DNA from: Shewanella oneidensis MR-1
Lineage (GTDB): Bacteria; Pseudomonadota; Gammaproteobacteria; Enterobacterales; Shewanellaceae
Assembly (NCBI RefSeq): GCF_000146165.2
Contig: NC_004347.2
Location: forward strand, 2,790,001 to 2,854,000
Length of the DNA stretch: 64,000 nucleotides
Reading direction: 5' to 3'
Shown: one piece after another, positions 1-64,000 of the stretch
Layout of the letters: each line of letters opens with the position of its first letter
Position numbering within the stretch: the first letter of the stretch is position 1
Translations under genes and position numbers: made by a program
The notes under the pieces: generated by a model
Told to the model about the DNA's origin: nothing
The model's database searches: none
What the model saw: only the letters and a program-made list of their open reading frames with translations

Positions 1-1455
1 TGGGAAGCCTTTAAAACGGATTACCTACGTTTTGAGCAGCCCACTATGACGGTGTGCTATGAGCGCTTAAAAGAAATCGCCAAGGATAAAGGTTGGGCTA
101 TCCCAAGCCTTAAAAGCCTAAGCCGCCGCATGGATTTTGAAGTGCCAGCACAGCAATTGGTGTTATTGCGCCAAGGCGAGCATGCATTGCACCAGTTATA
201 CCCACCGCAAGAACGTAGCGTTGAAGATATGCATGCTATGCAGTGGATTAACGGCGACGGCTACCAACACAACGTATTTGTAAAATGGTTTAACGGCGAG
301 ATCCTACGCCCTAAAACATGGTTTTGGCAGGATGTATACAGCCGCAAAATTATCGGGTGGCGCTGTGATATTAGCGAAAACACAGACTCTATTCGCCTAT
401 CGCTTATGGATGTGTTTAGCACCTATGGCATACCTCAAGAACTCACCATCGATAACACCCGCGCCGCGGCTAACAAATGGATGACCGGAGGCGTAGCAAA
501 CCGCTATCGCTTTAAAGTGAAGGAAGATGATCCGTTGGGGCTTATCCCCATGATGGGTATCAAACTGCATTGGTCGAGTGTGATCCTCGGTAAAGGCCAC
601 GGCCAAGCCAAGCCCATCGAACGCGCCTTTGGTGTGGGCGGGCTTGAAGAATATATCGACAAACACCCAAGCAACCACGGCGCTTATACGGGTTCAAACC
701 CAACCGCCAAGCCAGACAACTACGGCAGCAAAGCCATTGATGCTGAGGTATTTATACAAACCATCGCCAAAGGCGTGGAGATGTATAACGCCAAAGTGGG
801 CCGCACTACCGAAGCTTGCAAAGGCTTTATGAGCTTTGATCAAGCCTTTGAGGCCAGCTATCAAACCGCTGAAATCCGCAAAGCGACCAAGGCACAGCTT
901 TACATGATGATGCTGCAAGCCGAGGCCGCGCTGGTATCTAAACACGGCACTTTAACCCTTGATGCAGGCGGCAGCATTAAAGGCCGTAAAAACCGCTATT
1001 ACAACGAGCAGCTAATGAACTACGTCGGTAAAAAACTGGTCGCGCGTTTTGACCCGCAAAAGCTGCACGACTCTATCGAAGTTTATGCCCTTAACGGCGT
1101 CCATATTTGCACCGCCGAATGTATTGAGAAGGATGCCTTTAACGATACCCAATCCGCCCGTGAGACCAAGCGTAAGCGCACTCAGTTTGTCAAAAATAAC
1201 AAACAGGCAGCAGAGGCCAAGCTCAGCGTGGATATGTTGGAACTGGCAGCGATGATGCGCCCAGCCGCCGAAGAAGTGATCCCCGAAACCAAAGTGGTGC
1301 AAATGGTTCGCCCTGCCAGCTTTGGCAATACCGCCGCAGCCGTGGCCTATGAAATTGAGCACGAACCCGAAGCCGAACACCGCGCCCAATGCGCCGCCAA
1401 CTTTAGCGAAAGCGTGGCGTTATTGAAGCAGCAACGGCTTAAAAACCGACTTTAA
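1..1455 (+). CDS. Mu-type transposase A, C-terminal 484 residues (5' end outside window)
   Basis: This is the DDE recombinase that inserts the phage by replicative transposition and binds the phage ends. The reading frame is open from base 1, so the first ATG at 46 is internal; Mu A is about 660 aa and roughly the first quarter is missing. The catalytic core is intact: first Asp in NGDGY (codon at 256), second Asp in TIDNTR (codon at 451), Glu in PIERAFG (codon at 619). The beta-barrel domain and the C-terminal B-interacting tail follow. The protein aligns with Mu A almost residue for residue through the core, so it should be active if the missing N-terminal end-binding domain is intact. MuB follows 44 bases downstream. 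Confidence 0.97.
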
Positions 1456-1490
1456 CACCCGTTTAAACCCCTATTAAACCAGCAATAAAA
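1450..1490 (+). repeat. 11-bp-period TTTAAAC array, copy 1 (four units)
   Basis: Four 8-base units start at 1450, 1461, 1472 and 1483, each separated by three bases: CTTTAACA, GTTTAAAC, TATTAAAC, CAATAAAA. The array spans the stop of the transposase gene and ends just before the ribosome binding site of muB. The same periodic pattern recurs at 5938, 15915, 19435, 25910 and 31072. The role is unknown; the helical spacing suggests a protein binding array on one face of the DNA. Confidence 0.6.
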
Positions 1491-1499
1491 GGACGAAAT

Positions 1500-2456
1500 A
1501 TGTCAAACGTACACAGCCTAACGGCCAAAGATAGCAAAGCTGAAATCCGTAAAACGGATGTAGTAATGCAAATTAATACCCTAATTGAAGCAGGGCGCGT
1601 AGTCGCGGCGCATTTAGCGCAAGAGATTAGCGTTGCCCCCTCCACCCTAAGCCAAGTGCTTAATGGTCAATACAAGGCTAACACCACGCAAGTGGTTAAA
1701 AAGCTAGATAACTGGCTGCGTATGCGTGAGCAGCGCGAGGCTAACCCAAATCTAGACCCGGGCTTTGTGCTAACGCCCACCGCCAATTTAGTTATGGATA
1801 ACCTTTCTTATGCCCAAATTACGCAAGCAATAGTAGTGATTATTGGTGCGTCAGGTGTGGGCAAAAGCAGAGCTTTAGAAGAGTACCAGCGCAGCAATAA
1901 CAACGTTTGGAAGGTTATCGCCAGCCCATCACGTTCAAGCCTTACCGAGCTGCTGTACGAAATCGCCATGGAGCTAGGCATGGCACAAGCACCGCGTACC
2001 AAAGGCCCATTAGCCCGTGTTATTCGCCAGCGCCTTAAGGGCAGCGAAGGCTTAATCATCGTGGATGAAGCCGACCACCTCGATTACCCCACGCTTGAAG
2101 AACTGCGGATCCTGCAAGAGGAAACTGGCATTGGCATGGCGCTAGTGGGTAACAACAAGGTTTACACCCAGTTAACCGGTGGCCGTCGTAACGAAGACTA
2201 TGCCCGCCTGTTCTCGCGCATTGCTAAAAAACTCAGCATCAATAAAACCAAACAAGCCGACGTTCGCGCCATTGCAAAGGCGTGGAACCTCCAGCACGAC
2301 GCAGAGATAAGCCTGATGATCCAAATCAGCGAGAAACCAGGTGGCCTACGCCTACTGAGTAAAACGCTCAAGCTCGCCGCCATGTTTGCCAAAGGCGCGG
2401 CGATTACTGAGGCGCTGCTGCGCACCGCGTTTAACGAACTCGAAACCAATGAATGA
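1500..2456 (+). CDS. Mu-type DNA transposition protein B, AAA+ ATPase
   Basis: This protein binds target DNA as an ATP-dependent filament, delivers it to transposase A and gives target immunity. It is 318 aa, close to the 312 aa of Mu B. An N-terminal helix-turn-helix is visible around residues 35-60 (VAPSTLSQVLNGQY). Walker A GASGVGKS lies at about 116-123 and Walker B IIVDEAD at about 186-192, followed by the sensor region and a helical C-terminal domain. The ATG at 1500 is preceded by AAGGA. It is probably cotranscribed with the transposase. Confidence 0.96.
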   Translation: MSNVHSLTAKDSKAEIRKTDVVMQINTLIEAGRVVAAHLAQEISVAPSTLSQVLNGQYKANTTQVVKKLDNWLRMREQREANPNLDPGFVLTPTANLVMDNLSYAQITQAIVVIIGASGVGKSRALEEYQRSNNNVWKVIASPSRSSLTELLYEIAMELGMAQAPRTKGPLARVIRQRLKGSEGLIIVDEADHLDYPTLEELRILQEETGIGMALVGNNKVYTQLTGGRRNEDYARLFSRIAKKLSINKTKQADVRAIAKAWNLQHDAEISLMIQISEKPGGLRLLSKTLKLAAMFAKGAAITEALLRTAFNELETNE

Positions 2457-2463
2457 GGTGGGT

Positions 2464-2718
2464 ATGGAACTGTGCTCTGAAAAAAAAGGTGGTTATGCCG
2501 CCACTTTATGTGAACACATGGCAGCTATTGCGGATGTATTCCCTACTAAAAAATCAAAAGGGATTTACAAGCACACGATAGTAAACCTAATGACTGGTGA
2601 GTCAAAAGGCACCTTAGTAAAGGTTAAGCAAGGTGAACATTTGACTGAAGGTTTGGTATTCAACTACTGCCCATTTTGTGGCGGAAAACTGCGCGATACC
2701 TCTAAGGATGGTGAGTGA
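2464..2718 (+). CDS. small early phage protein with C-terminal zinc-ribbon-like motif
   Basis: An 84-aa protein of unknown function just downstream of muB. The only recognisable feature is YCPFCGGKL near the C-terminus, a CxxC knuckle typical of half a zinc ribbon; a second cysteine pair is not obvious. I chose the ATG at 2464 because GAGGTG lies directly upstream; the in-frame ATG at 2449 overlaps muB. The stop overlaps the ATG of the next gene, so the two are translationally coupled. Confidence 0.7.
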   Translation: MELCSEKKGGYAATLCEHMAAIADVFPTKKSKGIYKHTIVNLMTGESKGTLVKVKQGEHLTEGLVFNYCPFCGGKLRDTSKDGE

Positions 2719-3035
2719 TGGCAACTGAATCAATTATGCAATTTATCGTTTTTTGGTCGGGTGTCGCGGTAATCGCTTACCTCTGTTACTGCCTCGCGGG
2801 CTTTGTTAGTCGCATGCTAAATCTGTTTAGTGACGAGCCAGATAGCGAGCAAACCTACACCGATGACAACGGCGTTAAGTGGTTTAAGTACGGCGTGGAA
2901 TACACCGACCAACGTGGCCGCACGATGACGTTTGATATCTGGGCGCTGTCGTTTGCAGATGCTGACCGCCACCTAAATCAGATCGCTAATAATGGTCGCG
3001 TTTACGGCCAAATCTACTGCCAAGTAAAGGGGTAA
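2718..3035 (+). CDS. small early phage membrane protein
   Basis: A 105-aa protein with one hydrophobic segment at about residues 8-32 (FIVFWSGVAVIAYLCYCLAG) followed by a hydrophilic domain, so probably one membrane pass with a cytoplasmic C-terminus. There is no cleavage motif that would make it secreted. The ATG at 2718 overlaps the preceding stop. I do not recognise a family. Its position in the early operon is where Mu carries accessory genes that act on the host. Confidence 0.7.
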   Translation: MATESIMQFIVFWSGVAVIAYLCYCLAGFVSRMLNLFSDEPDSEQTYTDDNGVKWFKYGVEYTDQRGRTMTFDIWALSFADADRHLNQIANNGRVYGQIYCQVKG

Positions 3036-3038
3036 ACC

Positions 3039-3266
3039 ATGCAAGCACTAGCACAAAACGGCGCAACAAAAACCGTGATTTTTAAAGGTAAAGCCATTGA
3101 GGTTGACCTAATTATCACCAATCGCCACGGAAAGCCATTTGCATTTGATCGTGTAGCAGTAGAAGTACGCGGCGGCTTTTGTTTAGACCAAATGCGCGAT
3201 GACGAAATCATCGTTGCACCTGGGCTGATTTACCGTGAAATGCATCGTGAAGTGAAGGAGGCTTAA
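3039..3266 (+). CDS. small early phage protein, unknown function
   Basis: A 75-aa soluble protein of alternating beta-strand character with no recognised motif. It starts three bases after the preceding stop with a GGGGTAAACC leader, and AAGGAGG near its 3' end serves the next gene. It is part of the tightly packed early operon. Confidence 0.65.
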   Translation: MQALAQNGATKTVIFKGKAIEVDLIITNRHGKPFAFDRVAVEVRGGFCLDQMRDDEIIVAPGLIYREMHREVKEA

Positions 3267-3268
3267 CC

Positions 3269-3589
3269 ATGAGATCACTTATTGAAAAACAGGCAATCGC
3301 CCTCGCTGCTGTGGGTGTTTTAAAGCTCAATGGTTGCCATGTGTTAACCATCAATACCAGCCACTTAACACCAGTGATTGATATCGACAAACCCTTTGAT
3401 CGGCTACGCCGCAAGGCCGCGCATATTACCGAAGTACACCGCGGCATTGTAAACAAAATTTGTGTGGCCACTTGCCAAGGTTGCCTAGTGCGCTGGCCAG
3501 ATGATGGCTTGGATTTACCCGAACAACTTACCACCACCCTAAACCCATATTCGCCTGAGTTAATCAGCGTGTGGCCTAAGAATTTTTAA
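3269..3589 (+). CDS. small early phage protein, unknown function
   Basis: A 106-aa protein starting two bases after the preceding gene, with a strong AAGGAGG upstream. A CxxC pair (ATCQGCLVRWP) in the second half could bind a metal, but no partner pair is clear. I do not recognise the family. Confidence 0.65.
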   Translation: MRSLIEKQAIALAAVGVLKLNGCHVLTINTSHLTPVIDIDKPFDRLRRKAAHITEVHRGIVNKICVATCQGCLVRWPDDGLDLPEQLTTTLNPYSPELISVWPKNF

Positions 3590-3603
3590 TAAGGAACTTA
3601 TAG

Positions 3604-4224
3604 ATGAACACCACAAACCAAACCGCCCCACAGGGCTTCCGCTTAAATGCTCTCGGTCACGCAGTACCAGAAAGCCAAATCAAAGAGATCGACAAGCTGC
3701 GCGACGAGTTAGTGCTGCAAATTGTCACTGCTGCCAAAGAAATGCAAGGCCACATGGCGACCTACAAAGCTACCTCAATGCGCGCGGTAGCTGACTTTAT
3801 CGACCTTAGCGCCAGCGAGTTTGGCGTTAAGTTTGGCGGCACTAAGGGCAATGTCTCGCTGGTGTCATTCGACGGTAAATACAAGGTCCAGCGCAGCATC
3901 GGCGAACACCGTGTTTTTGATGAACGGATCCAAGCGGCCAAGTCAAAAATTGATGACTGCATTAAGCGTTGGTCTGTAGGTTCAAACGACCATATCAAAG
4001 CCTTAGTTGAGCTGTCATTTAAGGTGAACAAACAGGGTTATATCGACATTAACCAAGTGCTGAGCCTGCGCCAGTTAGACATAGATGACACAGATTGGCG
4101 CTCGGCTATGGACGCGATAGCTGACTCAATCCAAGTGATGGGAAGTACGCCTTACTTGCGCGTTTACGAACGCCAAGACGATGGCACCTATAAGCAGATC
4201 TCGCTAGATATCGCCAAGTTGTAA
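3604..4224 (+). CDS. DUF3164 family early phage protein
   Basis: A 206-aa protein that looks like the DUF3164 family found in many Mu-like prophages between muB and gemA. The family has no established activity. Visible features are an N-terminal PQGFRLNALGHAVPE segment, a long helical region at about 25-70 and a mixed C-terminal domain. The start ATG is preceded by AAGGAAC. It sits where other Mu-like phages may carry the Gam nuclease inhibitor, but it does not look like Gam. Confidence 0.8.
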   Translation: MNTTNQTAPQGFRLNALGHAVPESQIKEIDKLRDELVLQIVTAAKEMQGHMATYKATSMRAVADFIDLSASEFGVKFGGTKGNVSLVSFDGKYKVQRSIGEHRVFDERIQAAKSKIDDCIKRWSVGSNDHIKALVELSFKVNKQGYIDINQVLSLRQLDIDDTDWRSAMDAIADSIQVMGSTPYLRVYERQDDGTYKQISLDIAKL

Positions 4225-4226
4225 CC

Positions 4227-4499
4227 ATGCAGCTGTTTACCCGATATGGAGAGGTAAACGTCAGTCGCCACGCGGTTATCCGCTGGCGACAACGAACAGG
4301 CAAAAGCTTTGCCGAGATGGTACATGCAATCGCTAACGCCACTAGGCCAAGCAAGCGCCAACTAAGACGGATCATTAAGCGGGCACCTTGGCAACCAAAG
4401 CGAATATTGGAATGTGACTGCGCCTACTTTGTGATTGTGAACAAGCACATTGTCACGGTTTACGACAAACGATGGGACAAAACCAACGATGCAACATGA
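4227..4499 (+). CDS. small basic early phage protein
   Basis: A 90-aa, strongly basic protein. The segment SRHAVIRWRQRTGKS and a C-terminal FVIVNKHIVTVYDKRW strand resemble the layout of small RelE/DUF4258-like folds, but this is only an impression. It starts two bases after the DUF3164 gene and its 3' end overlaps the next start by 11 bases. Confidence 0.65.
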   Translation: MQLFTRYGEVNVSRHAVIRWRQRTGKSFAEMVHAIANATRPSKRQLRRIIKRAPWQPKRILECDCAYFVIVNKHIVTVYDKRWDKTNDAT

Positions 4500-4725
4500 T
4501 CTTAAATGGCTGTTCACCGCGCCATACAGCAGAGGTGAGTTAGAGAAAGAAATCAAAATGGCCGAGGCCATTATTGAAACCGAAGGCACCGCCTACCCCG
4601 ATTCAAGCTTTGAGGATGGTTATATCGCCGCCCTTAACTTTGTACTGGGTAACGAGCAATCGAGCATGCGCGAAGAGTTTGATGCGTTAATCGCAGAGGG
4701 CAAGCTCAATGGCCAAACACCATAA
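4489..4725 (+). CDS. small early phage protein, unknown function
   Basis: A 78-aa acidic, mostly helical protein. I chose the ATG at 4489 (MQHDLKWLF), which overlaps the preceding gene, rather than an upstream GTG. It overlaps the next gene by 17 bases. No family recognised. Confidence 0.65.
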   Translation: MQHDLKWLFTAPYSRGELEKEIKMAEAIIETEGTAYPDSSFEDGYIAALNFVLGNEQSSMREEFDALIAEGKLNGQTP

Positions 4726-4891
4726 CGATGTGATCAAAAGCGTGATGGCCTATGGGCGATTTAAAAAGCCTGAACAGGCGGAACAATGGGCCATCGATAA
4801 CTTTGGCGCTAACTGGCGAAACCGCAAAGCGCCAAAGGCAAAACGAGTAGTAGTGAAAGATACCGGCGAGAAGGAATGGGACGATGAGTGA
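4709..4891 (+). CDS. small basic early phage protein
   Basis: A 60-aa basic protein with a lysine/arginine-rich C-terminal half (NRKAPKAKRVVVK), consistent with nucleic-acid binding. It overlaps genes on both sides, which argues that it is really translated. No family recognised. Confidence 0.6.
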   Translation: MAKHHNDVIKSVMAYGRFKKPEQAEQWAIDNFGANWRNRKAPKAKRVVVKDTGEKEWDDE

Positions 4892-5555
4892 CAAAATTAT
4901 AGAGAAGATCAAAAAGCTTTTAAGACTAGCTAAATCAAGCAATCCACATGAAGCAGCATTAGCGCTTTCTCGTGCTCAAAAGCTCATGCAAGAGCATGGG
5001 GTTGAGACGGATGATCCTGCGCTTGCTGGCGTCAGAGATGCAACCATAGATGCATTATTTAAGGCCAGACATCCAACCAAGTATTTATTAACGCTGGCTT
5101 ACTCAATCTCCAAAGCCTTTGGCTGTGAGTTCTATTTTCAACCCACATTTAAAAATATGCGGATTGTATATATCGGTCATAACGAACGGCCAGAGGTCGC
5201 TGGTTATGTATTCAATGTTTTAGAGCGTCAACTCACCAAAGCACGTAAAGAGTTTATCGATACGTTAAGCAACAGAATGAAACGTATCAATAAAACCAAA
5301 CGCGCAGATCAATTTTGTGAGGGCTGGTGTTTTGGTGTGCATAGCAAAATTCAGGAGTTCGCCTTAACAGAACAAGAGCGAACTGAATTGATTGCCTTTA
5401 AAGACAAAGTCGATCTCGAAAAAGGCGGAGCAAGAGAGGCTAAAGGTTCAGGTCGATTAGCTGATGATGCCAGATATGAAGGCTATAAATCGGCTAAAGA
5501 TGTGACTCTTAATCATGGCGTAAACGGCCAATCACAACAACGCATTGCATCTTAA
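4884..5555 (+). CDS. DUF2786 domain-containing phage protein
   Basis: A 223-aa protein. The first 40 residues (IEKIKKLLRLAKSSNPHEAA, then ALSRAQKLMQEHGVE) are the DUF2786 signature, a short helical domain common in phage and mobile-element proteins. The remainder resembles the associated DUF7168-type region seen in other phages. Its biochemical role is not established. It overlaps the preceding gene by 8 bases and ends the first early cluster; an 83-base gap with two hairpins follows. Confidence 0.82.
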   Translation: MSDKIIEKIKKLLRLAKSSNPHEAALALSRAQKLMQEHGVETDDPALAGVRDATIDALFKARHPTKYLLTLAYSISKAFGCEFYFQPTFKNMRIVYIGHNERPEVAGYVFNVLERQLTKARKEFIDTLSNRMKRINKTKRADQFCEGWCFGVHSKIQEFALTEQERTELIAFKDKVDLEKGGAREAKGSGRLADDARYEGYKSAKDVTLNHGVNGQSQQRIAS

Positions 5556-5565
5556 GCGAAACAAG

Positions 5566-5613
5566 CAAGGCGCTTAGGTGCCTTGCCTGTCTGCTCGGCG
5601 TGGTTGCCGAGCA
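5566..5613 (+). other. two consecutive hairpins upstream of the PapB-like gene
   Basis: CAAGGC at 5566 pairs with GCCTTG at 5580, and TGCTCGGC at 5592 pairs perfectly with GCCGAGCA at 5606 over a 6-base loop. No T-run follows, so this is not a standard intrinsic terminator. It may shape the mRNA between the two early clusters or form a regulatory leader. Confidence 0.5.
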
Positions 5614-5638
5614 CTGATGAGCAGCCAAAGGAACTTAC

Positions 5639-5932
5639 ATGAAAATGTTACTACGTGGTGCAGAGTCACCAGAGCGCATAACGCTAATGCTTAAGATGAC
5701 GGGCATTAGAAGTCCAGAAATCATTGCCGCGATTTATGAGCATTTGCAATTTGGTATGCGTGAAAAGCATGCCGCGATTAAGCACGGAGTAGAACAGCAA
5801 AACCTCAATAGAGCACTCAATACGCTCAATGAATTTGCCAAAGACTACGAAGAACTTAAGGCGCTGGATTGGCAGCACTTAAACAAATTACATCAAAAAA
5901 GTGATGTTAAAAATTCAAATTTAAATATTTGA
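5639..5932 (+). CDS. PapB/FaeB-like transcriptional regulator
   Basis: A 97-aa protein. The stretch from SPEIIAAIYEHLQFG to the LNRALNTL helix lines up with the DNA-binding region of the PapB family of fimbrial phase-variation regulators (long helix, turn, recognition helix). Such proteins bind AT-rich repeated DNA in the minor groove and oligomerise. It has an AAGGAAC ribosome site and is transcribed separately or weakly coupled, with hairpins before it. An AT-rich 11-bp-period array lies immediately after its stop (5938). Regulation of phage early genes is inferred. Confidence 0.65.
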   Translation: MKMLLRGAESPERITLMLKMTGIRSPEIIAAIYEHLQFGMREKHAAIKHGVEQQNLNRALNTLNEFAKDYEELKALDWQHLNKLHQKSDVKNSNLNI

Positions 5933-5937
5933 ATATG

Positions 5938-5956
5938 GTTAAAACGCGGTTTAAAC
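5938..5956 (+). repeat. 11-bp-period TTTAAAC array, copy 2
   Basis: GTTAAAAC at 5938 and GTTTAAAC at 5949 are separated by GCG, exactly 11 bases apart. Weaker in-phase units may flank them (ATTTGAAT at 5927). It lies between the PapB-like gene and the gene at 5968. Confidence 0.55.
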
Positions 5957-5967
5957 GGGGGTGAACT

Positions 5968-6225
5968 ATGTTTGGTGAATACACGCCATTAATGAAGCCA
6001 ATGCTAATAGCGCGCCGAATGGAACGCGGCACGGCAATCATTGACGACGAGCTTGGCCTGCAAAAGCTTTGCCCCAGTTGCCATGAGTTTTGGCCGCAAG
6101 ACACGCTGTTTTGGTCGGTATCGTCACGGGAGGCTGATGGCCTGCAATGCCATTGCAAAGCCTGCCAAGACGAACGCCGCAGCGAACGTACAGTAAAAGA
6201 CAACGAACGCCGCAACGCGGCATAG
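5968..6225 (+). CDS. small phage protein with four-cysteine zinc finger
   Basis: An 85-aa protein with CPSCHEFWP at about 35-43 and CHCKACQDERR at about 61-71, giving two CxxC-type pairs about 26 residues apart, which is a plausible zinc ribbon. The C-terminus is rich in Arg/Glu. The ATG at 5968 has GGGGGTG upstream. Function unknown; similar small finger proteins occur near gemA in Mu-like phages. Confidence 0.7.
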   Translation: MFGEYTPLMKPMLIARRMERGTAIIDDELGLQKLCPSCHEFWPQDTLFWSVSSREADGLQCHCKACQDERRSERTVKDNERRNAA

Positions 6226-6234
6226 GAGTTTATT

Positions 6235-6801
6235 ATGTCTAAAGTAAATCAAGAGTTTGTTGAGCGTTTAGACAACGCTATTCAGCTGTATTTAAAAAAC
6301 GAAAACTTATCAATTAAAAATTGTGCATGTACAGCAGGTGTGTCAGAAACTGCACTGACAAAATCACTAAGACAACAAGGTTTTCTTCGTGATAAAAAAA
6401 CAGCTAAAGACCAAAAATTAGAAAAAGCAATTGAGCTATATAATACTGGTTTATCAATTCTTTCTGCATCAAAAGAAGTCGCTATTGGTAATGACACTCT
6501 TGGAAAAGCTTTGAAGAAACGTGGTCTTCTTAGGGAAAATAGGAAAGCCAGATCAATTAATCTACAAAAGGCCATTGAGTATTATCAACAGGGTTTATCT
6601 GTTAATGCCGCGGCTAAAAAGGCATGTGTTGGGCATAGCACTTTGGTTGCTGGATTGATTAAACAGCAGCTGTTACGTGAGGAAGATTCTGCGTTAGAAG
6701 TTGTCACTGATGTATATCAACCAGAAATCAAAGAAAGCCGTGGCTATAGCAAAGCCCTGCAACTGCTGCATCGTTCAGCCCGTCAACACCAAGCCGCTTA
6801 G
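6235..6801 (+). CDS. protein of three tandem helix-turn-helix repeats
   Basis: A 188-aa protein whose first 150 residues are three copies of a unit of about 46 residues. The units begin at LDNAIQLYLK, LEKAIELYNT and LQKAIEYYQQ. Each continues with a small-residue helix (CACTAGVS, ASKEVAIG, AAKKACVG), a recognition helix (ETALTKSLRQQGFLR, NDTLGKALKKRGLLR, HSTLVAGLIKQQLLR) and a basic linker. This is the pattern of homeodomain-like or resolvase-type HTH units in series. The C-terminal 40 residues are a separate basic tail. The gene is AT-richer than its neighbours. It is probably a DNA-binding regulator; its target is unknown. Confidence 0.75.
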   Translation: MSKVNQEFVERLDNAIQLYLKNENLSIKNCACTAGVSETALTKSLRQQGFLRDKKTAKDQKLEKAIELYNTGLSILSASKEVAIGNDTLGKALKKRGLLRENRKARSINLQKAIEYYQQGLSVNAAAKKACVGHSTLVAGLIKQQLLREEDSALEVVTDVYQPEIKESRGYSKALQLLHRSARQHQAA

Positions 6802-6809
6802 GGGGAAGT

Positions 6810-7343
6810 ATGTCTAACGCCCTTAAGCTGGTGCAAATCGGTAAACGTGATCTGCAACTTGACGATGATATGTACCGAAATTTGTTAGAGCAGATCACCG
6901 GCGAACGTAGCGCCAAAGGCTTGAGCGAGTCGCAGCTCAATGCAGTAGTGGATGCCATGAAGCAACGCGGCTTTAAACCTAAAGCCGCTAATGCTAAGGG
7001 CAAGCCAAAAGCGCGGGCGGCTGAGGTCGCTAAGATCCGTGTTATTTGGTTGGTGATGTTTGAACAAGGCTTTGTGCGCAGCAAAACCGAGGTGGCATTA
7101 AACACTTACGTTAAGCGGATGACAAAAACCAGTAATGGCCAAGGCGTTGATCGTATCGAGTGGCTAACATCAGATAAGGCCGTACAGGTATTGGAAGGGT
7201 TAAAGAAGTGGCATTACCGCTGTATGGCCGATGCGATTGTTGCCCGTGGTGGCCGCGTTCCTGCTAATGATAAATTGACAGGACCAGCAGGCTATGAAAA
7301 GTTAGCGGTATACTATGAGGAGAATTATTGTGGCAATGTATGA
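6810..7343 (+). CDS. GemA-like regulatory protein (Mu gp16 family, DUF1018)
   Basis: A 177-aa protein matching the phage gp16/GemA family (DUF1018): KLVQIGKRDLQLDDDMYRNLL at the N-terminus and a conserved C-terminal half with QVLEGLKKWHYRC. In Mu, GemA alters host gene expression and DNA topology, and its gene directly precedes mor as it does here. A GGGGGAAG ribosome site precedes the ATG. The 3' end overlaps the next reading frame. Confidence 0.9.
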   Translation: MSNALKLVQIGKRDLQLDDDMYRNLLEQITGERSAKGLSESQLNAVVDAMKQRGFKPKAANAKGKPKARAAEVAKIRVIWLVMFEQGFVRSKTEVALNTYVKRMTKTSNGQGVDRIEWLTSDKAVQVLEGLKKWHYRCMADAIVARGGRVPANDKLTGPAGYEKLAVYYEENYCGNV

Positions 7344-7614
7344 AGTAGACTTTTTGTTTTTAGGTGGTCCAGTTGATGGTAAAAGATTAACCATGCCGGT
7401 TTATGATTTTGAAAATTACCCATCATTTTGTGATATACCAAAAAACCCAGAGGGTTTGGATTGGTCTGAAAAAGTTAGATACAATCGACGAGTGTTGATC
7501 ACACCACGTGGTTATAAACATACTATTTATTTTGATTCTAGATTGTCAGAAGATGAACAAACTTCGCTAATGTATGCATGGGCAGAGAACGTTGCAAATA
7601 ACCCAATCCCATGA
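7330..7614 (+). CDS. small phage protein, unknown function, GTG start
   Basis: A 94-aa protein. GTG at 7330 is chosen because AGGAG lies 7 bases upstream; the ATG at 7336 is the alternative. It begins MAMYEVDFLFLGGPVDGKRL, which could be a beta-strand-rich soluble domain; similar GGPxDG motifs occur in small phage and actinobacterial proteins of unknown role. It is AT-rich, overlaps gemA and is followed by a terminator. Confidence 0.65.
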   Translation: MAMYEVDFLFLGGPVDGKRLTMPVYDFENYPSFCDIPKNPEGLDWSEKVRYNRRVLITPRGYKHTIYFDSRLSEDEQTSLMYAWAENVANNPIP

Positions 7615-7642
7615 AGATGGGATCATCTATGCCGTATACTAA

Positions 7643-7669
7643 CAACACCTCGCCTTGCGGGGTGTTTTT
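7643..7669 (+). terminator. intrinsic terminator ending the early operon
   Basis: ACACC-T-CGC pairs with GCG-G-GGTGT around a CTT-type loop and is followed by TTTTTC. It separates the early genes from the Mor/C-type activator, as expected for the early/middle boundary of a Mu-like phage. Confidence 0.8.
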
Positions 7670-7703
7670 CTATCCAGCTTTTAAACTAACCTAGGTGACG
7701 GCC

Positions 7704-8141
7704 ATGGCGAACTCAACCCCAACCAGCGCAAAGCATAATGCTGCTAACGAAGAGAACGGCGACTTTTTTGGTTACGACAATGTGACCTTAGAAGATGTAA
7801 CCCGTTTAGTGGAGGATGAGGATTCATCACGCTGGCCTGTGGCCATGAGCCAACTTTACCAATTGTTTAAACGCGATCTAGCGCGGCATGACGTTGATAC
7901 TAAGATTGCAATCAGCTTGCTCAATAGCATTTGCAAAGAGTTTGGCGGGGTGCAATTTTACTTGCCACGTGGTTGTCAGCTTGAAATAGAGATTATGAAT
8001 CTCTCTATTTGGCATGAGTTCAAAGGCGATAACGTTGAGGAGCTGGCGCGCAAGTACAATAAATCAATGCAGCATATCTGGCGGGTTATTGCTAAGATGC
8101 GAAGCCGCGAGATAAAAAATAGACAGCCTGAATTGTTTTAA
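7704..8141 (+). CDS. Mor/C-family transcription activator
   Basis: A 145-aa protein of the Mor family, which activates Mu middle (Mor) and late (C) promoters together with host RNA polymerase. The signature FGGVQFYLPRG at about 85-95 (dimerisation strand) and the HTH from NVEELARKYNKSMQHIWRVIAKMR at the C-terminus are present. The ATG at 7704 has AGGTG at a good distance. Only one such gene is seen in the window, so it may drive both middle and late transcription. A 19-bp sequence at its 3' end is repeated at 8370. Confidence 0.93.
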   Translation: MANSTPTSAKHNAANEENGDFFGYDNVTLEDVTRLVEDEDSSRWPVAMSQLYQLFKRDLARHDVDTKIAISLLNSICKEFGGVQFYLPRGCQLEIEIMNLSIWHEFKGDNVEELARKYNKSMQHIWRVIAKMRSREIKNRQPELF

Positions 8142-8388
8142 ATTTATGAGGATATAGATGATGACAAAAAAAGAACGAATAGCAATTCAGCGATCTATGG
8201 CTGAAGAAGCACTAGGTAAGCTAAAGGCGATTAGGCAACTTTGTGGTGCTGAAGACTCTTCAGATAGTAGTGATATGCAAGAGGTTGAAATTTGGACTAA
8301 TCGCATAAAAGAACTAGAAGATTGGTTATGGGGCGAAAGCCCGATAGCATAAAATGTATTTTAATGTATACAGCCTGAATTGTTTTAA
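8123..8388 (+). repeat. 19-bp direct repeats bracketing a small cargo gene
   Basis: ACAGCCTGAATTGTTTTAA occurs at 8123-8141 (end of the Mor-like gene, including its stop) and again without mismatch at 8370-8388. Between the copies is AT-rich DNA encoding only the 64-aa gene at 8161. This is the footprint expected of an insertion or duplication that copied the end of the activator gene. Confidence 0.9.
8161..8352 (+). CDS. small AT-rich cargo protein, unknown function
   Basis: A 63-64-aa highly charged helical protein ([17 protein letters not shown] start); the ATG at 8158 is equally possible, with GAGGATA upstream. It ends [14 protein letters not shown]. No family recognised. It lies inside the segment bounded by the 19-bp repeats, so it was probably acquired after the core phage genome. 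Confidence 0.55.
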
Positions 8389-8398
8389 GGATGAATGT

Positions 8399-8845
8399 AT
8401 GAAGAAGTTACTTTTATTGGCGGCATTGTTATCTGCACCAGTTGTTGCAAGTGAAACTGATTGGGTTAAAAACGAAGAGTTAAATGCATTTACCTCTGTT
8501 GATATTGTTAGTGGTAACATTACCGCAATGATAAAACCCCGCAGTAATGGAACATTAGGATTTGGGTTATTTCTTCCTTATGAAAAATGCTATGTTGCTG
8601 AATCTTATTCTGAGCCATTTGGGAGTTTAATTGTTGTTGGTGCTTATCAAGATTTTAAATTGCAATGCTTAGATAAAAATAAAGCCGTTATTTTCCCAGA
8701 TGAAAGTGTTACTAGCATGATTATTGATGCATTAATAGATAATGGTAATGTTTGTGTTACGCTTGACGCCACGGGCGAAGCAATGAAAATGTGCTTTTCA
8801 GGTAAAGGTGTAAAAGAAATTAAAGCGTCAGCAGGCAAGCAATAA
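8399..8845 (+). CDS. exported phage cargo protein, unknown function
   Basis: A 148-aa protein with a clear Sec signal peptide (MKKLLLLAALLSAPVVASE, cleavage expected after VAS or VAA-like site near residue 18). The mature part has about four cysteines that could form disulfides in the periplasm. AT-rich like the preceding gene. It is followed by a strong terminator. A secreted cargo protein next to the lysis genes might modify the cell envelope of the lysogen, but this is only inferred from position. Confidence 0.7.
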   Translation: MKKLLLLAALLSAPVVASETDWVKNEELNAFTSVDIVSGNITAMIKPRSNGTLGFGLFLPYEKCYVAESYSEPFGSLIVVGAYQDFKLQCLDKNKAVIFPDESVTSMIIDALIDNGNVCVTLDATGEAMKMCFSGKGVKEIKASAGKQ

Positions 8846-8880
8846 CAACAATCAAGGTTATTTTATAAAGCTCAACCATT

Positions 8881-8921
8881 AAAGCACAATCCGATTAGGT
8901 TATTAATCAGGTTGTGCTTTT
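8881..8921 (+). terminator. intrinsic terminator before the lysis genes
   Basis: AAAGCACAA-TCCGATTA at 8881 pairs with TAATCAGG-TTGTGCTTTT ending at 8921, with one or two bulges, and ends in TTTTA. It closes the cargo genes. Its last base touches the ATG proposed for the endolysin, so that start is doubtful. Confidence 0.8.
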
Positions 8922-9512
8922 ATGTTTTCATCCTCTGCACTTTCTTATATCAATGGGTTTTGTTTTTCGACTGCGGGTTACTCGCCTGAGTTCTGCCATG
9001 CAGTGCGCTTTGTGCTGATTGAAGAAGGCGCACTTAATCAAGACGGCACACCCAAGCCAAACCTTGGATATGTAAACGACCCAAAAGATAAAGGCGGCGA
9101 AACCAAGGGCGGCATTAGTAAACGCGCTTTCCCCAATATCGATATTGCTGCACTGACACTCGATGGCATTGTTGCGCTGTATCACCGCTACTTTTGGAAG
9201 CCTGCCTACTGTCAAGATTGGCCCGCATCGGTGGCGCTATATACCTTTGATGCCGCAGTACAGCATGGCGTAACCAATGCGCTATTAATGCTGCAAGAAA
9301 TCGCTGGCACCAAAGCCGATGGCAAGGTTGGCCCCGCCACTCGCAACGCCGTTAACTCCGCTGATAAAGAATATTTGTGTGCCCGTTATGGCTTGCGCCG
9401 TGCGCGTTTTTATGCCCGTATCATCAAAAAGGACACTTCGCAAACCCGCTTTATTGAGGGCTGGCATAACCGCTTAGTGAACCTCACCAATGCCGCATGG
9501 GAGCTGCAATAA
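8922..9512 (+). CDS. GH108-type phage endolysin (muramidase) with C-terminal peptidoglycan-binding domain
   Basis: Degrades host peptidoglycan at lysis. Glycoside hydrolase family 108 features: FCHAVRFVLIEEG with the likely catalytic Glu, then YVNDPKDKGGETKGGISK, and a C-terminal PG_binding_3-like domain (KADGKVGPATRNAVN). Up to 196 aa from the ATG at 8922. That ATG lies at the foot of a terminator and has no clear ribosome site; the conserved domain begins only at about residue 24, so the true start may be a downstream GTG (9003) or another codon. No signal peptide or SAR domain is convincing, so export depends on the holin. Confidence 0.88.
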   Translation: MFSSSALSYINGFCFSTAGYSPEFCHAVRFVLIEEGALNQDGTPKPNLGYVNDPKDKGGETKGGISKRAFPNIDIAALTLDGIVALYHRYFWKPAYCQDWPASVALYTFDAAVQHGVTNALLMLQEIAGTKADGKVGPATRNAVNSADKEYLCARYGLRRARFYARIIKKDTSQTRFIEGWHNRLVNLTNAAWELQ

Positions 9513-9772
9513 TGGGCAGCAACTGGGAATACGCAAAAACCAAAGGGCGCGCTATGCGCCTTAATGCTGAGCTGGCCGCATACCACACTGGCGAGCCTGT
9601 CACTCAACCACCGTTCTTTAGCCATTGCGGCACTATGCAATCGTACTTTAATCGCGGTTGGCATGGCGTAACGCAGTGCGATATCCGCATTCATCTTGAT
9701 AAAAACATTGTGCCAACCGGCACGGACAAACTATCCAAACTTAGGAGCTTACGAGCATGTCACTCCCTTTAA
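9512..9772 (+). CDS. small Rmf/CrpP-like protein
   Basis: An 86-aa protein whose ATG overlaps the endolysin stop. The pattern AAYHTGEPVTQPPFFSHC followed by FNRGWHG resembles the small Rmf/CrpP family (ribosome modulation factor and phage relatives: A-x(2)-G...P(F/Y)...W-x-GW). The match is by eye and weak. If real it could modulate ribosomes late in infection. It overlaps the holin gene by 16 bases. Confidence 0.5.
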   Translation: MGSNWEYAKTKGRAMRLNAELAAYHTGEPVTQPPFFSHCGTMQSYFNRGWHGVTQCDIRIHLDKNIVPTGTDKLSKLRSLRACHSL

Positions 9773-10365
9773 TTATGGCCGTTGCACAAATGGCTATGCA
9801 GGTTGGCCCTGCTGCAATCCGTGGTATTTCATCCCTCTTTGGTGGCAGTGAAACTGCTGAAAAAATCGCGGGTATGGTTGAGCAAGTTGATGATGTAATT
9901 GGCTTAAGCAGTGAGCAAAAAGAAATTGCGCTGACTCGTAAAATGCAAACGCTATCACCCGAGTCCATGGTAGAGCTTGAGCGCATTAAGGTGGAGATGG
10001 AAAAGGAAATCACCCGTCGCCAAGAGCTAACGCTTAACGACAAACAAGCCGAGCAGTTACAAACCCAAGAGACCATTCGCGGTGGCGACAAAGCCGAAAA
10101 TCCTTACATTCGTATCACTCGGCCGCTGATGGCGCGTCAATCCATGTGGGCGGTAATGCTGTACTGCTTTTTGATGGAAGCCTTACATGCCTTTGGCTAT
10201 GGCGTTGGCGTAGATGTATCAGTAGCGGCTTTACTCTCAAGCCCAGCATGGGCCTATCTCGGTTTGCGTACCCTCGACGGCTTTGCGCCGCACCCCAAAA
10301 GCAGCGGACAAAAGACCATTGGCGCATTGGTGAGCTTAGGCAGCAACTTAATTAAGAGACGTTAA
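9757..10365 (+). CDS. 3-TM holin-like protein
   Basis: A 202-aa protein resembling the 'holin of three TMs' family found in gene transfer agents and Mu-like phages. An N-terminal hydrophobic/amphipathic segment (LPLIMAVAQMAMQVG) is followed by a charged helical middle. Two hydrophobic C-terminal segments follow at about 130-172 (MWAVMLYCFLMEALHAFGYG and VAALLSSPAWAYLGLRTL). Its position beside the endolysin supports a lysis role. Confidence 0.75.
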   Translation: MSLPLIMAVAQMAMQVGPAAIRGISSLFGGSETAEKIAGMVEQVDDVIGLSSEQKEIALTRKMQTLSPESMVELERIKVEMEKEITRRQELTLNDKQAEQLQTQETIRGGDKAENPYIRITRPLMARQSMWAVMLYCFLMEALHAFGYGVGVDVSVAALLSSPAWAYLGLRTLDGFAPHPKSSGQKTIGALVSLGSNLIKRR

Positions 10366-10580
10366 TGATTGACCAGTTTGATCGTGCTCAAGAAGTCGAG
10401 CAGCAATTTAGGGATAACGCCTTATCGCGCCAGCGTAAACACAAAGTTGAGCAACCGGATATTAATAACAAAGGCGAGCGCTGTTGCCTTGATTGTGGCG
10501 TTGTTATCGAAGCTAGGAGGTTAGTTTTTATGCCTACCGCAGTGCGTTGTGTTGAATGCCAAACGGCTAAGGAACGCTAA
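10365..10580 (+). CDS. DksA/TraR-type four-cysteine zinc finger protein
   Basis: A 71-aa protein with ERCCLDCGVVIEARRL and VRCVECQ, forming the C4 finger of the TraR/DksA family; the DksA coiled coil is shortened as in F-plasmid TraR. TraR binds the RNA polymerase secondary channel and mimics ppGpp/DksA. A phage copy here could bias host transcription in late infection. It overlaps both neighbours by one base. Confidence 0.85.
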   Translation: MIDQFDRAQEVEQQFRDNALSRQRKHKVEQPDINNKGERCCLDCGVVIEARRLVFMPTAVRCVECQTAKER

Positions 10581-10882
10581 TGGAAATTTGGCTTAAGACG
10601 TATTGGCCAATGGTATGGGCGGGGCTTTCGACCTCGGGCGTGGTGATACTTGCGCTGTTGTCGAAGACCTACGCCAAACGTGAAGACTTGGCCAAGGTTG
10701 AAAAAAAAGTGGATGAACTCAAAGCGCAGGTGGACAGCTTACCCACACAAAAACAAATGTCTGATCTTATGATCGAATTAGCTAATACGCGGGGTGAAAT
10801 TAAAGAACTCAGGGCAAATATTCAGCCAGTCGAACACCTCGCAAGACTGCTATTAGAACAACGTTTAAAGGATGATAAATAG
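10580..10882 (+). CDS. DUF2730 family protein (Mu gp25-like)
   Basis: A 100-aa protein with one N-terminal membrane segment (WPMVWAGLSTSGVVILALLS) and a coiled-coil tail rich in Lys/Glu. This is the layout of the DUF2730 family located at the Mu gp25 position between lysis and packaging genes. It is often suspected of a spanin- or lysis-related role, which is not established. Confidence 0.8.
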   Translation: MEIWLKTYWPMVWAGLSTSGVVILALLSKTYAKREDLAKVEKKVDELKAQVDSLPTQKQMSDLMIELANTRGEIKELRANIQPVEHLARLLLEQRLKDDK

Positions 10883-10890
10883 GGGTTTAT

Positions 10891-11181
10891 ATGTCATTTA
10901 AAGAGCTATTAATCGAAGACCAGCGCCTAGTGATCTTACGCTCTTTGCGTGAGATGCCAGCCTATGAAGCCAACGAGTCTATTGTAGATTGTTGCCTTGA
11001 GTCCTACGGCCATAACATTAGCCGCGACCAAGTACGCACCCATTTGGCTTGGCTTGAAGAACAAGGGCTGATCACTATTCGTAAATTAGACGATTACAAA
11101 ATTGCCCGCTTAACTGGCCGTGGTGAAGATGTGGCCACAGGCCAAGCTACCGTGCCAGGTGTTAAACGCCCGCGGGCTTAA
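10891..11181 (+). CDS. Mu gp26-like winged-helix protein
   Basis: A 96-aa protein that looks like the phage family sometimes named VpaChn25_0724-like. A winged helix is visible (SRDQVRTHLAWLEEQGLITI). It lies between the gp25-like and gp27-like genes as in Mu. Possibly a small regulatory or packaging accessory protein. Confidence 0.78.
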   Translation: MSFKELLIEDQRLVILRSLREMPAYEANESIVDCCLESYGHNISRDQVRTHLAWLEEQGLITIRKLDDYKIARLTGRGEDVATGQATVPGVKRPRA

Positions 11182-11190
11182 GGGGGCTGT

Positions 11191-11772
11191 ATGCAAGTGT
11201 CAAGTACTCGTAAGTCAAAGGTCAATTTACTGCCGCAGGAAATCCGCGATCAACTGCATGCGTTGCTGCGCAGTGGCACCATGCATCAAAAGGATATCCT
11301 CGAAGCCGTTAATCAAATGATTGACGAAGCTGGCCTTGGTGAAGATGCCAAACTTAGCCGCACCGGCTTTAATCGCTTTGCGAAAAAGTTTGAGCAAGTG
11401 GGCGAACGTATTCGCCAAAGCCGTGAAGTGGCCGAGGTCTGGACCGCCAAGTTAGGCCAAGCGCCGACATCTGATGTGGGCAAGCTGCTGCAAGAGTTCG
11501 TGCGCACCATGGCCTTTGAAACATCGATGAAGATGATGGACGCCGCAGACCAAGAGGATGCCGAACCCATATCACCCAAAGCCCTTGGGCAACTGGCGCT
11601 GGTCGTGCAACGGATTGAAGCCGCAGCCATGTCGAGTATTAAGGTTGAAAAAGAAATCCGCAGTGCCTTTGCAGCCGAGGCCGCAACTAAGGTTGAGCAG
11701 ATTGTAAAACAGGCGGGGATCTCAGCTGAAACCGCTATTGATATTAAAAACCAAATCTTGGGGATTGCGTAA
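11191..11772 (+). CDS. DUF3486 family protein (Mu gp27-like, probable small terminase)
   Basis: A 193-aa protein of the DUF3486/gp27 family. It has an N-terminal HTH-like region (LLPQEIRDQLHALLRSGT, then TGFNRFAKKFE) and a long helical C-terminal region, consistent with a small terminase subunit that recognises phage ends for headful packaging. GGGGGC lies before the ATG. The ATG of the Acb2-like gene overlaps its stop. Confidence 0.88.
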   Translation: MQVSSTRKSKVNLLPQEIRDQLHALLRSGTMHQKDILEAVNQMIDEAGLGEDAKLSRTGFNRFAKKFEQVGERIRQSREVAEVWTAKLGQAPTSDVGKLLQEFVRTMAFETSMKMMDAADQEDAEPISPKALGQLALVVQRIEAAAMSSIKVEKEIRSAFAAEAATKVEQIVKQAGISAETAIDIKNQILGIA

Positions 11773-11966
11773 TGTTTAAACCAACAACAATTGAATTTTT
11801 TAAGTACCAACATTTACCAGCTCATTTGCAAGCGGTAAGTAAACCTTTTGCTGAGCTTGCTGAGACCTTAGCTAATGAGTTGCCAGAAAATGAAGAAAGC
11901 CAAATGGCTATGAGAAAGTTGCTTGAAGCTAAAGATTGTGCTGTTCGTGCATTGTTGGTGAGGTAG
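11772..11966 (+). CDS. Acb2/Tad1-like protein, possible anti-CBASS cyclic-nucleotide sponge
   Basis: A 64-aa helical protein inserted between gp27 and the large terminase. It reads F-x-Y-x(2)-LP near residues 10-16, then F-x-ELA-x(2)-LANELPENEE, then a closing helix with KLLEAKDCAVRALL. This is the hairpin pattern I associate with the Acb2/Tad1 domain, where two helices per subunit form a hexamer that traps cyclic di- and trinucleotides and so blocks CBASS. Acb2 genes are known from Mu-like Pseudomonas phages near structural genes. The call rests on pattern memory; small phage helical proteins can look alike. Its start overlaps the gp27 stop, so it is expressed with late genes. Confidence 0.65.
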   Translation: MFKPTTIEFFKYQHLPAHLQAVSKPFAELAETLANELPENEESQMAMRKLLEAKDCAVRALLVR

Positions 11967-11968
11967 TT

Positions 11969-13528
11969 ATGAACTACGAGTTCCGCGAACAAGATGTACT
12001 GCTGCCCTATCAAAAGCGTTGGATTGCTGATGAATCGCCGCTCAAGATCGCTGAAAAAAGCCGACGTACAGGTATCACTTGGGCAGAGGCTGCGGACGCT
12101 GCATTAACAGCATCTAAGTCTAAAGCTGCTGGCGGGACTCACCATTTTTATGTTGGCTCTAATAAAGAAATGGCGCGGGAGTTTATTGATGCTGTGGCCA
12201 TGTGGGCCAAGGCATTTAACTATGCTGCCCAAGATGTGCAAGAAGAAGTGTTTCTTGATGAAGATGGCAACAAAGAGATCCTAACTTTTGTTGTGTACTT
12301 TGCCTCGGGCTTTAAGGTGCAAGCGCTATCCAGTAACCCGTCAAACTTACGGGGTATGCAGGGTAATGTGACCATCGACGAAGCCGCATTCCACGAGCGC
12401 TTAGCCGAAGTACTTAAAGCCGCATTAGCGTTAACCATGTGGGGCGCAAAGGTGCGCTTAATCTCAACCCATAACGGCGTTGAGAACCTATTTAATCAGC
12501 TGGTTAATGATTCCCGTGCAGGTAAAAAGCGTTACTCGATCCATACCATCACCCTTGATGATGCCTGCCGTGACGGCTTATATAAGCGCATTTGCCAAGT
12601 CAAGGGTAAGACATGGACACAAGCAGAAGAAGACCAATGGAAAGCAGGCTTACTTAAAGATACCGCTACCGAAGAAGACGCATTAGAGGAATATTACTGC
12701 GTACCCAAAAGCGGCGGTGGGGCCTATATCCCACGCGGCCTACGTGAACGAGCAGCTGTGCTTAATGTGCCAGTGCTACGTTTTAATGGCTCTACCACAT
12801 TTAATCAGGCGAGCGAATTTGCGCGAATTGGTGAGATGCAAGAATGGCTAGAGCGTGAAGTTGCCCCAGTACTTTCAGAGCTACCCACTAACTTGCGCCA
12901 TGCGCTTGGGGAAGACTTTGCCCGCAGTGGTGACTTAACGGTTTATGCGCCCATAACAGTGCATGACAATACCACTCGTGCGGTACCGTTTTTAGTTGAA
13001 CTTAAAAACGTACCGTTTAAGCAGCAAGAGCAAGCGCTGTATTACATTTGCGATCGCTTGCCTAGGCGTGATGGTATCTACCTCGATGCGCGGGGTAACG
13101 GCCAGTACTTAGCCGAGCAAGCCCATTATAAATATGGCGCTGAGGTAGTGGAGGTCATGCTGTCGGTGGCGTTCTACCGCGAGAACATGCCGCGCTTTAA
13201 AGCCGCCTTTGAAGATAATGAGTTGCTGCTACCCAAGCATGAGGACGTGATTACCGACCTTGGGCAAATTCAACTTTATCGCGGTGTGCCGAGTATCGAT
13301 GATAGCCGCACCACTGGCAGCGATGGCAATAAGCGCCACGGTGATAGCGCGGTGGCGATCTTCTTAGCCTTTTTGGCATCTAAAGCCGATATCACCCGCT
13401 ACGAACTGCACACGATTAAAGCTGATGTTGACGAAAACCATTGCCGCTTTTTTGGTACCGCCGCCGAGAACAACCGTTTTGATGATATGGCCACGCACGA
13501 TATGCGCGGCAAAGGGATAAGACTATGA
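11969..13528 (+). CDS. phage terminase large subunit (Mu gp28-like)
   Basis: A 519-aa ATPase/nuclease that packages DNA into the prohead. Walker A-like SRRTGITW at 31-38 and Walker B VTIDEAAF with DEAA at 136-139 are present. A C-terminal RNase H-like nuclease follows, with GEDFARSGD and YLDARGNG as likely metal-binding acidic clusters. The ATG at 11969 follows GAGGTAG; an upstream in-frame start lies inside the preceding gene. The 3' end overlaps the portal gene by 4 bases. Confidence 0.94.
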   Translation: MNYEFREQDVLLPYQKRWIADESPLKIAEKSRRTGITWAEAADAALTASKSKAAGGTHHFYVGSNKEMAREFIDAVAMWAKAFNYAAQDVQEEVFLDEDGNKEILTFVVYFASGFKVQALSSNPSNLRGMQGNVTIDEAAFHERLAEVLKAALALTMWGAKVRLISTHNGVENLFNQLVNDSRAGKKRYSIHTITLDDACRDGLYKRICQVKGKTWTQAEEDQWKAGLLKDTATEEDALEEYYCVPKSGGGAYIPRGLRERAAVLNVPVLRFNGSTTFNQASEFARIGEMQEWLEREVAPVLSELPTNLRHALGEDFARSGDLTVYAPITVHDNTTRAVPFLVELKNVPFKQQEQALYYICDRLPRRDGIYLDARGNGQYLAEQAHYKYGAEVVEVMLSVAFYRENMPRFKAAFEDNELLLPKHEDVITDLGQIQLYRGVPSIDDSRTTGSDGNKRHGDSAVAIFLAFLASKADITRYELHTIKADVDENHCRFFGTAAENNRFDDMATHDMRGKGIRL

Positions 13529-15090
13529 GCGCCATTATTGACCCATCAACAGGCAAGCCATTTAAAGCCGATAAGCAGATCATGGGTGAGGATATTGCCC
13601 GCGCTTATACCACGGGCATTCGTAACCCACGGCCTACAAGCGTGGCATCTACAATCACGCCACAGCGTTTGGCGGGTGTGCTGCGCTCAGTTATAGATGG
13701 TAACGATCCTGAAGCCTATATGACGCTGGCAGAGGAAATTGAAGAGCGCGACTTACACTATGCCGCCCAGCTGCGCACCCGCAAGTTTGCCGTGGCGGCA
13801 ATAACGCCAACGGTTGAAGCGGCCAGTGATGATGCCATCGATGTACTGATGGCAGAACGCGCCCGCGAGATCATCAACGATGACCAAATCCCTGAGCTTT
13901 TTTTCGACTTGCTTGATGGCCTAGGCAAAGGCTTAGCCGTGGTGCAAATCCTGTGGGATACCAAATCAACCCCATGGAAACCGCAAGACTACAAATGGGT
14001 AGACCCGCGCTACCTACGCCAAGACCAACAAACGCTTGAACAGATTTTATTAATCAGTGAAGACGCACCAATGGGCGCGGAGCTTGAGCCTTATAAATTT
14101 ATCATTCATACGCCCCGTTCAAAGTCTGGCAGCGTATGGCGCAATGGTTTAGCGCGGCTTGTGGCAGTGATGTATATGCTTAAGTCATTTACGGTTCGCG
14201 ATTGGTGGGCCTTTGCCGAAGTGTTTGGCGTGCCGGTGCGTGTAGGTAAGTATGGCGCCAATGCCAGCGAATCAGATATCAGCACTTTGATTAATGCGAT
14301 TGGCCGAATCGCCAGTGATGCCGGAGCGGTAATCCCCGAGTCGATGAAACTGGAACTGATCGAAACTGCCAAGGGCAATGGCGGCGATACCCTATTTGAA
14401 AATATGGCCCGTTGGTGCGATGAGCAAATCAGTAAGGCGGTCCTTGGCCAAACCATGACCGCCGATAACGGCAGCTCACAATCGCAAGCTACAGTTCACA
14501 ATGAAGTGCGGATCGATATTGCTAAGTGGGATGCGCGCCAGCTTGAAGCCTCAATCAACGAGTACTTGATTAAGCCCTATATCATCCTGAACTGGGGCGA
14601 GCAGCTGCGCTATCCCAAGGTACGAATTAAGGTACCAGAGCCAGAAGATCTACAGCTGCTGGTTAATAGTCTGACTCCATTAATTGACCGTGGGCTTAAA
14701 GTTAGCGCCTCAGAAATGGCAGATAAGCTTGGCTTGGGTACCGTTGATGCTGATGAAGATATTTTGCTACCGTTCCAAACCGTTGGTATTCAGGCTATGC
14801 CCACCGCATTAAACCGCGCCAACAGCCAAACGATTGCCATTAACCAAGTGCGCAATACGGCAGAACGCGAGATTGATAATCTGGCCAACGAGGCGATGGG
14901 CGAATGGGAGCAAGTGGCCGAAGAGTTTATGAACCCGATTATTGACCTTGCCAACAAGTCAGCTAGCTATGACGAGTTCGCCGCAGGTTTACCAGCGTTG
15001 CAACAGCAGCTGGGCGCGGAACAGTTTATTGCGCAAATGGCGCAATATATGTTTCAGCTACGTGGCCTAGGAGATGCGCAAGATGGCTGA
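13525..15090 (+). CDS. DUF935 portal protein (Mu gp29-like)
   Basis: A 521-aa protein of the DUF935 family, the portal ring through which DNA enters the head. Typical features are LAGVLRSVIDGNDPEAYMTL near 50, a GxxMTADNGSSQSQATVHNE-like stretch near 310 and a helical C-terminus. Length is typical of the family (about 510 aa). It starts within the terminase stop. Confidence 0.94.
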   Translation: MSAIIDPSTGKPFKADKQIMGEDIARAYTTGIRNPRPTSVASTITPQRLAGVLRSVIDGNDPEAYMTLAEEIEERDLHYAAQLRTRKFAVAAITPTVEAASDDAIDVLMAERAREIINDDQIPELFFDLLDGLGKGLAVVQILWDTKSTPWKPQDYKWVDPRYLRQDQQTLEQILLISEDAPMGAELEPYKFIIHTPRSKSGSVWRNGLARLVAVMYMLKSFTVRDWWAFAEVFGVPVRVGKYGANASESDISTLINAIGRIASDAGAVIPESMKLELIETAKGNGGDTLFENMARWCDEQISKAVLGQTMTADNGSSQSQATVHNEVRIDIAKWDARQLEASINEYLIKPYIILNWGEQLRYPKVRIKVPEPEDLQLLVNSLTPLIDRGLKVSASEMADKLGLGTVDADEDILLPFQTVGIQAMPTALNRANSQTIAINQVRNTAEREIDNLANEAMGEWEQVAEEFMNPIIDLANKSASYDEFAAGLPALQQQLGAEQFIAQMAQYMFQLRGLGDAQDG

Positions 15091-15862
15091 TCCATTAGTC
15101 CCCAAGGAGGCGCTTGAATGGTTTAAAAGTAAAGGCATTAAGCCTGGCTTCGACTACCGCGATGTATGGAAGGAAGAACAAGCCAATGCGTTTACCGTGG
15201 CCAAGATGCTAAATGCCGATTTACTGGTTGAGGTTAAGCAGCTGGTTGAAGATGCCATTGGCCAAGGCCAAACCTTTGAGCAGTTCCGCGATATCCTTAA
15301 ACCGCTGCTCGTTAAGTCGGGTTGGTGGGGCGTGCAGACCATGCAAGATCCATTAACCGACGAAACCAAGCTAGTGCAACTTGGTAGCGAAGGCCGCATC
15401 AAAACCATTTATAAAACCAACATGCGCACCGCTCGCAGCGCTGGCCAGTGGGAACGAATCCAGCGCACTAAGCGCACTATGCCTTATTTGCTGTATCAAC
15501 TGGGGCCAAGCGAGCAGCACCGCATCGAGCACTTAAAATGGAATAACACCTTGTTGCCTGCTGATGATCCATGGTGGGATGTGCATATGACGCCCAACGG
15601 TTGGGGCTGCAAATGTTGGATACGGCAAGTATCACAGTATGAAGCCGATAAACTTATCGCCGCAGGCACAGTTAAAACCACAGTACCCGCCAGCAAAAAC
15701 AAGCAATGGGTAAACCGTCGCACCGGCGAAGTTGAAGTACTGCCGGAAGGAATTGATCCAGGATGGAACTATAACCCAGGTAAAAACCGTGAAAAGATGT
15801 TAGCCGCCGACCTCGCTTTAAAAGAGTCGCGAATGCGTCAAACGCTCGCTAACGGCTCTTAA
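15083..15862 (+). CDS. phage minor head protein F (Mu gp30-like, SPP1 gp7 domain)
   Basis: A 259-aa protein with the phage Mu F / SPP1 gp7 morphogenesis domain, recognised by IYKTNMRTARSAGQW and the C-terminal GWGCKCWIRQVS block with HIEHLKWN-like upstream residues. It is a minor capsid component. The ATG at 15083 is favoured because AGGAG at 15069 is 9 bases away; the ATG at 15074 would touch it. Mu F is longer because it carries an extra C-terminal domain that is absent here. Confidence 0.9.
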   Translation: MADPLVPKEALEWFKSKGIKPGFDYRDVWKEEQANAFTVAKMLNADLLVEVKQLVEDAIGQGQTFEQFRDILKPLLVKSGWWGVQTMQDPLTDETKLVQLGSEGRIKTIYKTNMRTARSAGQWERIQRTKRTMPYLLYQLGPSEQHRIEHLKWNNTLLPADDPWWDVHMTPNGWGCKCWIRQVSQYEADKLIAAGTVKTTVPASKNKQWVNRRTGEVEVLPEGIDPGWNYNPGKNREKMLAADLALKESRMRQTLANGS

Positions 15863-15914
15863 TTTAAAATCCTTACGATGTTACTCACAAAAAAGGTTAA
15901 ACAAACCTGACGCG

Positions 15915-15944
15915 ATTTAAACATGGTTTAAACATGGTTTGGTT
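15915..15944 (+). repeat. 11-bp-period TTTAAAC array, copy 3
   Basis: ATTTAAAC, GTTTAAAC and GTTTGGTT start at 15915, 15926 and 15937, each followed or separated by ATG. It lies in the 221-base gap after the F gene and about 90 bases before the promoter of the two-gene cassette. The gap is otherwise AT-rich and holds no gene. Confidence 0.6.
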
Positions 15945-16005
15945 TAGTATTTCTAGTGACGATTAAATATTTTTATCTTTTTATAAAAAATATTGGTTTT
16001 AGTTG

Positions 16006-16034
16006 TTGACTTGTCCCGTATCGGGACGTATTAT
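16006..16034 (+). promoter_or_regulatory. sigma-70 promoter with operator palindrome for the two-gene cassette
   Basis: TTGACT at 16006-16011 and TATTAT at 16029-16034 are 17 bases apart. The spacer contains GTCCCG-TAT-CGGGAC (16013-16027), a perfect 6-bp inverted repeat. A repressor bound there would block polymerase, the classic arrangement of autorepressed toxin-antitoxin or regulator operons. Confidence 0.8.
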
Positions 16035-16083
16035 TTATCACATGAGCTAAGCAATGGTGCGAAGCGAAATGGAGATAATGACC

Positions 16084-16287
16084 ATGAACAGCAATGAAAT
16101 GATTAAAGAATGTCGCAAGTTAGCAAAAGAGCAAAAAATCGAATTCAAACGCAGTAAGAAGGTAGGGACCATAAACGGGAAAGCCTGCTATGAGTTGGAG
16201 AGTGGTATTCAACATAAAACTTTGCACCAAGGATGCCTAAATACAATTTATGAAACATTGTTGAGTGCAGCCTGTGCTAATCAATAA
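16084..16287 (+). CDS. first gene of autonomous cassette, small basic protein
   Basis: A 67-aa protein with many Lys/Arg in the first half (KEQKIEFKRSKKVGTINGKA) and a helical C-terminus. I do not recognise the family. GGAG at 16071 is 9 bases from the ATG at 16084; the ATG at 16078 is the alternative. It is the first gene behind a promoter with an operator and overlaps the second gene by 23 bases. This arrangement fits a toxin-antitoxin or repressor pair, but neither role is shown by sequence. Confidence 0.65.
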   Translation: MNSNEMIKECRKLAKEQKIEFKRSKKVGTINGKACYELESGIQHKTLHQGCLNTIYETLLSAACANQ

Positions 16288-16501
16288 TGAAAATAAAACC
16301 GAGCAACTAGCCGCGCTGGTTGCTCAAGCTGGCGGGGCTCGCAAAGCCGAACAGCTGATTGAATCAGTTCGCGGTGCCGCCCCAAGTAAGTCAGCAATTG
16401 ACCGCGCCATCAAAGGCGGTGGCACTGAGTACAACATCAAGTGCATGATTGACGACTTAACCATTGCTTTATCAAACCTTCAAAATGAAAGCGGATTGTA
16501 A
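16265..16501 (+). CDS. second gene of autonomous cassette, probable HTH-like protein
   Basis: A 78-aa protein probably starting at GTG 16265 (or GTG 16274) within the first gene, so translation is likely coupled. The segment GGARKAEQLIESVRGAAPSK followed by SAIDRAIKGGGTEYNIKCMI could be a helix-turn-helix with recognition helix SKSAIDRAIKG. That would make it the DNA-binding partner for the operator at 16013. Family not recognised. Its stop overlaps a terminator stem. Confidence 0.6.
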   Translation: MQPVLINNENKTEQLAALVAQAGGARKAEQLIESVRGAAPSKSAIDRAIKGGGTEYNIKCMIDDLTIALSNLQNESGL

Positions 16502-16514
16502 TCATCCGCTTTTT
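16488..16514 (+). terminator. intrinsic terminator of the two-gene cassette
   Basis: AAAGCGGAT at 16488 pairs with ATCCGCTTT ending at 16512, with loop TGTAATC-like bases, followed by TTTTTG. It would stop cassette transcription before the protease gene and also attenuate read-through of the late operon. Confidence 0.85.
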
Positions 16515-16696
16515 GTTTAGACTATCAATTCCTCCTCATCCACTCTTCTAACACCTTTAAAATCAACAACCGAGGTTATTTTAGCTCGCTCGGTTTATCC
16601 GCTTAATCTGAACTCCGACATATTTCTTATGCAAAAAGTTTCGCATATCAACCCACACAGGAGGTTGCTATGTAACCCTTAACGGAGTTCTTACCC

Positions 16697-17656
16697 ATGC
16701 AAGTAAAAGCGCTTACCGCACTTTGCTTCAACATGATGGCACTAGAAGCTAATGCCCCAGGCATTTGGCTGCCGATGATCCCCGCTGGCACTTTTCAAGG
16801 AGTCGATGGCCGTTCATGGATGAACCCTAATCCTGACGGCATTATTGCGGCGTTTACCAAAAAGCGGCCGTTCGACGTTGAGCATGCGACTCATATCAAA
16901 GCACCCAAAGGCGAAGAAGCCCCCGCCAGTGGTTGGATTACCCAAGTGGAAAACCGCGCCGGTGAGATTTGGGGCTTTGTTGAATGGAATGCCGAAGGCC
17001 GCGAACTGATTGAGGAAAAGAAGTACGCATTCTACTCCCCCGCGTTTGCCCATGATCCAGACACAGGTGTTATTTACAGCCTAGAGAGTGCTGGCCTAAC
17101 CAACTCCCCCAATTTAAATGTACCCGCACTTAACCGACAAGAGGACGACCCCATGAAGCTGCCAAAGCTTTTAACCGATCTGCTCGGCCTTGGCGAAGAC
17201 GCCACCGCAGAGCAAGCCGTTGTGGCGATCAATGCCATCAAGCAAGACAAAGAAATTGCCCTGAACAGTGCTAAACAAGTTGATCTCAATTTGTATGTGC
17301 CAACCAACACGTATCAGCTGGCACTTAACCGTGCTGAATCCGCCGAAGCCAAGCTTGGCGAGATTGCCAAGGCTGAAATTGAAGCTTTGGTTCAAAGCGG
17401 TGTTGATGCTGGCAAAGTCGCGCCAAAGGACAAAGAAATGTATCTCGGCCTGTGCAGCACGCAAGCGGGCATCGAGCAGTTCAAAGGCTTTTTAGGTACC
17501 GCGCCAGTTATTGCCACTAATGCGCAAAAGAAAGTGCCAGCAAGCAAGGATGCTCCTGAGCTTGCAGAGCATGAATTATCCCTGTGTCGCAAAATGGGAA
17601 TCTCTAAAGAAGAGTTCCTTGCGGCTAAACAACAAATGAACGTAGGAGCTGAGTAA
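16697..17656 (+). CDS. phage head maturation protease I (Mu gp32-like)
   Basis: A 319-aa protein of the Mu I protease/scaffold family. The N-terminal protease half contains DVEHATHIKAPKGEEAPASG and an AFYSPAF block with likely catalytic His/Ser. The C-terminal half is the scaffold. It cleaves scaffold during head maturation. A 195-base gap with an isolated ribosome site (AGGAGG at 16659 followed by ATG-TAA) precedes it. Ends one base into the next gene's start. Confidence 0.9.
   Translation: MQVKALTALCFNMMALEANAPGIWLPMIPAGTFQGVDGRSWMNPNPDGIIAAFTKKRPFDVEHATHIKAPKGEEAPASGWITQVENRAGEIWGFVEWNAEGRELIEEKKYAFYSPAFAHDPDTGVIYSLESAGLTNSPNLNVPALNRQEDDPMKLPKLLTDLLGLGEDATAEQAVVAINAIKQDKEIALNSAKQVDLNLYVPTNTYQLALNRAESAEAKLGEIAKAEIEALVQSGVDAGKVAPKDKEMYLGLCSTQAGIEQFKGFLGTAPVIATNAQKKVPASKDAPELAEHELSLCRKMGISKEEFLAAKQQMNVGAE
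17153..17656 (+). CDS. nested scaffold protein Z within the protease gene
   Basis: In Mu the scaffold Z is made from an internal start in gene I. Here an in-frame ATG at 17153 (MKLPKLLTDLLG) is preceded by GAGG at 17141 and follows the end of the protease domain, giving a 167-aa acidic helical protein. The internal start is inferred from the Mu precedent and the ribosome site. Confidence 0.6.
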   Translation: MKLPKLLTDLLGLGEDATAEQAVVAINAIKQDKEIALNSAKQVDLNLYVPTNTYQLALNRAESAEAKLGEIAKAEIEALVQSGVDAGKVAPKDKEMYLGLCSTQAGIEQFKGFLGTAPVIATNAQKKVPASKDAPELAEHELSLCRKMGISKEEFLAAKQQMNVGAE

Positions 17657-18555
17657 TGGCTACTGAAGCACAAGTATTAGAAGCACTGCAGGCCACGATG
17701 TCAGCGGCCTACACCCGCGGTTTGTCAGCAGCTAAACCGCAATGGAACATGATTGCCACGGAAGTCCCTAGCGCGGGTGCGGCAAACTTTTACGGTTGGT
17801 TAAAAGACTTGCCTGGGATTGTTGAATGGACAGGTGCCCGCCAGTTGGCGAACCTTGGCAAACATGGCTATTCAATCGAAAACAAAACCTTTGAAAGCTC
17901 GATCTCTATTTCTCGCGACAACGTAGACGATGATCAAATTGGTCAGTACAGCGTGATTGCGCAAAACTATGGCGATCAAGTTGCTTACTTCCCAGATACC
18001 TTGGCCTATCCATTGCTCAAGGCAGGGTTCACAACCCTGTGCTACGACGGTCAAAACTTTTTTGATACTGACCACCCATTAGCCACTACGCCAGCCACTA
18101 CGTTCTCTAACGTGATTGGTGATCCAGCAACAGATACTGGCGAGCCTTGGTTCTTGATTGACGATACCAAAGTGCTAAAGCCGATTGTGTTCCAGAACCG
18201 TCGCCCATTCGTGTTCAAAAACATGAACCCGAATGAAGAGTACACCTGGTTTAACAACAAATATGCAGCGGGTGTTGATGGCCGTTGTAACGTTGGTTTC
18301 TCCTTCCCGCAGTTAGCTATCGGCTCTAAAGCAGCATTGACAGAAGCTAACTACGCAGCCGCTAAAAAGCTGTTGTTAAAGATGAAGAAGGTCGACGGTA
18401 CACCAATTGGTACCCGTGCCACTAAGTTAGTTGTTGGCCCTGACAACGAAGCCGCGGCGAAGAAACTGATTAGCCGCATGCTGATCGAAGGTGGCGATAC
18501 CAACATCTATTACAACGATGTTGAGATTGTGGTTTCGCCTTTAGTTACTGCATAA
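17656..18555 (+). CDS. major head protein T (Mu gp34-like)
   Basis: A 299-aa major capsid protein of the HK97-like fold, Mu T family (Mu T is about 305 aa). It has the N-terminal LSAAKPQWNMIATEVPSAGA-type stretch and the ENKTFESSISISRDNVDDDQ-type strand-helix region. It overlaps the protease stop by one base, which fits the high expression of head genes. Confidence 0.95.
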   Translation: MATEAQVLEALQATMSAAYTRGLSAAKPQWNMIATEVPSAGAANFYGWLKDLPGIVEWTGARQLANLGKHGYSIENKTFESSISISRDNVDDDQIGQYSVIAQNYGDQVAYFPDTLAYPLLKAGFTTLCYDGQNFFDTDHPLATTPATTFSNVIGDPATDTGEPWFLIDDTKVLKPIVFQNRRPFVFKNMNPNEEYTWFNNKYAAGVDGRCNVGFSFPQLAIGSKAALTEANYAAAKKLLLKMKKVDGTPIGTRATKLVVGPDNEAAAKKLISRMLIEGGDTNIYYNDVEIVVSPLVTA

Positions 18556-18612
18556 CACCAAGCCTCAGCATGGATAACTTTGGCGCATGGACGCGCCACC
18601 CAAGGAGCCATT

Positions 18613-18861
18613 ATGACAATCGCAGTGCAACTTAATACAACCTCTTGGGTTTTGGTATCTAGCGCCGCTGCTGGGTTTATGGAAAACCAGACTGGCAATG
18701 TTGCGTTAATACGAGTTGAAGATACGCCGCCAGCCAACACTGACTCAATGGGGCATCAACTTAAAAATGAAGACGGTTTGGGGTGGTCACGCGCTACCGC
18801 TAAAAACATCTATGCCCGTTTGCTGGTTGGGCAGGGATCAATGATTGTGACAGAGGGTTAA
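18613..18861 (+). CDS. small protein between capsid genes, unknown function
   Basis: An 82-aa beta-rich protein starting at ATG 18613 with AAGGAG 7 bases upstream. Alternating hydrophobic strands (SWVLVSSAAAGFM, NVALIRVED, IYARLLVGQGSMIV) suggest a small beta-sandwich, possibly a head decoration protein. Mu has no clear counterpart at this site. Confidence 0.65.
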   Translation: MTIAVQLNTTSWVLVSSAAAGFMENQTGNVALIRVEDTPPANTDSMGHQLKNEDGLGWSRATAKNIYARLLVGQGSMIVTEG

Positions 18862-18864
18862 GCC

Positions 18865-19425
18865 ATGTTTTTTAAGGGTGCGCCACTAATCAGCCAAAGC
18901 GCTTCTCCTTTACCAGTAGACTCGCTGCTAATGCGTTCAAGCTATGTTTCATCGGGTACGACACTAAAGCAAACACTTGCAGCAAGTAACGTTCCGCAAA
19001 CCATCTTATTCAATAAGTTGTCGTTACCGTCTCCCGATTTAATAGTTGATTTGGTAACTGGTGAAGTCACTGCCGTTAAAGATTATGTCGGCATGGCCAG
19101 CCTCAACTGCATTGTCATTCGCGAAAGCGGCAGTGGCAGTGATGCGCTGTGGGGTGTGTTTGTTGAAGTGTTTGATAGCGCTTCTGGTACGTGGGTTAAA
19201 GCTCAAGACAGCTTGCGTGAGCTGACTTTATCGCGAGATATCGAAGACGAAGTCAGGCCAATTGATTACACATTGGCGGTCTCTTTCCAAGCAGGGGCAA
19301 AGTTTCGCTGGCGACATTACACCAGTGATGCTAGTCGCCAAGTTTCATTAATTGCAAAAGCAGCAACAGCAGTATTGCCTGGCGCAGCGGCGGCAATCAT
19401 GAGTTTTTGGGGCGTTAAACCCTAA
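18865..19425 (+). CDS. putative structural protein, unknown function
   Basis: A 186-aa beta-rich protein ending in an alanine-rich hydrophobic tail (AATAVLPGAAAAIMSFWG). It follows the preceding small gene by 3 bases. It has no recognised motif. Its place between the major head protein and the gp35-like gene suggests a virion component. Confidence 0.65.
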   Translation: MFFKGAPLISQSASPLPVDSLLMRSSYVSSGTTLKQTLAASNVPQTILFNKLSLPSPDLIVDLVTGEVTAVKDYVGMASLNCIVIRESGSGSDALWGVFVEVFDSASGTWVKAQDSLRELTLSRDIEDEVRPIDYTLAVSFQAGAKFRWRHYTSDASRQVSLIAKAATAVLPGAAAAIMSFWGVKP

Positions 19426-19434
19426 TCGCTGCCC

Positions 19435-19453
19435 ATTTAAACCTGATTTAAAA
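19435..19453 (+). repeat. 11-bp-period TTTAAAC array, copy 4
   Basis: ATTTAAAC at 19435 and ATTTAAAA at 19446 are 11 bases apart; GTTCAACG at 19457 is a weaker in-phase unit. It sits just before and into the ribosome binding region of the GTG-start gene at 19464. Confidence 0.5.
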
Positions 19454-19463
19454 GGAGTTCAAC

Positions 19464-20123
19464 GTGAGTGAACCACAAGCCAAAACCCAAACGCGTTCGC
19501 GCAAAAACGCAGGACAAAGCGTGTCAACAACAGCAACAGTGGCACAAGATCCCCTGCTGCAAACGCAGAAAACCGAATCGCAAACAGTAGTTAATAGCGA
19601 TGCTGATAAAGCAACAGCTGACGCAGAAGCCAAAGCCAAGCTTGAAGCAGACACGTTAGCCAAGGAACAGGCTGAACAGGCGGCTAAGCAAGCTGCTGAA
19701 CAACAGGCCAAAGACGAAGCCGAAGCGAAAGCCAAAGCGGATGAACAGGACAAACTAAACCCCACTAATCAGGACGGTTCAAATGAAAAGCCATTATCCA
19801 AAAATCCATCTTATCTTAATGTCGCTGGCGGTAATGATCTCGCCATTGTTGGAGCCTTTACAGTACGCGCTAAAGCGGACGCAGGCTTTTGGCGCTCTGG
19901 TGTGCAGTTCCATCGCCTCACAGAAACTCTGGTGCTCGTGGTTGATGGAGATCATGTCAGCACGGACGACGTATCTACGCTTGAGCCTGACGCTAAACAC
20001 GTTGTGTGTCTTACTCGTGAAAAGGCTGAGCGTGTCCACCGTGAGCCGAACTTGGTTGTGGAAGACGTTGACCTCGAAACCCTTATCGACCCAGCAAGCG
20101 TTATTGACCTAGCTAGCAAATAA
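19464..20123 (+). CDS. HI1506/Mu gp35-like protein with alanine/lysine-rich coiled coil
   Basis: A 219-aa protein. Residues about 50-95 are low-complexity Ala/Lys/Glu coiled coil (ADAEAKAKLEAD...). The C-terminal half has FTVRAKADAGFWRSGVQFHR, the short domain of the HI1506 (FluMu) family. In Mu gp35 lies right after the head gene cluster. Start is GTG at 19464 with AAGGAG 6 bases upstream. Confidence 0.8.
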   Translation: MSEPQAKTQTRSRKNAGQSVSTTATVAQDPLLQTQKTESQTVVNSDADKATADAEAKAKLEADTLAKEQAEQAAKQAAEQQAKDEAEAKAKADEQDKLNPTNQDGSNEKPLSKNPSYLNVAGGNDLAIVGAFTVRAKADAGFWRSGVQFHRLTETLVLVVDGDHVSTDDVSTLEPDAKHVVCLTREKAERVHREPNLVVEDVDLETLIDPASVIDLASK

Positions 20124-20154
20124 CTCAAGCTAGCAAATAAAGAGGGCGGCAGTG

Positions 20155-20586
20155 ATGGCAGTTTATGCAACTAAACAAGACCTGATTGATCGTGATGAGT
20201 CGATGCTGTGGAACTTTGCAATTGATCGCACCACAGGCGAGTTAAACGATACCTATATCAATCAGGCATTAGAGCAAGCGGACGATGAGATTAACTCATT
20301 TATGACCCGCTACGCGCTGCCCTTGGCCACAGTGCCAAGCATGTTGAATAAGCTCGCCATCACTATTGCATTTTACTGGCTAGCGGATCGTGACCAGCAA
20401 GCCACCAACTTACTTGAAGAGCGTTATAAAAACGCACTGGCCACATTAAGAGAAATTGGATCAGGTAAGCGTGACTTAGGTTTACCACAGGCAGATAAGC
20501 CCACCGAAACCAGCTTAGGCAAAGTCGAACTGGTTCAGGATAACGAGCGTTTGTTTACCCGTAAAAGCCTGAGTGGGGTGCTGTAA
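20155..20586 (+). CDS. Mu gp36-like head-tail protein (DUF1320)
   Basis: A 143-aa protein of the gp36/DUF1320 family: YATKQDLIDRDESMLWNFAI at the N-terminus and helical bundle with a DREINSFMTRYALPL-type motif. Family members act as head completion or connector proteins. The GTG at 20152 is an alternative start. Confidence 0.88.
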   Translation: MAVYATKQDLIDRDESMLWNFAIDRTTGELNDTYINQALEQADDEINSFMTRYALPLATVPSMLNKLAITIAFYWLADRDQQATNLLEERYKNALATLREIGSGKRDLGLPQADKPTETSLGKVELVQDNERLFTRKSLSGVL

Positions 20587-21137
20587 TGTCGCTCAATGTT
20601 GAGGTGTCAGGGGTTGAGCTGCAACGTTATCAGCAGCTCATGGATACCCTTGGCGACCCAAAGCACAAGGCCGAATTGTTGGATGCCCTGGGCGGCATTG
20701 TTGAAAGCCAAACTCGGAGACGTATTGCTGATGAAAAGTCTGCGCCTGATGGTTCTAGTTGGCCTGCTTGGTCCGACGCTTATTCCAAGACCCGCCATGG
20801 TAATCAATCGCTGCTACGAGGAGGCGGAGATCTTCTCGACTCCATTCAGTACATCGTGGAAAAAAATCAAGTTCGCATTGGTTCCCCACTGCCTTACGCC
20901 GCAGTGCATCAAGACGGCTTTAGCGGTGCAGTGCAAGTGGATGCACATACGCGCCTTATTACACAAGCCTTTGGTAAAGCATTGGCGTTTCCGGTGTATC
21001 AGCAAGTAAGCGCCTTTACTCGGATGATGAACATCCCTCAGCGCGAGTTCTTGGGCTTAAGCCGCGACAATCAGCAAGAAGTGTATGCGGTGCTAGGTAG
21101 CTTTTGGGGTGACTTAATGGCAGGTGCAGCGCAATGA
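20586..21137 (+). CDS. phage virion morphogenesis protein (Mu G-like)
   Basis: A 183-aa tail completion protein of the phage virion morphogenesis family, recognised by ESQTRRRIADEKSAPDGSSW, PAWSDAY and LLRGGGDLLDSI, then YAAVHQDG and PQREFLGLS. It is the relative of Mu G and P2 gpS. In Mu the G gene follows F; here it lies after gp36, a rearrangement seen in FluMu-type phages. Confidence 0.9.
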   Translation: MSLNVEVSGVELQRYQQLMDTLGDPKHKAELLDALGGIVESQTRRRIADEKSAPDGSSWPAWSDAYSKTRHGNQSLLRGGGDLLDSIQYIVEKNQVRIGSPLPYAAVHQDGFSGAVQVDAHTRLITQAFGKALAFPVYQQVSAFTRMMNIPQREFLGLSRDNQQEVYAVLGSFWGDLMAGAAQ

Positions 21138-21724
21138 GTAAGCCAGATTTTGACACGACAGGCTCAACCGTGTGGGCGTGTGATCAAATAGTCACTTACC
21201 TAAAGCCCGAGCTTGAAGGTACAGAGCGCCAGATTGATCGCGTTCAAACAGTTGAACGCCACATTGGCAAGTTTGATACACCAGCGGACGTAAAACGCTG
21301 GATAGCTAATCGAGATGGCGGTGTGCGCATTGCGGCGGTAAGAGTGCCGCAGTACGAAACCGTCGGTGGCCGCTTAATTGGCACGGTTAATTTTACTGCC
21401 TATGTATTTACCACTGACCAATTTGGCTACCAAAAAGATACCCGCGCCGAAGTGATTGCTGGCCGCATTGCGGGGCTGTTATTGCGTAAAGGTGCGCTAC
21501 CAACAGCCTATGGCCGCGCCGATGGTGTGCGGGGAGATAACTTATATAGCGCTCAAATTGACGAGCTTGGCCTTGCGATTTGGTCAGTGAGTTGGACGCA
21601 ACAATGGTATCTGGATGTACCAATCGATCCAGACACCTTAGACGACTTCCTCCGCTTTGGCATTAAGGCCCAGCTAGCCGATGGTGCGCCAGAGTTAGAA
21701 GGCTTGGTTGATTTACCACAATAA
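21134..21724 (+). CDS. Mu gp37-like protein (DUF1834)
   Basis: A 196-aa protein of the gp37/DUF1834 family, probably a tail terminator or connector. Conserved segments include IGKFDTPADVKRW and VNFTAYVFTTDQFG. It overlaps the G-like gene by 4 bases. Confidence 0.86.
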   Translation: MSKPDFDTTGSTVWACDQIVTYLKPELEGTERQIDRVQTVERHIGKFDTPADVKRWIANRDGGVRIAAVRVPQYETVGGRLIGTVNFTAYVFTTDQFGYQKDTRAEVIAGRIAGLLLRKGALPTAYGRADGVRGDNLYSAQIDELGLAIWSVSWTQQWYLDVPIDPDTLDDFLRFGIKAQLADGAPELEGLVDLPQ

Positions 21725-21740
21725 CCGACAGGATTGACCT

Positions 21741-21905
21741 ATGTTGATTTTAATTAAACCCGCAAAAGCTGCGGTACCAGTACGCAAGCCGAACGGCGAA
21801 TACCTAAAAGCCGATGGCGAAAAGGTTGAGCGTTCATCATTTTGGGTACGTCGCTTAAACGATGGCGATGTAGTCGAACTTAAAAAAGCGAAAGCAGGAG
21901 CGTAA
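21741..21905 (+). CDS. small DUF2635 protein (Mu gp38-like)
   Basis: A 54-aa reading frame beginning MLILIKPAKAAVPVRKPNG and containing FWVRRLNDGDV. Length, basic N-terminus and position just before the sheath gene match DUF2635 (Mu gp38). The frame is intact with no alternative on the other strand. A GGATTGACCT leader precedes the ATG and the stop is 2 bases before the next ATG. Confidence 0.85.
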   Translation: MLILIKPAKAAVPVRKPNGEYLKADGEKVERSSFWVRRLNDGDVVELKKAKAGA

Positions 21906-21907
21906 GC

Positions 21908-23389
21908 ATGTCACTCGGTAGCATTCCTAACGATATTAAAGTCCCTCTCGTTTATATCGAGATCGACAACTCAAACGCGCTGAGCGGTACACCTGCACTG
22001 GCGCAAAAGGTATTAGTGATCGGTCAGCAACTTGGAACCGGCACAGCCAGCCCACTAACCCTTAACCGCATTACTAACAGCGAAAGCCAAATGGATGCGC
22101 TGTTTGGCAAAGGCTCGATGCTGGCGCGCAGCCTTAAGATGTTCCGCAAGTCAAACGACTATACCGATGTGTATGCCTTGGGGGTTGCAGACTTAAGCGC
22201 AGGCAGTGCCGCCAAGGGTGAAATCACCATTGCTGCTACCACAGCCAAGGCGGGCGTGATTGCCTTGCTTATTGCGGGTGAGTCGGTGCAAGTGGGTGTG
22301 GATGAAGCGGCAACTGCTGCGACGATCGCCACGGCGATGATTGCTAAGATCAACGCTAACACTAACTTGCCTGTTACTGCTGCACTTAAAGCGGCCACCA
22401 CTGAAACGGTAGAGCTTACCGCTAAGTGGAAGGGCCAAACTACTAACGATATCGATATTCGTTACAACTACTACGACGGCGAGCAGTTGCCGCAGGGCGT
22501 GACCTTAACCGTGGTCGAAATGACGGGCGGTGCCGGAACGCCAGATATGGATGCCGTTATCGCCGCTATTCCAAACGAGTGGTACAACCATATCGTAATG
22601 CCATACAACGACACCCAAAGTATGAACAAGCTGCGTGATGAACTAGTCAATCGTTGGGGGCCGCTCAAGATGATTGAGGGCATTGCTTACACTGCGTTCC
22701 GTGGCACCTTTGCCGAGTCTGGCGCGTTTGGTGTGGCTCGCAATGACTACCTGTTTACCTGCATGGGTACAAACAAAGCGCCCCACTCACCATGGGAATG
22801 GGCTGCTGCCTACGCTGGCCAAGCCTCTTACTCACTGGGTATTGATCCTGCTCGTCCACTGCAAACGCTGGTGATGACAAGCCTGTTACCGCCAGCAAAA
22901 GAAATCCAGTGGGACCCAACCGAGCGCAATCTGTTATTAGGTGATGGCATTGCCACTTATATGGTAACGCCAAGCGGTGAAGTGGCGATTGAGCGCGAAG
23001 TGTCTATGTATCGCGAAAACAGCTACGGCGATCCAGACCCAAGTTACTTGGATATCACCACGCCAGCGACCTTGGGATACCTGCGTTACTCGCTGCGCGT
23101 AATGGTGACTAATCGTTTCCCGCGCCATAAGTTAGCCGGTGATGATGTGCTCGCACGACTTGACCCAGGTCAGCCAGTCGTCACGCCTAAGATCATGCGT
23201 AACGCTATGCTCGAATTGGCAAACAATGACTGGGTACCAAAAGGATTAATGGAAGACTTTGACGGCTTTAAAGAGACGCTTGAAGTGTATCGCGATAGCA
23301 GCGACCAAAACCGCCTTAACTGCGTGTTCAAGCCTGATATCGTTAACCAGTTCCGTATCTTTGCTGCGTTGATGCAGTTCAAACTCTAA
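21908..23389 (+). CDS. tail sheath protein L (Mu gp39-like)
   Basis: A 493-aa contractile tail sheath subunit, the same size as Mu L (495 aa). It has the N-terminal DIKVPLVYIEIDNSNA insertion arm, a GxATYMVTPSGEVAIEREV-type core and the C-terminal PDIVNQFRIFAALMQFKL end conserved in the family. Confidence 0.95.
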   Translation: MSLGSIPNDIKVPLVYIEIDNSNALSGTPALAQKVLVIGQQLGTGTASPLTLNRITNSESQMDALFGKGSMLARSLKMFRKSNDYTDVYALGVADLSAGSAAKGEITIAATTAKAGVIALLIAGESVQVGVDEAATAATIATAMIAKINANTNLPVTAALKAATTETVELTAKWKGQTTNDIDIRYNYYDGEQLPQGVTLTVVEMTGGAGTPDMDAVIAAIPNEWYNHIVMPYNDTQSMNKLRDELVNRWGPLKMIEGIAYTAFRGTFAESGAFGVARNDYLFTCMGTNKAPHSPWEWAAAYAGQASYSLGIDPARPLQTLVMTSLLPPAKEIQWDPTERNLLLGDGIATYMVTPSGEVAIEREVSMYRENSYGDPDPSYLDITTPATLGYLRYSLRVMVTNRFPRHKLAGDDVLARLDPGQPVVTPKIMRNAMLELANNDWVPKGLMEDFDGFKETLEVYRDSSDQNRLNCVFKPDIVNQFRIFAALMQFKL

Positions 23390-23405
23390 TTAGGGAGCGA
23401 TCACA

Positions 23406-23759
23406 ATGGGACAAATCCTAGGTGAAGTGGTTATTCGTGCCAACAGCAAACAGCTTAAAACGAAAAAAGGCTCTACGTTAAACCCAGGTGGTTACACTCG
23501 CACCCCACATGTTGGCCCTGGTCGTGTGTGGGGCCAGTCTAACGAGTACACAGTGCCAACCATTGCGGTAGTGATTGCGGCTGATGAAGATGTTGATGTT
23601 ATCGATATCAACAACATCACCAACGCAACCCTAACGTGGGAGGGCGATAACGGTGTGGACTACATGATGACAGATGCAGCCCCACAGGCACCTTTTACGG
23701 TTAGCGATAGCGGTGATATTACAGGCACGTTCCAAGGTAACAAGGTCGAGCGTATCTAA
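23406..23759 (+). CDS. tail tube protein M (Mu gp40-like)
   Basis: A 117-aa tail tube subunit (Mu M is 118 aa). VVIRANSKQLKTKKGSTLNP and the DGxDYMMTDAAPQAPFTV region match the family. AGGGAG lies before the ATG; the stop overlaps the ATG of the chaperone gene. Confidence 0.93.
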   Translation: MGQILGEVVIRANSKQLKTKKGSTLNPGGYTRTPHVGPGRVWGQSNEYTVPTIAVVIAADEDVDVIDINNITNATLTWEGDNGVDYMMTDAAPQAPFTVSDSGDITGTFQGNKVERI

Positions 23760-24118
23760 TGGCCGTTCTTACCTTTGAATTACAAAAAGGTTTTCAAGTG
23801 GGTGAGAACACCCACTTTGAAGTCGGCCTTCGTGAGCTTACGCCAAAAGATGTATTTGATGCGCAAATGGCTTCAGAGCATGTGACTATTCTTGATAATC
23901 GCCCATATGCCTATATCAGCAATGCTCAATTTGGTATGGAACTATTGTGTCGCCAAGTTGAATTTATTGGCTCTGTTAATGGACCGTTTACAGTCAAAGA
24001 ACTTTTAAAGCTAGACATAAAAGATTTTGAGTTATTACAGGCCAAGTCTGAAGAGCTAGATAAAATGATGATCCCGCAAGAAGTATTGGATGGTATTTCT
24101 CAACGGGGGGAGCATTAA
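23759..24118 (+). CDS. tail assembly chaperone (Mu gp41-like), short form
   Basis: A 119-aa tail assembly chaperone that coats the tape measure. It ends just after a run of six G residues (24105-24110) in CGGGGGGAGC, the same kind of slippery site at which Mu gp41 is known to shift by -2 to give the longer gp41-42 protein. The zero-frame codons are CGG GGG GAG CAT TAA. Confidence 0.9.
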   Translation: MAVLTFELQKGFQVGENTHFEVGLRELTPKDVFDAQMASEHVTILDNRPYAYISNAQFGMELLCRQVEFIGSVNGPFTVKELLKLDIKDFELLQAKSEELDKMMIPQEVLDGISQRGEH

Positions 24119-24251
24119 GCAGCTCACTGACTCACTTGAAGTGATGCTTTTTAATCTTGGTGGGCGATTCCCTGTCAGTGAGCTGCAAGTAAAACCTATT
24201 CGCCATTTGTTATTGCTCTGTTTACGACTAAGGGGATCGTCCAATGTCTAA
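24108..24251 (+). CDS. -2 frame extension of the tail chaperone (Mu gp42-like)
   Basis: After slipping back two bases on the G-run the ribosome reads GGG AGC ATT AAG and stays open to TAA at 24249-24251, adding about 47 residues (IKQLTDSLEVMLFNLGGRFP is in the extension). The -1 frame stops after about 13 codons, so only -2 (or +1) gives a long product of about 164 aa. Fusion occurs just before the tape measure as in Mu. It has no start of its own and overlaps the next gene by 8 bases. Confidence 0.8.
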   Translation, partial: GSIKQLTDSLEVMLFNLGGRFPVSELQVKPIRHLLLLCLRLRGSSNV

Positions 24252-25905
24252 AAAGCTTGTTACCGATATTGTATTAAACCTATCGGGTAATTTATCTGAA
24301 AAAGCCATTCGTTACGGCGATCAAATAAAAAATCTAGGCGAAAAGAGCAAAGTCGGGTTTGGGATGATTAGCTCTTCTGCCGCCGCCGCTAGCCGTGGCA
24401 TTGATACCTTTGGTAATAGAGCAATTTTAGGTGTTAGTGCTGGTGCGATAGCCTTTGAAAGAACCTTTATCAAAACAGCTGCTGAATTTGAGCGTTATCA
24501 AATCATGCTTAATAAGCTGCAAGGCTCTGAGGCCAACGGCTTAAAAGCCATGGAATGGATCGAGAAGTTTACTCAAGAAACCCCTTACGGCGTAAACGAG
24601 GTGATGAACTCGTTTATTCGTTTAAAAGCATTTGGCTTAGACCCAATGGATGGCTCGCTGCAAGCAATTGCTGACCAAGCGGCAATGATGGGCGGTACCG
24701 CTGAAACGGTTGATGGTATAGCGCTAGCATTGGGGCAAGCTTGGACAAAGGGAAAATTACAAGGTGAAGAAGCATTACAGTTATTAGAGCGCGGTGTTCC
24801 TGTTTGGGATTATTTAATTAAAGCGAGTAAAGATTTAGGTAAAAATAATGGTGTTGGATATACAGCAGCACAATTACAAGATATGGCATCTAAAGGATTA
24901 CTGACTCGTGATGCTATTAAGTCGCTTATAAAAGAAATGGGTAGCGCTTCACAGGGTTCATCTAAAAAACAAATGGAATCATGGAATGGCATGATTTCAA
25001 ATATGGGTGACGCTTGGACAATATTTAAAAAAGATGTAATGAGTAGTGGCGCATTTACTGTATTAAAAACTGAATTGGGCGGTGTTTTAAAACAATTAGA
25101 TGAAATGAAGAAAACAGGCGAGTACGACAAGCTTGTTGAAAAAGTAGGTAAGGATTTAGTCGAAGGATTTAAAACAGCAGCAGAAGCAGCTAGAGGTTTA
25201 AGGGACGTAGGTCGTGATTTATTGCCCATTCTTAAGGCTATTGGTTCTGGCGCTTCGGCCATTGCTGATGCTGTTGGTGGTTATGAAAACTTAGCAAAGA
25301 TTTTGTTATCTGTTTACATGCTAAATAAAGCGCTACGAATCGGTGCTCCATTGTTAAAAGGTGCAATTGGTGCGGGTGGTTTTGTATTTGATAAAGCGAC
25401 AGGCGGTTTAGGTGGTAAAGGGAAAGGCGGTATTTCTGACCTAGGTGTAATGCCTGTTTATGTAGTCAATATGGGTGCGGGTGGTATGGGCGGTGGCTTA
25501 CCTGATGGTGTTGATCCAACAGGTACTAAAAAGGGAGCGTCAAAAGCTTCCCGTATTTTTAATCTTCAAAATCTTGCGGCTCTAGGTACTGTTGGATATG
25601 CGGCCAATATGACTTATCAAAATCCTGATGACTGGTTACCGTTTAATCTACGCCGTAAATCAGAGCTTGATCCTACGGCATTGCATGGCATCCCCGCTGC
25701 ACCTGGTCTGCTTGATGTGCTCGATGACTTTAAAAGATGGTTTGCGGGTTCGCCCTCACCCGATGCCGCCAATGTAGTAAATGCAATGAATACCGTTGGC
25801 AGCAAGTTGGCGCTGGATATCTCGGTATCGGATGACCGCATTAAAGTTAAGCCTAAGTCTATCCCGCCTGGCATTGTGATCGATGCCGACACCGGCACCA
25901 ACTAA
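24244..25905 (+). CDS. tail tape measure protein
   Basis: A 553-aa tape measure protein that sets tail length. It contains the conserved tape-measure domain at about 75-250 (FERYQIMLNKLQGSEANGLK, then GVPVWDYLIKASKDLGKNNG) and a glycine-rich hydrophobic middle at about 370-430. It is shorter than Mu gp42 (about 750 aa), predicting a shorter tail. AAGGGG precedes the ATG. Bases 24750-25600 are AT-richer than the surroundings. Confidence 0.92.
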   Translation: MSKKLVTDIVLNLSGNLSEKAIRYGDQIKNLGEKSKVGFGMISSSAAAASRGIDTFGNRAILGVSAGAIAFERTFIKTAAEFERYQIMLNKLQGSEANGLKAMEWIEKFTQETPYGVNEVMNSFIRLKAFGLDPMDGSLQAIADQAAMMGGTAETVDGIALALGQAWTKGKLQGEEALQLLERGVPVWDYLIKASKDLGKNNGVGYTAAQLQDMASKGLLTRDAIKSLIKEMGSASQGSSKKQMESWNGMISNMGDAWTIFKKDVMSSGAFTVLKTELGGVLKQLDEMKKTGEYDKLVEKVGKDLVEGFKTAAEAARGLRDVGRDLLPILKAIGSGASAIADAVGGYENLAKILLSVYMLNKALRIGAPLLKGAIGAGGFVFDKATGGLGGKGKGGISDLGVMPVYVVNMGAGGMGGGLPDGVDPTGTKKGASKASRIFNLQNLAALGTVGYAANMTYQNPDDWLPFNLRRKSELDPTALHGIPAAPGLLDVLDDFKRWFAGSPSPDAANVVNAMNTVGSKLALDISVSDDRIKVKPKSIPPGIVIDADTGTN

Positions 25906-25926
25906 CCGAAATTAAAGGAGCGTTAA

Positions 25927-27243
25927 ATGGCATTCGAAGACCGTTTAACCGCCTCGTTTCGAGGCGTTGAATTTTTACTCGAAGAGGCCGATGGTGAAAG
26001 CGGCCGTCGTGCGATCCCCCACGCGTACCCCAAAAAAGAAATTGGTTACACCGAAGATAACGGCAAAGTACTCACCCAAGAGCGTATTAGTGGCCGTGTA
26101 GTGGGTGCCGACTATTTTGAGCAATTGCAAGCACTGCTTGAGGCATTAAATAAGCAAGGGCCAGGTGAATTAGTTCACCCTTGGTTTGGTATTCGCAAAG
26201 TTCAAATTGGCAAGGTTAGCCACAAGCTGATTAATCGGGTTGATGGTACCGCCACTATTAGCTTTGAAGTGTTCGAAGTCGGTGAAAACTTATTTCCTAC
26301 TGCTAAATCGGATACCGCTAACCAAGTTAATACTGAGGCTGATGCTACAAAGGATGCAGTCAATAACGCTTTTGAGGGGGACTTTGATACAGGCACTCTA
26401 GACGGTGCCGGCGATATGGTAGATCAGTTTTTAGATGACCTCGATGAACTCACCCGCGGCTTGCCATCATTACCAGATGACTTACGCCAGTGGACGGATC
26501 GCTTAATGCGCACTAAAGACAGCGTAGGTGAGCTGCTTGCGTACCCTGGCGATTTAGCGCGTGAGACCATGGGCTTATTAGAAGACGTTAAGAGCGTAGT
26601 AAAAGACCCGATCCGCGCCCTTGATGTTTACGCCAATGTTCAAAGCCGTTGGCAAGGTGCTCGGGCAGAACTCGCTATTACGGGCGGCTTATCGCGCAAT
26701 ATCGCCAGTGAAGGCGGCGTGGCTTCGTCCGTACCTAAGTTTGCTAACCCCTCTAAAAATGCCGTGATTGCGGCCAATGCTGAGGCATTTAAAACCCTAG
26801 CATTACATAGTTCGGCAGTGTCGCAATGTTACGCCTTGGCCAGTGCTGACATAGTGCAAAAGCTGGATGATACCGAGCAAACCGTCGAGAGCTTATCGGG
26901 TGCAGAACGCAACGCTATTTTAACGGGCCAACAGCTTAAAAGCCTAGGCTATGGCATTGCCGACACTCTAGCCACTTATGCTGCTGATGCGGTTGAGGCT
27001 GGCAGTTCTGCCGTGTGGCGACAAATGCGCAAGCTACGCCAAGCAGTGCTTGCTGATACCCGCGAACGCGCTGAGCTATTACCGCAGGTAAGCTTATATC
27101 AAGCTAAACAGTCGGTGCCTGTGGCATTGGTGGCATGGCAGCAAACTGGTAATACCGAGCGCCGCGATAGCATAGTGCAGCGTAATGGCTTTGCTAACCC
27201 TGCGTTTATTTTGCCCACTGATACCGTAGAGGTGATCAGCTAA
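25927..27243 (+). CDS. DNA circularisation N-terminal family tail protein (Mu gp43/N-like)
   Basis: A 438-aa protein with the 'DNA circulation' N-terminal domain at about 1-95 (FEDRLTASFRGVEFLLEEAD, later HPWFGIRKVQIGKV). In Mu the N protein is a tail/baseplate component that links the tape measure to the hub. A weak 11-bp-period motif (TTAAA at 25912 and 25923) covers its ribosome site. Overlaps the hub gene by one base. Confidence 0.88.
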   Translation: MAFEDRLTASFRGVEFLLEEADGESGRRAIPHAYPKKEIGYTEDNGKVLTQERISGRVVGADYFEQLQALLEALNKQGPGELVHPWFGIRKVQIGKVSHKLINRVDGTATISFEVFEVGENLFPTAKSDTANQVNTEADATKDAVNNAFEGDFDTGTLDGAGDMVDQFLDDLDELTRGLPSLPDDLRQWTDRLMRTKDSVGELLAYPGDLARETMGLLEDVKSVVKDPIRALDVYANVQSRWQGARAELAITGGLSRNIASEGGVASSVPKFANPSKNAVIAANAEAFKTLALHSSAVSQCYALASADIVQKLDDTEQTVESLSGAERNAILTGQQLKSLGYGIADTLATYAADAVEAGSSAVWRQMRKLRQAVLADTRERAELLPQVSLYQAKQSVPVALVAWQQTGNTERRDSIVQRNGFANPAFILPTDTVEVIS

Positions 27244-28322
27244 TGAGTGAAGAGATTGTATTAAAAGCCGGTGGCAAGATTTACCAAGGTTGGACGAAGA
27301 TCGGCATTACCCGCTCGCTTGAGGCGATGTCAGGCGCATTTGATTTAGAGATGACCTATAAGTTTCTAGGTAACGATGCGCAGTACAAAGCTTTTATTGA
27401 GCCGATTAAACAAGGCCAAGCTTGCACTGTGGATATTGGCGGCGAACGAGTGATCACCGGCTACGTTGATGACTGGGTACCAAGCTACGACGAGTCAACT
27501 ATTACGATCAGTGTGAGTGGCCGCGATAAAACCGCCGACTTAGTTGATTGTTCTATCGACTACCCAAGCGGCCAGTTTAATAATCAAACCCTCACCCAAA
27601 TTGCAGATATCGTGTGCAAACCATTCGGCATTAAGGTGATCGTTAATACCGATGTGGGTGAGCCGTTCCAACGTATTCAAATCGAGCAAGGCGAAACACC
27701 GCATGAGCTGCTCGCGCGTTTAGCTAAACAGCGTGGTGTACTGCTAACCAGCGATACCTTTGGCAATTTAGTAATCACCCGTGCCAGCAAGACTAAGGCG
27801 GGGGTATCGTTGATTTTGGGTGATAACGTAAAAGCCGCTCGCGGCCGCTTTAGTTGGCGTCAGCGCTTTAGTAAGTTCACCATTAAAGCCGCAGGTGCTG
27901 CCCATGGCCAATGGGATAGCGCCGGTTTGCCCACAGTTGGCGGCATTAAAGCCGATGTAACTGATAGCGAGATTGGCCGCTATCGCCCGTTGATTATCGT
28001 TAATGAAGAAGTGACCACCGCAGAGGGCGCTGCTAAGCGCGGCCAGTGGGAACGCCAACGCAGCATTGGCAAATCCAATATGGCCGAGTACACGGTAACA
28101 GGTTGGCGTATTCCGCAAACGGGAAAGCTTTGGAATATTAATACCCTTGTGCCGGTGATTGACGAGATTATGGGGCTGGATGAAGAAATGCTAATTGCCT
28201 CGATCCTCTTTAGTGAAGACGATGCAGGCCGCTTAGCGGTGATTAGTGTGGTACGGCCTGACGCGATGGATATCCCAGCGCAGATCGTAAAAGATACCAA
28301 GTTAGGCGGTAGCACATGGTAA
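27243..28322 (+). CDS. baseplate hub protein P (Mu gp44-like)
   Basis: A 359-aa hub protein of the Mu P/T4 gp27-like fold. SLEAMSGAFDLEMTYKF and CTVDIGGERVITGYVDDW form the first barrel domain. Mu P is 379 aa. It overlaps the spike gene by 7 bases. Confidence 0.9.
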   Translation: MSEEIVLKAGGKIYQGWTKIGITRSLEAMSGAFDLEMTYKFLGNDAQYKAFIEPIKQGQACTVDIGGERVITGYVDDWVPSYDESTITISVSGRDKTADLVDCSIDYPSGQFNNQTLTQIADIVCKPFGIKVIVNTDVGEPFQRIQIEQGETPHELLARLAKQRGVLLTSDTFGNLVITRASKTKAGVSLILGDNVKAARGRFSWRQRFSKFTIKAAGAAHGQWDSAGLPTVGGIKADVTDSEIGRYRPLIIVNEEVTTAEGAAKRGQWERQRSIGKSNMAEYTVTGWRIPQTGKLWNINTLVPVIDEIMGLDEEMLIASILFSEDDAGRLAVISVVRPDAMDIPAQIVKDTKLGGSTW

Positions 28323-28963
28323 CTGAAACCTATATAAATAAGCTGCTTGCACCTATCCGACGCCGCATTACTGGCATGCTCACCCGTGCCGTAGTGAGTG
28401 GCATTGTAGAAGACCTACAGCGGCAAAATCTGCAAGTAAAAATGCACGCGGATGAATCAGCAGATAACATTGAGCGCTTTCAAAACTATGGGATGAGTTC
28501 GTACCCGCCAGAGGGTGCGGAAGCCATTGTTGCGGCATTGGGTGGCGCGTTATCTGGTTTAGTGGCAATTGCGGTTGAAGATAAAAAATTTAGGCCAAAG
28601 GGTGAAAGCGGTGATGTTTTTCTATACCATCTTGAAGGGCATAAGATACGCTTAACCAAAGACGGCAAAATCATCCTCACCGCGCAGGATGTGATCTTCG
28701 AAATCGAGAATTCCTTCACCATATCAACAACCGACGTTATTTTTAACGCCTCAGGTTCGTTCACTATCATCTCACCAGAAACATTAATCGACGGCCCGTT
28801 ACACGTCACTGGTGATATCTCAACTGACTTGGGAATAACAGCAGTTAATGGCATTACTTCAAACAGTGTGATCACTGGTTCTGATTTAAGCGCTAATAAC
28901 ATTAGTTATCTAGGTCATATCCATAAAGACGCAGAGAACAGGCCGACAACCGCACCTGAATAG
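28316..28963 (+). CDS. baseplate spike protein (Mu gp45-like)
   Basis: A 215-aa membrane-piercing spike: an N-terminal OB-fold (VEDLQRQNLQVKMHADESAD) and then a triple-stranded beta-helix of short repeats. The tip has LGHIHKDA, an HxH motif that in Mu gp45 and P2 gpV coordinates an iron ion at the point. Mu gp45 is 197 aa. Complete and in the expected place. Confidence 0.92.
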   Translation: MVTETYINKLLAPIRRRITGMLTRAVVSGIVEDLQRQNLQVKMHADESADNIERFQNYGMSSYPPEGAEAIVAALGGALSGLVAIAVEDKKFRPKGESGDVFLYHLEGHKIRLTKDGKIILTAQDVIFEIENSFTISTTDVIFNASGSFTIISPETLIDGPLHVTGDISTDLGITAVNGITSNSVITGSDLSANNISYLGHIHKDAENRPTTAPE

Positions 28964-28974
28964 GTTTGTCAGCT

Positions 28975-29421
28975 ATGAGCACCATCTTTTCTAAGATGTT
29001 GGAAAACACAGGCGTTATTGTTGAGGGTGGAATCGATGGTGAGATTTCCACCCTTGCTTTGATATCACTGTTTACCGATGCCCGCGCCGATGACTCCGAC
29101 ACTTTACCCGATAATTCAACCGACCTACGCGGCTGGCCAGGTGATACTTTTTCGGCTTCGCCTTGGGGTTCTAAGTTGTGGTTGGTGTACCGCGAAAAGC
29201 TTACCACCGATACCCGCAATAAAGCCGTGAAATACGCCCAAGATGCGTTAGCGTGGATGCTACGTGATGACGGTTATGGCGTAACCGCTAAGAGCGTGGT
29301 GGTGACAGGTTCTATCCCGCAGTTTCAAACCTTGGCTTTACATATCACCATCACCAAGCCAGATGATGAAGTGATTACTTTTACTGTGTCAAAACGTTGG
29401 GAGACGCAAAGTGCCGTATAA
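28975..29421 (+). CDS. baseplate wedge protein (Mu gp46-like, GP46 family)
   Basis: A 148-aa protein of the GP46 family, related to the gp25-like baseplate lysozyme-fold protein. The ATG at 28975 is chosen over a TTG at 28966. Contains GWPGDTFSASPWGSKLWLVY, a family hallmark. It overlaps the next gene by 11 bases. Confidence 0.88.
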   Translation: MSTIFSKMLENTGVIVEGGIDGEISTLALISLFTDARADDSDTLPDNSTDLRGWPGDTFSASPWGSKLWLVYREKLTTDTRNKAVKYAQDALAWMLRDDGYGVTAKSVVVTGSIPQFQTLALHITITKPDDEVITFTVSKRWETQSAV

Positions 29422-30478
29422 CGTACCAACGCTACGATCACTTATTGAAAGCGGTTTAATCGACATTGAAGCGTCGTTAGATACCATTCTGCCTAAGTTT
29501 GGTATTGAGCAGGCGCTGAATACCTCGGTAAGCGCCTCAGTGCGCGACCTATATGATTACCAAAGCTGGATAGTGCGGCAGATCATCCCATCGAATGAGT
29601 CAGAAGACCAAACCATTATTGATACTGCACGCTATGAAGGCGTGATCCAAAAGCTTGCCAGTAGCGCAGCTGGCCCCGTGACGTTCGCGGGTAATGTGGT
29701 AATCCCTGTTGATACTGTGATGACCCATGCAGATGGCCGCTTATATCGCGTAACGCTATCGAATACGCCGTCAGGCGGCAATGTGGTGGTGCAAGTTGAA
29801 GCGGAAGCAGCAGGTGCCGCAGGCAACCTTGTTGCTGGCGAAACGCTTACGCTAATTTCGACAGTGCCAGGCATTCAACCTAATGGCATTAGTGGCGGCT
29901 TAATTGGCGGTGCCGATCTCGAAACACCGGCTAAAGTACTCGAGCGTTTATTGTTCCGTAAGCGCAAACCGCCAACAGGGTCCTCTGTGCATGACTATGT
30001 GGGCTGGTGTCGTGAAGTGGCAGGCGTAAATCGCGCTTGGGCGATTGATTACTACCAAGGGCCTGCAACGGTTGGTTATGCGTTTGTTTTTGATGACCGA
30101 GTGGATATCTTGCCAACGTATCAAGACCAAGTGGCAATGGCTGATTATATCTATCGCCATCCCGACCCAGCCACAGGGGACGATGTTGGTCGCCCTGGTG
30201 GCATTGAGGCGGTATATATTCCGCTCACGCTGAAAACGACTAATCTTGCGATCACTATTACTCCTGATAATGCCGATTTACGCGATAGCGTAACCGCGAG
30301 TATTCAAGGTTATTTTAAAACCTTAAGCCCGGGTTCAACTCTATTACTAAGCGCAGTTCGCACGGCAATAGGTTCAACCATTGGTGTGACTGATTACACC
30401 TTGGATTTAGCCGCAGATGTTACCGCCACTACCACCGAGCTACACGCATTAGGAGCCATTACATGGGGCACTCCGTAG
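29411..30478 (+). CDS. baseplate J-like protein (Mu gp47-like)
   Basis: A 355-aa baseplate wedge protein of the J-like family (T4 gp6 relative). GTG start at 29411 with GGAG 7 bases upstream. AGNLVAGETLTLIST and VLERLLFRKRKPPTGSS are typical family blocks. Overlaps gp48 by 16 bases. Confidence 0.92.
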   Translation: MPYNVPTLRSLIESGLIDIEASLDTILPKFGIEQALNTSVSASVRDLYDYQSWIVRQIIPSNESEDQTIIDTARYEGVIQKLASSAAGPVTFAGNVVIPVDTVMTHADGRLYRVTLSNTPSGGNVVVQVEAEAAGAAGNLVAGETLTLISTVPGIQPNGISGGLIGGADLETPAKVLERLLFRKRKPPTGSSVHDYVGWCREVAGVNRAWAIDYYQGPATVGYAFVFDDRVDILPTYQDQVAMADYIYRHPDPATGDDVGRPGGIEAVYIPLTLKTTNLAITITPDNADLRDSVTASIQGYFKTLSPGSTLLLSAVRTAIGSTIGVTDYTLDLAADVTATTTELHALGAITWGTP

Positions 30479-31047
30479 CACAGTGGACTAACGCCTTATT
30501 AGCGCAAATGCCACGCGGGGTATTGTGGCAGCGCGCAACCTCGCTCGACTTATATAAGTACGCCCAAGGCTATGCCCCACGGCTAGAACGCGCCGAGCAA
30601 AGCGCCGATATTTTGCTGTTAGAGATGCGCCCTGAAACTACCTTGCAGCTATTGGATGATTGGGAAGAGTACTTAGGCTTACCTGAGTGCGCGGCCGAGC
30701 CAGTATCGAATATTGAGTACCGCCGCTATGCCGTAATTGAGAAGTATCACCGTAAAGGTGGTCTGCAAGCGTGGAACATCCAAAAGCTTGCCACTGACTT
30801 AGGTTTTACTGTTGAAGTGGATGAGGCGTTTCCTCACCACTGTTTAAGATCCTGCACATATCCACTATGGCCACCGCAATATCGTTACATCTTAAGAGTG
30901 ACGGTTTACGGCATCCCAGGTGCTTATATGACCTGTTTGGATGATGTGTTAACGCCTTTGCTAACTTCAGATGCCAGAGTGCTCGAATGCACACTTAATC
31001 GCTACAAAGTTGGTGGGCTTTATTACGAGTTTTATTACGCCGTTTAG
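30463..31047 (+). CDS. Mu gp48-like baseplate protein (DUF2313/YmfQ family)
   Basis: A 194-aa protein of the DUF2313 family, which connects baseplate and fibres. The LLLEMRPETTLQLLDDWEEY motif, followed by LGLPEC, is the family signature. It ends the tightly packed tail operon; a 65-base gap precedes the fibre gene. Confidence 0.92.
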   Translation: MGHSVAQWTNALLAQMPRGVLWQRATSLDLYKYAQGYAPRLERAEQSADILLLEMRPETTLQLLDDWEEYLGLPECAAEPVSNIEYRRYAVIEKYHRKGGLQAWNIQKLATDLGFTVEVDEAFPHHCLRSCTYPLWPPQYRYILRVTVYGIPGAYMTCLDDVLTPLLTSDARVLECTLNRYKVGGLYYEFYYAV

Positions 31048-31071
31048 GCAATTTTATTAGCAGAAAAATCG

Positions 31072-31101
31072 CTTTAAACAGCGTTTAAACCCAGTTTGAT
31101 A
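31072..31101 (+). repeat. 11-bp-period TTTAAAC array, copy 5
   Basis: CTTTAAAC, GTTTAAAC and GTTTGATA start at 31072, 31083 and 31094, with spacers AGC and CCA. It lies 10-40 bases before the tail fibre ATG. Confidence 0.6.
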
Positions 31102-31112
31102 GGAGATAGACC

Positions 31113-32840
31113 ATGCATCCTTTACGCAACGGTTCGCAAGCAACAGCAAGACCAGCAATAAAGCCTTTAATTGGCACTGCTGGTTGGTTCACTGAGTCTG
31201 GTGATAACAACGTCCCAAGCTACCCAGGTGCAGATTGGTTTAACCATGTGATCGCAGAGTTTCAGAATGCCTTGGCTGAGATGGGGGTTACGTTTGATCC
31301 AACAAAAGACGACCATTTACAAATCATATTTGCATACTTTAAGGATTATCTTGAACAGATAGGCATGACTGTAAGTGATAATGAGCAGGTACTACAGACA
31401 TTGTTTTCAGCAAGTGTTGTCCCTGCAAAATTCACTGCTGCGGCACTTTCATTTTTCAACTCTAAAAAATCTACTTCAATTTTAGGGGATTCAATTACCC
31501 ATGGTGCGTTTTCAGGCAATTTATTTAGCAATGGATGGGCTAGGCTTTTTGCAAGAGCACTTAATGCAGAATATGGCTCATCTAGCTATGGATTTACTCC
31601 GTTTTTAACGCTTGGAACTGGTCCAAATTTAAGCATAGATGTACATAATGTATCCATCTCTGCCGGTTGGGTTAATTTTGATAGTAATAATGCTGAGTCA
31701 GTAGTAACTGGGCAGTTTTTTAGATCGCAGGCAAGTGGAAATACTATTTCTTTCAATTTACCTACTTTTATGCCTCGGGGTAAGCTGCATTTTGTTAAAA
31801 AGCCAACCGGTGGTACTTTTGATGTTTCGATAAATGGAGTAGTTACAAACACCGTTGATACAAATGGTGTTTTAGATGAATTTTCATCTGTAGAGTTTGC
31901 ATTAACCGATAATGGCTTAGGTTCATGCACGGTTTTAATCACCACAACAAGCACTAATGATGTTGATTTTTTTGGTATTTCTTACCTTAGTTCGTCTTTG
32001 GAAACTGTATGCCATAATTTTAGCATCTCAGGCCGTCGGCTTAGATATGTTGGTGATAATGTGTTACAAACCGTCTGCGAAAATTCACACACTCTTATCA
32101 TGGCTTTAGGCCACAACGATTATGGCGAAACCGATTTGTCTTATCAAAATTCAGTATCTGCTAAAATTGATTTTTTGATAGAGCAAGTTAATGCTAACAA
32201 GGTGTTAGTAGTAGTTCCTGATTTTTGTTGGTCAGCGGATAAAAACAATTGGATGAGAGTTTTGCTTAAAAAATTAGCGACTCAAACTAATGGTGTTTAT
32301 GTGGATCTGCCATCTTCTCTGTTGAAAAATGATGGCTCTCCAGCTGATTCTAACCATTTGATTAACGTTTTAGGTATGTGGGTTGATGGTAGTCATCCAA
32401 ATGAGAGAGGAAATGCTTGGGTATTTGAGATGATAGGTAAAGCTATGAAGCTATCATGTACTAGCAAAGTCCAGACATTGGGAAATCATGATTATCGAGT
32501 ACCTTTACAGTTGTCTCCTGCTGTATCAATTAAAAACTCACTAACTACTACCCTGTCATCGGTTGTTAGAAGTGGAAATGCATTGTTGTTAAATTTTTAT
32601 ATAACTAAAAATACAGTAGAGCCAATTCCAGTAGGGCAATATGTCTTATGTTCCGGATGGCCTGATAGGTTTGATTTCTCTGGGATACAAGGCTCAGTTT
32701 TTCCTGTCATGCAAATCGACGGTTCTACTATTATTGGTGGTGTTGTTGTTAGTGCTTCTGGTGAGGTAGTCCTAAATATCACTTCCTTATCAGTGTATAA
32801 CGATCTTTATTTCCAAGTAGCAGTAGCTAGAAACAAATAA
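31113..32840 (+). CDS. tail fibre with SGNH-hydrolase domain
   Basis: A 575-aa fibre. Residues 1-85 (KPLIGTAGWFTESGDNNVPS) resemble the baseplate-attaching N-terminus of Mu-like fibres. The middle carries SGNH/GDSL esterase blocks: GDSITHG at 125-131 (Ser nucleophile), GHND at 333-336 and DGSH with Asp425/His428. An inserted beta domain lies at about 165-295 and a beta-rich tip at 450-575. It could deacetylate host O-antigen or capsule during adsorption. The gene is clearly AT-richer than the tail operon, a sign of exchange. No fibre-assembly chaperone or gin follows. Confidence 0.85.
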   Translation: MHPLRNGSQATARPAIKPLIGTAGWFTESGDNNVPSYPGADWFNHVIAEFQNALAEMGVTFDPTKDDHLQIIFAYFKDYLEQIGMTVSDNEQVLQTLFSASVVPAKFTAAALSFFNSKKSTSILGDSITHGAFSGNLFSNGWARLFARALNAEYGSSSYGFTPFLTLGTGPNLSIDVHNVSISAGWVNFDSNNAESVVTGQFFRSQASGNTISFNLPTFMPRGKLHFVKKPTGGTFDVSINGVVTNTVDTNGVLDEFSSVEFALTDNGLGSCTVLITTTSTNDVDFFGISYLSSSLETVCHNFSISGRRLRYVGDNVLQTVCENSHTLIMALGHNDYGETDLSYQNSVSAKIDFLIEQVNANKVLVVVPDFCWSADKNNWMRVLLKKLATQTNGVYVDLPSSLLKNDGSPADSNHLINVLGMWVDGSHPNERGNAWVFEMIGKAMKLSCTSKVQTLGNHDYRVPLQLSPAVSIKNSLTTTLSSVVRSGNALLLNFYITKNTVEPIPVGQYVLCSGWPDRFDFSGIQGSVFPVMQIDGSTIIGGVVVSASGEVVLNITSLSVYNDLYFQVAVARNK

Positions 32841-32845
32841 AATCA

Positions 32846-32888
32846 GACTATTATTTTGAGCAAAGATATATTGCTCAAAATAATAGTC
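32846..32888 (+). terminator. strong hairpin after the tail fibre
   Basis: An 18-bp perfect stem (arms 32846-32863 and 32871-32888) with a 7-base loop directly follows the fibre gene, and a pyrimidine-rich stretch (CTTCTTGCTTATTTTT) comes after it. It would end late transcription before the phage right end and the convergent topA gene. Confidence 0.8.
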
Positions 32889-32918
32889 CTTCTTGCTTAT
32901 TTTTCGCGGCGCGGCTCA
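32889..32918 (+). other. predicted prophage right end (attR)
   Basis: Read inward from 32918 on the - strand the sequence begins TGAGCCGCGCCGCGAAAAA. The end of phage Mu as I recall it reads TGAAGCGGCGCACGAAAAA: the same TG terminus, the same GC block and CGAAAAA at the same distance. Bases 32919-32923 (TCGGG) would be the 5-bp target duplication; its partner lies left of the window. The host topA gene begins 65 bases further on. Confidence 0.7.
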
Positions 32919-32983
32919 TCGGGCATATTGGCAATAGTGCTCATCCTAAATGATAACTTGCAAACATGCCCTTAAGGGCAAGC

Positions 32984-35620
32984 TTATTTCTTCGCTTTTT
33001 TAGCTGACGATTCGCTTACCCACTTGCCATTGACATAATGGGCGGACCATCCAGTGGCTTTACCGTCAACCTCGGTCGCCACATATTGGTCTTTGGTCTT
33101 ACGGCTAAACTTCACCACCGCCTTATTACCGTCATCATCGGCGATAGGCGCATCAGCAAGATACTGATACTTAGGCCATAAGAATTCTCGGTATTTGACC
33201 AACTCTTCAACCAATGGCGCACGGGTTTCCCTCGATTTAGGGAACGTACTCGCCGCTAAGAAAATCCCCGCGGCACCATCACGCAGTACAAAGTGCGCAT
33301 CCGATTTACTGCATTTCAGCTCAGGCAGATAAATGGGATCTTCTTTTGGAGGCGCAGCTTCGCCATTTTTCAGTAACTTACGGGTATTCTTACATTCCTC
33401 GTTAGTACAGCCGAAATACTTGCCGAAACGACCGTTTTTCAGTTCCATATCATGGCCACAACGGTCACATTCGATTAACGGCCCTTCATAACCTTTAATC
33501 TTAAATTGTCCTTCTTCGACCTCATAACCTTCACAAACTGGGTTATTACCACAAACATGCAGTTTGCGTTTCTCGTCAAGAAGGTAACTGTCCATCGCAG
33601 TGCCACATATGCCACAGCGGTGCTTCGCACGTAACGCATCGGTTTCAGCATCTTCGCTGTCGCTTATCGCTTCAATGCCTGGCGTTAAGTTCATGGTGGT
33701 TTTGCAGCGCTCTTTTGGCGGTAGCTCATAGCCAGAACAACCAAGGAAAACCCCTGTGGTGCCGGTACGGATCCCCATTGGACGCCCGCAAGTCGGACAT
33801 TTAATATTGGTCATCACCATTTGATTAAGGCGCATACCGCCTTCTTCTGGTGCAAGTTCAGCTTTCTCTAACTGTTTAGTGAAATCCGCATAGAAACCAT
33901 CAAGGACTTTTTTCCAATCCAGCTCACCTTTGGCGACATCGTCTAGAGTCTGCTCCATACTGGCGGTGAAGTCATAACTCATCAACTCGGCAAAACTATT
34001 TACTAAGCGTTCACTGACAATTTCGCCCATTTTTTCGGCATAAAAGCGACGGTTTTCAACTTTGACATAACCGCGTTCTTGGATAGTCGAAATAATAGTG
34101 GCGTAAGTCGATGGGCGACCAATACCGCGTTTTTCTAATTCTTTAACCAATGACGCTTCACTGTATCGCGCTGGCGGCTTGGTAAAATGCTGTTTCGGCT
34201 CGAGTTCAACGAGGGATAATACGTCGCCTTCATTCACCGCGGGTAGCGTATTATCTTCTTCGTTTTTCTTCTTGATTGCGGTCTGAACGCGCGTCCAACC
34301 GTCAAAACGCAAAATTCGCCCCGTTGCTTTAAGCTCGTAGTCAGCCGCTTTTACGGTCAATTTAGTGGCATCGTATAGGGCGGGAGTCATCTGGCATGAG
34401 ACAAATTGACGCCAAATCAGTTCGTATAGGCGCTGGGCATCGCGTTCCATATCGGTTAATGCCGCGGCTTCTACTTTTACGTTCGATGGGCGAATCGCTT
34501 CGTGCGCCTCTTGAGCGCCTTCCTTAGAGCCGTAGCGGATTGGCTCGGCAGGTAAATACTTGGCGCCGTATTCTTTGCCGATCATCTCACGTACGCTGTC
34601 TAAGGCTTCTTGGCTTAGGTTAGTCGAGTCAGTACGCATATACGTGATATGGCCAGCTTCGTATAAGCGCTGGGCCATCATCATGGTTTTCTTCACCCCA
34701 AAGCCTAAACGAGTACTGGCTGCTTGCTGTAAGGTGGAGGTAATAAAGGGAGCCGAAGGTTTACTTTGAGTCGCTTTATCTTCACGGGCAATCACTTTAA
34801 AGCTTGCCGAAGATAAAGCTTGCACTGCGGCTAACGCTTGCTGCTCATTGGTGGGCTCAAAGGCCGAATCTAAATACTTAACCACTTCCATCCGCAGCGC
34901 TTCGCTGCTAGGGGTATTAAGCTGGGCATGTACATCCCAAAACTCTTCTGGCACAAAGGCTTTGATTTCACTTTCGCGTTCAACCACTAAGCGCACAGCA
35001 ACCGATTGCACTCGGCCTGCTGATAAACCGCGGGCGACCTTTTTCCACAACAAAGGTGACACCATAAAGCCCACCACACGGTCTAAAAAGCGCCGTGCTT
35101 GCTGAGCATTGACCATATTGGTATCGAGGGATGCAGGCTTGCTAAAGGCTTCTTGAATCGCTGATTTGGTGATCTCGTTAAACACCACACGCTGATACCG
35201 TGAAGGATCGCCACCAATCACCTCTTGCAAATGCCAGGCGATTGCTTCCCCTTCACGGTCTAAGTCCGTTGCGAGATAAATTTGGTCAGCAGAATCCGCT
35301 AAGGCTTGCAGCTCTTTAACGACTTTCTCTTTACCCGGTAGGATTTGATATTTAGCCGCCCAGCCCTTTTCAGGGTTAACGCCCATACGCGATACCAGCG
35401 CTTGATGGTCTTTCACCTTTTTGTATCGCGCCTTTTCTTCTGGCGACATCTTCTTCACTTCGGCGGCGGATTTCACCTTTTCAGTGCCGTCAGATATAGA
35501 AGATGTAGGTAGATCACGGATATGACCCACGCTCGATTTAACGATGAATTCTTTGCCAAGATATTTATTGATGGTCTTAGCTTTGGCCGGTGATTCGACA
35601 ATAACTAGCGATTTACCCAT
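32984..35620 (-). CDS. topA: DNA topoisomerase I
   Basis: Type IA topoisomerase that relaxes negative supercoils. 878 aa from the start [20 protein letters not shown], as in E. coli (865 aa); an ATG 16 codons upstream is in frame but unlikely. Toprim motif TDLDREGE at about 118-125. The active-site Tyr is residue 327 in [10 protein letters not shown]. Three C-terminal four-cysteine zinc modules begin at [19 protein letters not shown] and [10 protein letters not shown], then a Lys-rich tail. Convergent with the prophage, whose right end lies 65 bases from its stop, so the gene is intact. A short GCCC-TTAA-GGGC palindrome at 32969 may be a weak terminator. Confidence 0.97.
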
Positions 35621-35865
35621 AGTTTGATTTGCGCCAAAAAATCTCAAGAAGGTGGAAATTGGCTCCATATATAGAGGGTTGCACTGAGAGTTTCAAGCTA
35701 ATCCCTCTTTTATATGTACCAGCGAGTCACTTTTTAATCAAAGTTGAAAAAATGTAAAAAAATAATATTGCGTAATTAAAAACTAATATTTCATTATTTG
35801 CCAGCAAGCAAGAAATAGTTATGCATTTATCGCGAAAAAGTCGCTTTGAGCACAAAACCGTGCGC

Positions 35866-35893
35866 TTGTGCCCACAAAAACCTTCAGTATACT
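35866..35893 (+). promoter_or_regulatory. candidate sigma-70 promoter for astB
   Basis: TTGTGC at 35866 and TATACT at 35888 are separated by 16 bases, and a run beginning ATTTGAATAAATAAT (35911) resembles one half of an ArgR box. The 331-base divergent gap between topA and astB holds no gene; the topA side is AT-rich without a clear consensus. Confidence 0.45.
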
Positions 35894-35951
35894 GGGTCGC
35901 TTCAGGGACCATTTGAATAAATAATAACCTTCCCTATCACAAGGATATGCA

Positions 35952-37286
35952 ATGAAGCACTTTGAAGCGAATTTCGACGGACTCGTTGGGCCAACCCACA
36001 ATTATGCCGGTTTGTCTTTTGGCAATGTGGCCTCACTCAACAACGCCGCTTTAGTCTCAAATCCTAAAGCCGCCGCTAAGCAAGGTTTGCAAAAAGCCAA
36101 AGCACTCGCTGATTTAGGGATGATCCAAGGCATGTTAGCGCCACAAGAGCGCCCCGATCTTAACACGCTGCGCCGAATTGGTTTTTCTGGCAGTGATGCC
36201 CAAGTTTTACAACAAGCGGCTAAAACGGCCCCAGCACTGCTCAATGCCTGTTGCAGTGCTTCAAGCATGTGGACGGCCAATGCGGCAACTGTATCACCCA
36301 GTGCTGACACCCGTGACGGTAAACTACATTTTACGCCCGCCAATCTGGTCGATAAGTTGCATCGCAGCATCGAGCCCATCACAACGGGGCGCATCTTAAC
36401 AGCAACTTTCAATGATCCCCACTATTTTTATCATCATAATCATTTACCTGAGCATAATAGCTTCGGTGATGAAGGCGCCGCCAACCACACTCGCCTATGC
36501 CAAGAATACGGCCATGCTGGAGTGGAACTCTTCGTTTATGGGCAAGAGGCAACAAATCCTCATGCACCTAAACCACTGAAATTTCCGGCAAGACAAACCC
36601 TCGAAGCCTCAATGGCAATAGCCAGACTGCATCAACTCGAAGAAGATAATTGTGTCTTTATTCAGCAAAATCCCGCAGTGATTGATCAAGGCGTATTCCA
36701 CAATGATGTGATTGCTGTGGGTAACCAAAACGTGCTGTTTTACCACGAGCAAGCGTTTTTAAATACGCAGGCAAAATTAGATGAAATAAAACGCAAACTG
36801 GATACCGAGTTATATTTTATTGAGGTCCCTACGGCAAAAGTCTCGATAAACGATGCGGTGAAGAGTTACCTGTTTAATACCCAAATCATCACCCTTCCTT
36901 CAGGGGAAATGGCGATTATTGCGCCGACAGACTGCCAAGAAAATCCAGCCGTTTACGCGTATTTAAATGAGCTACTCAGCTTAAATACCCCCATCAAACA
37001 AGTGCTGTATTTCGATGTGAAACAAAGCATGCAAAATGGCGGAGGACCTGCTTGTTTACGCTTACGAGTCGCCATGAATGAGCGCGAAGTTGCCGCAGTA
37101 AACCAACACACGCTGCTCACCGATGCCTTATTTACCCGTTTGAATACTTGGGTTGAAAAACACTACCGCGACCGTTTGTCGACTGAAGATTTAGCAGACC
37201 CACAATTAGTTATCGAATCGCGCACTGCATTAGATGAACTGACTCAAATCATGAAATTAGGCAGCGTTTATCCCTTCCAACGATAA
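35952..37286 (+). CDS. astB: N-succinylarginine dihydrolase
   Basis: Second step of the arginine succinyltransferase pathway: hydrolyses N2-succinylarginine to N2-succinylornithine, CO2 and ammonia. 444 aa (E. coli 447). The start [20 protein letters not shown] is the family signature; the catalytic triad is visible as Glu in [10 protein letters not shown], His in [12 protein letters not shown] and Cys in [11 protein letters not shown]. The amidinotransferase fold is complete. It stands alone here, away from other ast genes. AAGGA precedes the ATG. Confidence 0.97.
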
Positions 37287-37334
37287 ACTGAAATCGCTCA
37301 TGAATTAACAGACAAACAGGTTTTGTGCAGTAAC

Positions 37335-37360
37335 AATAAGCCCCAAATTTGGGGCTTATT
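37335..37360 (+). terminator. bidirectional terminator between astB and the GNAT gene
   Basis: AATAAGCCCCAAA pairs perfectly with TTTGGGGCTTATT, with A and T tracts on both sides, so it can serve the converging genes on either strand. Confidence 0.9.
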
Positions 37361-37378
37361 TACTTGATAAATAGGCGT

Positions 37379-37894
37379 TTATTGGCCGAACAATTCAACT
37401 GGAGCATCATTAGGCGTGAGCTGCAACTGGGTCTCAAACTTCATTCCTAATTTACTCAGTAAAGCTTTCGAGGCTTGGTTATGCGGGCTCACAATGGCCA
37501 CAATGCGCTCAATGCCAAGGGTTTTACCCAGCTCAAGGGATGCTGCTGCGGCCTCAAAGGCGTAACCCTTACCCCAATACTGGGGCAAAAAAGCATAGCC
37601 TAAATCCACATTCGCCAGCGTGGGCCTCTTAATTAACCCGCAGATCCCAATTGGAAAACGATTTTCGGCAAGTTCCACCGCAAACAAGCCAAAACCATGC
37701 TCGCGATAACTGATGGCTGGACCATTGGCGATATAATCCTTTGCATCCTGCAGCGTGCGCACACCCTTATCGCCAATATTATCGATAAAACCTTGGGTAT
37801 TAAGTAGCACCAAAATAAATGAAGCATCCTCAGGAGTTAACTGCCGAAGGATTAATCTTGGGGTTTGGGCAACTTGCATACCAAGTGCTTGCAT
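37379..37894 (-). CDS. GNAT family N-acetyltransferase (RimJ/RimL type)
   Basis: 171 aa. TPRLILRQLTPEDASFILVL is the RimL-type N-terminus, and LGYAFLPQYWGKGYAFEA contains the acetyl-CoA binding Q/W-x-x-G-x-G/A loop. Substrate unknown; such proteins acetylate ribosomal proteins, amino acids or drugs. The ATG at 37894 follows GGGAG 8 bases away; an upstream ATG at 37909 lacks a ribosome site. It lies 36 bases after the nitroreductase gene, likely one operon. Confidence 0.85.
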   Translation of the reverse strand: MQALGMQVAQTPRLILRQLTPEDASFILVLLNTQGFIDNIGDKGVRTLQDAKDYIANGPAISYREHGFGLFAVELAENRFPIGICGLIKRPTLANVDLGYAFLPQYWGKGYAFEAAAASLELGKTLGIERIVAIVSPHNQASKALLSKLGMKFETQLQLTPNDAPVELFGQ

Positions 37895-37930
37895 ACTAAG
37901 TGCTCCCATTCAAAGGATGATATGCAGTCG

Positions 37931-38479
37931 TTATAAATAACGGGCGTACTGGCTGCCGTCTTTTTGGAGTTTAATTGGGGCAGCAACTGCAGGGGTGCCT
38001 ACATATAAAAAGCCCACAATTTGATCCTCTGGTGCTAAGCCTAATGCCGCATTCACATTGGCATCAAAGGCAAAATCCCCAGTACGCCACACCGCACCTA
38101 ATCCTAAAGCAAATGCGGCCTGCTGCATGGCCATCGTAGCGCAGCCCGCAGCAATTTGCTGCTCGAGCACTGGCACTTTAGGATGTTGCTGCGTTTTAGC
38201 AACAACCGTTATCACCATAGGAGCTCGCATCGGCATCCCTTTGGCTTTATGAATAAAATCCTCGTCACCGCCACTGGCTTTGGCGGCATAAACATAGATA
38301 TCCGCTAAGGTGTCTAATCCCTTCCCCGTGGCAATAATGAATTCCCAGGGTGCTAAAGCACCATGATCCGGTACCCGTATCGCAGCATCTAAGATGATTT
38401 TTAGCTCGCGCTCGTTAGGCGCCGGAGAAGTTAATCTTGGGGTGGATTGGCGAGTGAGTAAAAGTTCGATAGCGTCCAA
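37931..38479 (-). CDS. YdjA-like nitroreductase
   Basis: 182-aa FMN-dependent NAD(P)H nitroreductase of the minimal YdjA type. The features are RQSTPRLTSPAP at the N-terminus (FMN phosphate binding Arg/Ser), RVPDHGALAPWEF, and GLGAVWRTGD near 145. The probable start is TTG at 38479 with AGGGA upstream. Physiological substrate unknown. Confidence 0.9.
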   Translation of the reverse strand: MDAIELLLTRQSTPRLTSPAPNERELKIILDAAIRVPDHGALAPWEFIIATGKGLDTLADIYVYAAKASGGDEDFIHKAKGMPMRAPMVITVVAKTQQHPKVPVLEQQIAAGCATMAMQQAAFALGLGAVWRTGDFAFDANVNAALGLAPEDQIVGFLYVGTPAVAAPIKLQKDGSQYARYL

Positions 38480-38557
38480 GTGATTATCCCTGTTCTTATC
38501 AATGAGTGCGTTTAAATTGGCTAAAGCATAGCAAATTGCACGTAAAGGGAAATAACA

Positions 38558-38580
38558 AATCCCGCACTAAGGCGGGATTT
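38558..38580 (-). terminator. terminator of the DoxX-family gene
   Basis: AAATCCCGC and GCGGGATTT form a 9-bp stem with a 5-base loop; on the - strand it is followed by TGTTATTT, just after the stop of the DoxX gene. Confidence 0.8.
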
Positions 38581-38597
38581 CAAATCGATACCGAAGC

Positions 38598-39191
38598 TTA
38601 CTTTACGCCATAACGCGAAGCGATAAGATAATCAAGGCTCGTGTATCGCCCTCCTCCCAGACTCAATAACGCCAAAAGCATAATAAAATAAGTCACCGCA
38701 AACTCAATTCCGTTATTCAATACAACCAAGTTACCTGAACTGGTTAGCCAATCGTAATTGCCATACTCCTGCAGCAGAGATTTGGCTTGAGCAAGTTTTT
38801 CGCCCGCTTCCAGTACGCGATCGTTAGCAAGCCATGAACGGCCATCGGCAATCGCCAACCAACCATTCGGCCAATGCACGGTAAAAGCGGCCACCAGCAT
38901 TGTAATCATCAGCGGGATAGAAATCAGTCGCGTAGCTAATCCGAGTAATAACAAAATCGCCCCAAAAAACTCAGTGCCCGCCGCCAGCGCGGCCATTAAT
39001 GTCGGCATTGGTAGACCCAGCCCCCAGTCGGGATTAGCAAACCAAGCAACCGTATCGTCAAAGTGGGTAAGTTTGTTATACCCCGCCTGCATCAGTACGG
39101 GCGCAAGATAAAGTCTAAGGGCTAAGGGCGCTAGCCCATCAAACAAATGGCTAACATTGAGTGATTTTTGGTAAAAAGTAACGAAGGACAT
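38598..39191 (-). CDS. DoxX family membrane protein
   Basis: 197 aa, four predicted membrane helices (around LALRLYLAPVLMQAGYNKL, LMAALAAGTEFFGAILLLLG, LISIPLMITMLVAAFTVHW and FAVTYFIMLLALLSL). The DoxX motif RLYLAPVLMQAGYNKL with following W is present. Family members are inner-membrane proteins of uncertain role, sometimes tied to quinone or thiosulfate redox chemistry. The start at 39191 (MSFVTFYQ) has AGAG 7 bases upstream. Confidence 0.85.
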   Translation of the reverse strand: MSFVTFYQKSLNVSHLFDGLAPLALRLYLAPVLMQAGYNKLTHFDDTVAWFANPDWGLGLPMPTLMAALAAGTEFFGAILLLLGLATRLISIPLMITMLVAAFTVHWPNGWLAIADGRSWLANDRVLEAGEKLAQAKSLLQEYGNYDWLTSSGNLVVLNNGIEFAVTYFIMLLALLSLGGGRYTSLDYLIASRYGVK

Positions 39192-39242
39192 GGGCAATCT
39201 CTTCAACAAAATGACGTTGCCCAATAGACCTTATAACCTGCA

Positions 39243-40115
39243 TTAATCTTTCACAGCCATAGTCGCCTTTTCGATACCCTCTTGATTTAACTCCCTTAGA
39301 TCTTGGATCAGTTTGTTCAGCTTCTTATAAAAATGTTTGGACTGTTTAGGTGACAAGCTGGCATTGATAGCCAGCAATAAAGCACCAAAGGCCTCGGTAT
39401 TTTGCCTTAAAATGGCGCGGTGTTTTTCTGATTTAAGCTCGTCTGGCTGTGTCATCAGCAAAGTCAAACGCTCGGTCAGCAGCGGAATATCGCTGCGCTG
39501 CCCTAGGGCAATCTCAAACTGGCGTAGCCATTCATGGCGATAGTCGAGCCACATATCCAAGGTGGATAACCGCTGTTGATTATATTGATGGATAAGCTGT
39601 TTTTGCTCATCACTGACACTACCAAGCCAGTCATTGAATTGTTCGTTCAAATTATCATCAGCATCTTGCTGAAGCTGCTCAGGAGTTTTACCAGCAAACT
39701 CCTTAATCAATTCCTGCTCGTCTTTTCGAGACTGGGCGAGAATTTGCTTTACCTGTGCTTCAGTTAAGGACCCAATGATGGGCAACATGTCAGGTAGCGC
39801 AAATTCAAATAACCTAAACCAATGCCGCTTGGCGAGTGTGACATGCTCAGCCCAAAGCGCAGGGGTTAAGGTATTGGTTTGAATGAGATGTTCAACTTCG
39901 GTTAACTGAGCCACATAGTGAGTAAGCTCTTCAGATTGATGCCAAAGCACAAACTTTTCGATAAGTTTATCCATACTTTTTTGCTGGGTTTTATTTAAAG
40001 TGACATAGTCATCTAATTCCCAGCCGATGGCCCAGTCCAGAAAATGATAACTGAACTTAGTCGAACAGGCGGATAATCCTAACAGCATTACCAACAGCAA
40101 CATGGTTTTTTTCAT
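39243..40115 (-). CDS. DUF6279 family lipoprotein
   Basis: 290 aa with a lipoprotein signal (MKKTMLLLVMLLGLSACSTK; lipobox LSAC, Cys about 17). The mature protein is helical and highly charged, as in the DUF6279 family of proteobacterial lipoproteins of unknown function. The start at 40115 is chosen because AAGGATG precedes it; six upstream codons are also open. Confidence 0.85.
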   Translation of the reverse strand: MKKTMLLLVMLLGLSACSTKFSYHFLDWAIGWELDDYVTLNKTQQKSMDKLIEKFVLWHQSEELTHYVAQLTEVEHLIQTNTLTPALWAEHVTLAKRHWFRLFEFALPDMLPIIGSLTEAQVKQILAQSRKDEQELIKEFAGKTPEQLQQDADDNLNEQFNDWLGSVSDEQKQLIHQYNQQRLSTLDMWLDYRHEWLRQFEIALGQRSDIPLLTERLTLLMTQPDELKSEKHRAILRQNTEAFGALLLAINASLSPKQSKHFYKKLNKLIQDLRELNQEGIEKATMAVKD

Positions 40116-40246
40116 CAATTCGCATCCTTTCACTCTTTGTCATCCTACGACACCTAGGTTAACAAAAAGTTGCGCCAGCAACATAGTTCTGAACACCATT
40201 CAAGTTCTGATGTTTGCCGCTAAAGTGTCTCCTAAGGTGACTGTGT

Positions 40247-41386
40247 TTAAGCGTCTTGGCTTACCAGTGACCAAAAGCTATCAAACCAAGCAAGATACTC
40301 CTGCTGACGCTCAGCATCGGTTTGCGCTGCTATCAGTAGCGCCCAGTAAAGCGCAAACACCCAATACATGTCAATCGCGGCAGGAACCGCCGTTATCGCC
40401 GTGGATGTAACGCCTGGATGATCGGCAAGATATTGCCGCACTAAAATATGCCGCTGCACAGGCGTTAATCTATGGGTCGCCAGCACAACAGCCAACTCAC
40501 ATAAAGGATGGGAGGCTGTGGCGTATTCAAAGTCGATACAATACAGCTGATTATCCTTTAGCAGCAAATTATGTGGGTTTAAGTCTCGATGACAAAATTG
40601 CGCCGCCACTAAACAATCGGCTAACACTGTTGTCCAACGGTGAATTTGCGGTTGTAAGCCCAATAATAAGTCCAGCCGCGTCTGCCAAGCGCTGCCTTTA
40701 TCGGTTGCAGCAAAGGCTAATAACTGTTGATGATATTGCTGCCACTGCTCAGTCACGCTGATGTGATAAGGCCCAGCCGATTGCAAACGTAACCGTTGCA
40801 ATAATTGCAGCAATAAGGAATGCACGCGATTTGGGCACTGAGATTCAAGTAAGGCGAGCGGTGTTAACTGTGCGGCAAAAGACTGAGGCATACAAGCCTG
40901 GTGTAATGCGCATTCAAAATTTTCAGCATGCGCTTGCAACCACGTTTGTAGTCTCTGTTCACCAAGGGTGAATTCAGCCGCACTGCATTGATATGCTAAA
41001 TTTTTCCAGTTAAGCGCACCACGAACATCCGCCCAATCGCCAAGCATGTCCGGTATCTGCGATGCATTAAGTAAACTGGCGATGTCCTGTGATTCGATAA
41101 ACGCACTTAAATAGTAACGATGATCGCAACTTGTCCATATCAGCTCAGGCGCAAGCTTTGCCTTAGCCAGGTTACGCCAATAAAACAACTCCTGCTCGCG
41201 TGAGCAAAATCGGTCGGCAGCTTCGGCATTAAGGCGTAACGCGTATTGTGTCGTAGGCGTTTGAATATGATAGTTATGATTACTTAACCCACCCGCCAAC
41301 TCGTGGATGTGCGTGACATGGCTTAGCCCTGCCTGGCGTAATATAGGTACCAGTCTTGCAAACTCCTCTGCAGATAACGGCAGCAT
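40247..41386 (-). CDS. thiK: aminoglycoside/choline kinase-fold protein, probable thiamine kinase
   Basis: 379-aa phosphotransferase of the APH/choline kinase fold. The N-lobe has GGLSNHNYHI near 32-41 and the Brenner box FCHRDLNPHNLLL at about 264-276 with Asp268 and Asn273. Metal-binding Asp285 lies in YCIDFEYA. It is the last gene of a thiamine operon under a TPP riboswitch, so thiamine is the likely substrate (salvage to thiamine phosphate). It is longer than E. coli ThiK (274 aa) and could instead be another small-alcohol kinase. Confidence 0.75.
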   Translation of the reverse strand: MLPLSAEEFARLVPILRQAGLSHVTHIHELAGGLSNHNYHIQTPTTQYALRLNAEAADRFCSREQELFYWRNLAKAKLAPELIWTSCDHRYYLSAFIESQDIASLLNASQIPDMLGDWADVRGALNWKNLAYQCSAAEFTLGEQRLQTWLQAHAENFECALHQACMPQSFAAQLTPLALLESQCPNRVHSLLLQLLQRLRLQSAGPYHISVTEQWQQYHQQLLAFAATDKGSAWQTRLDLLLGLQPQIHRWTTVLADCLVAAQFCHRDLNPHNLLLKDNQLYCIDFEYATASHPLCELAVVLATHRLTPVQRHILVRQYLADHPGVTSTAITAVPAAIDMYWVFALYWALLIAAQTDAERQQEYLAWFDSFWSLVSQDA

Positions 41387-41460
41387 TAACGGCTTACCAC
41401 TGATGTTGCAGTTAAGATCTTAGGTGTTGGCAGTTGGCACATATCAGTATTTGTCATCAC

Positions 41461-42126
41461 TTAACCAAGTAACTTAGCGGCACGTTCGCCATTAAGATTG
41501 AGACGACTCTCAGCCAGTGCGGTGCGCCATAGGAAATAGCCCACAACAGCTAACCCCACATAAAGCACAAATAATAATGATGTCAGCATTAGCCCTTTAC
41601 TCAGGTAAAGATAAATCGACACCAGATCGATAACCACCCAATACAACCAGTTCTCCAACACCTTTTTAGCGACTAAATAGGTGGTCATCACCGCAAAGCA
41701 GGTGGTCGCAGCATCGAGATAAGGAAAAGAAGCTTGAGTAAAGGTCGCCATACCATGACCAATACCAAGTGAGACTAGCGTCGTAGCTGCAATTAACTTT
41801 AAATGGGTTTTCAGCGGCCAAGTGGTCACCTTAACACCTTGATGTTTATCGCCACCTTGGGTCCAGAGCCAATAGCCATAAAGTGCCATGCCCATATAAT
41901 AGATATTGAGCATCGACTCCATCAGCAATGCCACTTTCCAAAACAACACAGTGTAAATGGCCGTGCTGGTAAACGCCGCTGCCCAGCACCATACGCTTGC
42001 CTTCATCGCCAAAAGCAAATATGCCATGGCAAGTACTACAGCGAGTGCTTCCCATGCGGTCATCACATGGACTTCCCCTAGAGCCGCATTAACACTATTG
42101 ACTAGCGTTAACCATAAATCTGTCAT
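41461..42126 (-). CDS. pnuT: PnuC-family transporter, probable thiamine carrier PnuT
   Basis: 221 aa with about seven membrane helices typical of PnuC transporters (LAVVLAMAYLLLAMKASVWC, ALYGYWLW). PnuC proteins carry nicotinamide riboside; the PnuT subgroup, found with TPP riboswitches and a thiamine kinase, carries thiamine by facilitated diffusion with trapping by phosphorylation. The neighbours support PnuT. Confidence 0.85.
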   Translation of the reverse strand: MTDLWLTLVNSVNAALGEVHVMTAWEALAVVLAMAYLLLAMKASVWCWAAAFTSTAIYTVLFWKVALLMESMLNIYYMGMALYGYWLWTQGGDKHQGVKVTTWPLKTHLKLIAATTLVSLGIGHGMATFTQASFPYLDAATTCFAVMTTYLVAKKVLENWLYWVVIDLVSIYLYLSKGLMLTSLLFVLYVGLAVVGYFLWRTALAESRLNLNGERAAKLLG

Positions 42127-42242
42127 TGCCTTACTCTCACGATAAACTGCATTCTAAAATCTGTTAACTTGAGCCGTAACTGTGTAAGCCAGCCTTAGAT
42201 TGACCACAGTAAATCGCGCTGTGGCCAAGCACATTAAAAGCA

Positions 42243-42503
42243 TTACTCACTGTGGGCTAAATTCAGCTCACCACCAATAAACTTACACACAAACACGGCT
42301 TTGCCCCATTTTTCATGGGCGGCTTGCATTTCGGTGGCCAGCATCGCCATCACGTCCGAATAGTCGCCGCACACTTGGGTCGCCATCGCATTCGTCACGC
42401 GCTCAATCGTTGGATAACTGTCCAAACGATGAATAAACCATTTAATTGGATCGAGGTAATTTTCATTAAAAGGATACATGCTAATTTCGGCGGTCAGTTT
42501 CAT
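42243..42503 (-). CDS. YkoF-like thiamine/HMP-binding protein
   Basis: 86 aa. AEISMYPFNENYLDPIKWFI, then ATQVCGDYSDVMAMLATEM and KAVFVCKFIGGEL, matches one repeat of the YkoF family (ACT-like fold that binds thiamine or its pyrimidine HMP; B. subtilis YkoF has two repeats). The ATG at 42503 has AAGGA 7 bases upstream. It lies between the TonB receptor and transporter genes of a thiamine operon, where a single-domain periplasm-free binding protein could buffer substrate in the cytoplasm; no signal peptide is seen. Confidence 0.7.
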   Translation of the reverse strand: MKLTAEISMYPFNENYLDPIKWFIHRLDSYPTIERVTNAMATQVCGDYSDVMAMLATEMQAAHEKWGKAVFVCKFIGGELNLAHSE

Positions 42504-42604
42504 CTTCAATCCTTATTTCAAATACTTATCATAAAATAACCGCACCGTGAAACGATATAGCATCAAGCCTCAAGTCTCACTCCACAGCGCGGCTAACTTG
42601 GGTA

Positions 42605-44806
42605 CTACATAAACTTAACGTTCAGTGTTACCCCAATTTGGCGTGGATCGCCGTAGCGGATATATTGTTTTTCCGCCCAGCCATTATCGGGCTCATTACC
42701 AAAATAGAAGCCACGAACGCCATATTCTTCATCAAATAAATTGCGGCCCCATAAATACGCCGACCACGCACTTGCCTCATAACCTAAACGCGCATTCACA
42801 ACAGTATATGGCTCGGAGCGGGAATCGTTACTGTCTGAGTAGTAAAACTCGCTCTTACCACTCATATTCAAGTTGGCAAACCAACCCGAGTTCGCACGAT
42901 AGGTGCCGCCTAGGCTGTAGGTTAAGTGTGGTGAATGGGCCAGATCGCGCCCCGTTAAATCCACATCAGTACCGTATTTATCTTGATATTGGTAATTACC
43001 GTAAGCGGTCTGTAACCAGCCAAGGCTTGAGTAAAACTGGAGATTATCCGTGGCGTACCAAGTTGCATCTAGCTCAGCACCGTAGTTGTTTGAGCTACCC
43101 GCATTTTCAGTGTAGAGAATAAACCGTTGTGGCTTATTAGGATCTTGCTGGGAAGCAGCCACCTGCTGATCCTGTCTATCCATATAGAACAGCGCCAGAT
43201 TAGTGTCGATAAGCCCTTCAAACCAATGGGATTTTAAACCGATTTCGTAGTTGTATAGGGTTTCGGTATCAAACTCTTTTTTATCATTGAGTTCGACTGG
43301 CAAGGTCATATTAAAACCACCCGCCTTGTAACCTCGCGCCACTCGGGCGTAGACATTGTGGGACTCATTCAGCACTTTACTCAGTGCGATATGGCCGCCC
43401 CACATGGTTTCACTCGGGTCAAAATTATCATTGTTGGTGTCTGAGTAGTGACTATTACGACGCTCCACACGTAGCCCAACTGATAACACATAGTCAGCAC
43501 CTAAATCGGTGTCCAGCTGGCCAAATAACGCATAGTTTGTGGCTTCATACTGCGAATCTAACACTTCATCAGGCCAGGTATTATATTCAGAATACAATTG
43601 GTTATCTTCTTTGAGGTTCATGGCATAAACCCCAATCAACCAATCGGTTGAGTCTGCAAAAATACGGCCTTGGTCGGTCGAGCTCAAACGAAACTCTTGG
43701 GATAAGGTTTTACGCTGACCGGTTTTGTCCCAAAAGTAATCATACTGACAAGGCGATACATTACCGCCCTCTTCACATTGTTTAGATGCCCAATACTCAG
43801 AATTGGCCCAATCGCCATCGTAACTATAATGATGATCGGTATTGGCAAATGAAGTCAGCGAGGTCAACTCAAACTGCTCTGCCCCCGAATAAGTCGCTTT
43901 AAAACCTGCGCCTGTGGTGCGCTGGCTATCGACACCCGGTTGATCAGTTATGGTGTTTGTCGGATCGTTGGTTAAACTCCACACATCATAACCGTTATCA
44001 AAATCGGCATGTAGCAGGGTTAAATCCAGTTGCAGATCATCAGTTGCATACCAGCGCAATTTCGCGCGGCCGGTAAATTCATCGCGGCCATTGGTATCCT
44101 CTTTATTTAAATACAGATTGTCACGATAACCGTTTTGCTGATGTTGCTGCAGCGCCACGCGGTATAACAATTTACCTGAATCGCTTAAGGGACCAGAGCT
44201 AAAGCCACTGAAGGTTTGCAGATCGTCATTACCTAAAGAAACCTCGGCGCCATGTTCAAACACATCGGTTGGGTCATTACTCTTAAGGTAAATTAAGCCC
44301 GCTAACGCATTGGCACCGTAACGCGTCCCTTGCGGGCCGCGCAACACTTCAACCTGCTGCAGATCGTACATGCTCGACACCATGCCGATACCGGATAAAT
44401 CAATATCATCAACAATATAACCAACTGATGAGTTAGGTGCGCCTTGATATTGCTCTTGCTCACCCACGCCACGGATCTGGAAATACTTGGGGCGAGAACT
44501 ACCACCTGACCAGTTAAAGTTGGCGATGGAGTTCATCACATCTTCAAAGTGCTGGGCGTTTTCATCTTGAATTTGCTGGGCATCGATAACGGTAATGCTT
44601 GAAGGCATTTTTTCTAAACTGGCACTGCGAAAATCCGCCGTAACCACCATGATTTCCATATCATTATTGGGATCAGGTTTGTCGATAGCATCGGTTTGCG
44701 CCCATGCCGACGCACTTAAAGCCGCAGAGACGGCCAGCGCTAATGGTGCACGAGTTAACGATATCGTGAAGATTGAAGATTTGTTGTTAGACTTTTTGTT
44801 AGACAT
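42605..44806 (-). CDS. TonB-dependent outer-membrane receptor, TPP-riboswitch controlled
   Basis: 733 aa: signal peptide (LALAVSAALSASAWAQ, cleaved about residue 36), TonB box-like region DMEIMVVTA, plug domain with FQIRGVG and VEVLRGPQGTRYGANALAG, then a 22-strand barrel ending in VNVKFM-like aromatic terminus. The riboswitch and downstream genes suggest it imports thiamine or a derivative across the outer membrane (the Omr1 type predicted in earlier thiamine regulon work). Its ribosome site lies inside a hairpin. Confidence 0.9.
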   Translation of the reverse strand: MSNKKSNNKSSIFTISLTRAPLALAVSAALSASAWAQTDAIDKPDPNNDMEIMVVTADFRSASLEKMPSSITVIDAQQIQDENAQHFEDVMNSIANFNWSGGSSRPKYFQIRGVGEQEQYQGAPNSSVGYIVDDIDLSGIGMVSSMYDLQQVEVLRGPQGTRYGANALAGLIYLKSNDPTDVFEHGAEVSLGNDDLQTFSGFSSGPLSDSGKLLYRVALQQHQQNGYRDNLYLNKEDTNGRDEFTGRAKLRWYATDDLQLDLTLLHADFDNGYDVWSLTNDPTNTITDQPGVDSQRTTGAGFKATYSGAEQFELTSLTSFANTDHHYSYDGDWANSEYWASKQCEEGGNVSPCQYDYFWDKTGQRKTLSQEFRLSSTDQGRIFADSTDWLIGVYAMNLKEDNQLYSEYNTWPDEVLDSQYEATNYALFGQLDTDLGADYVLSVGLRVERRNSHYSDTNNDNFDPSETMWGGHIALSKVLNESHNVYARVARGYKAGGFNMTLPVELNDKKEFDTETLYNYEIGLKSHWFEGLIDTNLALFYMDRQDQQVAASQQDPNKPQRFILYTENAGSSNNYGAELDATWYATDNLQFYSSLGWLQTAYGNYQYQDKYGTDVDLTGRDLAHSPHLTYSLGGTYRANSGWFANLNMSGKSEFYYSDSNDSRSEPYTVVNARLGYEASAWSAYLWGRNLFDEEYGVRGFYFGNEPDNGWAEKQYIRYGDPRQIGVTLNVKFM

Positions 44807-44807
44807 A

Positions 44808-44833
44808 GGACCTCAAATATACGTTTGAGATCC
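44808..44833 (-). promoter_or_regulatory. hairpin sequestering the receptor ribosome binding site
   Basis: On the - strand GGA-T-CTCAAA and TTTGAG-G-TCC pair around a 6-base loop. The GAGG that serves as Shine-Dalgarno for the ATG at 44806 is inside the right arm. Placed just after the TPP aptamer, it is a likely expression platform acting on translation. Confidence 0.6.
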
Positions 44834-44870
44834 GGCAACGAATAAGCGATTCAGAAGTGTGCTGTTGATT

Positions 44871-44967
44871 GGCCCATTCCTACGCCGGTATTAGCCGGAT
44901 CAGGTTCTAAGGGTTCGTCTGATGACATCTCAGTCTGCCGAATTTTGGCAAACACCCCTTGGCGGCG
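44871..44967 (-). ncRNA. TPP riboswitch (THI element)
   Basis: On the - strand the conserved TPP aptamer blocks appear in order: GGGGTG, CTGAGA, ACCCTTAGAACCTGATCC, GGCTAATACCGGCGTAGGAA. The order and spacing are canonical. It lies about 65 bases before the receptor gene, and AGTATA at 44971 (TATACT on the - strand) is a plausible -10 for the transcript. TPP binding is expected to shut off the thiamine uptake operon. The rest of the 362-base gap to the divergent gene at 45169 shows no other element. Confidence 0.95.
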
Positions 44968-45168
44968 CTTAGTATACATGACGAAAATAATAAAGTAGAC
45001 ACACTTCTGCCTGTGATGCCCTGAAATAGCCCTCAAATCATTGTCTATGAACCCTTTGAAAGCATCATGTTAAACATCGCAGCTAAAATTCTTTGGCCCA
45101 TTTGACCGCTTATCACGATAATGTTATAGAAGGCCGCCATTGCACATAGGATAAGAGGATCATACTCA

Positions 45169-45849
45169 ATGCAGCTAAAACCGTTAGCCAAAGGACGTTA
45201 TAGCCAGCGATGGGAGCAAGACTATCCCCTTATTGAAGCGGTGATACTCAGCTGTATCAGCGAAGTTAAAATGCTTAAAAAAGGCACTCACCTCATGACA
45301 CAAGGTGAAGCCATAACCTCATTGGTGTTGGTAAAACAAGGGCGCGTATCACTTGGCCATACCGCCAAAAATGGCCGATGCTTTCAATTAGGGACTATCG
45401 ATTGTGATTCGCAACTTTTTGGTGAAATGGAGTTTTTTACTCAGTATCACTGTCAGTTGGATATTATTGCCAATGAGCCCTTAGAAATTATGGTCATTAG
45501 CGCCGAAAAACTGCAGCACTCCCTTGGGCAACATCCGCAGCTAGCGTTATTTTTCGCCAGTGCTATTGCCATTGACTACCAAGACACCGTCGATATTTTT
45601 ACCCGGCGACTGTTGTATCCCATCAGCTATAACGTGGCATACGATATTTACCATGAATATTTAAATGATTTACCTGTCGATGGCTTTAGTAAACGCTATT
45701 TAGAGGCGGAGCGATTTGGTACAACCGATCGCGTCTACCGAAGAGCACTACAACTGCTTGAAGAACTTGGCCTGATTGAACGAAACAAAGAAGGGATTAG
45801 GATTAAAGATCTCAATGCCCTTAAACAATTTGTTGAAGCTGCGATATAA
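45169..45849 (+). CDS. Crp/Fnr family regulator (YeiL-like)
   Basis: 226 aa: cyclic-nucleotide-binding beta-roll at about 20-120 (GTHLMTQGEAITSLVLVKQG, GEMEFF), a dimerisation helix, then a winged-helix C-terminus (FGTTDRVYRRALQLLEELGL). The usual cAMP-binding Arg-Ser pair is not obvious, so the effector is probably different. The layout resembles E. coli YeiL. The neighbouring nucleoside genes suggest it may control them. AGAGGATC precedes the ATG. Confidence 0.8.
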   Translation: MQLKPLAKGRYSQRWEQDYPLIEAVILSCISEVKMLKKGTHLMTQGEAITSLVLVKQGRVSLGHTAKNGRCFQLGTIDCDSQLFGEMEFFTQYHCQLDIIANEPLEIMVISAEKLQHSLGQHPQLALFFASAIAIDYQDTVDIFTRRLLYPISYNVAYDIYHEYLNDLPVDGFSKRYLEAERFGTTDRVYRRALQLLEELGLIERNKEGIRIKDLNALKQFVEAAI

Positions 45850-45854
45850 CAAAT

Positions 45855-45881
45855 TAAAAAAGCCCACTCGTGAGAGTGGGC
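45855..45881 (-). terminator. terminator of the TsgA-like gene
   Basis: GCCCACTC-GTGA-GAGTGGGC forms an 8-bp stem; on the - strand it is followed by TTTTTTAATTTG. It lies just after the stop of the - strand transporter gene. The + strand lacks a T-run. Confidence 0.85.
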
Positions 45882-45909
45882 AAAATCCATTTACGTAACA
45901 AAAGGATTT

Positions 45910-47064
45910 TTATGCCGTTGCAGACTTCATTCGACCTGAAACAATCAACATAATAAATATCGCTACATATAATAGCGGAATGACATACATCACAGTTTGC
46001 AAACCAATAATGCGTTCAAAGAATGAGCTAATGGCGGGACTAAACATGGCGCCGGTACTGCCACTAATCAGAATATAGGACACATTTTTACTGCTGGCCT
46101 TTTTAACAAAAGACACACCATAAGCAATAAATGCGTTGTAAAGGGCTGCACACACAAAGCCATAACCATAGGTTAAATAACTCATCCAATGAAGCTTATC
46201 GGTCGTCACAATCATGAAAGTGATGACCATGGCAAGGCCGATAATCCCAACTAAGAAATGGTGAATTTTTACCCGAGTCACAATCAGCGTCGAAATTAAC
46301 GCACCAATCAATGCAGCAGACCAATATTGGGTAATAATATTGCCCGCTTCTTCAAATGGAATATCAAATTTTTGCTTAACAAATAAAGGGGCCCACGTTA
46401 AAAACGTATAGAGTGCTAGCATGCCTAAAAACAGCCCTATGCCACCGCTAATAATGCCGAAATTCCATTCCGATTGTTGCTTATCTTCCGTATTCGATGA
46501 TTGCTCACATAGCGAAAAATTAGTGAACAAGGTAATAATCACGGTTCCTAACGCGACTAAACCTACGGCTAAGTAACTGTAACTCCATGACAATGAACTT
46601 GTGAGTGCGTAAGTTGTGATTAAAGGGAAAATAACCCCAGCAATATTAAACGTGGCATCTTGAACGACGAGCATGGTGCTTTGTAATTTCTCTTGCCACA
46701 CAGATACCACTATCGTACCCGCAATACATAAGCCTACACCGCCACAAAAACCAATTAACGTCATGGCGACCATCACTACTTTTAGCGAAGGGGTAAGATG
46801 TAACGCGACAGCACACAATGCCACTAGGCTGTAACTAATTAAGGTAATTCGCTTGATACCCAATTTTTCAATAAAGAAAAAAGCAGCAATAGTTCCCGCC
46901 AATGCGCCACCATTAAGCAAGGAGAATATGGAGGCAACGTCATTTACGTTTGCTGAAAATTTATCCGCAATAGGTTCAATCAGCATCCCAAATTGAGTTG
47001 CAAAACCCGCCATAATAAAGTTAGCGAGAAAACTAATCGCGGTTAAGGTGATTTTATTATTCAT
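45910..47064 (-). CDS. TsgA-like MFS transporter
   Basis: 384 aa, about 12 membrane helices. TsgA-like start (ISFLANFIMAGFATQFGMLI) and helix-4 GFCGGVGLCIAGTIVVS. The E. coli relative TsgA (393 aa) has unknown substrate. It lies 51 bases after deoD on the same strand, so uptake of purine nucleosides or related compounds is plausible. Confidence 0.8.
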   Translation of the reverse strand: MNNKITLTAISFLANFIMAGFATQFGMLIEPIADKFSANVNDVASIFSLLNGGALAGTIAAFFFIEKLGIKRITLISYSLVALCAVALHLTPSLKVVMVAMTLIGFCGGVGLCIAGTIVVSVWQEKLQSTMLVVQDATFNIAGVIFPLITTYALTSSLSWSYSYLAVGLVALGTVIITLFTNFSLCEQSSNTEDKQQSEWNFGIISGGIGLFLGMLALYTFLTWAPLFVKQKFDIPFEEAGNIITQYWSAALIGALISTLIVTRVKIHHFLVGIIGLAMVITFMIVTTDKLHWMSYLTYGYGFVCAALYNAFIAYGVSFVKKASSKNVSYILISGSTGAMFSPAISSFFERIIGLQTVMYVIPLLYVAIFIMLIVSGRMKSATA

Positions 47065-47114
47065 ATTGTCATTCCATCAGTGAAATGCTAAGGGTACAAA
47101 GGATAGCGTTAACC

Positions 47115-47819
47115 CTAATTAAGTGCGGTTTCTAAGGCGAGTTCAATCATATTATTGAAAGATAACTGCCGCTCTTGCGCCGTGGTTTCTTCACCCGTTA
47201 AACAGTGGTCCGACACCGTCAGAATGGCTAACGATTCAATACCCTGTTGGTGTGCTAAGCCATAAAGTCCAGCCACTTCCATATCAATACCTAATACCCC
47301 GAAACGCTCAAGCGCAGGGATCATATCTTCGTCAGGATCATAATAAAGATCGCCACTAAATACGTTGCCAACTTTCACGCTAATGCCTTTTTCATTGGCT
47401 TTGGTATAGGCTTTGTGCAGTAAGGAAAAGGTGGCTGAGGTCGCCATATGGTAGCCACTGCTGCGTTTAGCATTCGTCGGGGAATCTGTGCCTGCGGCTT
47501 GAGCTAAAATCACATCGCGCATTTCGACATGCTGTTGGGTCGCCCCTAAACTACCGATACGAATAATGCGTTTCACGCCAAAAAAATTAATTAACTCATG
47601 ACCATAAAGCACCATAGATGAAATACCCATGCCATGGCCCATCACCGAAATACGTTGCCCTTGGTAATAGCCTGTGTAACCCAGCATATTGCGAACGTTA
47701 GTCACTTCTACGGCATCCGTAAGATAGGTTTCAGCGATATATTTCGCCCGCAGTGGATCGCCTGGCATAATAACAGTTTCAGCAAAATCAGTGGGTTGAG
47801 CATTAATATGAGCCGTCAT
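47115..47819 (-). CDS. deoD: purine nucleoside phosphorylase DeoD-type
   Basis: 234 aa (E. coli DeoD 239). Cleaves purine (deoxy)nucleosides with phosphate to base and (deoxy)ribose-1-phosphate. The start is MTAHINAQPTDFAETVIMPG with GDPLRAKYIAE; GSLGA and the nucleoside-site GIDMEVAGLYG are present, and Asp in TVSDHCLTGE is the catalytic Asp. The ATG at 47819 has GAGGATAG upstream; 14 codons before it are also open. It forms a pair with the TsgA-like gene, separate from any deoCAB cluster. Confidence 0.94.
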   Translation of the reverse strand: MTAHINAQPTDFAETVIMPGDPLRAKYIAETYLTDAVEVTNVRNMLGYTGYYQGQRISVMGHGMGISSMVLYGHELINFFGVKRIIRIGSLGATQQHVEMRDVILAQAAGTDSPTNAKRSSGYHMATSATFSLLHKAYTKANEKGISVKVGNVFSGDLYYDPDEDMIPALERFGVLGIDMEVAGLYGLAHQQGIESLAILTVSDHCLTGEETTAQERQLSFNNMIELALETALN

Positions 47820-48003
47820 AGGTCTATCCTCATGTGGTAATATGCAGATAGTAGTGCTCAAACACGAAAAATTTTTAGGACTAAAGTCCGGATTTTCTCT
47901 TGCTTAACCCCTTTTTTGTTAAAAGTGGATAATTTGTCGCAACGTTTACACTTAGCATAATAAAACCTAGTAACAAAAAGCGGCTTAACACATTGTATTT
48001 GAT

Positions 48004-48043
48004 ACAAATAAAAAAGACTTACTCAGCAAATAGAGTAAGTCTT
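48004..48043 (-). terminator. terminator for the ycfL-type gene, now separated by a MITE
   Basis: AAGACTTACTC (48014-48024) pairs with GAGTAAGTCTT (48033-48043), and on the - strand the stem is followed by TTTTTATTTG. The nearest upstream - strand gene is ycfL at 48370; a 264-bp MITE lies between. Confidence 0.7.
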
Positions 48044-48095
48044 ATTAGAATATATTTTTTATCAAAAATGCAGAAAAACCAGTACAAACTCACTA

Positions 48096-48359
48096 GGGCG
48101 TGTTGACGTTTCGAGATTAAATTTTGTTCGTTCTGGCAAGCTCGTGCTCGCGAAACGAGGAATGATGTGTAGTTATTCTACTCAAATGACGAGTGACAAA
48201 GAGCAAGGGCTTGCCAGACGAACCCTTCGGGCAGCATTTGGCTGACGTTTCTGCTGCGTTATCGTCCGTTTATGTAGAATAACTACACTGCACGGACTTT
48301 GCCTTGCATAAAAGCCAGCCAAATTGCTGCAAAAATAACCCTGAAACGTCAACACGCCC
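48096..48359. mobile_element. 264-bp MITE, copy 1
   Basis: Starts GGGCGTGTTGACGTTTC and ends with the reverse complement, flanked on both sides by TA (target duplication). No coding capacity. Contains an internal inverted repeat (TGTAGTTATTCTAC at 48168, GTAGAATAACTACA at 48274). A second copy with about nine differences is at 56642. The termini resemble those of the IS5-family element at 58846 (GGGTCTGTTGATCTTT), which may share the transposase type. Confidence 0.9.
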
Positions 48360-48369
48360 TAGCAGTAAA

Positions 48370-48765
48370 CTAGTTTGAATAGGTCTTGCGCACATAAACG
48401 TCGAATTTCACCACTTGGGCATTAGGCGCGACTGCCGACACTTGTAACTGTTGTTTACCGTGCAATTTAACCGATTTCCAACTGCTACCTTCATCTTCAA
48501 TAGTAAAACCGCTGGCGTCATACCAAGTAAACTTGTATTGCACTCGCATATCGCTAGAAGATTTACTGACGATCAGCGCCGAACCTTGGATAAGATCCCC
48601 TACCCGGCGCGCCTCAACCCCTTGCACACTGATATCACGGGCAAAGCTCTTGCTATCGACGCGATTTTCACCCAATGAACTCACTGAAATACCCGCTGTA
48701 TTAGAAGAGCAGGCACCAAGTGTCAGTGCCGCTGCTAGCATTAATCCACTGTAAATTGATTTCAT
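48370..48765 (-). CDS. YcfL family lipoprotein
   Basis: 131 aa with a lipoprotein signal (MKSIYSGLMLAAALTLGACS; lipobox LGAC, Cys at 19). The rest is the small YcfL/DUF1425 domain. In E. coli ycfL lies with hinT, lpoB and thiK; here hinT is three genes upstream with two thioesterases between. Role unknown. GAGGG lies 8 bases before the ATG at 48765. Confidence 0.8.
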   Translation of the reverse strand: MKSIYSGLMLAAALTLGACSSNTAGISVSSLGENRVDSKSFARDISVQGVEARRVGDLIQGSALIVSKSSSDMRVQYKFTWYDASGFTIEDEGSSWKSVKLHGKQQLQVSAVAPNAQVVKFDVYVRKTYSN

Positions 48766-48882
48766 GTTGTTTTCCCTCACTCAAAAAACCTTAGCGACAA
48801 ACGACTTATGGGCAATGACACTAATCGAATCGAGCTGAACTTAGGCTTAACGCGAGCACGCAAGTCCAGCTCAAAGCAGTTG

Positions 48883-49362
48883 TTAATCAATTAAAAAATG
48901 CGCCCGCGCGGTGGCAATCAACTGTTTACGATTGGTTTGCCAGCAATTGATACTCACGTTAGCGACCCGTCGACCTTGGCGGGTAATCCTGCACTCGGCA
49001 AAGCTGTCTTTATGTAAGCCCGCACGCAGGTAATCAATCGAGAAATCAACCACCTTAGGTACTTTGGCGGTTTGCATAAATACCATTAACTGCACGATAG
49101 CTGACATTTCCATAAAACCAGCAATCACTCCACCATGAATGGCGGGCAGAATGGGATTACCAATATTGTCATCCTTGGCGGGAAGTTTAAAAATCAACTC
49201 ATCGCCAAACCGCTCCACCTTCATGCCAATAAACTTAGCATAAGGCACATGTTCGAGCAGATGACCAAAGTCGTTCAGCTCGGTCGCCCGTTTAACAATC
49301 CCTTGTACATCAAGGATTTTAGACTCCGTTGGTATAGCATCGGTCGTCTTATTTGAGCTCAT
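48883..49362 (-). CDS. PaaI/hotdog-fold thioesterase
   Basis: 159 aa hotdog fold. IHGGVIAGFMEMSAIVQLM contains the HGG motif of the PaaI family, with the MKVERFGDELIFKLPA strand before it. Probably hydrolyses an acyl-CoA or aryl-CoA. It overlaps the next thioesterase gene by 14 bases and has AGGAGAG before its ATG. Confidence 0.88.
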   Translation of the reverse strand: MSSNKTTDAIPTESKILDVQGIVKRATELNDFGHLLEHVPYAKFIGMKVERFGDELIFKLPAKDDNIGNPILPAIHGGVIAGFMEMSAIVQLMVFMQTAKVPKVVDFSIDYLRAGLHKDSFAECRITRQGRRVANVSINCWQTNRKQLIATARAHFLID

Positions 49363-49876
49363 TTGTCTCTCCTAAGGGCGGCACAGCTTCTCCAATCAAA
49401 GCTTGTCTAAAGGCATCGCCTACCATTTCAGGGCTAATCCGCATAAAGGAGCCCACCGCATGTGCGATAGGATCATCGATACTGTCCTGATAGGCAATGG
49501 CGCGGGTAAAAGCGATATTGGATGACAACTTATAGCACTCTGCAAAGCCATACACTGATTTATGTGGCTGCGCGGGTTTCATATAATCTACCCGTAGATC
49601 GAGGGTAGGCGAAATCTCTAAGGATTGATACTTTTGAAAAATCGCACTCACTACGGCACTACCACAGGCGGTGTCCATCAAGGTGGTGATCACACCGCCG
49701 TGGATAACGCCAGTATCGGGATAACCAATTAACTCAGTACTATAGGGTAACTCAATTAGCACATGGTGCTCACTGGCTTCGAGCACGGTTAAACCTAAAC
49801 GACGACATTGAGCTAACTGATCGACAAACCGCTGTGCCATTTGGGTTAGCGGAAAAAAATCGGGATTAACCTTCAT
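49349..49876 (-). CDS. PaaI/hotdog-fold thioesterase (second copy)
   Basis: 175 aa. [19 protein letters not shown] carries the HGG motif and catalytic Asp. It overlaps hinT by 4 bases and the following thioesterase by 14, so hinT and the two thioesterases are one operon. The two paralogues are divergent and may form a heteromer or act on different acyl chains. Confidence 0.88.
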
Positions 49877-50229
49877 TGACCTTGGCTCAGCATGGGTCCC
49901 AGCGGCTCTCCGCCGACGAGGTGAATATGGATATGGTACACTTCCTGTCCGCCATGTTTGTTGCAGTTCATGATTAAACGATAACCGTCTTTAGCAATCC
50001 CCGCCTCTGTTGCCAGTTTGGCTGCCACTGTCATCATCCGGCCAAGTGCTGGTTCATCCGAGGCTTTCATGTCATTTGCGGTTGGGATCAAATGATTCGG
50101 CACAATTAGAATATGGGTTGGCGCCTTCGGTGAAATATCTCTAAAGGCGGTCACCAGCTCGTCTTGATACAGAATGTCGGCGGGAATTTCGCGGCGGATA
50201 ATTTTGCTGAAAATGGTTTCTTCGGCCAT
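49873..50229 (-). CDS. hinT: HIT-family purine nucleoside phosphoramidase HinT
   Basis: 118 aa (E. coli HinT 119). Start [20 protein letters not shown]; catalytic His triad in [11 protein letters not shown] near the C-terminus; conserved [18 protein letters not shown]. Hydrolyses adenosine phosphoramidates. First gene of the operon with two thioesterases. GGAGGA precedes the ATG. Confidence 0.95.
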
Positions 50230-50374
50230 GGGGAGTCCTCCTTGGGTTAATTGGGATAGTATACTAGCAATTCAATGCGTTGTGTCTCCAGATATTTTGT
50301 GTTTCATTTGCCTGTTGTCGGTATTTTTGGCAGCATGACGCCCATTAAAACGCATCGGTTTTACAGGATAAATT

Positions 50375-52141
50375 ATGATCCACTATCACATCATCCCCGT
50401 CGATCCTAAGGCGCATTTATTTGCCGTCACCATGACGGTGCAAAAGCCCCTACCCACCCAAGTATTCAGCCTGCCCGCTTGGCTTCCTGGCAGTTATATG
50501 GTGCGGGATTTTGCCAAGAATATTATCGAGCTCAAAGCCACAGGCAATGATGGAGAGGCGCTTAAACTCACTCAGCTTGATAAACAAACCTGGTCAGTCG
50601 ACCAGCACTGCGAGCAAATTACCCTGACCTATCAAGTCTATGCTTGGGACTTATCGGTTCGCACCGCGCATCTGGATATGACCCACGGCTTCTTTAACGG
50701 CAGCAGTGTGTTTTTGGCCGCCCATGGATTTGAAGCAAGCCTACACAGAGTCACAATGCAAGCGCCCACAGAACACGCCTTAAACGAGTGGCGCCTTGCC
50801 ACCAGCATGACACGTCAAAGCGGTGATGAATTTGCCTTTGGGGACTTTTGTGCCGAAAGCTATGACGATCTTATCGACCATCCAGTCGAAATGGGTCTGT
50901 TCACACACGCCAGTTTTGAAGCCTGCGGCGTCAGACACGATATCGTGTTAAACGGTCGCCACCGCGCTCATATGCCTAGACTTTGCCAAGATTTAAAAGC
51001 GATTTGCGAATATCAAATCAAGCTGTTTGGTACGCCTGCGCCCTTTGAGCGTTATCTGTTTATGACCACAGTGCTCGACAATGGCTTTGGCGGTTTAGAA
51101 CATCGATCATCGACCGCATTAATGTGTTCGCGCAAGGACTTACCGCTGTCGATGGATGCGCCGTTCAATAACGACTATCGCACCTATTTATCGCTCTGCA
51201 GCCATGAGTATTTCCATAGCTGGAATGTCAAGCGCATCAAGCCCGAATGCTTCTTACCCTACCAACTCGAGGCGGAAACCTATACCCCACAGCTATGGGC
51301 CTATGAGGGTATCACCTCCTATTACGATGACTTCCTCACCTACCGCGCAGGATTAGTGGATGAGCAAAGCTACTTGGATATGTTAAGTGAAACCTTTACT
51401 AGGGTGTATCGCAGTCAAGGCCGCTTTAAGCAAAGTATTAAAGATTCAAGCTTTAACGCTTGGACTAAGTTCTACAAGCAGGATGAAAACGCCCAAAACG
51501 CCATTATCAGTTATTACACTAAGGGGGCCCTGTTTGCCCTGTATCTCGACTTAACCCTAAGAAGCGAGACGCTGGGTAAGCACAATCTCGATGATCTGAT
51601 GACGATTCTATGGCAGGAATATGCGCTGCAAAATCGTGGCACCACAGACGAATGTCATCAAAAAATTGTTGAGCGCTTACTGGAGCGTGATTGTCAGGAC
51701 CTGTTCGCCTATTTAGACAATACCGACGATATCCCTCTCGCTACGCTGCTCGCCGAGTTTGGTGTGGAGTTTACCTTACGCACGAGCAATGGGGCACAGG
51801 ATGTGGGCGGTGGCACAATCAAAGGTTATGAGATTGCCTTTGGTGCTAAAACACAAGCGACACCAATGGGTCTAAAAATCACCACAGTTGCCCAAGGCAG
51901 TCCGGCGCACCTTGCGGGGTTAAGCGCCGGAGATATCTTAATTGCTGCAGATAATCTACAAGTGACAAGCCAATTTGAAGCCCAGCTTCAACAATATCCG
52001 CTCGGACAAAGCTTGACCCTACATTGGTTTAGACGAGATGAACTCATGACGGGCGAACTAACTATTGCCGCAGCACCCAAAGATACCGTTGCGTTAACTA
52101 TCACCGATAAAACGAAACTGAAGGCTTGGTTAGGGCGCTAG
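50375..52141 (+). CDS. M61 family metallopeptidase with PDZ domain
   Basis: 588 aa. An N-terminal immunoglobulin-like domain (VFSLPAWLPGSYMVRDFAKN) is followed by a thermolysin-like zinc domain with HEYFHSWNVKRIKP (HExxH) and the distal Glu in WAYEGITSYYDD. A C-terminal PDZ domain lies at about 480-560 (GLKITTVAQGSPAHLAGLSA). The family releases N-terminal glycine or alanine. No signal peptide, so probably cytoplasmic. Divergent from hinT. Confidence 0.93.
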   Translation: MIHYHIIPVDPKAHLFAVTMTVQKPLPTQVFSLPAWLPGSYMVRDFAKNIIELKATGNDGEALKLTQLDKQTWSVDQHCEQITLTYQVYAWDLSVRTAHLDMTHGFFNGSSVFLAAHGFEASLHRVTMQAPTEHALNEWRLATSMTRQSGDEFAFGDFCAESYDDLIDHPVEMGLFTHASFEACGVRHDIVLNGRHRAHMPRLCQDLKAICEYQIKLFGTPAPFERYLFMTTVLDNGFGGLEHRSSTALMCSRKDLPLSMDAPFNNDYRTYLSLCSHEYFHSWNVKRIKPECFLPYQLEAETYTPQLWAYEGITSYYDDFLTYRAGLVDEQSYLDMLSETFTRVYRSQGRFKQSIKDSSFNAWTKFYKQDENAQNAIISYYTKGALFALYLDLTLRSETLGKHNLDDLMTILWQEYALQNRGTTDECHQKIVERLLERDCQDLFAYLDNTDDIPLATLLAEFGVEFTLRTSNGAQDVGGGTIKGYEIAFGAKTQATPMGLKITTVAQGSPAHLAGLSAGDILIAADNLQVTSQFEAQLQQYPLGQSLTLHWFRRDELMTGELTIAAAPKDTVALTITDKTKLKAWLGR

Positions 52142-52159
52142 GCCTTAACGACTCAAAAC

Positions 52160-52193
52160 AAAAAGGCAATTGCACATAGCGATTGCCCTTTTT
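52160..52193. terminator. bidirectional terminator between M61 peptidase and LuxR genes
   Basis: AAAAAGGCAAT and ATTGCC-C-TTTTT pair with an 11-base loop, giving A and T tracts on both sides. Confidence 0.8.
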
Positions 52194-52214
52194 GCTTGGA
52201 TTTGGCTTATCGAC

Positions 52215-52850
52215 TTACACAACGACATCATGCAAATAAGTTTGTGCCCACGCAATCGCCTGACCACGACTCGATACCCCAATCTTGCGGAATACACGAT
52301 ACAAGTGGGTTTTGATGGTACTTTCACTCACAAATAACTGATTCGCGATATCGAGGTTAGTGCTGCCGGACAGTAAGGCTTGCAATACTTCACGTTCACG
52401 TATGGTCAAAGGCTCAGTGTCTTCATAAAGCCCAAAGTCATCATTGACACCGTTTACCAACTGGATCGGGATCACTCTGTGCCCGCGCAAAATATTAGAG
52501 AGTCCAAGACTGATTTCAGTCAAACCTGCATCCAAATAGAACACCCCTGCCGTTGTCGGCGCTTGCATCAAGAAACGGGCATCAACCAATTTGGGAAATT
52601 GAATATAAACAACTCGCACACTCGGGTGTTGACGGGCAAGCAAGCGTTGAAATTGATAGGCTTTTTGTAGGTCAACGGTGGAAAGATCAATCACCACCAT
52701 AGAGGCTTGATTATCTTTGATTTGATCACACATCTCATCGGGACTGACTTGCGACAGCTTAACGAGAAACTCCTGTGGCCAGCGTCCTGCAAGCAATTCC
52801 ATTAATACTTGCGATCTTGACACAACGATCCAATGTAATATTTTGAACAT
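52215..52850 (-). CDS. CsgD-like LuxR-family response regulator
   Basis: 211 aa. N-terminal receiver-like domain without a clear phospho-Asp site, and a C-terminal LuxR HTH (LTIREREVLQALLSGSTNLD, then KTHLYRVFRKIGV) that resembles E. coli CsgD, the curli/cellulose regulator. Targets here are unknown. ATG 52850 is favoured (AGGGAG 8 bases upstream); GTG 52859 is the alternative. It diverges from the cytochrome b561-like gene across a 284-base gap with no evident gene. Confidence 0.85.
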   Translation of the reverse strand: MFKILHWIVVSRSQVLMELLAGRWPQEFLVKLSQVSPDEMCDQIKDNQASMVVIDLSTVDLQKAYQFQRLLARQHPSVRVVYIQFPKLVDARFLMQAPTTAGVFYLDAGLTEISLGLSNILRGHRVIPIQLVNGVNDDFGLYEDTEPLTIREREVLQALLSGSTNLDIANQLFVSESTIKTHLYRVFRKIGVSSRGQAIAWAQTYLHDVVV

Positions 52851-53143
52851 CCTGCTCACTCCCTGTCTGGTTAACGATTATTTATTTTGAGAGAAGAAAT
52901 ACCTCTCAATACCACTTCAACATCCGTTCAATAGACATCCAAGTCTACTTTGCACACGATATTAGCATTAGATAAAACATATTCAAAAGACTTACGACAA
53001 AAAATTTACCGTACGCAAATCAAAAGCTTCTACAACCTGATGATCCCACATCATTAATCAGAAGGCTGAATTTTAACTGAAATTAATGCAATTGTTTTAA
53101 GCAAAAGCGTAAGATTAGGCAACAAAAACGATAAGGAAATACT

Positions 53144-53890
53144 ATGTCCAACCATCAACCACTACCTGCTGAAATGAAATCTTATACCGTTTGGGACAAA
53201 CCCACTCGCCTATTTCATTGGATCAATGTCATGCTCGTGTTCGCCCTACTCATCATCGGTGGAGTGATGATGTTTCGAAGTGAATTAGGCATATCTGAAC
53301 TCTCAGGTAAAATTGGCCTCAAGACACTGCACGTCTTGATTGGCTATGGATTTGCAATTAATTTACTCATTCGCCTAGTTTGGGGCTTTGTCGGCAATAA
53401 ATACGCGCGCTTTAACCATATGTTCCCCAATGCCCACAGTAAAAACGAGTTGCAGGCTTATCAAGCTGAAGTTGCCGCGGGCAAAAATCCCCAATACCTA
53501 GGTCACAACCCTAAAGGAAAATTCGCTGTACTAGCCATTATGCTCTTATTAGTAACGATCATGTCGACAGGTCTTATCCGTGCAGGCACAGATATTTACT
53601 ATCCCCCTTTTGGTAATTCTGTACAAAGTTACTTAGCAGCACCGAATGTCGAGCCAAGTAGTTTAAAGCCCTACGATGCTACCGGTATCGATACCGATAA
53701 GGCCAACTCGATGAAATCCATGAAGGGACTCGCAGGCAAAGTACATGTTTACGCAGTTTATTTATTGATGTTGCTGATAGTGCTGCACGTTTTTGCAGTG
53801 GTTTATACCGAAGTCAAACGCCAACCGGGTATCATTTCGGCCATGTTTTCTGGCAAAAAGCTTATTCAAGGGCAACCAAAAGACGAGTAA
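53144..53890 (+). CDS. cytochrome b561-family membrane protein
   Basis: 248 aa with about four membrane helices. The start WDKPTRLFHWINVMLVFALL is the usual motif of prokaryotic cytochrome b561, with His residues for b-type haem in helices 1 (RLFHW), 2 (TLHVLIG) and 4 (HVYAVYLLMLLIVLHVF). It probably passes electrons between quinones and periplasmic cytochromes. It converges on cctA, a periplasmic tetraheme cytochrome, which fits a paired role. Confidence 0.88.
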   Translation: MSNHQPLPAEMKSYTVWDKPTRLFHWINVMLVFALLIIGGVMMFRSELGISELSGKIGLKTLHVLIGYGFAINLLIRLVWGFVGNKYARFNHMFPNAHSKNELQAYQAEVAAGKNPQYLGHNPKGKFAVLAIMLLLVTIMSTGLIRAGTDIYYPPFGNSVQSYLAAPNVEPSSLKPYDATGIDTDKANSMKSMKGLAGKVHVYAVYLLMLLIVLHVFAVVYTEVKRQPGIISAMFSGKKLIQGQPKDE

Positions 53891-53906
53891 GCAATACAAT
53901 AGATAT

Positions 53907-53936
53907 AAAAAACGCCAGCATTCGCTGGCGTTTTTT
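53907..53936. terminator. bidirectional terminator between b561-like gene and cctA
   Basis: AAAAAACGCCAGC-ATTC-GCTGGCGTTTTTT: a 7-bp GC stem with flanking A and T tracts on both sides. Confidence 0.92.
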
Positions 53937-53972
53937 ATAAAGCTCAATGCTTAATCTAAATAGACTTGGCAA

Positions 53973-54323
53973 TTACTTCTTCAGAACAGACGCAGAAGTA
54001 CGGCCATCGTCATGGCAGCTTTCACAAGTAGGTTTTTGGCCTACATTCATATCATGTACCGCATGGCAGTCAGCGCACACTAAGTTGCCATCGTGTGGCT
54101 TGTGTACTGCGTCCATTTCAGAAAGCTTACCGTGGCAGCTTTGGCATTGTGCAAATTCAAAGGCACCGTCAGCAGAAGGGGTACCATCTTTATGACAGCT
54201 CTCACAACCACCTGACTCAGCATGGAAGTCTGATAATTTTTGATCCGCGGCAAATGCGGTTGGCGACAGCGCTAACGCTGCAAGACTTGCCCCGAAAAGC
54301 ACACTTAATAGTTTTTTGCTCAC
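53973..54323 (-). CDS. cctA: small tetraheme cytochrome c
   Basis: 116 aa precursor starting with GTG at 54323 (GGAGG spaced 8 bases); the ATG at 54380 lacks a ribosome site. Signal peptide [20 protein letters not shown], then AFA before the mature start [12 protein letters not shown]. Four CxxCH haem sites: CESCH, CQSCH, CADCH, CESCH. The mature 91 residues match what I remember of S. oneidensis STC/CctA, a periplasmic electron shuttle in iron and fumarate respiration. The 280-base gap to the htpX terminator shows no recognised regulatory site. Confidence 0.97.
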
Positions 54324-54605
54324 AATTGTATCCTCCAATGGTGATTGACAGTGGAAATTCTTGTCAGGGGTGACTTCCATCTTGCAACCAATATAAATAG
54401 CACGACTCGATCTAACTTAGCTAAGGTTTGAGTAATAAGCAACCCAAACTTATGCAAAGTAACTTTATCAATATACGCTGAGGTAAAATGTGCGCTGCAT
54501 CATGTAACCACATGCTTATATAAGAGTTTTACATTTGAATAACCAAAGGCTTACACACAAAAAACTCCTAGCGTAATTCGGCACAAAAGAAAAGCCCTGA
54601 AATAC

Positions 54606-54629
54606 AAAAGGAGGCCAAAGCCTCCTTTT
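54606..54629 (-). terminator. terminator of htpX
   Basis: AAAAGGAGGC-CAAA-GCCTCCTTTT, a 10-bp stem with T-run, located just after the htpX stop on the - strand. Confidence 0.9.
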
Positions 54630-54651
54630 ACATACTGTCTAATAAATTGGA

Positions 54652-55515
54652 TTAGCGAGACTGCAGTGCCGCAATACGCTTTTCTAATGGCGGGTGGCTC
54701 ATCATTAGCTCAGCCATTGAACGCTTACCGTTAATACCAAAAGCAGACATTTGCGCTGGCATCGCCGAGCTTTCTGGGCCTTGACGTAAACGCTCAAGCG
54801 CAGCAATCATCTTATTCTTGCCCGCTAAACGAGCAGCACCCTCGTCGGCGCGATATTCACGAATGCGTGAGAAGTAAGCCACAATAATAGAAGCCAAAAT
54901 ACCAAACAACATATCGAGAACAAACACCACAGCCATGTAGGCAAACATACCTAAACCTTCGCCTTCTTCATCGTTGCTCGATACGAAATTGTTGATGATA
55001 CCCGCCACCACACGAGCCGCAAAGATCACAAAGGTGTTTACCACGCCTTGGATTAAGGTCAAGGTCACCATATCGCCGTTAGCGACGTGGCTGACTTCAT
55101 GGGCGAGTACGCCTTCTATTTCATCTTGGCTCATTCCATACAACAAACCGGTACTCACGGCAACTAACGAGTTGTCTTTGCTTGGACCTGTGGCAAAGGC
55201 ATTCATCTCTGGCGACTGATAAATCGCCACTTCTGGCATTTTAATACCTGCTTGCTGTGCTTGGCGGGCAACCGTATCCAATAACCAACGCTCAGTGCTA
55301 TCACGGGGAGTAGTGATCACTTCACAGCCCATGGTTTTTTTCGCCATCCATTTTGAAATCGCTAAGCTGATGAAAGCTCCGCCAAATCCAAAAATCGCAG
55401 CGAACACTAAGAGTCCACCCATAGTAGACGTATTCACGCCCAAAATTGACATCACAATTGAGGCGACCAGCAACACCGCTAGGTTGGTCACTATCAATAA
55501 AAATATACGCTTCAT
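54652..55515 (-). CDS. htpX: membrane zinc protease HtpX
   Basis: 287 aa (E. coli 293). Two N-terminal membrane helices ([20 protein letters not shown] and [16 protein letters not shown]), zinc-binding HEVSH at 139-143, further helices, and a C-terminal [14 protein letters not shown] block. Inner-membrane quality control of misfolded membrane proteins with FtsH. The start at 55515 is chosen; ten upstream codons are open but atypical. The 287-base gap to pepE holds no evident gene. Confidence 0.97.
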
Positions 55516-55802
55516 ATCAGCTCCTTTACGGCATAAACATGCCATTTATTTTTGCTCAAAGACATAATATGTCCAATTAATCGAAATTCAAGGGGTAAAG
55601 ATAAGAGTTTTTCTACTCGCTAATTTTCCTCTCAATTTAGACACTGCCTTTTATGGTTCGTGAGTCTAGGGACAGTCTATTAAGCCAAACTTAAATCTAG
55701 CAGCTATGGACGTTACAGCCAAAATCATGTGGATTTCTGTATGTTTATCGCGATTAAACTTTGTTAATATGCCAGCACATTCCGTGATTTCAGGATAAAA
55801 AA

Positions 55803-56513
55803 ATGACAGTCAATGCCCTACTACTGAGTAGTTCCCGTGTTGGTGACACGCCCTACCTATCCCATGCGATTCCTTTTATCAAACCACTCACTGCTGATGC
55901 ACAGAAATGGATTTTTATTCCTTATGCAGGGGTCAGTATGAATTACGACACCTATTTAGCCTCTGTGGTGACGGGATTAAGTGAACTTAAGCTCGATATC
56001 AGTGGTATTCATCAGCATCCTGATCCACGCCAAGCGCTCAAAGATGCCGATGGCATACTTATCGGGGGAGGAAATACTTTCCATCTATTACACGAGCTTT
56101 ATAAATATGATCTTGTGCAACTTATCCGCGAAGAAGTACTAAAAGGTAAGCCTTACATTGGTTGGAGCGCAGGTTCAAACGTTTCTGGATTAAGCATTCG
56201 CACTACGAATGATATGCCGATCATTGAACCGCCTTCATTTGCAGCCTTAAATATACTGCCGTTTCAATTAAATCCGCATTATTCTAACTACCGCGCACCA
56301 GGTCATAATGGTGAAACCCGTGCCCAACGATTACTCGAATTTACCCGTGTCGATCCTATCACGCCGGTTATCGGTATTGTCGAAGGCAGTGCACTATGGC
56401 GTCAGGGTGAGACACTTTCACTATTGGGTGAGAATCCGGCTTATTTATTTTGCGGTGAACAACAAGAGATCCCCATTCCAGTGGGCAGCGATTTATCCCA
56501 TTTATTGAAATAA
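55803..56513 (+). CDS. pepE: peptidase E (aspartyl dipeptidase)
   Basis: 236 aa. Serine peptidase family S51: cleaves dipeptides with N-terminal Asp. [12 protein letters not shown] and nucleophile Ser in [11 protein letters not shown] are conserved, with catalytic His in [12 protein letters not shown] precedes the ATG. Followed by a MITE at 56642. Confidence 0.95.
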
Positions 56514-56641
56514 GATCTGCTTTACGGCATGGACTGTCGCGATGAGGTAAAATCAATACTCAAACAAACGATGAAAAGTGCGGATAGGGAGTGAACATGT
56601 CGCTCCCTTTAGTAAGTCAATTTTGCAACATATCAAGACTA

Positions 56642-56905
56642 GGGCGTGTTGACGTTTCGAGATTAGATTTTGTTCGCTCTGGCAAGTACGTGCTCGCGAA
56701 ACGAGGAATGATGTGTAGTTATTCTACTCAAATGACGAGCGACAAAGAGCAAGGGCTTGCCAGACGAACCCTTCGGGCAGCATTTGGCTGGCTTTTCTGC
56801 CGCGTGATCGTCCGTTTATGTAGAATAACTACACTGCACGGACTTTGCCTTGCATAAAAGCCAGCCAAATTGCTGCAAAAATAACCCTGAAACGTCAACA
56901 CGCCC
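56642..56905. mobile_element. 264-bp MITE, copy 2
   Basis: Same element as at 48096: identical ends, the same length, about nine base differences, TA on both sides. It lies between pepE and the opgG/opgD-type gene, in the same orientation as copy 1. The open frame at 56591-56857 is inside it and is not taken as a gene. The remaining 56907-57165 shows no gene. Confidence 0.92.
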
Positions 56906-57165
56906 TAATAATTGACAACTTCAGATATCAAAATCCTTGCGGAGTACGGAAGTCTTCACAAAACCCTTGGGAGAAAAAACTTGCACCACTTAAGTATCTG
57001 CACTAATTTCGTTGTCGAACACCTTGATAAACAAGATTAATTTTTGCATTTACCCCTAGCTACATTCTGAAACAAATTTTCTAAGTTATTTAAAATTAGG
57101 GAGTTTTAACTAAAGTACAGGAGTATTTTTTAACCCTTGGTCCATTCAAGTGAGGAGTTTTCGTT

Positions 57166-58752
57166 TTGCGACTGCATTTAACATTCAATCATTCAACCCC
57201 TGCTACAGGTCGAAAAAACACCAAACATACATTATTTTTTGGTTCTATGCTTGCCTGCATTATAAGCATAATCAGTTTAGTAGTGCCCGCCTATGGCGCT
57301 AACGTAAGCGACGAGAAAAAAGCCAAGCCTTTCACCCATGACAACGTCATTGACTTAGCAATGCAACTGGCTCAAAAACCCTTCAAAGAAGCTAGAAAGG
57401 CTCCGAAGGAACTGATCGACTTAGATTACGCCACTTATGGCAAGATCAATTATCAAGAAAACGCTGCGATTTGGGGCGGAACACCCACTAAGTTTTCAGT
57501 GCAACTTTTTGCGCCCGGTTTTTTATACAAAAATTTGGTGGATATTGATGTCGTTGAAAACAGCCGAGCTTTTCCTATCGAGTTAACAGAATCTTCCTTT
57601 AGTGTGCCCAATGATACCATTGAGAAATTGCTCACGCAGGTAGGACAATATGCAGGCGTTCGACTTCATTACCCTATCAATGACGATGAAGTCAAAGACG
57701 AGTTTATTATGTTTCAAGGGGCAAGCTATTTTCGTGCATTATCCAAAGGCCAAACCTATGGATTATCAAACCGCGGGCTAGCCATTGATGTTGCCCAACC
57801 TAAAGGTGAAGAATATCCCTTATTTAAACGTTTTTGGATAGAGCGGCCCTCTAAATATCAAACAGCGATTGTGGTACACGCATTGCTAGATAGTCAGAGT
57901 GTTACAGGTGCCTATCGCTTTGGTATTTATCCCGGAGCACCGACACGTGTTGATGTCGATGTCACCCTCTTTCCGCGCCGAGATATCGCCCACGTAGGCC
58001 TAGCACCACTGACCTCCATGTTTCTTTATGGTGGTTTAGATACGCCTGACAAACCCGATTATCGTCCTGCTGTACATAACTCTGAAGGATTACAAATTGA
58101 TCGAGGTAACGGTGAGCGTTTATGGCGACCACTCAATAACCCAAACAAACTGCAAATCAGTGCCTTTGGTGACGAAGATATTAAGGGTTTTGGCTTAATC
58201 CAACGCCATCGTAACTTCGACTACTATCAAGATCTTGGTGCGAACTACCAACAACGTCCTTCTGCATGGATTGAACCATTAAACGATTGGGGTAAAGGGC
58301 AATTAATACTGCTTGAAATTCCATCAAACGCCGAAACCAATGATAATATCGTCGCCTATTGGGAACCTCAGGGGGGATTAAAGCAGGCTGAGCCCTATCG
58401 CTATTCCTACCGCATTACAGCGTCTAATGACAGCCCAAGTTTTACAAACAAAGCACGGGTAATTCGTAGCTCTAAGGGACAAAAACAGGCCAAAGGTAAA
58501 GAACTCCTTATCGACTACAGCAATATCAAGCCACAAGATATTGAAAAAATTACAATTGATGCCAGTATCAGTAAGGGTAAAATCCTCTCATCTCGGATAG
58601 TAGCTCACCCTGAAATTAATGGTGCTCGGATCTTCATTACGTTTGAGCCTGAAAGTACCAATGTGGCAGAATTGCGCATTCAATTGCGTAAAGATGAAAA
58701 ACCTGTCGCCGCTACTTGGTTATATCGCTGGAACAGTGATGATTGGCCCTAG
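57166..58752 (+). CDS. periplasmic glucan biosynthesis protein (OpgG/OpgD family)
   Basis: 528 aa. N-terminal signal sequence (LFFGSMLACIISIISLVVPA, cleavage near YGA), then the OpgG beta-sandwich with FQGASYFRALSKGQTYGLSN and WIERPSKYQTAIVV, FLYGGLD, and a C-terminal immunoglobulin-like domain. The family makes or branches osmoregulated periplasmic glucans. The start is TTG at 57166 with GAGGAG 8 bases upstream; ATG 57247 is an alternative that would leave a short signal. There is no opgH beside it, so it may be OpgD-like, acting on glucan made elsewhere. Confidence 0.9.
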   Translation: MRLHLTFNHSTPATGRKNTKHTLFFGSMLACIISIISLVVPAYGANVSDEKKAKPFTHDNVIDLAMQLAQKPFKEARKAPKELIDLDYATYGKINYQENAAIWGGTPTKFSVQLFAPGFLYKNLVDIDVVENSRAFPIELTESSFSVPNDTIEKLLTQVGQYAGVRLHYPINDDEVKDEFIMFQGASYFRALSKGQTYGLSNRGLAIDVAQPKGEEYPLFKRFWIERPSKYQTAIVVHALLDSQSVTGAYRFGIYPGAPTRVDVDVTLFPRRDIAHVGLAPLTSMFLYGGLDTPDKPDYRPAVHNSEGLQIDRGNGERLWRPLNNPNKLQISAFGDEDIKGFGLIQRHRNFDYYQDLGANYQQRPSAWIEPLNDWGKGQLILLEIPSNAETNDNIVAYWEPQGGLKQAEPYRYSYRITASNDSPSFTNKARVIRSSKGQKQAKGKELLIDYSNIKPQDIEKITIDASISKGKILSSRIVAHPEINGARIFITFEPESTNVAELRIQLRKDEKPVAATWLYRWNSDDWP

Positions 58753-58780
58753 GCCGATAAACTAAGACTTTTGCTTAACA

Positions 58781-58816
58781 CCATAAAAATCGCCGGAAAT
58801 CCGGCGTTTTTTATGG
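58781..58816 (+). terminator. strong terminator after the opgG/opgD-type gene
   Basis: CGCCGG-AAAT-CCGGCG with TTTTTT, extended by CCATAAAAA/TTTTTATGG arms. It lies 30 bases from the IS5-family element. Confidence 0.92.
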
Positions 58817-58845
58817 GTAAAATCAATATTTCCACACTCACATTA

Positions 58846-59724
58846 GGGTCTGTTGATCTTTCGAGAGTGATTTTTAGACAGCATGCCAAGACGTTATAAT
58901 TTGCTTCGCCAAAAGTAACCATAACCTCAAGCCATGCCAAGACTTATGCTAACCGATGCACGCTGGGAAAAGCTATTTCATTTAATGAAAAGCACAGGCC
59001 GTGTTTATGACAAACCTGAACATAGACAAACATTCGAAGGTATTCTTTACCGCCTTAGAACAGGTATCCCTTGGCGAGATTTACCTAAAGAGTTCGGTCA
59101 TTGGAGCACGGTCTTTAGACGGTTTCATTTATGGTCTAAGAAAGGCGTTCTAGCACATTTATTCAAGGCCTTAGCCAACCTTGCTGATATAGAATGGGTC
59201 TTTATTGATGGCTCGATAGTGCGGGCTCACCAGCACAGTGCAGGTGCCGCGACGCTAAGTAATGAGAGTATTGGTAAAAGTCGAGGCGGTAATTCAACCA
59301 AAATTCACTTAGCCGTCGACAGCGGAGGATTACCGATTTATTTCGAATTATCAGAAGGCCAAAAACACGATATTACACACGCCCCCAGCTTAATTGAGCA
59401 CCTGAAGCAGGTTGATACCGTCATTGCAGATAAAGGTTATGACAGCGATGCTTTTCGTGAACTTATCGCCAATAAAGGCGGGAAATCTGTTATTCCAAGG
59501 CGCCGCTATAAGAATACACCTCAAGAAAGAGTCGATTGGTGCTTATATCGGTATCGACATTTAGTGGAGAATGCTTTTGGAAGAATTAAGCACTATCGAG
59601 CAATATCAACAAGATATGACAAGCTAGCAAGAAATTACGCCAGTATGGTGTCACTGGCGTTTATGTTAATGTGGCTGCCGATGTATTGCTGAAGAACATT
59701 TGTACAGCAAAGATCAACAGACCC
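58846..59724 (+). mobile_element. IS5-family insertion sequence (IS427-like), complete
   Basis: 879 bp with 16-bp perfect terminal inverted repeats (GGGTCTGTTGATCTTT) and TA target duplications. It carries a single intact transposase gene. The ends resemble those of the two MITEs in the window. Confidence 0.92.
58934..59692 (+). CDS. IS5-family DDE transposase
   Basis: 252 aa. N-terminal domain MLTDARWEKLFHLMKS and FEGILYRLRTGIPWRDLP; DDE residues Asp in FIDGS, Asp in ADKGYDS and Glu in HLVENAFGRIK. The frame is intact, so the element may be active. No frameshift is needed, unlike many IS427-group members that use two frames. Confidence 0.95.
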   Translation: MPRLMLTDARWEKLFHLMKSTGRVYDKPEHRQTFEGILYRLRTGIPWRDLPKEFGHWSTVFRRFHLWSKKGVLAHLFKALANLADIEWVFIDGSIVRAHQHSAGAATLSNESIGKSRGGNSTKIHLAVDSGGLPIYFELSEGQKHDITHAPSLIEHLKQVDTVIADKGYDSDAFRELIANKGGKSVIPRRRYKNTPQERVDWCLYRYRHLVENAFGRIKHYRAISTRYDKLARNYASMVSLAFMLMWLPMYC

Positions 59725-59857
59725 TAATAACCTTACAGTTAAGCAGTTTAATATTTCCGATGACTTACCACAGTATTTTTCGGAATAAGTTGTTCTGGTC
59801 TAATCCCATCGGACACTTAATTTTGAGACAGTATGGTCAATAAATTAAGAGGTCTAT

Positions 59858-60148
59858 ATGAGTCTGAAAAAATCACATAAGAGTTATCCGCAGGCATTTA
59901 AAGATGAAGCCGTCTTGATGGTGCTGGAGCAAGGTTATAGCGTTGCCGATGCGGCAAAGTCTCTTGGAGTTAGCACGAGCCTGCTTTACAACTGGAAGGA
60001 AAAACACGAAGCCCTGCAACAAGGCATCACCTTAGAAGAGTCTGAGCGTGATGAGTTGAAGCGATTGCGTAGAGAAAACAAAGAATTACGCATGGAGAAA
60101 GAAATTCTAAAAAAGGCAAGCGCCTTCTTTGCGAGAGAAATGAAGTAA
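59858..60148 (+). CDS. IS3-family OrfA
   Basis: 96 aa: helix-turn-helix (YPQAFKDEAVLMVLEQGYSV, then LGVSTSLLYNWK) and a leucine zipper region (ESERDELKRLRRENKELRME). The slippery site A-AAA-AAG at 60109-60115 lies in the codons CTA AAA AAG near its end, where a -1 shift joins it to OrfB. AAGAGG precedes the ATG. Confidence 0.93.
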   Translation: MSLKKSHKSYPQAFKDEAVLMVLEQGYSVADAAKSLGVSTSLLYNWKEKHEALQQGITLEESERDELKRLRRENKELRMEKEILKKASAFFAREMK

Positions 60149-61017
60149 GATTTCGTTTCATCAAACTGCAATCTCACCTGTTTCCCATAACACTGTTATG
60201 TCGAGTAATGAGTGTCAGTAAGTCAGGCTATTACGATTGGCATAAACGCCCTGCAAACGTGATAAGCGTTGAAACACTGAAGCTTTATCGCCTTGTTCGA
60301 CAGCTATTTAAGCAAAGTCGAGGCAGCTTAGGGAATCGTGAAATGGTGAAGAAATTGCGCAAGGAAGGCTACCAGGTTGGTCGCTATCTCGTTCGTAAAA
60401 TTATGCACCGCCTTCGACTCAAAGCAACCCAGCGATGTGCTTACAAGGTGACGACACAGCGAAAACACTCAGATGCAGTGGCTGATAACCTGTTAAACAT
60501 GAACTTTAATCCAGTATCGGCTAATCAGGTCTGGGCGGGTGACGTGACCTATTTAAAGACGGGTGAAGGCTGGATGTACTTAGCTGTGGTGATGGATTTA
60601 TATTCACGCCGGATTGTGGGATGGCGCATAGACAAACGCATGACCACAGATTTGATATCCAAGGCATTAATAAAAGCCTACAACCTGCGACAACCAGCGC
60701 GAGGGCTGGTATTTCACAGTGACCGAGGCTCGCAATATACCAGTAAACAATTCGGTAGGCTGCTATCGAGCTATGGTATCCGAGCCAGCATGGGTGATGT
60801 GGGTGCGTGTTGGGATAATGCCGTTGTTGAGCGATTCTTTGGTAGCTTGAAACACGATTGGATTTTTAAAGTTGCTCAACCAACAAGGGAGTTTATGAAG
60901 CAAGATGTGACGGCTTACATCAAATATTACAACTTGGAGCGACTTCATTCTGCTAATAACGATCTGTCACCTGTAGAGTTTGAGAATTCTCAAGTAAAAG
61001 TGTCCAGTTTGGGTTGA
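60115..61017 (+). CDS. IS3-family OrfB (transposase, via -1 frameshift from OrfA)
   Basis: The frame is open from the slippery site at 60115 to 61017. An internal ATG at 60208 (MSVSKSGYYDW) would give 269 aa, but the fusion with OrfA is the active transposase in this family. DDE residues: Asp in WAGDVTYLK, Asp in FHSDRGSQY, Glu in VVERFFGSLK. All blocks are intact. Confidence 0.92.
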   Translation, partial: GKRLLCERNEVRFRFIKLQSHLFPITLLCRVMSVSKSGYYDWHKRPANVISVETLKLYRLVRQLFKQSRGSLGNREMVKKLRKEGYQVGRYLVRKIMHRLRLKATQRCAYKVTTQRKHSDAVADNLLNMNFNPVSANQVWAGDVTYLKTGEGWMYLAVVMDLYSRRIVGWRIDKRMTTDLISKALIKAYNLRQPARGLVFHSDRGSQYTSKQFGRLLSSYGIRASMGDVGACWDNAVVERFFGSLKHDWIFKVAQPTREFMKQDVTAYIKYYNLERLHSANNDLSPVEFENSQVKVSSLG

Positions 61018-61249
61018 CCAGTACAAGTAGGATTATTTTTCTCTAACAAAAATAGGGATTTTCAGTTCCAGTTTTTGAATCCTATTTAGCGTCTCATAAC
61101 ATTTACAACCCAATCCTACGGCGTTATATTAGCCTCTCAAAAAAAGCTGAATATTCACACAAGCTACGTTTTTATAAGATATCTACCTGTTGTGCTCATC
61201 CTATTCAGTGTTTAGTTATTTTTCGCATCATCAATATGTTAGAGAAAAA

Positions 61250-61402
61250 ATGAAGTTACCTACATTAAATGCTGCGTATTTTCGTAAGCCAACGACAATA
61301 TTCTTAATTATAAGTACGTTACTTATCTTATATTATTTATTACCAATGATTGGACGAGCATTTTGGCTAGCCTTAGTGTTACTCAGCTATTTGCTGATTT
61401 AA
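61250..61402 (+). CDS. small hydrophobic protein
   Basis: 50 aa from ATG 61250 (MKLPTLNAAYF), with two hydrophobic segments (TIFLIISTLLILYYLLPMIG and AFWLALVLLSYLLI). Upstream codons to 61190 are open but start without a ribosome site. AGAG lies near the ATG. Gene status uncertain; the remainder of 61026-61538 holds no other signal. Confidence 0.4.
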   Translation: MKLPTLNAAYFRKPTTIFLIISTLLILYYLLPMIGRAFWLALVLLSYLLI

Positions 61403-61538
61403 CTTGTAAACAAGATGCTAATATGGCGATAAAGGTTAACATTTATCTTAATGTTATCCATTAATCTCGCTTGATCATGCTAAGTTTCTTCAACCTATCA
61501 AATCTAGCTGACTCATCATCTAGACGGATATTTATGTT

Positions 61539-62507
61539 ATGCCATTTTCACACTTGAAATCAGTTCTCACGCTTTCGTTACTGTTTCCCCCGAATGTCTT
61601 GGCAACTGCCGTCGATTTTAGTGACTATGGTCCTTTACGCACCTATGCGCAATCACCGGCCCAAGCAGGCAGTTTAACACCGATGTTAAGATCAGGGTTT
61701 TCGTTACCTGAAGGTCAAAAAGAGCTGCACTTATCCGCAAGTGCAGCCAGTGTTTGGGCTGAAACCGATGACTATTTTGCCGATTACTATCACAACACCC
61801 TTGAAGGAGGACTGACTTGGCAAGTCAATGATAAATGGATGATAGATACCAGTTATCACTGGCGTTTTAGTGGCGATAATCACTTAGACTCAGTAACTAT
61901 GTGGTTTCATGATGCATTTGGTTTTAGTCAAAATGGTCGTGAAGATGCCGCTAAACATCAAAATCAAATATTTTCTAAAGATGGCGTTAATCAGCAAAAT
62001 ATCTCAGGCGAAAACCTCAACAATGTCGTCATACTTTATGTTGGCTACCAATTGTTTGAAAACCAATATCAGGGCTTATCTTTAGGAGGCAGCCTATATT
62101 ATAACTATGTCGACTCAGGCCCCTTTGAAGATGAAAGCTTTGAACAAGCGTTACAGCTTAATTACAGCTTTCGTTATGAAAAACATCATATTCATTCTAC
62201 CGCAGCTGTTAGTTTTAGGCAGGGTAATGAGGTTCTTTCGGGGATAAGCTACGATAATCATGCTTATTCCGTCAATCTCGGTTATGAATATTTAACGGGT
62301 CGCCATGGCTGGTTGCTTGAGTTACATCACTATCAGGGCTTACTCGAAACTGAAAATGATTTTTCAAAAGCCTCTAACGAAATATTACTCGGCTACCGTT
62401 ACTATTTAGATACCAGTGCAATAGAGTTCTCTATTGTTGAAAACTATTTCAATATGGATAACAGCACCGATATTGCCTTTAATATTGGCTATCGCGTTAA
62501 GTTATAA
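61539..62507 (+). CDS. DUF3187 family outer-membrane beta-barrel protein
   Basis: 322 aa with a signal peptide (SVLTLSLLFPPNVLATA) and alternating beta strands typical of an outer-membrane barrel, ending in a hydrophobic strand (IAFNIGYRVKL). The segments TDDYFADYYHNTLEGGLTW and HDAFGFSQNGREDAAKHQN match DUF3187. Function unknown. It converges on bioD through a shared terminator. Confidence 0.85.
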   Translation: MPFSHLKSVLTLSLLFPPNVLATAVDFSDYGPLRTYAQSPAQAGSLTPMLRSGFSLPEGQKELHLSASAASVWAETDDYFADYYHNTLEGGLTWQVNDKWMIDTSYHWRFSGDNHLDSVTMWFHDAFGFSQNGREDAAKHQNQIFSKDGVNQQNISGENLNNVVILYVGYQLFENQYQGLSLGGSLYYNYVDSGPFEDESFEQALQLNYSFRYEKHHIHSTAAVSFRQGNEVLSGISYDNHAYSVNLGYEYLTGRHGWLLELHHYQGLLETENDFSKASNEILLGYRYYLDTSAIEFSIVENYFNMDNSTDIAFNIGYRVKL

Positions 62508-62533
62508 TCACAATATTTTGAAACTATGCAAAC

Positions 62534-62563
62534 AAAAACAGAGGCGACATAGCCTCTGTTTTT
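62534..62563. terminator. bidirectional terminator between DUF3187 and bioD
   Basis: AAAAACAGAGGC-GACATA-GCCTCTGTTTTT: a 12-bp perfect stem with A and T tracts, serving both converging genes. Confidence 0.95.
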
Positions 62564-62589
62564 ATATCAAACTTATTATTTGAATAAGC

Positions 62590-63285
62590 TTATTTCATCA
62601 ATAAGGGCTGAATATTCATAAAATTGGCGGCATGCTCCGCATCCGCCTGCTTAAGATGTGGAATACACCCGAGAAAAGGCGATACCATCATCTCTTTAAG
62701 CGACGCTAAGTTTTCATCGAACACACTCATATTGGGATCGACACAGTTTGCCACCCAACCTGCGACCGTTAAGCCATCGGCTAATATCGCTTCTTGAGTT
62801 AATAACGCATGATTTAGACAACCGAGTTTCATTCCCACCACAAGAATGACGGGTAAATTAAGCTGTTGTACCAACTCAGATAAGTAGCGCCCTTCCCCTA
62901 AAGGCAAACGCCAACCGCCCGCTCCTTCGATCAAACAAAAATCAGCTTGTGCCCACGCCTGTCTATCCAACTTAGCTAAAATCGCCTCGGGGGATAAATT
63001 AACTCTCTGCTGTTTTGCTGCAATATGCGGTGCAATCGCAGGTTCAAAACTAATCGGATTCACCTGCTCATAGCTCAGTTTAAGGGATGAAGCCGACATC
63101 AGTTTTAATGCATCACTGTTACGCAAACCCTTTTCAGTGATTTCACAGCCTGAGGCAACAGGCTTCACCCCAAGACTTAAGCGCGAAGACCCTGCGCGCA
63201 GAACGTCACGATTGAATGCGGTCAAGAGTGCAGTCGATACTAAGGTTTTACCGCTATCGGTATCTGTTCCTGTTACAAAAAACAT
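62590..63285 (-). CDS. bioD: dethiobiotin synthetase
   Basis: 231 aa (E. coli 225). ATP-dependent carboxylation of diaminopelargonic acid to dethiobiotin. P-loop GTDTDSGKT at 6-14 and acidic EGAGGWRLPLGEG block at about 117. Follows bioC by 54 bases on the same strand; with bioA/B/F outside the window this is the usual biotin cluster. AAAGGC precedes the ATG. Confidence 0.96.
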   Translation of the reverse strand: MFFVTGTDTDSGKTLVSTALLTAFNRDVLRAGSSRLSLGVKPVASGCEITEKGLRNSDALKLMSASSLKLSYEQVNPISFEPAIAPHIAAKQQRVNLSPEAILAKLDRQAWAQADFCLIEGAGGWRLPLGEGRYLSELVQQLNLPVILVVGMKLGCLNHALLTQEAILADGLTVAGWVANCVDPNMSVFDENLASLKEMMVSPFLGCIPHLKQADAEHAANFMNIQPLLMK

Positions 63286-63339
63286 GCCTTTTACCTGTTA
63301 ATCTGTTGGCCAACTATGCGCCAAACCGTTGCTAGAGAT

Positions 63340-64000
63340 TTATACCGAGCCGCCTTGGCGACGCACACGAAATTGGGCGATCTGATAGGTTAAAGGCAAG
63401 CCCTGTGCCTCACGAAATTGCTCTGCTCGTTGTTGTAAAGCCTGCCAATCGTGGCGGCCACGCAATTTACCAAAATGGGCATCGGATTCAGAAGAAGTTA
63501 CTGTCTGTACTGAGGATTGCACCGATGCGCCCACGCCTTTAATGGAATAGAGTAAGGCTTTAAGATCTTGAAAATAGACGGTCATTGGCATGAGCTTCAC
63601 ATCAAGAAATTGCCAATCTGTGTCGTCAAATGCCGCTTGTAAGCTTTCAAGAGATAAGAAACCATTTACCCTCAAACCAAGATTAGATAACTGAGCCAGG
63701 CTGCCTGCTGCCACGATACTCAGGTGAGCTTCTCCACCCGATTTTAAGACTCTGGCCATTTCGCTGGTTGCCGCTGAAAAATCATGGCACCACTGCAGAG
63801 CCAAATTGGAGTAAATACAATCGATACTCCTATCTACAAAGGGTAATTGCTCGGCATTGCCGCAAACACACTGGTGCTCAGGGTAAATCGTTTTAAGCTG
63901 TTGCAGCATGCCCAAAGCGATATCGAGTGCATAAACCCTCATCTCCTCGCCCATTGCTCGGTTAGCGAAATCAGTCCCCGGCCCTGCGCCAATATCGAGA
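63340..64000 (-). CDS. bioC: malonyl-ACP O-methyltransferase BioC, 3' part
   Basis: The frame enters the window at 64000 and runs to the stop at 63340, 219 residues, so the N-terminus (about 40-50 residues) is missing. SAM-binding motif [12 protein letters not shown] is at the cut edge, then [24 protein letters not shown] and MARVLKSGG. It makes the methyl ester that starts biotin synthesis. The ATG at 63954 is internal. Confidence 0.93.

Follow-up and report, generated by a model that had tools for sequence, protein, structure and literature searches.

A 64-residue gene beside the terminase gene of a Mu-like Shewanella prophage encodes a predicted divergent relative of Acb2 and candidate nucleotide-signal sponge

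Does the 64-residue gene that lies between gp27 and the terminase gene in a prophage of Shewanella oneidensis MR-1 encode an Acb2, the phage protein that binds cyclic nucleotides and prevents CBASS activation? The locus belongs to a 64,000-nucleotide stretch of contig NC_004347.2 (positions 2,790,001 to 2,854,000), hereafter the window. A preliminary description of this DNA had placed a 64-residue gene in the head operon, read the pattern of the Acb2 hairpin in its translation and proposed an anti-CBASS sponge. The gene was found between gp27 and the terminase gene exactly where it had been placed (Table 1), and its translation contains all of the motifs claimed: F-x-Y-x2-LP (F10-K-Y12-Q-H-L15-P16), LANELPENEE (residues 33–42) and the closing helix KLLEAKDCAVRA (residues 49–60). 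The claim of overlapping starts holds on the upstream side, where the final base of the gp27 stop codon TAA (11770–11772) doubles as the first base of the ATG; on the downstream side the terminase ATG begins 2 nt past the TAG, so that the two genes abut unless an alternative earlier TTG at 11936 is used. A Pfam search at 0.01 gave no match for the terminase large subunit, which a PHROG profile recognized, and a Mu portal protein is encoded in the neighbourhood (PF06074, E 1.7e-95). The best-ranked phage record by DNA for 11191–13528 is from Shewanella (76.6% over 90%). The same prophage region also encodes a 64-residue DUF6835 protein at window positions 8158–8352 on the forward strand (PF20759, E 2e-48).

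Table 1 Features of the 64-residue gene and its immediate neighbours (window coordinates)
Feature	Position	Strand	Basis
Mu gp27, the gene upstream (PHROGs: terminase small subunit)	11191..11772	+	PF11985 E 6.3e-56; phrog_426 E 4.6e-61
TAATG stop/start overlap from gp27 to the gene	11770..11774	+	Sequence; seven related sequences
64-residue Acb2/Tad1-hairpin-like gene, phrog_1761/phrog_5120 family	11772..11966	+	ORF (ATG 11772 to TAG 11966), profiles, homologues, AF2 model
Tyr12, proposed equivalent of T4 Acb2 Tyr8 (base stacking)	11805..11807	+	Y/F/W in 111 of 115 sequences
Helix 2 of the hairpin, residues 17–36	11820..11879	+	AF2 model, DSSP
Helix 3 of the hairpin, residues 41–63	11892..11960	+	AF2 model, DSSP
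Ala46, Ala53 and Ala57, equivalents of T4 hexamer-interface A66, A73 and A77	11907..11942	+	Alignment offset −20
Near-invariant charged residues Arg48, Lys49, Glu52, Lys54, Asp55 and Arg59	11913..11948	+	Counts in 115 sequences
Downstream neighbour, gp28-like terminase large subunit	11969..13528	+	phrog_2 E 7.3e-44

The 64-residue gene is real and conserved, since its homologues and its matches in phage records exceed chance. A single query of 5.8 billion predicted proteins returned 1,728 homologues at E ≤ 1e-3 among 1,731 candidates (the best 120 were listed), a number comparable to the 2,359 clusters that a classic Acb2 query returned from the same database. By tblastn, 327 of 50,697 phage records matched at E ≤ 1 and 301 at E ≤ 0.01. 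The window protein matched phrog_1761 (E 1.6e-30), phrog_5120 (E 1.3e-18) and phrog_1454 (E 5.5e-4). Relatives occur in phages of Vibrio, Erwinia, Acinetobacter, Gordonia, Mycobacterium, Ruegeria and others, and, by the record titles of the best 80 of 198 confirmed loci, on contigs of Proteobacteria, Actinobacteria, Planctomycetes, Bacteroidota, Cyanobacteria, Chloroflexi and more. Compared codon by codon with its relative at locus L001, the gene carries 12 synonymous differences and 1 non-synonymous difference; other close pairs differ little and show no synonymous excess (1 synonymous and 2 non-synonymous between Vibrio phage martha 12B12 and L083, 3 and 5 between L097 and L102), so the codon evidence depends on a single pair. 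Several relatives have features of their own. Names attached to them in the sources include 'ferritin-like' and 'anti-TRAP', the latter in A0A6G6XYP8 of Ochrobactrum phage vB_OspP_OH, a longer protein of 122 residues named anti-TRAP domain-containing that contains a relative and may be a natural domain fusion. In the Brevibacterium phages AGM2 and AGM9 the tblastn match is 171 and 222 bases long, respectively, a 51-base difference within the relative, and the AGM9 match lies under a feature labelled 'repeated sequence in phage genome'. A relative on a Bipolaricaulota MAG contig (L126:2040-2297) has an insertion in the loop between helix 2 and helix 3.

Residue conservation was counted in 115 non-redundant sequences, drawn mostly from loci found by helix-2 or helix-3 word patterns (the best 80 of each). 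A helix-3 motif was additionally required of this set; it removed 3 of 149 matches, which were added back along with two others. Seventeen positions are conserved in at least 111 of the 115 sequences: F10, H14, L15, P16, S23, A30, E42, R48, K49, L50, L51, E52, A53, K54, D55, V58 and R59. Among the charged residues of helix 3 the counts were 114 for Arg48, 111 for Lys49, 115 for Glu52, 113 for Lys54, 114 for Asp55 and 114 for Arg59. Choosing loci by pattern could inflate the conservation of helix 3, and R48, E52, D55 and R59 were therefore recounted in sets without a helix-3 filter. Each was missing from at most one of 128 sequences gathered with no motif filter, and all were present in 93 of 93 sequences taken from the top homologues and in 38 of 38 sequences with the helix-2 pattern, which are thus selected independently of helix 3; in that subset of 38, R48, E52, K54, D55 and R59 were each invariant. 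At the level of sequence, the helix-3 conservation is upheld by the recount.

Direct searches did not connect this family to Acb2. The Pfam model PF24729 (Acb2_Tad1_hairpin), which recognizes T4 Acb2 at 7e-20, gave no match to the window protein at E ≤ 10. It matched 2 of the 38 members of set A1 weakly (best 0.1) and the martha 12B12 homologue at 0.057 (14.1 bits, under the cut-off of 27), and none of 7 other relatives. With the single window protein as query, searches of Pfam, NCBIfam, PADLOC and the PDB sequences found no Acb2 relative, nor did profile searches of PDB sequences with the window family, and in neither of two alignment sets did hhalign show a signal between the family and classic Acb2. 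In the first hhalign background, a thin one of 10 neighbour families, several of which resemble antisense ORFs, the best family scored 14.5 against the window family and exceeded classic Acb2 (11.7); shuffled and reversed profiles replaced it as the control. Matches to Occludin_ELL (also seen in 13 of the 38 A1 members), a MARVEL-domain protein and Dps were set aside as chance, because such low-scoring matches were below cut-off, partial, eukaryotic or contextually unrelated. A wide profile of the window family (A3) matched residues 426–471 of Gp22 (PDB 8jaj chain a; NYLHFQHVPSLMNAISRFF) at E 0.0023; this match extends from the N-terminal part with FFxYxHLP through helix 2 and is possibly chance.

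The gap to Acb2 was closed through an intermediate, the actinophage family of Xandras gp101, because phrog_1454 and Xandras-type proteins match both sides. The phrog_1454 profile aligned residues 17–60 of the window protein to its positions 29–72 (E 5.5e-4) and residues 65–86 of T4 Acb2 to its positions 57–78 (E 7.1e-4). Xandras gp101 itself matches phrog_1454 at 8e-30 and PF24729 at 5e-16, and PF24729 was found in every one of its 56 relatives recovered. The record of gp101 is labelled hypothetical protein; PMC11953737 calls it a CBASS antagonist and 'cyclic oligonucleotide sequestering protein', as annotation and not as an assay result. With an intermediate alignment of 51 sequences (fragments P0244, P0280, P0284, P0297 and P0298 and one redundant sequence were dropped), hhalign of the window family against the actinophage PF24729 family gave a probability of 90.2, and none of 100 shuffles reached the score of this comparison; two further comparisons gave 93.1 and 75.8. 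The intermediate family in turn matches the solved 'Acb2 homolog 43' (PDB 9ptq) and Tad1 chains by sequence, Tad1 at 8e-5, and its model matches T4 Acb2 by fold with modest, nearly tied Z scores. The window and actinophage proteins are similar in length, share the hairpin turn at residues 37–40 and align without gaps over window residues 21 to 60 (LP-x-x-x-E...KL-x-EA). Helix 3 reads REKAVAxTKLEEAMFWANAAIAR in the actinophage family and NPExTxALRKLLEAKDCAVRA in the window family; unlike the actinophage proteins, the window family has a short N-terminal helix with FFxYxHLP, and the PF24729 model matches the actinophage proteins and gives no match to the window protein. By profile comparison, the window family is homologous to PF24729 proteins.

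The predicted fold is compatible with this relationship. The AF2 model of the window protein (pLDDT 93.3) is all-helical, with a short helix at residues 5–10 ahead of the two long ones (Table 1), the layout given for the Acb2 protomer in PMC12043709 and PMC10419184, namely a short N-terminal helix and two long antiparallel helices. The two-helix hairpin on which the preliminary description had made its proposal depend is thus present in the model. A Xandras-type model has helices at 13–36 and 41–64, and these helix ends place the hairpin turn at identical residues. When the window model was searched against BFVD, ranks 1–6 were apparent relatives of its own (29–49% identity), and 9 of the next 44 matches listed are named Acb2/Tad1 hairpin (best E 0.077, prob 0.99); 12 of its 50 listed matches recur among the 50 listed for the Xandras-type model. 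In Foldseek and VIA searches against the PDB, no Acb2 chain was among the 50 matches listed for the window model. With the intermediate's model as query, the same route did list Acb2 of T4 and of Pseudomonas, so that their absence for the window model counts against the Acb2 reading. Tad1 is described in PMC12043709 with an N-terminal antiparallel beta-sheet ahead of two helices; the window protein resembles its C-terminal hairpin, and the intermediate family matches Tad1 chains, but the all-helical model contains no such sheet.

Residues of known function in Acb2 were then placed on the family. The helix-3 register, in which window numbering equals T4 numbering minus 20, was taken from phrog_1454 and hhalign; the N-terminal register (Y8 = Tyr12, K23 = Ala27) is inferred from helix-cap spacing. 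According to Jenson et al. (PMC10097602), ligand contacts in T4 Acb2 (Vs.4) are made by Y8, H11, K23, R79 and F82, the hexamer interface, where mutants are described, includes L29, A66, A73 and A77, and S74N interferes with cGAMP; T68M is described in PMC12657230 as lowering binding. At offset −20 the A66, A73 and A77 positions are small (A/G/S) in 94%, 100% and 77% of the 115 sequences (37, 38 and 33 of the subset of 38), and the R79 position is Arg in 99%. This offset has a mean of 0.90, compared with at most 0.39 for the rest of the 11 offsets tested. The interface alanine pattern and Arg79 are kept in the window family, as judged from these alignments, because offset −20 alone fits the T4 positions. 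The other equivalents are R79 = Arg59, F82 = Leu62, T68 = Arg48 and S74 = Lys54. The Phe82 position is Leu, Ile or Val in 111 of 115 sequences and Phe in 1, and the Lys23 equivalent, Ala27 in the window protein, is mostly G, C, A or S. T4 His11 corresponds to Leu15; His14, however, is present in 112 of 115. Hence, of the base-stacking residues Tyr8 and Phe82, the Phe82 equivalent is lost in nearly all of the 115 sequences, and of the polar and salt-bridge set His11, Lys23 and Arg79 only the Arg79 equivalent is kept. From helix periodicity (i, i+4, i+7, i+11), R48, E52, D55 and R59 should face the same side as the T68 and R79 equivalents. The aromatic and basic pocket foreseen in the preliminary description therefore survives in part, in the Arg79 equivalent and, under the inferred N-terminal register, in aromatic Tyr12, and is lost at Lys23 and Phe82. 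The pattern points to the same Acb2 platform with a predicted pocket that has been rebuilt.

We regard the window family as a probable sister subfamily within the Acb2/Tad1-hairpin superfamily, which by the sequence and model tests made is not Acb2 proper. The proposed Acb2/Tad1 relationship is borne out by the shuffle-controlled profile–profile comparison and by the fold; membership in canonical Acb2 is contradicted by PF24729, by the classic Acb2 profile and by the loss of Lys23 and Phe82. We put at about 0.6 the probability that the protein is a divergent Acb2 sister acting as a small, oligomeric, non-catalytic sponge for a nucleotide signal. Under this reading the 64-residue protein would assemble into an Acb2-like hexamer, and its ligand would sit where Acb2 binds cyclic nucleotides. 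The pocket would be rebuilt, with Lys23 and Phe82 replaced and with Arg48, Glu52, Lys54 and Asp55 near-invariant, so the ligand may differ from 3'3'-cGAMP. The sponge would bind a nucleotide-type immune signal of the infected cell and withhold it from the effector. In function the protein would resemble Acb4 and Tad2, sponges for which PMC11722364 and PMC12043709 describe different folds with beta-strands.

The main rival to the sponge reading, which we consider rather unlikely, is that the fold has been kept and the function has changed: the protein would be an Acb2 homologue in which Arg48, Glu52, Lys54, Asp55 and Arg59 serve to bind a conserved protein of the host or a housekeeping molecule, for example so as to redirect transcription, translation or metabolism. 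R48, K49, E52, K54, D55 and R59 are near-absolute across contigs of many phyla, which suggests an unchanging partner, and the canonical pocket is kept only in part. On the other hand, T4 T68, S74 and R79, which are relevant to ligand binding, have their equivalents among the conserved positions, and the same-fold proteins with tests described in the sources consulted (T4 Vs.4, PMC10097602; PaMx33-type Acb2 in reviews) are sponges.

That the protein is a canonical anti-CBASS Acb2, sharing with its T4 and PaMx33 counterparts the binding of 3'3'-cGAMP and cyclic trinucleotides, is improbable. In common with Acb2 (T4 Vs.4, PDB 7uq2; Pseudomonas p26, 8h2j; JBD67 gp34) it has homology and fold, a short N-terminal helix followed by an antiparallel hairpin, the equivalents of A66, A73, A77 and R79 and probably of Y8 (Tyr12), and a location in the head region, where JBD67 and RcapMu carry Acb2-profile genes. 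Unlike these proteins, which have 88–108 residues, it has 64, escapes PF24729, gives no direct sequence or profile match to classic Acb2, and lacks the K23 and F82 equivalents; near-invariant Arg and Lys stand at the Thr68 and Ser74 positions, and the family instead keeps R48, E52, K54 and D55.

A chance resemblance, in which an unrelated small helical hairpin had converged on a similar sequence, is less credible still and in our view highly improbable. Direct HMM searches do fail, and helical hairpins match many proteins at modest Z; against this, no shuffle reached the profile score, phrog_1454 and hhalign agree on one register, which is the sole one to fit both the T4 interface and Arg79, and relative L113 has as its only match among 177,635 PDB sequences at E ≤ 10 Acb2 homolog 43, albeit at E 1.1.

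The genomic setting bears on the remaining reading and on the timing of expression. The gene comes directly after gp27 in Vibrio phage martha 12B12, as it does at 7 of 160 loci (L001, L002, L083, L085, L097, L102 and L068), and any recognizable Mu-type neighbour was found at 15 of the 160. In most of seven related sequences the occupant of the slot uses a TAATG-type junction; L002 has TCATG. In Vibrio phage 1.028.O the terminase begins straight at the gp27 TAATG and the slot is empty, and in Shewanella phage MuM16-2 an unrelated hydrophobic 48-residue ORF begins at the gp27 stop. The slot content thus varies among Mu-like phages, and the gene behaves as an accessory gene. The gp27/gp28 junction is accordingly a cassette slot (L272:2040-2110, L271:2043-2260 and L002:5975-6400) whose insert begins at the gp27 stop in each case, and in L002 it holds a further small hydrophobic ORF besides the relative of the window gene. 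Elsewhere relatives lie beside minor tail and endolysin genes (Gustav), baseplate genes (JA29) or topoisomerase and RNA-ligase genes (Henu6); in phiAsp2 the relative stands in a group of unassigned genes ahead of the major tail gene, and in Pupper, StAugustine and AD45-P1 its neighbours are small genes. A role as a terminase packaging accessory, suggested by the position between gp27 and gp28 here and in martha 12B12, was rejected on this context of annotated phages and 160 loci as barely conceivable, given that the gene directly follows a recognizable gp27 at so few of them, has elsewhere the varied neighbours just listed, and is missing from the slot of one Mu-like Vibrio phage.

An Acb2 gene inside a head operon, as the preliminary description had it, does have precedent in transposable phages. 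JBD67 gp34, between the major head protein and the head–tail adaptor, matches the Acb2 profile at E 2.4e-25, and RcapMu44, two genes past the major capsid gene, at E 4.9e-20. The latter (L180:4977-5267) also matches phrog_717 (E 8e-11), and its authors' annotation reads 'similar to cyclic-nucleotide binding domain'. With these precedents, the head-region position makes late expression plausible, and the window protein would be made late alongside packaging and head genes.

The host genome (5.13 Mb, 2 contigs) carries one copy of the gene. The check for CBASS loci in the host, which had been suggested along with the proposal, covered SMODS synthases (PF18144), and their profile gave 0 matches in the host genome. 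Searches of the same genome for the ThsB TIR and for PF24729 likewise gave 0 matches each. Within the genus, SMODS was found in 12 of 97 genomes and the window gene in 1 of 97, that of the host itself; PF24729 was found in 5 of 274 genomes across the class.

A literature search, limited in scope and terms, found no paper that describes the window family as Acb2. We raise as a tentative possibility that a branch of the Acb2/Tad1-hairpin sponges, among the larger and more widespread ones, has escaped notice, and that its strictly conserved charged pocket binds an immune signal outside the range of every described Acb2, perhaps a derivative of ADP-ribose or a nucleotide yet to be described; the branch would have been overlooked because Pfam and PDB structure searches miss the window family. 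Should the protein prove to be a sponge, phages would counter nucleotide signals more often than has been counted, and its small conserved pocket could be used directly to search for the signal. If that signal is novel, the family would point towards a bacterial signalling defence, not yet described, as widespread as the family itself.
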